A stretch of DNA of 21,641 nt, from positions 1 through 21,641 of IMG/VR virus record IMGVR_UViG_3300034272_001449, one strand, 5' to 3'. This document shows positions 1-21,641 of this stretch, piece by piece. Positions within the stretch are counted from its first letter, which is position 1; each line of letters opens with the position of its first letter. Source of the DNA: a virus. The notes under the pieces are model-generated. The model was not told the origin of the DNA. It did no database searches and saw only the letters and a program-made list of their open reading frames with translations. A program made the position numbers and the translations under genes.

Positions 1-668
1 AAACTGCACCCAATCTTGAAGTATTAGATTTAGAAAGTGCCAGCACAGCTCTTGTCATATTCAAAAACACCTGGCGCGATGTGCCCCGAGCAAATGGCAA
101 TATCTTGTCAGACCCTGTTCGAAATCGCAGAAAAGATGCTGCCAAATCGTTCAAATGGAATGCAGTGCGTTTTGCTCACAAAGTATACAGCATATTTCAC
201 GCCGCACAAAATTGTCAGACTGAATGGTTGATCTGGATGGACGCTGACATGGTATGCCATTCACCCATGAGCACTGGCAAACTGACTGAGTTTTTTCCAG
301 ATTCATCAGATATTTGTTTTGCCGGCCGCAGTAAAAAATTCAGCGAATGTGGGTTGTACGGCATGCATGTGGTTGAACCTGCTGTCAAGACCTGGCTGGC
401 AGATTTTCAACACATGTATGATCATGCAGAGCAGGGCATATTCACCTTGGAAGAATGGCATGACAGCTATGTGTTTGATGCAGTGAGAAAACGTCATGCC
501 TTGCGTGAACTCAATTGGACAGCACACTTGCAAATGGGCGAGGGTCATCCCTTGATCAATTGTGAATGGGGTGCATACATTGATCATCTCAAAGGCGCAC
601 GAAAAAGCACTGGCAAGAGTCGGCCTGCAGACCTACGAGTGCGCAGACAAGAAGCATACTGGCAATGA
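1..668 (+). CDS. GT-A type glycosyltransferase, 5' end outside window
   Basis: The reading frame is open from the left edge (first full codon at 3), so the gene begins outside the window; an internal GTG at 81 is not needed as a start. About 221 residues are visible. The central stretch WLIWMDADMV contains a DAD (DxD-type) motif of GT-A glycosyltransferases, where two aspartates coordinate the metal bound to the sugar nucleotide. It is preceded by SFKWNAVRFAHK and followed by a GLYGMH segment, as in GT proteins I recall from marine phages. The acceptor and donor cannot be inferred. The stop overlaps the next start as ATGA (665-668), so the two are probably translationally coupled. The pair corresponds in domain order to the single fused protein at 5490-7139. 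Confidence is high for a glycosyltransferase and low for its specificity. Confidence 0.75.
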   Translation, partial: TAPNLEVLDLESASTALVIFKNTWRDVPRANGNILSDPVRNRRKDAAKSFKWNAVRFAHKVYSIFHAAQNCQTEWLIWMDADMVCHSPMSTGKLTEFFPDSSDICFAGRSKKFSECGLYGMHVVEPAVKTWLADFQHMYDHAEQGIFTLEEWHDSYVFDAVRKRHALRELNWTAHLQMGEGHPLINCEWGAYIDHLKGARKSTGKSRPADLRVRRQEAYWQ

Positions 669-1468
669 TATTTTTGAGTAAGAACGGTGACGATGAATAC
701 ATTGACATGTATGCTCATGGACTAGGATTACAAAGCACACCATTGGAATCATGGCGCTACGAGGACAGCACAGCGCCACTGATGTTGCGTGGTATAATGA
801 AACACAAAATTATCAAACAGTGTTGGGCCGACAAGAGATCATTCAGGTACATGGATTCGGGCTATCTGGGCAATCGCCCTGGGTACCAAAATCCACAAGG
901 ATGGAAGGTATGGCATCGCATTGTGCCCAACAACTTGCAACATGATCAAGTGATCAAACGTCCCAGTGATCGCTGGAACCAACTGGGGCTGGAAGTGGCC
1001 AATCGTCGACGCGGTAGTACAATACTGATTGTTGCTCCAGATGAAAAGCCTTGCAAGTTTTATGATATAGAACTAGATACCTGGTTGGCAGAGACTGTGG
1101 CCACAATTCAACAACACACTGATAGGCCCATTGTGATACGTGAACGAAACCGAAGTCGCATGGATAGAAAGACCAATCGCGTGGAACGAGCCTTGGATGA
1201 TGTGCATGCTGTGGTCACATTCAACAGCATAGCTGCCACAGAAGCCATCTTGGCAGGTGTGCCTGTGTTTGCACTAGCACCATCAAACGCTGCTCGTCCA
1301 GTAAGCAACACGGATTTAACGAAGATAGACAATCCTTGGTTTCCTGACCAGGATCAAATACATGAGTGGGCATATCATTTGGCATATGGCCAATTTCACA
1401 TAGACGAATTCAAGAACGGCCGTGCAGAACGCATACTTAAACAAACAGAGGAGATACTGAGTGCATGA
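665..1468 (+). CDS. GT-B / capsule-synthesis-like glycosyltransferase domain protein
   Basis: This 267-aa protein is homologous by eye to the C-terminal half of the protein at 5490-7139. Shared landmarks in order are LMLRGI / VVLRGI, YMDSGYLGN / YIDTGYFGN, FYDIELDTWLA / LYDIDLEQWLA, VVTFNSIAATEAILAGVPVF / LITFSSIAAGEALLNGKPAI, and a tail with HLAYGQF / HMAYCQF. The SIAATEAILAGVPVF element resembles the donor-binding C-terminal region of GT-B enzymes and capsule-synthesis proteins (KpsS/KpsC style). The His-Pro seen in related enzymes is absent (IRERNRSR here). It starts with ATG in an ATGA overlap with the upstream GT-A gene, and probably works with it. No signal peptide or membrane segment is visible. 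Sugar specificity is unknown. Confidence 0.65.
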   Translation: MIFLSKNGDDEYIDMYAHGLGLQSTPLESWRYEDSTAPLMLRGIMKHKIIKQCWADKRSFRYMDSGYLGNRPGYQNPQGWKVWHRIVPNNLQHDQVIKRPSDRWNQLGLEVANRRRGSTILIVAPDEKPCKFYDIELDTWLAETVATIQQHTDRPIVIRERNRSRMDRKTNRVERALDDVHAVVTFNSIAATEAILAGVPVFALAPSNAARPVSNTDLTKIDNPWFPDQDQIHEWAYHLAYGQFHIDEFKNGRAERILKQTEEILSA

Positions 1469-2111
1469 ATACCAAGGGTGGTGGTTCCCAGATGCTGAAT
1501 CACATTTTCCAAAAATGCTGAAGAAAAGCATAGACAAAGGCGGGCCTGCTGAGTATCAATATCAGGTGCGTGATCGTAGTATGACCTATGTCAAACAACA
1601 TGGCATAGCCTTGGACATTGGCGCCAACGTGGGACTATGGAGTCGTAGTCTATGTAAAAATTTCCGCACAGTACTGGCGTTTGAACCTGTGGCTATGTTC
1701 CGCGAGTGCCTGATTAAAAATGTTGTTGCTGACAACCTGCAGGTCAAAGACTTTGCACTAGGCGATAAACGCACACAGGCCACAATGATCATCACAGAAG
1801 GCAACACAGGCCACACCCACATTGATCCTGCCACACTAGGCACTGGTGAGACACAAGTATACAGACTGGATGATCTAGAACTTGACGAAGTAGATTACAT
1901 CAAAATGGACTGCGAAGGTTATGAGTATCGTATCTTGCAAGGTGCCGAAGCCACTATCAAAAGATGTAGGCCTGTTGTGGTAGTAGAACAAAAACCTCAT
2001 GATGCATACAGTAGCCAGTATGGACAACATGCTGCCATTGAGCTTATGAAGGGCTGGGGCATGATCAGACTGGATCAAGTCAAAGACGACTGGATCATGG
2101 GATGGCAATGA
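1461..2111 (+). CDS. FkbM-family SAM-dependent methyltransferase
   Basis: The 216-aa product has the FkbM pattern. Motif I is LDIGANVGLWSRSL (about residues 51-64), the acidic strand-2 end is LAFEPVAMF (72-80), and the family signature is YIKMDCEGYEYRILQGA (about 145-161), followed by VVVVEQKP. FkbM enzymes O-methylate hydroxyls, often on sugars or polyketides, using S-adenosylmethionine. The start is GTG at 1461, because a strong AGGAG at 1449-1453 lies 7 nt upstream. The ATG at 1465 is in another frame. The start overlaps the preceding stop by 8 nt, which suggests coupling to the glycosyltransferase. The likely role is methyl-capping or decoration of the glycan made by the neighbouring enzymes (inference). 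Confidence 0.85.
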   Translation: MHEYQGWWFPDAESHFPKMLKKSIDKGGPAEYQYQVRDRSMTYVKQHGIALDIGANVGLWSRSLCKNFRTVLAFEPVAMFRECLIKNVVADNLQVKDFALGDKRTQATMIITEGNTGHTHIDPATLGTGETQVYRLDDLELDEVDYIKMDCEGYEYRILQGAEATIKRCRPVVVVEQKPHDAYSSQYGQHAAIELMKGWGMIRLDQVKDDWIMGWQ

Positions 2112-2161
2112 GCACTGGCCAGTTCGATAAGTATGCATTTGTAGAAACAATTTACCGATGA
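2108..2161 (+). CDS. 17-codon linking ORF between methyltransferase and GT25
   Basis: This tiny ORF encodes MSTGQFDKYAFVETIYR. Its ATG overlaps the FkbM stop as ATGA (2108-2111) and its stop overlaps the GT25 start as ATGA (2158-2161). It therefore exactly fills what would otherwise be a gap of 46 nt. No good Shine-Dalgarno precedes the GT25 start (AATTTACCG), so a ribosome stepping through this ORF could deliver translation to GT25 by stop-restart. It may also be the N-terminal remnant of a deleted gene. Chance is possible at this length. Confidence 0.3.
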   Translation: MSTGQFDKYAFVETIYR

Positions 2162-2910
2162 AATCATATATCATTACCATGCTGGGGCATGAACTGTCTG
2201 AACAACTATCAGCCCAGTGTAGAGAACAAGCAGCTAAAGTTGGAGTCAACGTAGAAATATTTCAAGCTATCTGGGGACGAGACTACCAACAACACTTGGC
2301 AAAACTCAACATCCGACTGGGCAAACAAAAACTCAGCAAAATGACCCTGGGGCATTATGGTAATTTTCTAAGTCATTTTTATCTATGGATGCAATGTGTT
2401 CAAGATCAAGTGCCGTATCTTGTGCTAGAACATGACGGATGGCTCATGCGACCAATTCCTCAAGATATTTTTTCACAGTTTGACGATGTATGCAAACTAG
2501 ATTGTTTTAGCCCGTGGATGAAACAAGATGGCGGCTATGATGTTGTGGTAGATCAGGATCAGACATCGCCTGTCACAGTCTACTCAATTCTAGATATTCC
2601 CAAAATAACTGGATACAGTGATCCGTTGAGATTTAAAAGCCGGGCCGGATGTTATAGTTCAGGAGTGTATGCTTACATCATCAAACCACAAGGTGCAAAA
2701 AAATTGATTGATTATATTAGAGAAAACGGATTCTTGGCCACCGACAATCAAGTCAACACCAATGTCATGGATGTCAAGGTATGCATACCATCAGTGGCCA
2801 GATTACATCCAGTTATGAAAAATAGTGAAATAATTGGGCAGATGTCGACTTCAAGACGCAGTCCAAATCCTCACACAGGAAAAGGTATGGAAAATGCAGA
2901 ACAAAAATAA
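2158..2910 (+). CDS. GT25-type (LPS biosynthesis) glycosyltransferase
   Basis: The 250-aa product starts MKSYIITMLGH, the usual N-terminal strand of family 25 glycosyltransferases. It continues with LGHYGNFLSHFYLWMQC (64-80) and PYLVLEHDGWL (86-96). The last corresponds to the family's LEDD metal/nucleotide element, here Glu91-His-Asp93. The later GCYSSGVYAYIIKPQGAKKLID matches the typical G-x-x-AY-hydrophobic-GA-KLL segment. GT25 enzymes add galactose or glucose to lipooligosaccharide. Length is normal for the family. The start lies in an ATGA overlap with the mini-ORF and lacks a clear ribosome-binding site. The 3' end overlaps the next gene by 17 nt. Donor and acceptor are not predictable. 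Confidence 0.8.
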   Translation: MKSYIITMLGHELSEQLSAQCREQAAKVGVNVEIFQAIWGRDYQQHLAKLNIRLGKQKLSKMTLGHYGNFLSHFYLWMQCVQDQVPYLVLEHDGWLMRPIPQDIFSQFDDVCKLDCFSPWMKQDGGYDVVVDQDQTSPVTVYSILDIPKITGYSDPLRFKSRAGCYSSGVYAYIIKPQGAKKLIDYIRENGFLATDNQVNTNVMDVKVCIPSVARLHPVMKNSEIIGQMSTSRRSPNPHTGKGMENAEQK

Positions 2911-3997
2911 ACACATCGCACTGACACAAAAATTCAGCACATGGGGAGACAAGTTGTTGCAACACACTGATGTGTTGTACAGTATCCAGCATGATAAAAA
3001 ATTCCGACCCATTACAATACAACTGTCGCCCTGTGAAGTTTGCAGCAGTGGTTGCCCATTTTGCAGTGTGGCCGACCGACCGCTGAAGTCGTATCTACCA
3101 TTTGAAAAAATCAAACAAGTGTTGCGTGATTTTCGAACTCTGGGCGCCAAGAGTGTGGAACTAACTGGTGGTGGCGAACCCTTGATCTATCGCGACAAGG
3201 ATACCCAGGACGACATCAACAGCATAGTTGAGTATGCACATGAACTGGGCTACGACATTGGCATCATAACCAACACGCTGAAACTGTCAAGAATCCGGCC
3301 AGAAAACTATCACAAGATCAGCTGGATCCGGGTAAGTCTGATCAAGTTGGACGAAGGATATGAGCCAGAAGATTTTGATTTCTGTGGCTTTCCTCTTGAG
3401 AAAATGGGACTGTCATACATTATCTACGAAGGTGACACTGGCACAGGCAACAGGCTGGGCAAACCCTATCGGCCCACCGACGTTGAAACAATACGACGCA
3501 TTGCTCGAGTGTTGGAACTGCATCCTGAACTGAAATTTGTCAGAATAGCAGGCAACTGTTTGATCAAAGGCAACAATGCACAAATTAGAACACAATTCAA
3601 ACAAGTGATTGATGAGATTGACACCCTAAACAAAATCTTTATCAAAGACATTGGAGAAGATGATTCCCCATTTGAGGATGGTTGCTATGTGGGCATGATA
3701 CGCCCATACGTGGCTCCTGATCCACACGGCAATGGCAAGTATCAAGTGTACATTTGTACCAGTCATGTGTTAAACAAACAAAACTATGACCTAGATTATT
3801 CACTGTGTGATGTGGACAATATTATTCCCACATGGCAACGACTCAGCGACAACTATGCGGCCAAAGGATATCCATACGAAGTAAAAAACAACTGTGGACA
3901 AGATTGGACCGAAAGTTGCAAATACTGCTACTATAAATTCAACAACAAAATTTTACACACTGTGGCACAAGAAATGCCGGATCGGAACTTTCCATGA
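2894..3997 (+). CDS. Radical SAM enzyme with Cys-rich C-terminus
   Basis: This is a 367-aa protein if started at ATG 2894, which has AAAGG 8 nt upstream. A longer frame from TTG 2834 lies deep inside GT25 and is less likely. The CxxxCxxC loop that binds the catalytic [4Fe-4S] cluster is C50-SSG-C54-PF-C57, with an extra C47 just before it. ELTGGGEPLIY (89-99) is the GGE motif that contacts SAM. The C-terminal part has further cysteines (YICTSH, NNCGQDW, SCKYCYYK) that could hold an auxiliary cluster in SPASM/twitch fashion. The reaction is unknown. It sits between GT25 and a methyltransferase, so modification of a sugar or a glycan-linked group is a reasonable inference, but peptide modification cannot be excluded. 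The stop overlaps the next ATG (ATGA). Confidence 0.8.
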   Translation: MQNKNKHIALTQKFSTWGDKLLQHTDVLYSIQHDKKFRPITIQLSPCEVCSSGCPFCSVADRPLKSYLPFEKIKQVLRDFRTLGAKSVELTGGGEPLIYRDKDTQDDINSIVEYAHELGYDIGIITNTLKLSRIRPENYHKISWIRVSLIKLDEGYEPEDFDFCGFPLEKMGLSYIIYEGDTGTGNRLGKPYRPTDVETIRRIARVLELHPELKFVRIAGNCLIKGNNAQIRTQFKQVIDEIDTLNKIFIKDIGEDDSPFEDGCYVGMIRPYVAPDPHGNGKYQVYICTSHVLNKQNYDLDYSLCDVDNIIPTWQRLSDNYAAKGYPYEVKNNCGQDWTESCKYCYYKFNNKILHTVAQEMPDRNFP

Positions 3998-4578
3998 CAC
4001 AAGTATTTGACGAACAGTACTATCGTTCCAACAACTATGTTGATTATTTCTCCAAACGTGAACGATACGTAAAGACCGCTGAAGAAATACAACAGGTGTT
4101 TCACAAATTCAGTCTCATCAACCAAGATTCAACCATACTAGATTATGGATGCAGTTTGGGTTTCTTGATCAAAGGATTTGAAAAAGCTGGATTCAAAAAC
4201 GTTTTTGGGTATGATATCTCCGACTGGGCTGTGGAGCAAGCAAGAAAAAATGATTGTAAAATACTGGAGCATGCTCGGGGCACATTCGACCTGGGCATAT
4301 TTTTAGACGTGCTAGAGCACATGACTGATCAACAAATTGCTGAATTATTTTCTCAACTCAAACTTGATAAAGTTTTGGTTAGAATACCATGTGCTGTTGC
4401 CAAACAGCCCAATGAGTTTTATCTAGAGGTATCTCGACGAGACTCTACACACATAAACTGCAAAACAGATCAACACTGGATAGAACTGTTCCGAGATCTA
4501 GGTTATCAAAATTGTTTGCGACTCAACATGTCAACCATATATGATTCACCTGGTTGCTTTTGTTGCTTGTTCATGTGA
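3994..4578 (+). CDS. Class I SAM-dependent methyltransferase
   Basis: The 194-aa product carries a Rossmann-type SAM-binding motif, ILDYGCSLGFLIKGFEKAGF (about residues 47-66). This is followed by the strand-2 element VFGYDISDWAVEQARK, whose Asp would bind the ribose. FDLGIFLDVLEHM is the usual motif II/post-II of small-molecule methyltransferases. It begins in an ATGA overlap with the radical SAM gene. It is the last gene of the plus-strand operon, and its stop (4576-4578) overlaps the stop of the convergent minus-strand gene. The substrate is unknown. Context suggests it acts on the same product as the FkbM enzyme and the radical SAM enzyme. Confidence 0.8.
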   Translation: MTQVFDEQYYRSNNYVDYFSKRERYVKTAEEIQQVFHKFSLINQDSTILDYGCSLGFLIKGFEKAGFKNVFGYDISDWAVEQARKNDCKILEHARGTFDLGIFLDVLEHMTDQQIAELFSQLKLDKVLVRIPCAVAKQPNEFYLEVSRRDSTHINCKTDQHWIELFRDLGYQNCLRLNMSTIYDSPGCFCCLFM

Positions 4579-5497
4579 GATAAGGCAAAAACTTTTGATA
4601 CACACGGCCTGCACGAGCATCTTCGTCACTCCAGTGTGCGGCTGCTAGATCATAAATCCACTGTTCTCTAGAGAATACATCTGGCGATTCAATCTTACTG
4701 ATATCCTGGTTGGCCACTGACCAGGCCACACAACTGGTGTCATCTGCAAACACAGGTATGCCTTCACACACCGCAGCCACACTGGCACTGCTGTTGAAAA
4801 ACACTGCTGCATGTGCTCCTTGTAGGTTGTCAATCAAACGACTTTGAGTAGGTTCAATTATAACTATGTTTTGTCTCTTGCTCATTTTGCGGGTGTATGC
4901 TGCAAAATCTGCCATGTTGTATTGGCCCGGGTGTGGGCGTACCCAAATTTGTCTACTGCTAACTGATCTAATCTGATGTATTTTGTCGTGCAACCAAGTC
5001 ATGGGATCCAGTGTTTTCATGGCAAATCCGCCGTCTCGTTGCATGCCGATCAAAATGTGTCCTGTACTGTTTGTCTTGGCAGGTTTTAAATCAACTCCCA
5101 GGGTGCGACTGATTTCCAGCCATTTGGTAGCATCACTGTTGCGATTGGCATATTCAGCACGATCATAAAAAGGTCCGCCAAGACTGTACCGCAAATAACT
5201 GCCTTGATTGTCAAGATACTTCCAGCATGACGCATCTATACACAGAGTATGAAATCCCAGCTTGCGTTGTTCAGGTATGATTTGTTTGCGCAGGGCAATA
5301 TTACGCCCACCTGTGTTGGTAGTGGCCCAACCTAGGATCACAGCCAGCCGACTGGGAGTATAACGATGTTCCCATTCCACTTGCACTGTGTGCCCTGCAG
5401 CTTGGACACCCTCAGCAAAACTTTCCAGGCATTGTATTTTCCTAGAATGTTTCTGCGGATTAGCAACACTGCTAATGTAAACCACTACATCAACCAC
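4571..5497 (-). CDS. GT-B / capsule-synthesis-like glycosyltransferase
   Basis: The 308-aa product is predicted from GTG 5497, which overlaps the stop of the upstream gene by 8 nt. An alternative GTG at 5485 has AGGGTGG before it. The open frame extends further upstream only by running antiparallel to protein sense in the neighbour, so the longer form is rejected. The N-terminus VVYISSVANP begins a Rossmann-like strand. IWVRPHPGQYN carries the His-Pro of capsule-synthesis and CDP-glycerol-transferase-type GT-B folds. AVFFNSSASVAAVCEGIPVF is the donor-site element, matching the proteins at 665-1468 and 5490-7139. It is thus a third paralogue, and the only one that keeps the RPHP motif. It is the last gene of the minus-strand run. 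Confidence 0.6.
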   Translation of the reverse strand: MVDVVVYISSVANPQKHSRKIQCLESFAEGVQAAGHTVQVEWEHRYTPSRLAVILGWATTNTGGRNIALRKQIIPEQRKLGFHTLCIDASCWKYLDNQGSYLRYSLGGPFYDRAEYANRNSDATKWLEISRTLGVDLKPAKTNSTGHILIGMQRDGGFAMKTLDPMTWLHDKIHQIRSVSSRQIWVRPHPGQYNMADFAAYTRKMSKRQNIVIIEPTQSRLIDNLQGAHAAVFFNSSASVAAVCEGIPVFADDTSCVAWSVANQDISKIESPDVFSREQWIYDLAAAHWSDEDARAGRVYQKFLPYLT

Positions 5498-7139
5498 CCT
5501 GCAAGATTCTCCATGCTGTGCCGTCGCGCATTTCTGCTTCGGTAAATTGGCAATAGGCCATATGTGCCGCCCAGGCTTCAACTTCATCCAAGGTAGGCAC
5601 ATGAGGCTTTTCAATGGCATCTAAACTCTGACTGCACAAGGCAGCAGCCGCATTAGGCCCAAGTGTGATAGCAGGTTTACCATTCAGCAAGGCTTCTCCA
5701 GCAGCAATACTTGAGAATGTGATCAAACAATGTATGTCTTGTTTGAGTGCATGTGCCATACTGTCGTCACTGGTTCTGGCAGTGCGACTGGGTTTGCGTC
5801 TAACCACCACTTCACGATCAGTATGAGCACCAATTTCTAACAGTACATTAGCAAGCCATTGCTCTAAATCAATGTCATAAAGATTCAACAGTTTTTGACT
5901 GGGTGGTGCCAACAATATCTTGCTGCCACGATAGAACTTGCATGGTTGAAAACCTGTGGCCGCTAGTCTATCTCTAGGACGATCAATTATGGGACCAAAG
6001 TTTTGCACATCATTCTTGGTCACTCTATGAAACGTTTTCTTTTTACCGTTGCCAAAATAGCCAGTGTCAATGTAATAAAAGTCACGCCCTGTGGCACGGC
6101 AAATATTCATTTCTTTGCGTTTGGTTATGCCACGCAACACCACCGGAGTCATTGACTGTTCACTTTTGCTCCAGTTGGTTATTCGGCCTCCGCAGCCCAT
6201 GGTAAAACTTTCTAGTACAGGATCAAACATTTTTCCCTTTTCTGCATATTTAAAATCGCCTGCATTTACATCTATAGCATGCACAGCATTGTTGTCTAAA
6301 AGTTGTATCTTGTTGGTCAGAGTCTCAAGATTCATGCCATAAAAATCGCCTGCAGGATCCACACGATATTTCAATACATCATAAAATATTTCATTGACTT
6401 CAGGTGCCGTAACATCCAACTCATGTGGCTGCGGGACCACAGTATGTGATTTTACTTTGACAGTTTGTTCGCAATGTGTGGTTCGCTGCTTTTCTTCATG
6501 CCATTCTGATGAAAAATGACCTTGCGTGGCAAACTCATGGAAACAAGGGGTACCCAGAGTATAGTGTACCAACTTGGCCTCAGGATTAGCATCATATTCA
6601 ACATCCAACCAGTTCCATTCTGGGGGCAGTTCGCCAATGCGATCATCATCTAGCCAGGTGAATCTATGCAGTTCTGCACCTGTTGATTGTTGCACAAACT
6701 CTGGAGTCAACTTGCGATTGGGAAAACTGTTGCAGTTCCACAAGATCACACTTGACCAGTTCTTGCGTGGATAATCTTCGTTCTTGCTGCCAAGATACTT
6801 TTCAGTCATGCGTGTTTTATAGTCGTGTTTGACAACCATGACGTCTTTGGCAAGATTTTGCAACTCCCACAGTTTTACAATGTCGTCACGCAAGATCATG
6901 TCGCCATCAATGAATATGGCCCAGCCAGTGTAATCCATCAAATGAGGCACAAGAAATCTTGAATAGATAAATTGATTGCTGCCGTCAGTGTGTGTTTCAT
7001 CGTAGTCTCGAAACAAGTTTAAGGCCACAGGAATTATAGCTACAGGCTGACTGGCATGTCTAATGATTGAGTTAACACACACATGGTATGCCACAGCCTC
7101 TCTAGGATCGTATCCTACAAACACAGGAATTGGCTTCAT
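5490..7139 (-). CDS. Two-domain glycosyltransferase: GT8-like GT-A plus GT-B-like domain
   Basis: This is a 549-aa fusion. Residues 1 to about 250 form a GT-A domain with the start PVFVGYDPREAVAYHVC, then SNQFIYSRFLVPHL and AIFIDGDMILRDD. The last holds the DGD metal-binding motif at 78-80, as in GT8-type enzymes and in GTs I recall from cyanophages. Residues from about 290 to the end match the stand-alone protein at 665-1468: VVLRGI, YIDTGYFGN, LYDIDLEQWLANV, LITFSSIAAGEALLNGKPAI and HMAYCQF. The ATG overlaps the upstream stop as ATGA (7136-7139). The protein may add two sugars in succession to one acceptor (inference). No membrane segment is seen. Confidence 0.8.
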   Translation of the reverse strand: MKPIPVFVGYDPREAVAYHVCVNSIIRHASQPVAIIPVALNLFRDYDETHTDGSNQFIYSRFLVPHLMDYTGWAIFIDGDMILRDDIVKLWELQNLAKDVMVVKHDYKTRMTEKYLGSKNEDYPRKNWSSVILWNCNSFPNRKLTPEFVQQSTGAELHRFTWLDDDRIGELPPEWNWLDVEYDANPEAKLVHYTLGTPCFHEFATQGHFSSEWHEEKQRTTHCEQTVKVKSHTVVPQPHELDVTAPEVNEIFYDVLKYRVDPAGDFYGMNLETLTNKIQLLDNNAVHAIDVNAGDFKYAEKGKMFDPVLESFTMGCGGRITNWSKSEQSMTPVVLRGITKRKEMNICRATGRDFYYIDTGYFGNGKKKTFHRVTKNDVQNFGPIIDRPRDRLAATGFQPCKFYRGSKILLAPPSQKLLNLYDIDLEQWLANVLLEIGAHTDREVVVRRKPSRTARTSDDSMAHALKQDIHCLITFSSIAAGEALLNGKPAITLGPNAAAALCSQSLDAIEKPHVPTLDEVEAWAAHMAYCQFTEAEMRDGTAWRILQGG

Positions 7140-7894
7140 TTCTTACGCTCAATATCTTCCTCAACACAGTTTTCACCGTATTGGATTTCAATCAACTTGA
7201 GTGGCGTGTCTGTTTCGTTGCACAACATGTGCCACTGGTTCTTTTTGATCCACACATAGTCATGCTGTTTGAAGTTGCCAACCAAGTCGTGATCAGTTCC
7301 TGCATCTAGTGTGTACACTGCGGCTTCGCCTTCGGCCACAAACCAAAACTCTGCACGTTGATCATGTCGTTGCATGCTCAAGCATGTTTTAGGCATCACA
7401 GTGAGTTCTTTGAGCTTGGTGTTGGCTCCTACTTCATGCAACACACGATAGTACCCCCAGGCACGATTAGTCTGGGGTGTTTTCCATTCAGTCAATATCC
7501 ATGAACTGGAATTTTTTTTGTCCTCTCCCCCTACACCAAATGCAAATTCAACGTCTGACATACGCATTTCGGGGATGTTGTCGGATGTTCTATCTCCGCC
7601 ATTGGCAAACACAAGGTCAGCGTCGGGATAATGCGCACGAACCTGCTCTATAAAATGACATGCAGAGCCGTCTGAATCATCAAAGGTATAAACTTCATCA
7701 ACCATGCTTAAATTGTTGATAATACACAGGCGTTCGTTCCAGGGCATAAATGCCCGACCTTTTTTGCGTTCTAACCATTCATCTGAATTGAGACCCACAA
7801 TTAATAGATCTCCGAGAGTGCGAGCAGATTTTAAATAAGCAATATGCCCAGAATGGATGGGGTCAAAACCTCCGGTTACAAGTACAATTTTCAT
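7136..7894 (-). CDS. Nucleotidyltransferase fused to mannose-6-phosphate isomerase-type cupin
   Basis: The 252-aa product has two domains. Residues 1 to about 135 are a cytidylyl/adenylyltransferase: VTGGFDPIHSGHIAYL holds the H14-S-G-H17 (HxGH) nucleotide-binding motif, and FANGGDRTSDNIPE plus GVGGEDKKNSSSWIL are typical of RfaE2/TagD-like family members. Residues from about 140 to the end are a cupin of the type II phosphomannose isomerase kind: WGYYRVLHEVG, then CLSMQRHDQRAEFWFVAEG, with likely metal ligands at H177, E182 and H222. Nucleotidyltransferases of this kind activate sugar- or polyol-phosphates. The fused cupin suggests isomerisation or binding of the same sugar phosphate. The gene feeds directly into the glycosyltransferase downstream through an ATGA overlap. 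Confidence 0.8.
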   Translation of the reverse strand: MKIVLVTGGFDPIHSGHIAYLKSARTLGDLLIVGLNSDEWLERKKGRAFMPWNERLCIINNLSMVDEVYTFDDSDGSACHFIEQVRAHYPDADLVFANGGDRTSDNIPEMRMSDVEFAFGVGGEDKKNSSSWILTEWKTPQTNRAWGYYRVLHEVGANTKLKELTVMPKTCLSMQRHDQRAEFWFVAEGEAAVYTLDAGTDHDLVGNFKQHDYVWIKKNQWHMLCNETDTPLKLIEIQYGENCVEEDIERKK

Positions 7895-7902
7895 GCAGAT
7901 AT

Positions 7903-8016
7903 TTAACCAATGTGCTCAACACACCACCAAAAAGCCGCCCAGGCTTCAAAAAAGAACAAGAGAAAAAAGATTTCCATTTCTTCTAGATCTCTTTGCCAAC
8001 GTTCACCGTCGGTCAT
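7903..8016 (-). CDS. 37-aa aromatic single-pass membrane micro-protein
   Basis: A 37-codon ORF fills the gap between uvsY and the nucleotidyltransferase gene. Its ATG lies 1 nt after the uvsY stop (TAA-C-ATG), and its TAA lies 8 nt before the next ATG. The N-terminal 15 residues (MTDGERWQRDLEEME) are charged. Residues 16-33 are very hydrophobic and aromatic, with six Phe and three Trp in the segment (IFFLLFFFEAWAAFWWCV), then EHIG. This looks like one short transmembrane helix. No Shine-Dalgarno is evident, so coupling to uvsY is likely. I do not recognise the family. The function is unknown; small membrane proteins of phages include holins, antiholins and exclusion factors, but nothing here favours one. 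Confidence 0.55.
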   Translation of the reverse strand: MTDGERWQRDLEEMEIFFLLFFFEAWAAFWWCVEHIG

Positions 8017-8017
8017 G

Positions 8018-8470
8018 TTATACTGTGATATCTTCCATGCCTGCTGTGCGTAGTCGTACCACGTGCCCCATTTGCCACTGCTTGGTATCCAGACCTTTCA
8101 TTATGCCCAACCAACGATTACGTAGAAGTGCCACTTCATTGATGATGGTTTCAAAGTCCACAACTTCTTCTTCGCCATCCACGTACTTTTCAGCATCACG
8201 TGCTGTGAGCGCACGAGCATATCCTTCTAAATATTTTTTAAAATGTTTGGTACGTATTTTACGTAGTTGAATGTTGAGAAAGTTCAACACAGCTTCAATT
8301 TCTTGTAGCTGGTTGAACCTGTGCTCAGTTATGCCTGGCAGGGCTGTGATGTTCTTTTCTACTAGGCCGCTAATTTTGCAGTCACGTTTGGCATCCGTGA
8401 GTTCTGACTCAAAATGTGCAATGAAGTCAGGAATGTTGCCAAGGTCGGCAACTACTCGGCTGTACCACAT
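8018..8470 (-). CDS. uvsY: UvsY-like recombination mediator
   Basis: The 150-aa product resembles UvsY of T4-like marine phages along its whole length: MWYSRVVADLGNIPDFIAHF at the start, ITEHRFNQLQEIEAVLNFLN in the middle, ALTARDAEKYVDGEEEVVDF, and ending VRLRTAGMEDITV. T4 UvsY is 137 aa, so the size fits. UvsY is a hexamer that binds gp32-coated single-stranded DNA and loads UvsX recombinase, allowing strand invasion and recombination-dependent replication. The partners gp32 and UvsX are both encoded upstream on the same strand. The start ATG overlaps the preceding stop by one base (TGATG). Confidence 0.9.
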   Translation of the reverse strand: MWYSRVVADLGNIPDFIAHFESELTDAKRDCKISGLVEKNITALPGITEHRFNQLQEIEAVLNFLNIQLRKIRTKHFKKYLEGYARALTARDAEKYVDGEEEVVDFETIINEVALLRNRWLGIMKGLDTKQWQMGHVVRLRTAGMEDITV

Positions 8471-8733
8471 CAGTAGTCATCTTCTTTGTTGTAGTTGTCC
8501 TCGTCATCAAACTCTTCTTCCTCTTCTTCCTCATAGTCCTTGTCATTGTCCAAGTATGCAGTTAGAGCTTTTTTAATGTCTGAATCGCCTTTGAAGGCTT
8601 CTCGAATTTCTTCAACGTCATGATCATGATCAATCAGGATAGACACAATGCTTTCGGCAGCATCTATACGATCTACCACGTTGACGTATCGTTTTAGTTC
8701 ACCCCAAATTTCGCTTGCTACTTCTGCTGACAT
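8470..8733 (-). CDS. Small acidic-tailed protein between uvsX and uvsY
   Basis: The 87-aa product has a folded-looking N-terminal part (EIWGELKRYVNVVDRIDAAE, then SIVSILIDHDHDVEEIREAF) and a strongly acidic, disordered tail from residue 66 to the end (seven consecutive Glu, then FDDEDNYNKEDDY). GGAGG lies 6 nt before the ATG, inside the end of uvsX, so translation is efficient and coupled. The position between uvsX and uvsY suggests a role in recombination or replication. The acidic tail resembles those by which single-strand-binding proteins recruit partners or mimic DNA. I believe similar small proteins occur beside uvsX in other marine T4-like phages, but I know of no assigned function. 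Confidence 0.75.
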   Translation of the reverse strand: MSAEVASEIWGELKRYVNVVDRIDAAESIVSILIDHDHDVEEIREAFKGDSDIKKALTAYLDNDKDYEEEEEEEFDDEDNYNKEDDY

Positions 8734-8734
8734 T

Positions 8735-9790
8735 TTATTCCTCCGTTGCGTCGGCTGTACTTACCTCGGTCTTGATGTTGTTGAAGTCAGCCATGACTTT
8801 GTCCAAACAACCATCATCGTTCTTTTCCCATGCTTTGCGGAACTTCTTGATGATCTCGCCATCGCTGGTGGTAAACACCAAGCTGTTGCCTTCACGCTTG
8901 AGCATTTCTTTTTTCTCAATCAAGTCTACCAAGCCTGAGTAAGGGCTCATACCTGTTGTGTAAGGAATCTTGACCTGCACACCTTCAAACGGTTTGGCAT
9001 AGCGTGTTTTCATGACTTTACAGCCTGCACGAATACCGTTGACATCACTCACCTTGTTGCCGTCCTCGTCCTCTTTGAGCTTCATTTTCTTCATGGCCAC
9101 CACAATTGAACTGGCGTAAATGAAACCTTGGCCGCCACTGATTTTATCATCAGGGTCAAACATGTCTTGGCTAGCGTATGTGTGGTTGGTACAAACCAGG
9201 CCCACATTGTAACTACCAAACATGTTCACACAGTTACGCACCAGGGCAGTGAGAGCTTTGGGTTTACGACCCAGGTCACCCTTCATTTCACCAGCATCAA
9301 ATTGATTGACGTCTGTGGGGGTCAACAACATGCCCAAGCTGTCAATAACAAACATGACCTTGGGTCGTTCGCCTTCGGGCAGGGCTTTGTAGTCGCTCAT
9401 GAACGTTGAAATGGTCTTGGCCACATCGTCAATCATGGCCATACTAAGTTTCAGCAGTTTGCTTTCGCTTGTATCCACACCCAAGGCTTTGAGCCAGTCC
9501 TCATCAAGTGCGTTCTCGCTGTCAATCAACACCACAAAGATACCTTGCTCTTGTGCGTTCTTGATAATGTTACCTGAACAAATGTACGATTTACCTGCGC
9601 CTGAGTCGCCAGCAAACACTGTGACCTTGCCTAGTGGGATACCGCGATTGAAGTCACCCGAGATCAGGTAGTTCAAGGCATAATTGCCTGTGCTGATCCA
9701 GTCTGTGGGATCGTTAAAGCCGATGCTGAGTCCATCAATGCTTTTTGTGATTTCCTTGCGGAACTTGCTTACGTCAAATGGTTTTCCCAT
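8735..9790 (-). CDS. uvsX: UvsX RecA-like recombinase
   Basis: The 351-aa product is a RecA/UvsX-type ATPase. Walker A is GDSGAGKS (61-68), the catalytic glutamate region is LIDSENALDEDW (with E92), and Walker B is VMFVIDSLGML (145-154, D150). The DNA-binding loop regions follow: GDLGRKPKALTALVRNCVNM, then VCTNHTYASQDMF and ISGGQGFIYASSIVVAMKK. UvsX forms filaments on single-stranded DNA and drives strand exchange in recombination-dependent replication and repair. The start is ATG 9790 with AAGGAC about 7 nt upstream, overlapping the end of the upstream gene region. The length is close to T4 UvsX. It works with UvsY and gp32, both close by. Confidence 0.95.
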   Translation of the reverse strand: MGKPFDVSKFRKEITKSIDGLSIGFNDPTDWISTGNYALNYLISGDFNRGIPLGKVTVFAGDSGAGKSYICSGNIIKNAQEQGIFVVLIDSENALDEDWLKALGVDTSESKLLKLSMAMIDDVAKTISTFMSDYKALPEGERPKVMFVIDSLGMLLTPTDVNQFDAGEMKGDLGRKPKALTALVRNCVNMFGSYNVGLVCTNHTYASQDMFDPDDKISGGQGFIYASSIVVAMKKMKLKEDEDGNKVSDVNGIRAGCKVMKTRYAKPFEGVQVKIPYTTGMSPYSGLVDLIEKKEMLKREGNSLVFTTSDGEIIKKFRKAWEKNDDGCLDKVMADFNNIKTEVSTADATEE

Positions 9791-9799
9791 GTCTGTCCT

Positions 9800-10705
9800 T
9801 TAAAATTTAATACTTGCTCGATTGTTGTCTCGAGAATTTCTAAATAAAACTTTTCTGTATTCAAATAAGTTTTCTGAAATATCCACAATGTTAGCAACAG
9901 GCAATTGATCAGTTATCAATGGCACACCATGTGTGTTTGCCCATGCTGTTGCTTCCCGGCTGTAAGGAATAGTTTGAGGTTTTTGTAAATTTAACTGAAA
10001 CGAAAACTCCAACTGTTCATAGTTGTAGTGATCAGAATATGTTAAATTGTCATCAAAAAATTCAAACTTGTTGTAATACTGTCGACCAACATACGTATAC
10101 CCAAAACTAAAATTTGTCACATTGTTGTTTGATATTATACTATCAATAAATGGATTGTCAAATACTTCCCATTTGTTATCTGCACTAAACTCTAGATTGT
10201 GTTTATTGAAAGATGCCTCTAAACGGTGAACTCCTAAGTTCACTTCTTCGTATGGATATATGTATCCTAGCTTCTCCATTGCTGGAGCAGTTTTGACAAC
10301 TCGAATTGCATCTGGGTACAGTTCATGCAACTGATTACCCAGTTTGGCTTGGTTTGAATTTGTGCTGTATCTAAGTGCATCAATGTCAACATTTTCAAGT
10401 TGTGAAAACACCCAGTCCGAATGAGTCTTGTTTAAAAAATTTTGATCTAGATAATTTTCTAGGTCAGTGTGTTGATCAAACGATCGACCAATCAAATCGT
10501 ACAAAACTTCATTGGTCTTTGATATTGCCCAATGTAGATGTGTGATTTTTTTATCAAGTTCGCCAAACACTGTTTGATTGTTTGAAAAACTGTTTTGCTG
10601 TTTTTGGTTTGCTTGATCTACAAAAAATTCAAAAAGCTCATGATTAGATACAACCTCAAATGGTAAACAATCGCCTGAGTTATCAAATACTAGAGAAAAT
10701 TTCAT
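9800..10705 (-). CDS. Unrecognised 301-aa protein, AT-rich
   Basis: I do not recognise this protein. It has no signal peptide or membrane segment. Visible features are LHWAISKTNEVLYDLIG (57-73), YLDQNFLNKTHSDWVFSQ (85-102), LGYIYPYEEVNLGVHRLE (146-163), and a run rich in Tyr and Phe (FGYTYVGRQYYNKFEFFDDN, 201-220). The density of aromatic and polar residues suggests a globular, intact protein. The DNA is much richer in A+T (about 25% GC in a sampled 60-base line) than the adjacent uvsX (about 55% in a sampled line), suggesting a separate origin. It lies between gp32 and uvsX, a hairpin (10720-10745) separates it from gp32, and no clear Shine-Dalgarno precedes its ATG. Confidence 0.75.
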   Translation of the reverse strand: MKFSLVFDNSGDCLPFEVVSNHELFEFFVDQANQKQQNSFSNNQTVFGELDKKITHLHWAISKTNEVLYDLIGRSFDQHTDLENYLDQNFLNKTHSDWVFSQLENVDIDALRYSTNSNQAKLGNQLHELYPDAIRVVKTAPAMEKLGYIYPYEEVNLGVHRLEASFNKHNLEFSADNKWEVFDNPFIDSIISNNNVTNFSFGYTYVGRQYYNKFEFFDDNLTYSDHYNYEQLEFSFQLNLQKPQTIPYSREATAWANTHGVPLITDQLPVANIVDISENLFEYRKVLFRNSRDNNRASIKF

Positions 10706-10719
10706 TGGTGTTGATTGAA

Positions 10720-10745
10720 ATGGATCTGAGTCTCCCCAGATCCAT
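10720..10745 (-). terminator. Hairpin after gp32 (possible attenuator or processing site)
   Basis: The inverted repeat ATGGATCTG (10720-10728) and CAGATCCAT (10737-10745) forms a perfect 9-bp stem with an 8-nt loop in the short gap between gp32 and the 301-aa gene. On the minus strand it is followed by TTCAATC, a weak T-tract, so it is a poor intrinsic terminator. It could instead reduce readthrough or stabilise the gp32 mRNA 3' end. Confidence 0.45.
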
Positions 10746-10751
10746 GTACTA

Positions 10752-11753
10752 TCACTTGTTTTGACGGCTACGGATCATGGCCAGGATATCCTGGGCATTT
10801 TGACCTGAGGCTGCGGGCTTGACCACTGGCGCCACTGCTACAGGCGTGTCGTCTTCGTCAAAGTCACTTGCTGGCGCAGGTGCTGCCACTTTGAGTGCTG
10901 GTTTAGCTGCTGGTACTTCGTGTGCGTCTCCATGACCGTCTACAGCATGTGTGCTGCCGCCTGGTGCTTGCACACCTGCAGGACGGAAGTACTGACCCCA
11001 ACGTTCTGTGTCGTAAGGTTGTCCATCCACACTAGCCTCAAACATCTCTTTGATGACTCGTAGTTCAACATCGCCTGGACGCTTGGGCAGGAATGTGCTC
11101 AAGTCAAACAAGCCATGTGTGGCAATTGCCGCTTGTTCAGCTTCGGTCAATGCTGATTCCTTACGTGCCCATTTGCTTGTGCTGTAGTCAGCATAGCCAC
11201 CTTTTGCTGTCTTTGACACACGGAAGTCCAGGCCACGCAGGGTGTCTGTGGGCATTTCTTCCAGTTCAGGATCCATCAATGCGCCCTTGATGGTGGCAAA
11301 GATTTGTGGTCCAATGATGAAACGTCGGATTGGATTCTCCGGAGTCTTGTCTTCGCTTAAGGGATTCTCACGCACAAAGCCTTGAAAGATGTATGAACGT
11401 TTCTTCCAGTATTTGCGACCCATTTCTTCAAGGCTCTTGTCCTTGAACCAGGTGCGTACTTCTGCCAAGATAGGACATGCTTCGCCCCACATTTCCACAC
11501 AAGGTACTTGCACGTACACTTGTTTAGAATCCCCTTCGCCTTTGATGCCAGCGAAAGGCAAACGAATCATTGCTCGTTCTTGCCAGAAAAATGTGTTTTT
11601 TGTATTTGCATCGGGAAGGAATCGCAGTGTTGCACTTTGCCCTTCTTCCATGTTCCAGTGAGCGTAAATGGAGTTGTCTCCACCTGTTTGTCCGCCACCT
11701 TTGTTGCCCTCTGCTGCCTGTAGTCTTGCTCTGATTTCTGCTAATGATGCCAT
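10752..11753 (-). CDS. gp32: gp32-like single-stranded DNA-binding protein
   Basis: The 333-aa product starts MASLAEIRARLQAAEG, typical of gp32 in marine T4-like phages. The core has ATLRFLPDANTKNTFFWQER, VPCVEMWGEACPILAEVR, YIFQGFVRENPL, IRRFIIGPQIFATIKGAL and FDLSTFLPKR. The C-terminal third is low-complexity Ala/Pro/Val with an acidic patch (DFDEDDTP) and a conserved-looking end (QDILAMIRSRQ), equivalent to the partner-binding tail. gp32 coats single-stranded DNA in replication and recombination, and is displaced by UvsX/UvsY. The start is ATG 11753 with AAGGAG at 11761-11766; the frame's upstream extension to 11846 covers the leader and is rejected. Only two Cys (85, 93) lie in the region where T4 gp32 has its His-Cys3 zinc site. 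Confidence 0.93.
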   Translation of the reverse strand: MASLAEIRARLQAAEGNKGGGQTGGDNSIYAHWNMEEGQSATLRFLPDANTKNTFFWQERAMIRLPFAGIKGEGDSKQVYVQVPCVEMWGEACPILAEVRTWFKDKSLEEMGRKYWKKRSYIFQGFVRENPLSEDKTPENPIRRFIIGPQIFATIKGALMDPELEEMPTDTLRGLDFRVSKTAKGGYADYSTSKWARKESALTEAEQAAIATHGLFDLSTFLPKRPGDVELRVIKEMFEASVDGQPYDTERWGQYFRPAGVQAPGGSTHAVDGHGDAHEVPAAKPALKVAAPAPASDFDEDDTPVAVAPVVKPAASGQNAQDILAMIRSRQNK

Positions 11754-11771
11754 AGTTTTTCTCCTTAGTAA

Positions 11772-11820
11772 GTTGCCTATGTTATGTTGCCTATCTAAAT
11801 GTTTAGATCTTAGTTGCCTG
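11772..11820 (-). promoter_or_regulatory. gp32 leader with three TAGGCAAC repeats and a palindrome
   Basis: On the plus strand the leader contains GTTGCCTAT at 11772-11780, an identical copy at 11786-11794, and GTTGCCTG at 11813-11820; read as mRNA these are (A)TAGGCAAC elements. Between the second and third copies lies the inverted repeat ATCTAAA-TG-TTTAGAT (11793-11808). In T4, gp32 represses its own translation by binding a structured leader next to an unstructured A-rich ribosome-binding region. The location and structure here are compatible with similar autoregulation or with a protein operator. Which of these is correct is inference. Confidence 0.45.
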
Positions 11821-11828
11821 TGACACAA

Positions 11829-11870
11829 ACAAAAAAGCGCAAACACTGTAGTAGTATATGCGCTTTTTGT
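11829..11870 (-). terminator. Terminator-like hairpin upstream of gp32
   Basis: On the minus strand, ACAAAAAGCGC pairs with GCGCTTTTTTGT around a 19-nt loop, and the T-run follows the GC core as in an intrinsic terminator. An additional outer pair, TGACAC (11821-11826) and GTGTCA (11875-11880), extends the symmetry to the whole 60-bp segment. It would end transcripts of the glycosyltransferase gene stopping at 11884. The GC core is only 4 bp, so efficiency is uncertain. Confidence 0.5.
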
Positions 11871-11881
11871 CTACGTGTCAA
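11847..11881 (-). promoter_or_regulatory. Sigma70-type promoter for gp32
   Basis: The minus strand carries TTGACA (11881-11876, perfect -35), a 17-nt spacer, and TATACT (11858-11853, five of six -10 bases). The expected start is near A11847, giving a leader of about 94 nt before the gp32 ATG. The spacer contains the left arm of the terminator-like hairpin, so transcripts starting here lack that arm and would not be terminated by it. A T4-late-like CATAAATA (11892-11885) lies just upstream but includes the preceding gene's last codons. Confidence 0.65.
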
Positions 11882-11883
11882 TG

Positions 11884-12915
11884 TTATTTATGATCAAGTT
11901 GTTCTAAATTAATAATATCGTAGGGTCGTTGTTGTAACTGTTGTTGATTGTGTTCAAACACATCAATGTTGGCCATAAACAGATCATGCAAGGTATCTAT
12001 ATTGGATGTTAGTTTGGTCAAGCATTCAATGTACCTGGAAAATCTTGGCTCATTTTGCAACTCATCATTGTCTTTGTTTTGATCTTCGATATTGTCCCAA
12101 CTAAAGTCAATTCCTACTGGCAGACGCCAACCATTTTCGACCAAAGTACGATAATACTGCCTAGGACCAAAATTCAACACAAATCTACCTTGTATCAAAT
12201 GGTCATAAGTTTTTTCACAAAATATCACATTATTGCCTTTTATCATTGATTCTATCTGCGCTGATACATAGGTATCATCAAAAAATCTTCTTGCCGGCGG
12301 TGTGGCTGCTACACTTCGAATATGTGTTTCGCCAGTTTCACACGGCAACACTGTTTCATCAGAAAATCCACCGTGATGTCCTGGAATGTGATGTATTGAG
12401 TTGTATAGGTGTTGTTTAATGTGTTTATTATTTCTGCCATACAAAGAAAGCACTGCCAACGGTCGTCGATCTAGTAGCACGGGCCATTGATTGAAATTTT
12501 GTTGGCCAAGTTGCTTCCATCCTGGCTTTTTGTCGTGATAGGCTTGTTTGCATCGATTCCAATAAAAATCAAAATGTACAACATGGTCAAGATCAGGTAC
12601 AGATTTCTTGCGAAAGGTTAACAAACTAGTTGGTAATATCTTTTGAAAATATTTTATCATTTCGATACGTTGAGTTTCAAATATCGATTCATAATGAAAT
12701 ATATCATAAAAAACCAATTTTTGAATTGCGTGAGTTTTTATGTATTCTTCGAGTTTGCTTTTTGTGTACAAAGGCAGGCGAGTATCTGTCTTGACTTCAT
12801 ACATCCAAAAGTCCGCCCATAATTCACCGGATGATTGATCGTGCTCTATCGGTAACCATTGTGGAAAGGTAAAAATAGAAGCATCGCTGCCCGGCATCAA
12901 GGCTACCTTGCGCAT
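11884..12915 (-). CDS. Putative glycosyltransferase, GT10/exostosin-like C-terminal fold
   Basis: In the 343-aa product, the region FFDDTYVSAQIESM followed by IFCEKTYDHLIQGRFVLNFG (231-250) and LVENGWRLPVGIDFSWDNIED (258-278) follows the fucosyltransferase/exostosin pattern. In that pattern an EKT element is followed by a pocket-forming strand, then a Gly-Phe/Trp turn and an Asp-rich loop, then a long helix (RFSRYIECLTKL). This is the nucleotide-sugar half of a GT-B enzyme. The N-terminal half (VALMPGSDASIFTFPQWLP) could be the acceptor domain. No signal peptide or membrane segment is seen. The DNA is A+T rich compared with gp17 or gp32 (about 23% GC in a sampled line), consistent with an acquired gene. 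It is followed directly by the gp32 terminator/promoter. Confidence 0.5.
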   Translation of the reverse strand: MRKVALMPGSDASIFTFPQWLPIEHDQSSGELWADFWMYEVKTDTRLPLYTKSKLEEYIKTHAIQKLVFYDIFHYESIFETQRIEMIKYFQKILPTSLLTFRKKSVPDLDHVVHFDFYWNRCKQAYHDKKPGWKQLGQQNFNQWPVLLDRRPLAVLSLYGRNNKHIKQHLYNSIHHIPGHHGGFSDETVLPCETGETHIRSVAATPPARRFFDDTYVSAQIESMIKGNNVIFCEKTYDHLIQGRFVLNFGPRQYYRTLVENGWRLPVGIDFSWDNIEDQNKDNDELQNEPRFSRYIECLTKLTSNIDTLHDLFMANIDVFEHNQQQLQQRPYDIINLEQLDHK

Positions 12916-12924
12916 GATTAGATG

Positions 12925-14886
12925 TTATCTGAGCAAAGCCAATGATTTTATTCTTGCCAGAAGTGCATCGCCTTCTTGGACGTCAGTTTCTTTACCTTCA
13001 TAGTAGCTGCCGGTCATAGCACTGTTGCTGTTGATTGGGTCTTGGGGTGCTTGTGCTTCTCCCATGCTGTAGGGCATGCCCACTGCACCACCATCTTCTT
13101 CCATGCTGCCACATTCCATCAGCCCGTGTTCTGGGCAGTATTCACCTTCGGCTGTCATGTTGCATGAGCCTTCGATTATACTGGATCCGCCCTTGGTCAG
13201 TTCTTGACCGCCAGTTGCACCCACAGAAGCACCTATTGGTCCGCCCAGCATGCTGCCCAAAGCAGCGCCGCCAATGGTGCCAAGCACTCCTTCATCAATG
13301 CCAATGTCTTGAGCAAATCGGTCACTGACCCACTCGTGAGGATCACCTGTGCGAGCTTTCTTTGTACCATAAGGCATGTCATCAAAATAATAGTCATACA
13401 GCGCATCATACAAATCGTCACTCATGTCTCCAGTTTCGGTAAAATCTTTGATGTCTCGACGGAAACGATCTTGTATGTGACTCAAGGTGCTGCCTGTTGA
13501 ATCATTTAGTACACCTTCTTTGATGGGCACGCCAGCATATTTCAGCATTTCGGCCAATTCACGATCTTCCACGAATGTAGACTGGTTGTCGCCTTCTGCC
13601 ATGTCTTGTTCTTTCACCGCTGGTGCCTCATCTTGTGGCACATCAGCAGGTTCTGCTTGGGTGCTTTGAGGAGTTTGAACACCCAGTTCAGCCAGTCTGC
13701 GTTGTACATCTGAGTCATCCCAAATGTTGGCGCGGCCTTCTGATCGGTCAGCCAAATCATTTAGGATGTCAAACAGCTCATCATCGCCCACAACGTCATA
13801 CAACAACTCTGTAGCGTTGGTGGCATCAGGCCCAACAATGAGTTCTGCACTCATCAGCTGGTTGAGTTTTTCCATTTGTTCTGGAGTTTCTGGCAATGCC
13901 CAGGTTCCTTCGCTCAACTGGTTGATCCAGCTTTCAAATATTTGCGCTTCTTTCATGTTCATTCCTTGTTGTTGTATCTTGGCCAGTGTGGGCAAGGCAG
14001 CTTCAATTCTAGCATCCAATGTTTGTTCCACAAACATGTTGCGTAGATTTTCTACTAGACTCTCTGCTTCGCCAACTTGGTCAGGAGCCCAGCTTTCAAA
14101 GTATGCTTGATAGCCGCGTGGGCTGCCAAGATGCTTGATTGTTTCTTGTAAGTTTTGATAGTATTGTCGTGCGCTTTCCACAAGCTCTTGTGTGACGCCT
14201 TCAAACACACGACGGTGTTGAGCGCGATTAAAACGGCTCAACACAGCCATCTCGCTCACAACTTCAGTGATATGATTGCCACGCACATCATATGGACGTC
14301 CGCCCAAACGCACATGTTCCAACATGGCTCGGCCGCCTGCTAAACTTTTGAATGGCAGTCGGAATCGTTCTTGATCAGCGGTTTCAATAAACAAACTTTC
14401 CACATAACGATAACGCTTGTCATCTTCGCCCAATGTGCGGTTGTGTTTGATTACCAGTCGAGCTTGAGTTTGCTCGCCCATGTAGCTGACTTTCCGGTTG
14501 CCATAATAGCCTTCAAACAGGCCTTCTTTGATGGCAGCAATGCCCGCAAGTGTGTGTTTGAGCTGGTTGATGTCTCGAGGACTCCATGTTGCTGAATGAC
14601 TGGCAGCTTTGTTGCTGAGTTGTTCCAGAAAGCTGAACCATTCGTCTTTGTCTTCAGGATCCATGCCTCTGCCCAGGTTGTCGCCATAAAACAAATTGAG
14701 TTCGTCATCCGCAACAACAATCACAGCAGTACCGTAGTTTTTGCCTGTGCCGGCGACATAGTCAAATTTCATAGTTTTGGCATCACCTGCTTCGGTAGGC
14801 TGGCCTTGAGCGTCAAAATATTCTGGGTCAAAGTTCTTTGTAACCAGAAAGTCTGCTAGATCTTGAGGTAATGCTTCCATTGTCAT
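12925..14886 (-). CDS. Large virion-associated protein candidate with glycine zipper
   Basis: The 653-aa product starts at ATG 14886 (MTMEALPQDLADFL), just after the gp17 stop. A second ATG at 14880 is possible, and the frame's upstream extension is inside gp17. Its centre (YVESLFIETADQERFRLPFK, 161-180; SLAGGRAMLEHVRLGGRPYD, 181-200; ITEVVSEMAVLSRFNRAQ) resembles a family I recall from marine T4-like phages without assigned function. Residues 403-435 are a Pro/Gln/Glu-rich linker. Residues 536-560 form a glycine zipper (GTIGGAALGSMLGGPIGASV), and 575-592 hold a cysteine group (C575, C584, C592) with a His that might bind metal. The last 15 residues include GDALLARIKSLALL. Position beside gp17 among late genes suggests a structural or injected protein (inference). 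Confidence 0.7.
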   Translation of the reverse strand: MTMEALPQDLADFLVTKNFDPEYFDAQGQPTEAGDAKTMKFDYVAGTGKNYGTAVIVVADDELNLFYGDNLGRGMDPEDKDEWFSFLEQLSNKAASHSATWSPRDINQLKHTLAGIAAIKEGLFEGYYGNRKVSYMGEQTQARLVIKHNRTLGEDDKRYRYVESLFIETADQERFRLPFKSLAGGRAMLEHVRLGGRPYDVRGNHITEVVSEMAVLSRFNRAQHRRVFEGVTQELVESARQYYQNLQETIKHLGSPRGYQAYFESWAPDQVGEAESLVENLRNMFVEQTLDARIEAALPTLAKIQQQGMNMKEAQIFESWINQLSEGTWALPETPEQMEKLNQLMSAELIVGPDATNATELLYDVVGDDELFDILNDLADRSEGRANIWDDSDVQRRLAELGVQTPQSTQAEPADVPQDEAPAVKEQDMAEGDNQSTFVEDRELAEMLKYAGVPIKEGVLNDSTGSTLSHIQDRFRRDIKDFTETGDMSDDLYDALYDYYFDDMPYGTKKARTGDPHEWVSDRFAQDIGIDEGVLGTIGGAALGSMLGGPIGASVGATGGQELTKGGSSIIEGSCNMTAEGEYCPEHGLMECGSMEEDGGAVGMPYSMGEAQAPQDPINSNSAMTGSYYEGKETDVQEGDALLARIKSLALLR

Positions 14887-14896
14887 AGTTGTGTAT

Positions 14897-16486
14897 TTAG
14901 CGCAGCATTGATATGAACGGCATGGGCTCAATGACGTTATCGCCGTGATCTTTCATTTGTGTGTCTAATTCTGCGTGATAAGTCTGCAACATCATCAACA
15001 TGCGCACTATCAACAGAGAGCTCATTACCAAATCGTCGGTTTCTCCAGGTTTGGCAGCATAACTTCCGCCATTGGCCACAAAAGTTTTGAGTTCCGAAAT
15101 CAAGGGTCTGCTGTACAATCTCATGCGTCCAGATTCCACAAGAATTTTGAACTTGTTGCAAGCAGTGAGTTTGGCTTTGTTTGTGGTGTTGAATCCTTTG
15201 CGGAATCTACGCCCTGTGGTGCCTGTTACACTGTTGTCGCTGAGGAAATAGCCTTTAATGTTCTCTTCCCCGTATTCGTTTATTGAGATCAAGGCAGCTT
15301 CACCAATGGTGTTGTTTTCTACTGAATAGTAGATCTTTTTGTCATCTTTGGTGACGTCGTACAGTTCATTCACAATATCAGCCAACAGTTTGACCTGGGT
15401 AGGGATGTCTGTTTTGTTGTGGCGCCATTCTGCTACTTGCTCTGTGGTTTCTGCTTCAAACACCTGTATAGCAGCAGGATCTCCACCTGTACCCAGGCTG
15501 GGATCTAGTGCCACAATGTAGATTTTGTCTTTGACAGGTGTTTTATACCAACGCACCTGTCCTGTACGACGATTGGGTTCTACTCCTTCTAGGTCTAGCA
15601 GTCTAGTAGGAGCAATCAAGGTTTCATCATTGATAACGAATTCACATTCCATTTCTCGTCGGAATCGATCTTCGCCCAATTGTGCCAGTTGTTCTAGTCC
15701 CCACTTGGCATCTCTGTCAGGATGTTCACGCCAGTTGCTTCTAAATGCACGAAAGCCGTTGATACCTAGTTCTGTGGTGTTACCATGCTCGTCCATGGTC
15801 TTGTTAGCACCTTTCCACAGATAAGCAAACTGATCTTCGTCTGAGTTGGGTGTTGATGTGATAATGGCCTTACCACCTGTGGCCAACGTAGGGCTAATAG
15901 AAGTCCAAAACTCTCGAGCAATAGTGGGTCGCACAAATGCAAATTCGTCAGCGTACAGGAGTGAGATACTCATACCCCGTCCGGTTGTTTCTGTAGTGGT
16001 CTGGGCTACAATACGACTGCCGTTTTCAAATTCCAAGCTGTTTTTGTTGTAGCTGGTGGCACCTGCCCTAATATGGTTAGGGCACAATTCGTATGCGTAC
16101 CTAATACGTTGCATGATCTCTTGTGCGCCGGTGTATTTGTGTGCTGCCACAAGTATGGTCGAATCTGGCACAAACATAGCGTACCACAACAGATACCCAG
16201 CAGCCGAAGTTGATTTACCTGTTTGTCGAGGCATCAGACTGATACTGTATCTGTAGTTGTGATAGGTTTCAATCAGTCTGGTTTGATACTCAAATGGATG
16301 ATAAACCATCTTACCGCGTGTGGGATGCTGGATGTAGAAGAAATGATCTAAAAAGTATAGTGGTCCATTCACAGGATCCGCACAAGCAGCAAACTCTATC
16401 AGTTCATCTTCAGTGAATACTTCCTTACGGTGCGGTGCTTTGACCAACACCGTTTCTAGATTTTTATTTGGCGGTGGCGAAATCAT
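14897..16486 (-). CDS. gp17: Terminase large subunit (gp17-like)
   Basis: The 529-aa product is the DNA-packaging motor ATPase-nuclease. Walker A is SLMPRQTGKSTSAAGY (85-92 core), Walker B is LLYADEFAFV (D180, E181), and the coupling motif is IITSTPNSDEDQ (208-219). The C-terminal RNase H-like nuclease acidic residues are D328 (IVALDPSLGTGGDPA), E390 (YYSVENNTIGEA) and D484/D485 (GETDDLVMSS), aligning with the T4 gp17 nuclease triad. T4 gp17 is 610 aa, so this is somewhat shorter but complete in motifs. The start ATG 16486 overlaps the end of the SGNH hydrolase by 23 nt. No small terminase (gp16) is seen next to it. It acts at the prohead portal to package and cut concatemeric DNA. Confidence 0.95.
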   Translation of the reverse strand: MISPPPNKNLETVLVKAPHRKEVFTEDELIEFAACADPVNGPLYFLDHFFYIQHPTRGKMVYHPFEYQTRLIETYHNYRYSISLMPRQTGKSTSAAGYLLWYAMFVPDSTILVAAHKYTGAQEIMQRIRYAYELCPNHIRAGATSYNKNSLEFENGSRIVAQTTTETTGRGMSISLLYADEFAFVRPTIAREFWTSISPTLATGGKAIITSTPNSDEDQFAYLWKGANKTMDEHGNTTELGINGFRAFRSNWREHPDRDAKWGLEQLAQLGEDRFRREMECEFVINDETLIAPTRLLDLEGVEPNRRTGQVRWYKTPVKDKIYIVALDPSLGTGGDPAAIQVFEAETTEQVAEWRHNKTDIPTQVKLLADIVNELYDVTKDDKKIYYSVENNTIGEAALISINEYGEENIKGYFLSDNSVTGTTGRRFRKGFNTTNKAKLTACNKFKILVESGRMRLYSRPLISELKTFVANGGSYAAKPGETDDLVMSSLLIVRMLMMLQTYHAELDTQMKDHGDNVIEPMPFISMLR

Positions 16487-17219
16487 TTATGATTCTTTCT
16501 GCAAATGTTCTGTGTCCTTCAGGACCGGCATGCATGCGGTCTCTAGCATACCCTACTTCTTCGCGGCTTTTGGCAAACCAATCATGTGCATTGTATGTCA
16601 AACAACGTATGCCCAATCTAGCACACAATCCTTCTACTGCCAATCGATTCCGTGCGTTATTTAAGTCCGCATTGCGATCATTCAAAAACCAAGTTTTTAT
16701 AAATCCGTCTTGATCGGCTCCGCTAATTTCGCTAGCAGGCAAATAAGTGTCGTGATTGTGGTTGTCTTTTTCTGATATCAAATCAAATCTGTGCTTGGGC
16801 GGTGCTGCCATTACCACCAGTTTTGGGCGTAGTATTGGTAACCAGTGATTGGCCAGCATAAAACAAGTGTCTGCGCTGGTGCCGCCCCAGGCCAGATTGT
16901 AATTTTTCAAACCCAAGGCCTGTGCGACCAAATAACTCCATGTGGCCTCTTCTGGCAGTCCAATACCAATGGTATAACTACACCCCAATGAAACTACACT
17001 GGCCGCTTGCGGATCAAATTCTTCTGATCTAAATCCCTCACTGTTTATACGATATGTTATAGCATTGGGCTCAAGCCAACCTTGGCTGCGAAAATATTCA
17101 CGGTATTCTTCAACCTGCACTAGTCGTTGAAAACTTTCTTCTGTGTCAGTTGGTAACCATTTTGATATCTCCCCAGCTGATTTTGTACCAAAATGCCATA
17201 GAGTCTTATTTTTTTTCAT
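16464..17219 (-). CDS. SGNH/GDSL-type hydrolase
   Basis: The 251-aa product has Block I, VVSLGCSYTIGIG (75-87), with the nucleophile Ser81 preceded by GC. Block II is LAWGGTSADTCF with Gly113. The Block V-like RDRMHAGPEGHRTFAERI contains Asp227-x-x-His230, the catalytic pair. Block III (normally GxND) is replaced by MAAPPKHRFD, so oxyanion support may differ. The early YRINSEGFRSEEF is typical of this hydrolase group. SGNH enzymes hydrolyse esters, often removing acetyl or acyl groups from sugars. The start is ATG 17219 with AAGGA 6-7 nt upstream, overlapping the radical SAM stop by 14 nt. It has no signal peptide, so it acts in the cytoplasm or is virion-packaged. It is the last gene of the cassette. 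Confidence 0.8.
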   Translation of the reverse strand: MKKNKTLWHFGTKSAGEISKWLPTDTEESFQRLVQVEEYREYFRSQGWLEPNAITYRINSEGFRSEEFDPQAASVVSLGCSYTIGIGLPEEATWSYLVAQALGLKNYNLAWGGTSADTCFMLANHWLPILRPKLVVMAAPPKHRFDLISEKDNHNHDTYLPASEISGADQDGFIKTWFLNDRNADLNNARNRLAVEGLCARLGIRCLTYNAHDWFAKSREEVGYARDRMHAGPEGHRTFAERIINDFATAK

Positions 17220-18354
17220 TGTAGTCCTTGACTAGGTCGGGCCACAGGTCCGCAAACTTTGTGGTTTTCTTCAGTGTTGTTTCAATGTAGTTGTGCCATT
17301 GTGTCATATTTGGCGGTTGACGATTATTTTTTAAATAACTGTTATCAATCAAAGTCATTCGATAACTTTCCAAGACATTGGTACTAAAACGTGGTTGAGT
17401 TTGGTACTTGGCAACCACGCGATCAATTTCTGCTATGGCCAGTTGTCGTAAATTGACAGTCTGCCGTCTGATATCTAATTCTTCTGGATGGTTTAACTCA
17501 CACCAGAAAATATCCAACTGTTGTTCAGCACAAAAGTCATAATATGTCATCAAGTCCATGGCGCAGTAGATTGAGTACGCTGGATGTGCTGCCACTGTTT
17601 GTTTATGACTTTTCATGACCTGTATGTTGTCAACAAACTGTGCCCAGGAGGCACCGTGCCGCACGTATTCAAATTTGTCCCTATCAGCATTGTCAAAACT
17701 GATCATCCATTGCACCATGGGCCAGGTGCGTAGTCGTTGATAGATTGCATTGCGTTCAAGGTCCACACTGAGATTGGTTGTGATCATAACACTGACTTTG
17801 CTGGGATCAAGATAGTCTAAAAACTGCTCTAGTCCCTTTTGTAGCAAGGGTTCGCCGCCGCCCAAGCTGAGTCCTTGTATGTTGTGCCCTTGTGTGCGAG
17901 CCAGTTCTATCAGGTCTGCGTGTTCGTTTTTGACATGATTGATAGGAATCTTTTTTATGCTTTGCCAGGCTGTGCTGGTTTCAGGATTGCAATACACACA
18001 GGCAAGATTGCACAAGTTGCTCCAATTGACCACAAGGTGTTCTAGTTTAAAAAAATTAATGTCTGCATCAATTGCGGCTATGGTTTCTGCACTAGCCTTG
18101 CGCACAGTTCTGCCGCTGACTCCTGTGGTCTCTTCCAGTCGTTTGCACCATGCGCATTCCGGTGCCCATTCGCCACGAGCCATGGATTGTCTCATATCAG
18201 TTAGTAACGGACCTGCTATAACTTCTTGTATGGTGTTTACTTTGACATCACCCATTTCTTCAACGCAATGAAAGCACGGACTGACCTTTCCTGTTTGGTC
18301 AATGTTGAGGCTGGTCCAAGGTGCTGGACAGAATGTGGGACTTTGTGAAATCAT
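17206..18354 (-). CDS. Radical SAM enzyme with N-terminal twitch/SPASM-type cluster (second of pair)
   Basis: This is a 382-aa protein from ATG 18354, which overlaps the oxygenase stop as ATGA; an in-frame ATG at 18369 would add five residues. The N-terminal Cys-rich part is FCPAPWTSLNIDQTG (C9), PCFHC (C27, C30) and ECAWC (C67, C70), likely an auxiliary cluster. The catalytic CxxxCxxC is C115-NLA-C119-VY-C122 (NLCNLACVYCNPE), and the SAM-contacting GGGEP is at 165-169. Landmarks shared with the protein at 18917-20059 include MISFDNADRDKFEYVRHG versus MSFDNIDQRFEYVRHG, and the IKKIP/IKNIP element. The substrate is unknown. Placing the auxiliary cysteines before, not after, the radical SAM barrel is characteristic of this phage-associated type. 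Confidence 0.85.
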   Translation of the reverse strand: MISQSPTFCPAPWTSLNIDQTGKVSPCFHCVEEMGDVKVNTIQEVIAGPLLTDMRQSMARGEWAPECAWCKRLEETTGVSGRTVRKASAETIAAIDADINFFKLEHLVVNWSNLCNLACVYCNPETSTAWQSIKKIPINHVKNEHADLIELARTQGHNIQGLSLGGGEPLLQKGLEQFLDYLDPSKVSVMITTNLSVDLERNAIYQRLRTWPMVQWMISFDNADRDKFEYVRHGASWAQFVDNIQVMKSHKQTVAAHPAYSIYCAMDLMTYYDFCAEQQLDIFWCELNHPEELDIRRQTVNLRQLAIAEIDRVVAKYQTQPRFSTNVLESYRMTLIDNSYLKNNRQPPNMTQWHNYIETTLKKTTKFADLWPDLVKDYNEKK

Positions 18355-18926
18355 TGCGGTGTTATCCATGTATAGCTGGTGAGTCTAAATGAGTTTGCAG
18401 GCACTGGTCTAAGCATTCCGTGCCACTGCAATTTTCGAAAACCTTGTGAATTTGCTTGATTAATCATGATATATCCTGAATTAGATTGCATGAGGAATTG
18501 GTATCTTAATGTGTTTGAATTTTTATAGGTGTAGAATGCTGTGCCTAAGTCTGATTGACTGCCAATCCAAAACAACTGCATGGCGCCTGGCATTTCCCCG
18601 TCTGTGTGTATTTTACATGTAAATCCTGGTTCGTCGACCCACCAAGCAGTGCCTGGGTAAGCGGTTGTGCTCATGTAATTGTGTATTTTAATGTTTAATT
18701 TTTCTTCAATAGTTGGCCAGGCTTGTTGACAACAGTGATTCCATTGATCAATCCAAGGTATTGATTCATCATTTATTTGCCTACGCTTTAAAAAATCATG
18801 TCCTTGTCGGTGTGCATAAGGCAATGCCATCCAAGGTGTATTAAAAATTTGATCGACTAAATTTGCAGGCGCAATATCTTTGACCTGAAACAAATTGTTG
18901 TCGTCATCAATTGCAGTTATTTGCAT
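18351..18926 (-). CDS. 2OG-Fe(II) oxygenase-like protein
   Basis: The 191-aa product is predicted from ATG 18926 (MQITAIDDDNNLFQV), which overlaps the upstream radical SAM stop. The facial triad of 2-oxoglutarate/Fe(II) dioxygenases is visible as H107-T-D109 (TCKIHTDGEMPGAMQLFW) and H169 (KLQWHGM), with R181 (NSFRLTSYTWI) placed to bind 2-oxoglutarate. The double-stranded beta-helix pattern (alternating strands GTAFYTYK, YQFLMQSNSGYIMIN) fits. Such enzymes hydroxylate or desaturate small molecules, sugars or proteins. The DNA is A+T rich (about 30% GC in a sampled line), whereas the following radical SAM gene reaches about 50%. It is coupled on both sides to radical SAM genes and probably acts on their product (inference). 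Confidence 0.7.
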   Translation of the reverse strand: MQITAIDDDNNLFQVKDIAPANLVDQIFNTPWMALPYAHRQGHDFLKRRQINDESIPWIDQWNHCCQQAWPTIEEKLNIKIHNYMSTTAYPGTAWWVDEPGFTCKIHTDGEMPGAMQLFWIGSQSDLGTAFYTYKNSNTLRYQFLMQSNSGYIMINQANSQGFRKLQWHGMLRPVPANSFRLTSYTWITPQ

Positions 18927-20059
18927 AAGGACACCAGCTCTGGCCATAGTTGTTTGAACTGTCCTGCCGAATCAGGATGATACTGTGTTTCGTTAACATG
19001 TATATGTTGTTTGAACTGCTGAGTTATGTTGCGTTGTTCTTTGGTTACCGCGCGATAGTTGCTCAATGCCTGATCAAAGAACTGCTGTTCAGCAGGTGTG
19101 GCAATACCTAATGCATAAAAACGTTCAATCTCCTCTGCTGCTAATTTGGCCACGGCAGGACCATGCAAAAAAGGATCCAGGTATTCAGGTTGAAACAAAT
19201 TTTGCCACAACACTGTGGCACCTGCTGACTCAACAAACTGCCTAAACTCGCACAATCTTGTGGCATTGTAAATGTTGTACACTGCATGCACACCACCCCA
19301 CTGCCCTTGTGATTTCATTAATGCTTGTATGGTCTTTAAGTTTTCTTGCAACACAGGCCACGAACCACCATGTCTCACATATTCAAAACGTTGATCTATG
19401 TTGTCAAAACTCATGCTCCAACCCACTTGTTTACGTTGTGCCAACTTGCGGAATATCCGGTTAGTTTGCAAGTCAACGTTCAAATTTGTGATTAGCGTGA
19501 CAATAGCAGACTCTGGTATCACGTCCAACAGTCGATCATTTTCTGGCAGCAGCAACGGTTCACCACCCACTAAAGCTACTTCGTGTATGTGCTTGTGGTG
19601 TTGTTCAATGAAATCACATACCTGTTCATAGTAAGGTCTTGCACCTGATTTGAATGGAATGTTTTTGATTCCTGCCCACTTTGAACTACATGCTTCGCCA
19701 CAGTAGTTGCAACTCAAGTTACAAGTGGTATTCCAACGCACATCAACTATCACAGGGTAGTGATATTGATTGCCAGCAGTGCTGTAATCAAAGTTGGGAT
19801 TTACATTGTTGTGCCAGGCACGTTCTGAATCAGCACCAAAACGTTCTGCCCGCACACAGTTGGAGCAGTACTCATGTGCTTGTCCTTGTGCCAAACTTGT
19901 GCGTATCTCTGACATTAAATTTGAATTAAGCACTTGTTCTATTGACTGTGAATTGAGGTTGCCCAGCATGTTGGGGTTGCCAGCACAGCAGGTTTTAACA
20001 TCGCCACGGGGATTGATGTGTAGTCCGCGCCAGGGGGCTGCACAGTAGAAATTGCTCAT
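18917..20059 (-). CDS. Radical SAM enzyme with N-terminal twitch/SPASM-type cluster (first of pair)
   Basis: The 380-aa product has an N-terminal auxiliary cysteine set: C6 in NFYCAAPWRGLHINPRGD, C24-C25, and C65/C68 in EYCSNC. The catalytic CxxxCxxC is C113-NLS-C117-NY-C120 (NTTCNLSCNYCGEAC), and VALVGGEPLLL (161-171) supplies the GGE motif. The remainder aligns by eye with the paralogue at 17206-18354. Enzymes of this type use a 5'-deoxyadenosyl radical; the second cluster is often used to bind or oxidise peptide or sugar substrates. The ATG 20059 lies 18 nt after the thermonuclease stop, in a gap containing CCGTATTTACGG. It is the first gene of the four-gene cassette. Confidence 0.85.
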   Translation of the reverse strand: MSNFYCAAPWRGLHINPRGDVKTCCAGNPNMLGNLNSQSIEQVLNSNLMSEIRTSLAQGQAHEYCSNCVRAERFGADSERAWHNNVNPNFDYSTAGNQYHYPVIVDVRWNTTCNLSCNYCGEACSSKWAGIKNIPFKSGARPYYEQVCDFIEQHHKHIHEVALVGGEPLLLPENDRLLDVIPESAIVTLITNLNVDLQTNRIFRKLAQRKQVGWSMSFDNIDQRFEYVRHGGSWPVLQENLKTIQALMKSQGQWGGVHAVYNIYNATRLCEFRQFVESAGATVLWQNLFQPEYLDPFLHGPAVAKLAAEEIERFYALGIATPAEQQFFDQALSNYRAVTKEQRNITQQFKQHIHVNETQYHPDSAGQFKQLWPELVSLCK

Positions 20060-20077
20060 ACCGTATTTACGGCTGTG

Positions 20078-20518
20078 TTATTGACACCAAGACGTTTTGG
20101 CTTCGCCGTAGTATTCTCTGGCATGGCCATTGGCAATGAGTCCTTGTCTAATGCTCTGTCCGTTTACCAAGATGTCTCCCAATATACGACCACCAAACTT
20201 ATCCCATCCATAAATAACAACCTGGTGCTTGTTTGAGGATTGTAGGGCTTGAGTTGTAAATTTACTCGCCAATTGCGCTCGCTGGTCTTCTTGTGTACAT
20301 TGAGCTCTGTGTCCTTTTTCTGGCGTGTCAACTCCGTAGATTCTAACAGCCAGTTCTGGTTTGAGTGGTGCTGGTAGAAATGGAGCGGCGATCACAATAG
20401 TGTCGCCATCACTCACTCTAATAATCTGTGCATCATAAGTTGCAGAGTTCTTGGGCATCTTGCCCTGAGCCATGACCAGTGCGGGCATGATCAGTAATAA
20501 TAGTAATAGTTGTTTCAT
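20078..20518 (-). CDS. Secreted thermonuclease (SNase-like)
   Basis: The 146-aa product is a staphylococcal-nuclease-fold enzyme. VSDGDTIVI (36-43) holds the calcium-binding aspartate, RIYGVDTPEKG (59-69) holds the equivalents of SNase Arg35, Asp40 and Glu43, and YGWDKFGGRILGDI (103-116) holds the Arg87 equivalent (R111). IRQGLIANGHAREYYG is the usual C-terminal end. Residues 1-17 (MKQLLLLLLIMPALVMA) form a clear signal peptide with cleavage likely after Ala17, so the enzyme should be exported to the periplasm or outside. The start is ATG 20518; the open frame's 13-residue upstream extension would hide the signal peptide. It lies 5 nt after the virion protein gene. Possible roles are degrading extracellular or incoming competitor DNA (inference). 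Confidence 0.9.
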   Translation of the reverse strand: MKQLLLLLLIMPALVMAQGKMPKNSATYDAQIIRVSDGDTIVIAAPFLPAPLKPELAVRIYGVDTPEKGHRAQCTQEDQRAQLASKFTTQALQSSNKHQVVIYGWDKFGGRILGDILVNGQSIRQGLIANGHAREYYGEAKTSWCQ

Positions 20519-20523
20519 AGTTT

Positions 20524-21641
20524 TTAGTTTGTGAGTTCTTCCCAGCCCAGTTTCCAAAGCAGGTCAGCGTTGGCACTGGTGTAGGCCACTGCCAGAGTCA
20601 AGGTGCTGGGTGTTCCGGCTGCTGTTCTCCACAGTTGCAGACGACGTTTGATATCTTCGCTGATCTCCACTTCGTCTCGACTGCTGGACAGGCCCGCATA
20701 GACCACAGTACCGTCAGTGATCACATTGCTGTGTATGGCAGTTTGAACAACTGATCCAGCCACATTGCTGAAACTGGTAGTGAAGGTGGCATTTTCAATC
20801 AGTTGGAACTGGCCGTATCTCACATCCAGTGACAATATATCCAGTTGAGCTGGTACAACCACTGCATCAGGATAGGCCGGATTCAGTCGGATACTGCACA
20901 AGGCTGTGACAGTGTTGGCCGAACTTATTCGGGTTGGAGTTGTATTGTTGGACACATACGCAATCTTAGTGGCAGGATTATAGCCACCTTCCGATATTAC
21001 TGTGGAGCAAATCTGTTTCATGGTGCTCACACCTGAGGTAGCACCGGTGTTGGTTATTTCGTAGCGAGGGTTCAGGGTGGCAGTGGTCATGTACACTGTG
21101 GTGTTGCCCGGCTGGTTGGCATGTTGGAATGTGTGGCACACAATGAATTCACCGTTTATGACAAATCCGGTGCGTACATTGCCCACGCCCAGCCACTCAA
21201 CATCACACCAAAAAATTTGTGTGAGAGTAGGGTCTAGTACCGTGCCCGACAATAAAGTGTTGCCGTTCCACGAGGCCTGTGGGATTCTTTCTTCAACCAC
21301 GCTGCCTGTGGTGCTACTACGAATCACAAGATTCAGAGTGGTGCCCACTGCTTCAAAATATATGCCATTGTCTACTGTGAAGTAGCCCACACGCTGTGTA
21401 AGATTTGCCTTGAGTGTGGCCATGGCAAACGTGTTCATGATCAGCAGGCTTTTGCCGGGTTGATAAGCCTGCACGGTTTTGCTTTGTCTTGTCACACTGC
21501 TTCCACTGGCAGCTGATACATTTAGATTGAATGAACTTTCATTGGCCACATACACCACATTGCCGCCTGTGGCTGTGATGTTTGAAAACTGATCACCGTC
21601 TATGTAGCGATTTTGGCTGTCAAAAAGGGTAAAGGGATTGC
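20524..21641 (-). CDS. Phage virion structural protein, beta-rich, 5' end outside window
   Basis: The frame is open to the right edge (first full codon at 21639), so the GTG at 21558 is not the real start. About 371 residues are visible. Sequence such as FDSQNRYIDGDQFSNITATG, NESSFNLNVS, SVTRQSKTVQAYQPGKSLL, NLTQRVGYFTVDNGIYFEA and TLNLVIRSSTTGSVVEERI matches the style of a large fibre- or capsid-decoration-type structural protein I recall from marine T4-like phages. It is rich in Thr, Val, Asn and Gly, with short beta-strands and almost no charge clusters. The C-terminus RRLQLWRTAAGTPSTLTLAV and KLGWEEL is typical of the same proteins. The exact location in the virion cannot be told from sequence. 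Confidence 0.75.
   Translation of the reverse strand, partial: NPFTLFDSQNRYIDGDQFSNITATGGNVVYVANESSFNLNVSAASGSSVTRQSKTVQAYQPGKSLLIMNTFAMATLKANLTQRVGYFTVDNGIYFEAVGTTLNLVIRSSTTGSVVEERIPQASWNGNTLLSGTVLDPTLTQIFWCDVEWLGVGNVRTGFVINGEFIVCHTFQHANQPGNTTVYMTTATLNPRYEITNTGATSGVSTMKQICSTVISEGGYNPATKIAYVSNNTTPTRISSANTVTALCSIRLNPAYPDAVVVPAQLDILSLDVRYGQFQLIENATFTTSFSNVAGSVVQTAIHSNVITDGTVVYAGLSSSRDEVEISEDIKRRLQLWRTAAGTPSTLTLAVAYTSANADLLWKLGWEELTN

Follow-up and report, generated by a model that had tools for sequence, protein, structure and literature searches.

A modular gene island around a twitch-domain radical SAM enzyme of uncultured jumbo myophages, with a possible role in glycan tailoring

Results

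Gene content and layout of the island

The window, i.e., the whole stretch of 21,641 nucleotides that was analysed, carries on its minus strand a gapless run of six genes in the order SNase, rSAM2, 2OG oxygenase, rSAM1, SGNH and terL. The constant core of the island is rSAM2 (18917..20059), a radical SAM enzyme with an N-terminal twitch (auxiliary [4Fe-4S]) domain. It is followed by the Fe(II)/2-oxoglutarate (2OG) oxygenase with a prolyl-hydroxylase-like fold (18351..18947; alternative start 18926), by rSAM1, a second N-terminal-twitch radical SAM enzyme that is sister to rSAM2 (17206..18369; alternative start 18354), and by an SGNH-fold hydrolase/acyltransferase-like protein with an N-terminal extension of about 70 residues (16464..17219). 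The fixed downstream border is the large terminase gene terL (14897..16486; PF03237, E 9.5e-15), which is of the T4-like jumbo phage type and 50% identical to TerL of the Pseudomonas jumbo phage PA5oct. The fixed upstream border is a thermonuclease-like SNase with a signal peptide (20078..20557; PF00565, E 4.9e-9), which matches the phrog_452 endonuclease and likely starts at the ATG near 20518. Upstream of SNase, in this late region, lies a virion structural protein gene (20524..21558; phrog_1645, E 2.5e-83). Also on the minus strand, at 11884..12915, is a member of a family that we call EK for its invariant E...EK...G residues, and which is possibly GT10-like.

A preliminary description of this DNA had placed the four enzyme genes between the thermonuclease and terL, at 16464-20059, and these positions hold. 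The overlaps of 10, 4 and 14 nt that it gave are correct if the 2OG and rSAM1 genes start at the internal ATGs 18926 and 18354; they become 31, 19 and 14 nt when the first ATGs are taken. The first 2OG ATG is itself conserved, but its bases are also part of rSAM2 codons. Since the SGNH gene overlaps terL (start 16486) by 23 nt and only 18 nt separate the SNase stop from the rSAM2 start, the run has no free space.

Enzymatic features of the four proteins

Both rSAM2 (205.5 bits) and rSAM1 (202 bits) exceed the curated cut-off (170 bits) of NCBIfam NF033640 (N_Twi_rSAM, twitch domain-containing radical SAM protein), with near full-length matches (profile positions 1-395 of 398). The CxxxCxxC motif and the four auxiliary twitch cysteines are invariant in an alignment of 42 homologues; they correspond to C113/C117/C120 and C6/C24/C65/C68 in rSAM2, and to C120/C124/C127 and C14/C32/C72/C75 in rSAM1. 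The two enzymes, which had been described as paralogues with N-terminal auxiliary cysteines, group together in the tree (support 0.94) as their own clade among the family paralogues. Purifying selection on rSAM2 is indicated by its median dN/dS of 0.056. The rSAM profile matches include the peptide enzymes YydG (a peptide epimerase), SuiB and anSME. To our knowledge, the NF033640 family has no characterised reaction. As a separate observation, near-complete relatives of the virus encode 9-16 paralogues of this family per genome.

The 2OG gene has no match at E < 0.01 to any Pfam, NCBIfam or PHROGs profile, and thereby none to a named 2OG family such as P4H or Tet_JBP. Its assignment as an Fe(II)/2OG oxygenase is borne out by the iron triad and distal arginine (H114-x-D116...H176...R188), which are invariant in 35 homologues, and by an AlphaFold2 model (pLDDT 91.8) with the double-stranded beta-helix fold of such enzymes. 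The PDB matches of the model are PasI (Z 15.4), OGFOD1 (Z 15.1), PolD (Z 14.6) and P4H (Z 13.7); the likeness to PasI and PolD is one of fold only (8-11% identity).

Similarly, the SGNH assignment, which had been made from Ser and Asp-x-x-His, is supported by the invariance of Ser81, Gly113, Asp227 and His230 (blocks I, II and V) in 48 sequences, and by a model (AlphaFold2, pLDDT 92.2) that matches SGNH esterases. In the PDB it comes closest to CgnD, a protein from crocagin biosynthesis (Z 13.8), and then to TesA (Z 12.2) and carbohydrate esterases (Z about 10); it also matched a phage protein in BFVD that is named Radical_SAM (A0A6J5LTW5). The GxND motif of block III is absent after the expected strand, where there is an invariant R144, and an invariant N183 occurs further on; PF13472 is detected in 16 of the 48 members. 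The structure matches of the 2OG and SGNH models single out no substrate class.

The four genes belong to a modular island

Homologues of the four genes recur together in a single order, rather than seldom together or as scattered insertions. Of the 49 viral contigs anchored on terL, 39 carry the core gene, rSAM2. Among 56 distinct rSAM2 loci, all four genes occur together in 15 and rSAM2 stands without its partners in 21. The order rSAM2-OG-rSAM1-SGNH-terL is conserved while the genes other than rSAM2 are gained and lost; rSAM1 always comes with the SGNH gene (18/18; Fisher p 1.2e-7), and in empty-site relatives SNase directly adjoins terL. The gene set is a modular island around rSAM2, shared by uncultured jumbo myophages of one clade, rather than a fixed four-gene cassette. 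It is also beyond chance, as synteny is kept in dozens of contigs with dN/dS medians of 0.06-0.15.

Three types of single-ORF fusions were found, namely rSAM2-2OG (564 aa) in two contigs of different datasets (L067 and L069), rSAM2-SGNH (618 aa; L168) and EK-SGNH (631 aa; L132). At the level of sequence, these fusions show that the gene parts belong to one process. Together with the fixed order and the strict dependence of rSAM1 on SGNH, they agree with the earlier suggestion of a multistep modification by enzymes acting together.

Neighbouring genes and bacterial relatives point to glycans

The alternative genes that take up the slot of the island in other phages are of the sugar type. The slot of some relatives holds an NAD-sugar epimerase (PF01370, E 3.7e-41); in some phages the slot holds an FkbM-like methyltransferase (a weak match, E 0.0018), and possibly a glycosyltransferase as well. 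Genes of the GT2, GT8, GT25 and FkbM types also occur within the window, about 9-20 kb from the island, and so does a cytidylyltransferase-cupin gene.

As an rSAM profile scan of genome contigs gave mostly distant radical SAM proteins, family searches of genomes were used instead. In bacteria, N_Twi_rSAM genes are rare: 3 of 493 genomes have them, in polysaccharide-export loci. One of them is an 836-aa ORF that combines ABC_tran, Wzt_C, SPASM and Radical_SAM domains, i.e., a fusion to Wzt, and that adjoins genes for an ABC-2 permease, RmlD, RmlC and a WbsX glycosyltransferase. Neither the 2OG nor the SGNH protein had a relative among 50,697 records of cultured phages, and the only rSAM relatives there were the 20%-identical proteins of the Vibrio phages K566 and K567; in K566, rSAM genes alternate with GT8 genes.

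No gene for a precursor peptide has room beside the island, and no conserved short ORF, such as had been thought possible nearby, was found in longer gaps.

Discussion

A sugar as the probable substrate

From the glycan-type slot genes and bacterial homologues, and from the failure to find a precursor peptide, we propose that the four genes represent a modular island in its fully loaded state, and that this island somewhat more probably than otherwise tailors sugars or glycans on the host surface or the virion. The substrate itself would, on a similarly modest balance of probability, be a sugar. Of the peptide, sugar or nucleotide that had been considered as the modified molecule, the sugar is favoured. 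Further points for it are the gene fusions, the alternation of rSAM and GT8 genes in K566, the sugar-type genes of the window, the alignment of the twitch cysteines with those of BtrN, and the carbohydrate esterases among the matches of the SGNH model. Against a sugar we count that the fold neighbours of the 2OG protein include protein prolyl hydroxylases (OGFOD1, P4H), that the rSAM matches include YydG and SuiB, that the strong conservation of rSAM2 among late head/packaging genes would suit a virion protein too, and that the nearness of EK, SGNH and OG genes to rSAM genes was significant in only one of two near-complete relatives.

We suggest the following scheme, in which both the sequence of steps and what the phage gains from them are inferred. 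First, rSAM2 would act as the committed enzyme, cleaving SAM reductively to produce a 5'-deoxyadenosyl radical that takes a hydrogen from a carbon of the sugar, either in a nucleotide sugar or within a glycan. The N-terminal twitch cluster may accept an electron or position the substrate, as in BtrN, and the outcome could be an oxidation, an epimerisation or a deoxygenation. Second, the 2OG oxygenase would hydroxylate the product of rSAM2 or oxidise it further. Third, rSAM1 may introduce a second radical change. Fourth, the SGNH protein could act on an ester (acyl) group of this same residue, which it would remove or transfer. Most likely, the product would become part of a host-surface or virion glycan, where it could help the phage to evade host defences or superinfecting phages.

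More tentatively, these jumbo phages may possess their own radical-SAM glycan tailoring, in which the widely conserved rSAM2 makes an unusual sugar on the host surface or the virion that the optional 2OG, rSAM and SGNH enzymes diversify from phage to phage, among 9-16 radical enzymes per genome; we regard this as slightly less probable than its contrary. We know of no phage glycan that has been shown to require radical SAM chemistry.

Alternative substrates

The main competitor, which we consider rather unlikely, is the modification of a virion protein. The radical changes by rSAM1 and rSAM2, such as epimerisation or cross-links, would then fall on the backbone or the side chains of some conserved late protein, while the 2OG enzyme would hydroxylate Pro, Lys or Asn, and the SGNH protein would trim or add an acyl group. 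The strong conservation of rSAM2 and the late head/packaging position, with terL on one side and a virion structural gene on the other, would fit such a substrate, and the matches of the 2OG model to the protein hydroxylases OGFOD1 and P4H, and of the rSAM profile to YydG, SuiB and anSME, point the same way. However, the genes that replace or extend the island are of the sugar type rather than the protein type, the bacterial homologues are housed in polysaccharide loci, and there are many rSAM paralogues per genome.

The production of a free small molecule or of a modified nucleoside or sugar is improbable in our view. Its model would be the octosyl-acid nucleoside pathway, in which the radical SAM enzyme PolH followed by the 2OG enzymes PolD/PolK have been proposed to act (PMC5365060). 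The likeness lies in a radical SAM and then a 2OG enzyme working on a sugar, with PasI as the best match of the 2OG model and PolD close to it; moreover, a near-complete relative carries AMP-binding and carbamoyltransferase genes alongside another rSAM cluster. However, the 2OG likeness is one of fold, with OGFOD1 tied within 1 Z, and rSAM1 and rSAM2 are N_Twi_rSAM proteins.

Still less probable is a RiPP-like pathway, in which a small ribosomal peptide (a toxin, a signal or a virion peptide) would be matured during infection. RiPPs are commonly matured by radical SAM/SPASM-type and 2OG enzymes, and CgnD is the best match of the SGNH model; however, with only 18 nt upstream and gene overlaps downstream, a precursor has no place next to the genes, and no conserved short ORF was found in longer gaps. 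The PqqD-type domain (PF05402) was found in none of eight relatives but was found in control genomes, which weighs little alone because it is only one kind of leader-binding (RRE) domain.

Some phage DNA-modification pathways include 2OG oxygenases and radical SAM enzymes, but a hypermodification of the phage genome, by elaboration of a hydroxylated base, is very improbable, given the 2OG gene without a Pfam match, a search for Tet_JBP (PF12851) that found none in eight relatives but had no positive control, the existence of empty-site relatives and an island content too variable for genome-wide base chemistry.

Relation to known systems

Regarding the enzymes, the rSAM twitch aligns with the auxiliary-cluster cysteine spacing and motifs of BtrN (2-deoxy-scyllo-inosamine dehydrogenase), a sugar-alcohol dehydrogenase. 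The match is local only (E 3e-6), and the twitch is C-terminal in BtrN but N-terminal in rSAM1 and rSAM2. Likewise, the two enzymes pass the NF033640 cut-off over their full length but form a clade of their own.

Regarding the phages, radical-SAM cassettes beside glycosyltransferases have already been reported (PMC7029224, PMC5332604), and the island would be a variant of this kind. In pelagimyophages, which are also environmental T4-like phages with radical SAM genes that come and go, the cassettes are inserted or lost in a glycosyltransferase-rich host-recognition cluster, and the authors infer that glycosyltransferases modify the O-chain (PMC7029224). Those cassettes lie in the tail-fibre host-recognition cluster, whereas the jumbo-phage island is fixed between SNase and terL and, unlike them as they are described, has a conserved core rSAM with defined 2OG, rSAM and SGNH partners. 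The T4-like marine virus TARA_ERS488813_N000010 (183 kb) resembles the relatives of the island in its many radical SAM genes (12), which were interpreted through Fe-S metabolism; no operon with 2OG and SGNH genes is described for it, unlike the island (PMC5332604). Our literature search on phage radical SAM proteins with SGNH proteins, O-antigen or virion glycans found nothing relevant.

The island supplies a defined enzyme set for a recurring, unexplained trait of environmental T4-like viruses, namely their many radical SAM genes. As judged from gene content, a sugar chain on the phage or its host is what this set, found in uncultured giant phages of water, most likely alters, and it could reveal whether oxygen-sensitive radical chemistry serves phages in altering glycans. 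The bacterial Wzt fusion connects the phage radical SAM genes with polysaccharide biology, and the natural fusions are usable as ready-made constructs.

EK-family proteins

Relatives of the EK protein take the place of rSAM1 beside SGNH in other phages. A 403-aa gene in that place (locus L150) was considered as a radical SAM protein and turned out to encode an EK-family protein. A glycosyltransferase identity of EK proteins, which a motif suggests, was not borne out: Pfam and PHROGs gave nothing, and the PDB match to a fucosyltransferase is not significant (E 0.26). The nearness of EK/SGNH/OG genes to rSAM genes was not significant in one near-complete relative (2 of 9, p 0.25) but was so in another (8 of 22, p < 1e-4, a count that takes in the terL island of that relative).

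Gene Organization of the Island

The 21.6-kb virus record in IMG/VR harbors, on the minus strand and in reading order, the genes for a virion structural protein (phrog_1645); SNase, a thermonuclease with a signal peptide; rSAM2 (18917-20059), a radical SAM enzyme; a 2OG oxygenase (18351-18947); rSAM1 (17206-18369), a second radical SAM enzyme; an SGNH-fold protein (16464-17219); and the large terminase (terL, 14897-16486), which is closest to T4-like jumbo phage terminases (PA5oct at 50% identity). The SNase-to-terL run leaves no free space, with an 18-nt gap between SNase and rSAM2, followed by overlaps of 31, 19, 14 and 23 nt. Of the overlaps in the preliminary description (10, 4 and 14 nt), the last stands as given; the first two are obtained only with internal ATGs as starts.

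Enzyme Identities

Both rSAM1 and rSAM2 pass the curated cut-off of NF033640 (radical SAM proteins with an N-terminal twitch domain, N_Twi) over the full profile length, and they form sister clades within the paralogue tree (support 0.94). Their N-terminal cysteines follow the pattern C-x17-C-x40-C-x2-C (rSAM2) or C-x17-C-x39-C-x2-C (rSAM1), which aligns with BtrN's auxiliary-cluster (twitch) domain. The 2OG protein matched no family profile; its H-x-D...H...R residues are invariant in 35 aligned homologues, and its model (pLDDT 92) resembles PasI (Z 15.4), OGFOD1 (15.1), PolD (14.6) and a bacterial prolyl hydroxylase (13.7). In the SGNH protein, Ser81, Gly113, Asp227 and His230 are all invariant, and the position expected for the block III Asn is occupied instead by an invariant Arg144; its model resembles CgnD (Z 13.8), TesA (12.2) and several carbohydrate esterases (about 10). 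A common fold does not in itself establish function.

Distribution and Make-Up

Scans of IMG/VR, one per island protein, yielded many syntenic loci. To avoid selection by the cassette itself, distribution was assessed in 49 loci anchored on terL, each with at least 3 kb upstream; these relatives are all at least 74% identical in terL, so that the sample describes one clade. rSAM2 occurs at the SNase-terL site in 39 of them, and in five of those lacking it the site is empty, SNase abutting terL at 53-290 nt. Among 56 distinct rSAM2 loci, the rSAM2-terL interval is empty (21) or holds the full set (15), 2OG (7), SGNH (5), 2OG and SGNH (4) or rSAM1 and SGNH (4), in a constant gene order. SGNH is always present where rSAM1 is (Fisher p 1.2e-7, uncorrected for kinship of the loci). 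Median dN/dS values are 0.056 (rSAM2), 0.077 (rSAM1), 0.094 (SGNH) and 0.149 (2OG). Identities to the window of rSAM2, 2OG, rSAM1 and SGNH are 92, 51, 80 and 84% in locus L003, and 88, 68, 66 and 46% in L005; as they vary independently within one relative, the island is a mosaic. It is absent from the cultured-phage records searched.

At two 2OG-SGNH junctions (L047:2069-2182 and L151:7813-7902), short rSAM1 remnants of about 30-38 codons (63-64% identity) look like traces of an rSAM1 deletion.

Fusions and Alternative Genes

The large EK family (invariant E...EK...G; 6-15 copies per genome) comprises window 11884-12915 and about 66 ORFs of related loci (A4); it matched nothing in Pfam or PHROGs, and its motif recalls GT10 fucosyltransferases.

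Island members are joined in three kinds of single-ORF fusions: rSAM2-2OG (564 aa; identical in L067 and L069, contigs of two datasets), rSAM2-SGNH (618 aa, L168) and EK-SGNH (631 aa, L132). The SGNH model also matches a 602-aa BFVD phage protein named Radical_SAM. An EK protein takes the rSAM1 position in L150 and L132, and lies upstream of rSAM2 in L086 and L178. The L191 island includes an FkbM-like methyltransferase (match below the Pfam cut-off). In G001, a near-complete relative, the additional island genes encode an EK protein, another protein with a GDS motif and an epimerase of sugar nucleotides (PF01370, E 3.7e-41). The rSAM2-centred enzyme set is constrained, ordered and fusible.

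Relatives of the Radical SAM Family

Six relatives of 317-364 kb (G001-G006) encode 9-16 NF033640 proteins each above the cut-off, partly in tandem arrays (e.g., G002:C1:139414-150868); one array is accompanied by an AMP-binding enzyme, a carbamoyltransferase and a GDSL protein. The region G001:C1:309000-334000, with five radical SAM genes alongside AMP-binding, carbamoyltransferase, GDSL and TctC-type genes, looks like a phage-borne biosynthetic gene cluster. EK/SGNH/2OG genes cluster near radical SAM genes in G001 (p < 1e-4, its own terL island counted in), not significantly so in G002 (p 0.25). In Vibrio phage K566, GT8 and radical SAM genes alternate.

In bacteria the family is rare (3/493 genomes searched: 2/299 in the phylum of a Methylobacter MAG, 1/194 in that of a cyanobacterial MAG). 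L347 has four tandem copies beside an ABC-2 permease, RmlD, RmlC and a WbsX glycosyltransferase; one copy (L347:8579-11089) is an 836-aa Wzt fusion (ABC_tran + Wzt_C + SPASM + Radical_SAM), situated in an O-polysaccharide export locus. In L349 a copy lies near a GT2 gene, in L348 a copy forms a fusion that also includes sulfotransferase and aminotransferase domains, and in L350 two copies surround an ABC-2 type exporter pair.

Proposed Function

We infer that the common substrate of the island enzymes may well be a sugar or glycan. rSAM2 would introduce a first radical change, the 2OG enzyme would oxidize the product, and rSAM1 would make a second radical change coupled to acyl removal or transfer by SGNH, the product being used in a glycan of the host surface or virion. 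The main rival, in which a conserved virion protein is modified, is favoured by the position of the genes in the late region, by how strongly rSAM2 is conserved and by the resemblance of the 2OG fold to prolyl hydroxylases; we regard it as rather unlikely. A free nucleoside or small molecule as product is improbable, a RiPP pathway more so, and DNA hypermodification the most doubtful.

Polyoxin biosynthesis, where a radical SAM enzyme and then putative 2OG enzymes act on a sugar nucleoside (PMC5365060), is a chemical precedent only. The 12 radical SAM genes of a T4-like marine virus were read in terms of Fe-S metabolism (PMC5332604). The island differs from these systems in its site, its core-plus-optional structure and its fusions.

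Other Genes in the Window

A third radical SAM gene (plus strand, 2834-3997), flanked by genes for a GT25 enzyme and a methyltransferase, encodes a protein of another type without N_Twi family match. Two minus-strand ORFs (4571-5620 and 5490-7139) share about 130 nt, read in different frames, and adjoin a cytidylyltransferase-cupin fusion (7136-7894).
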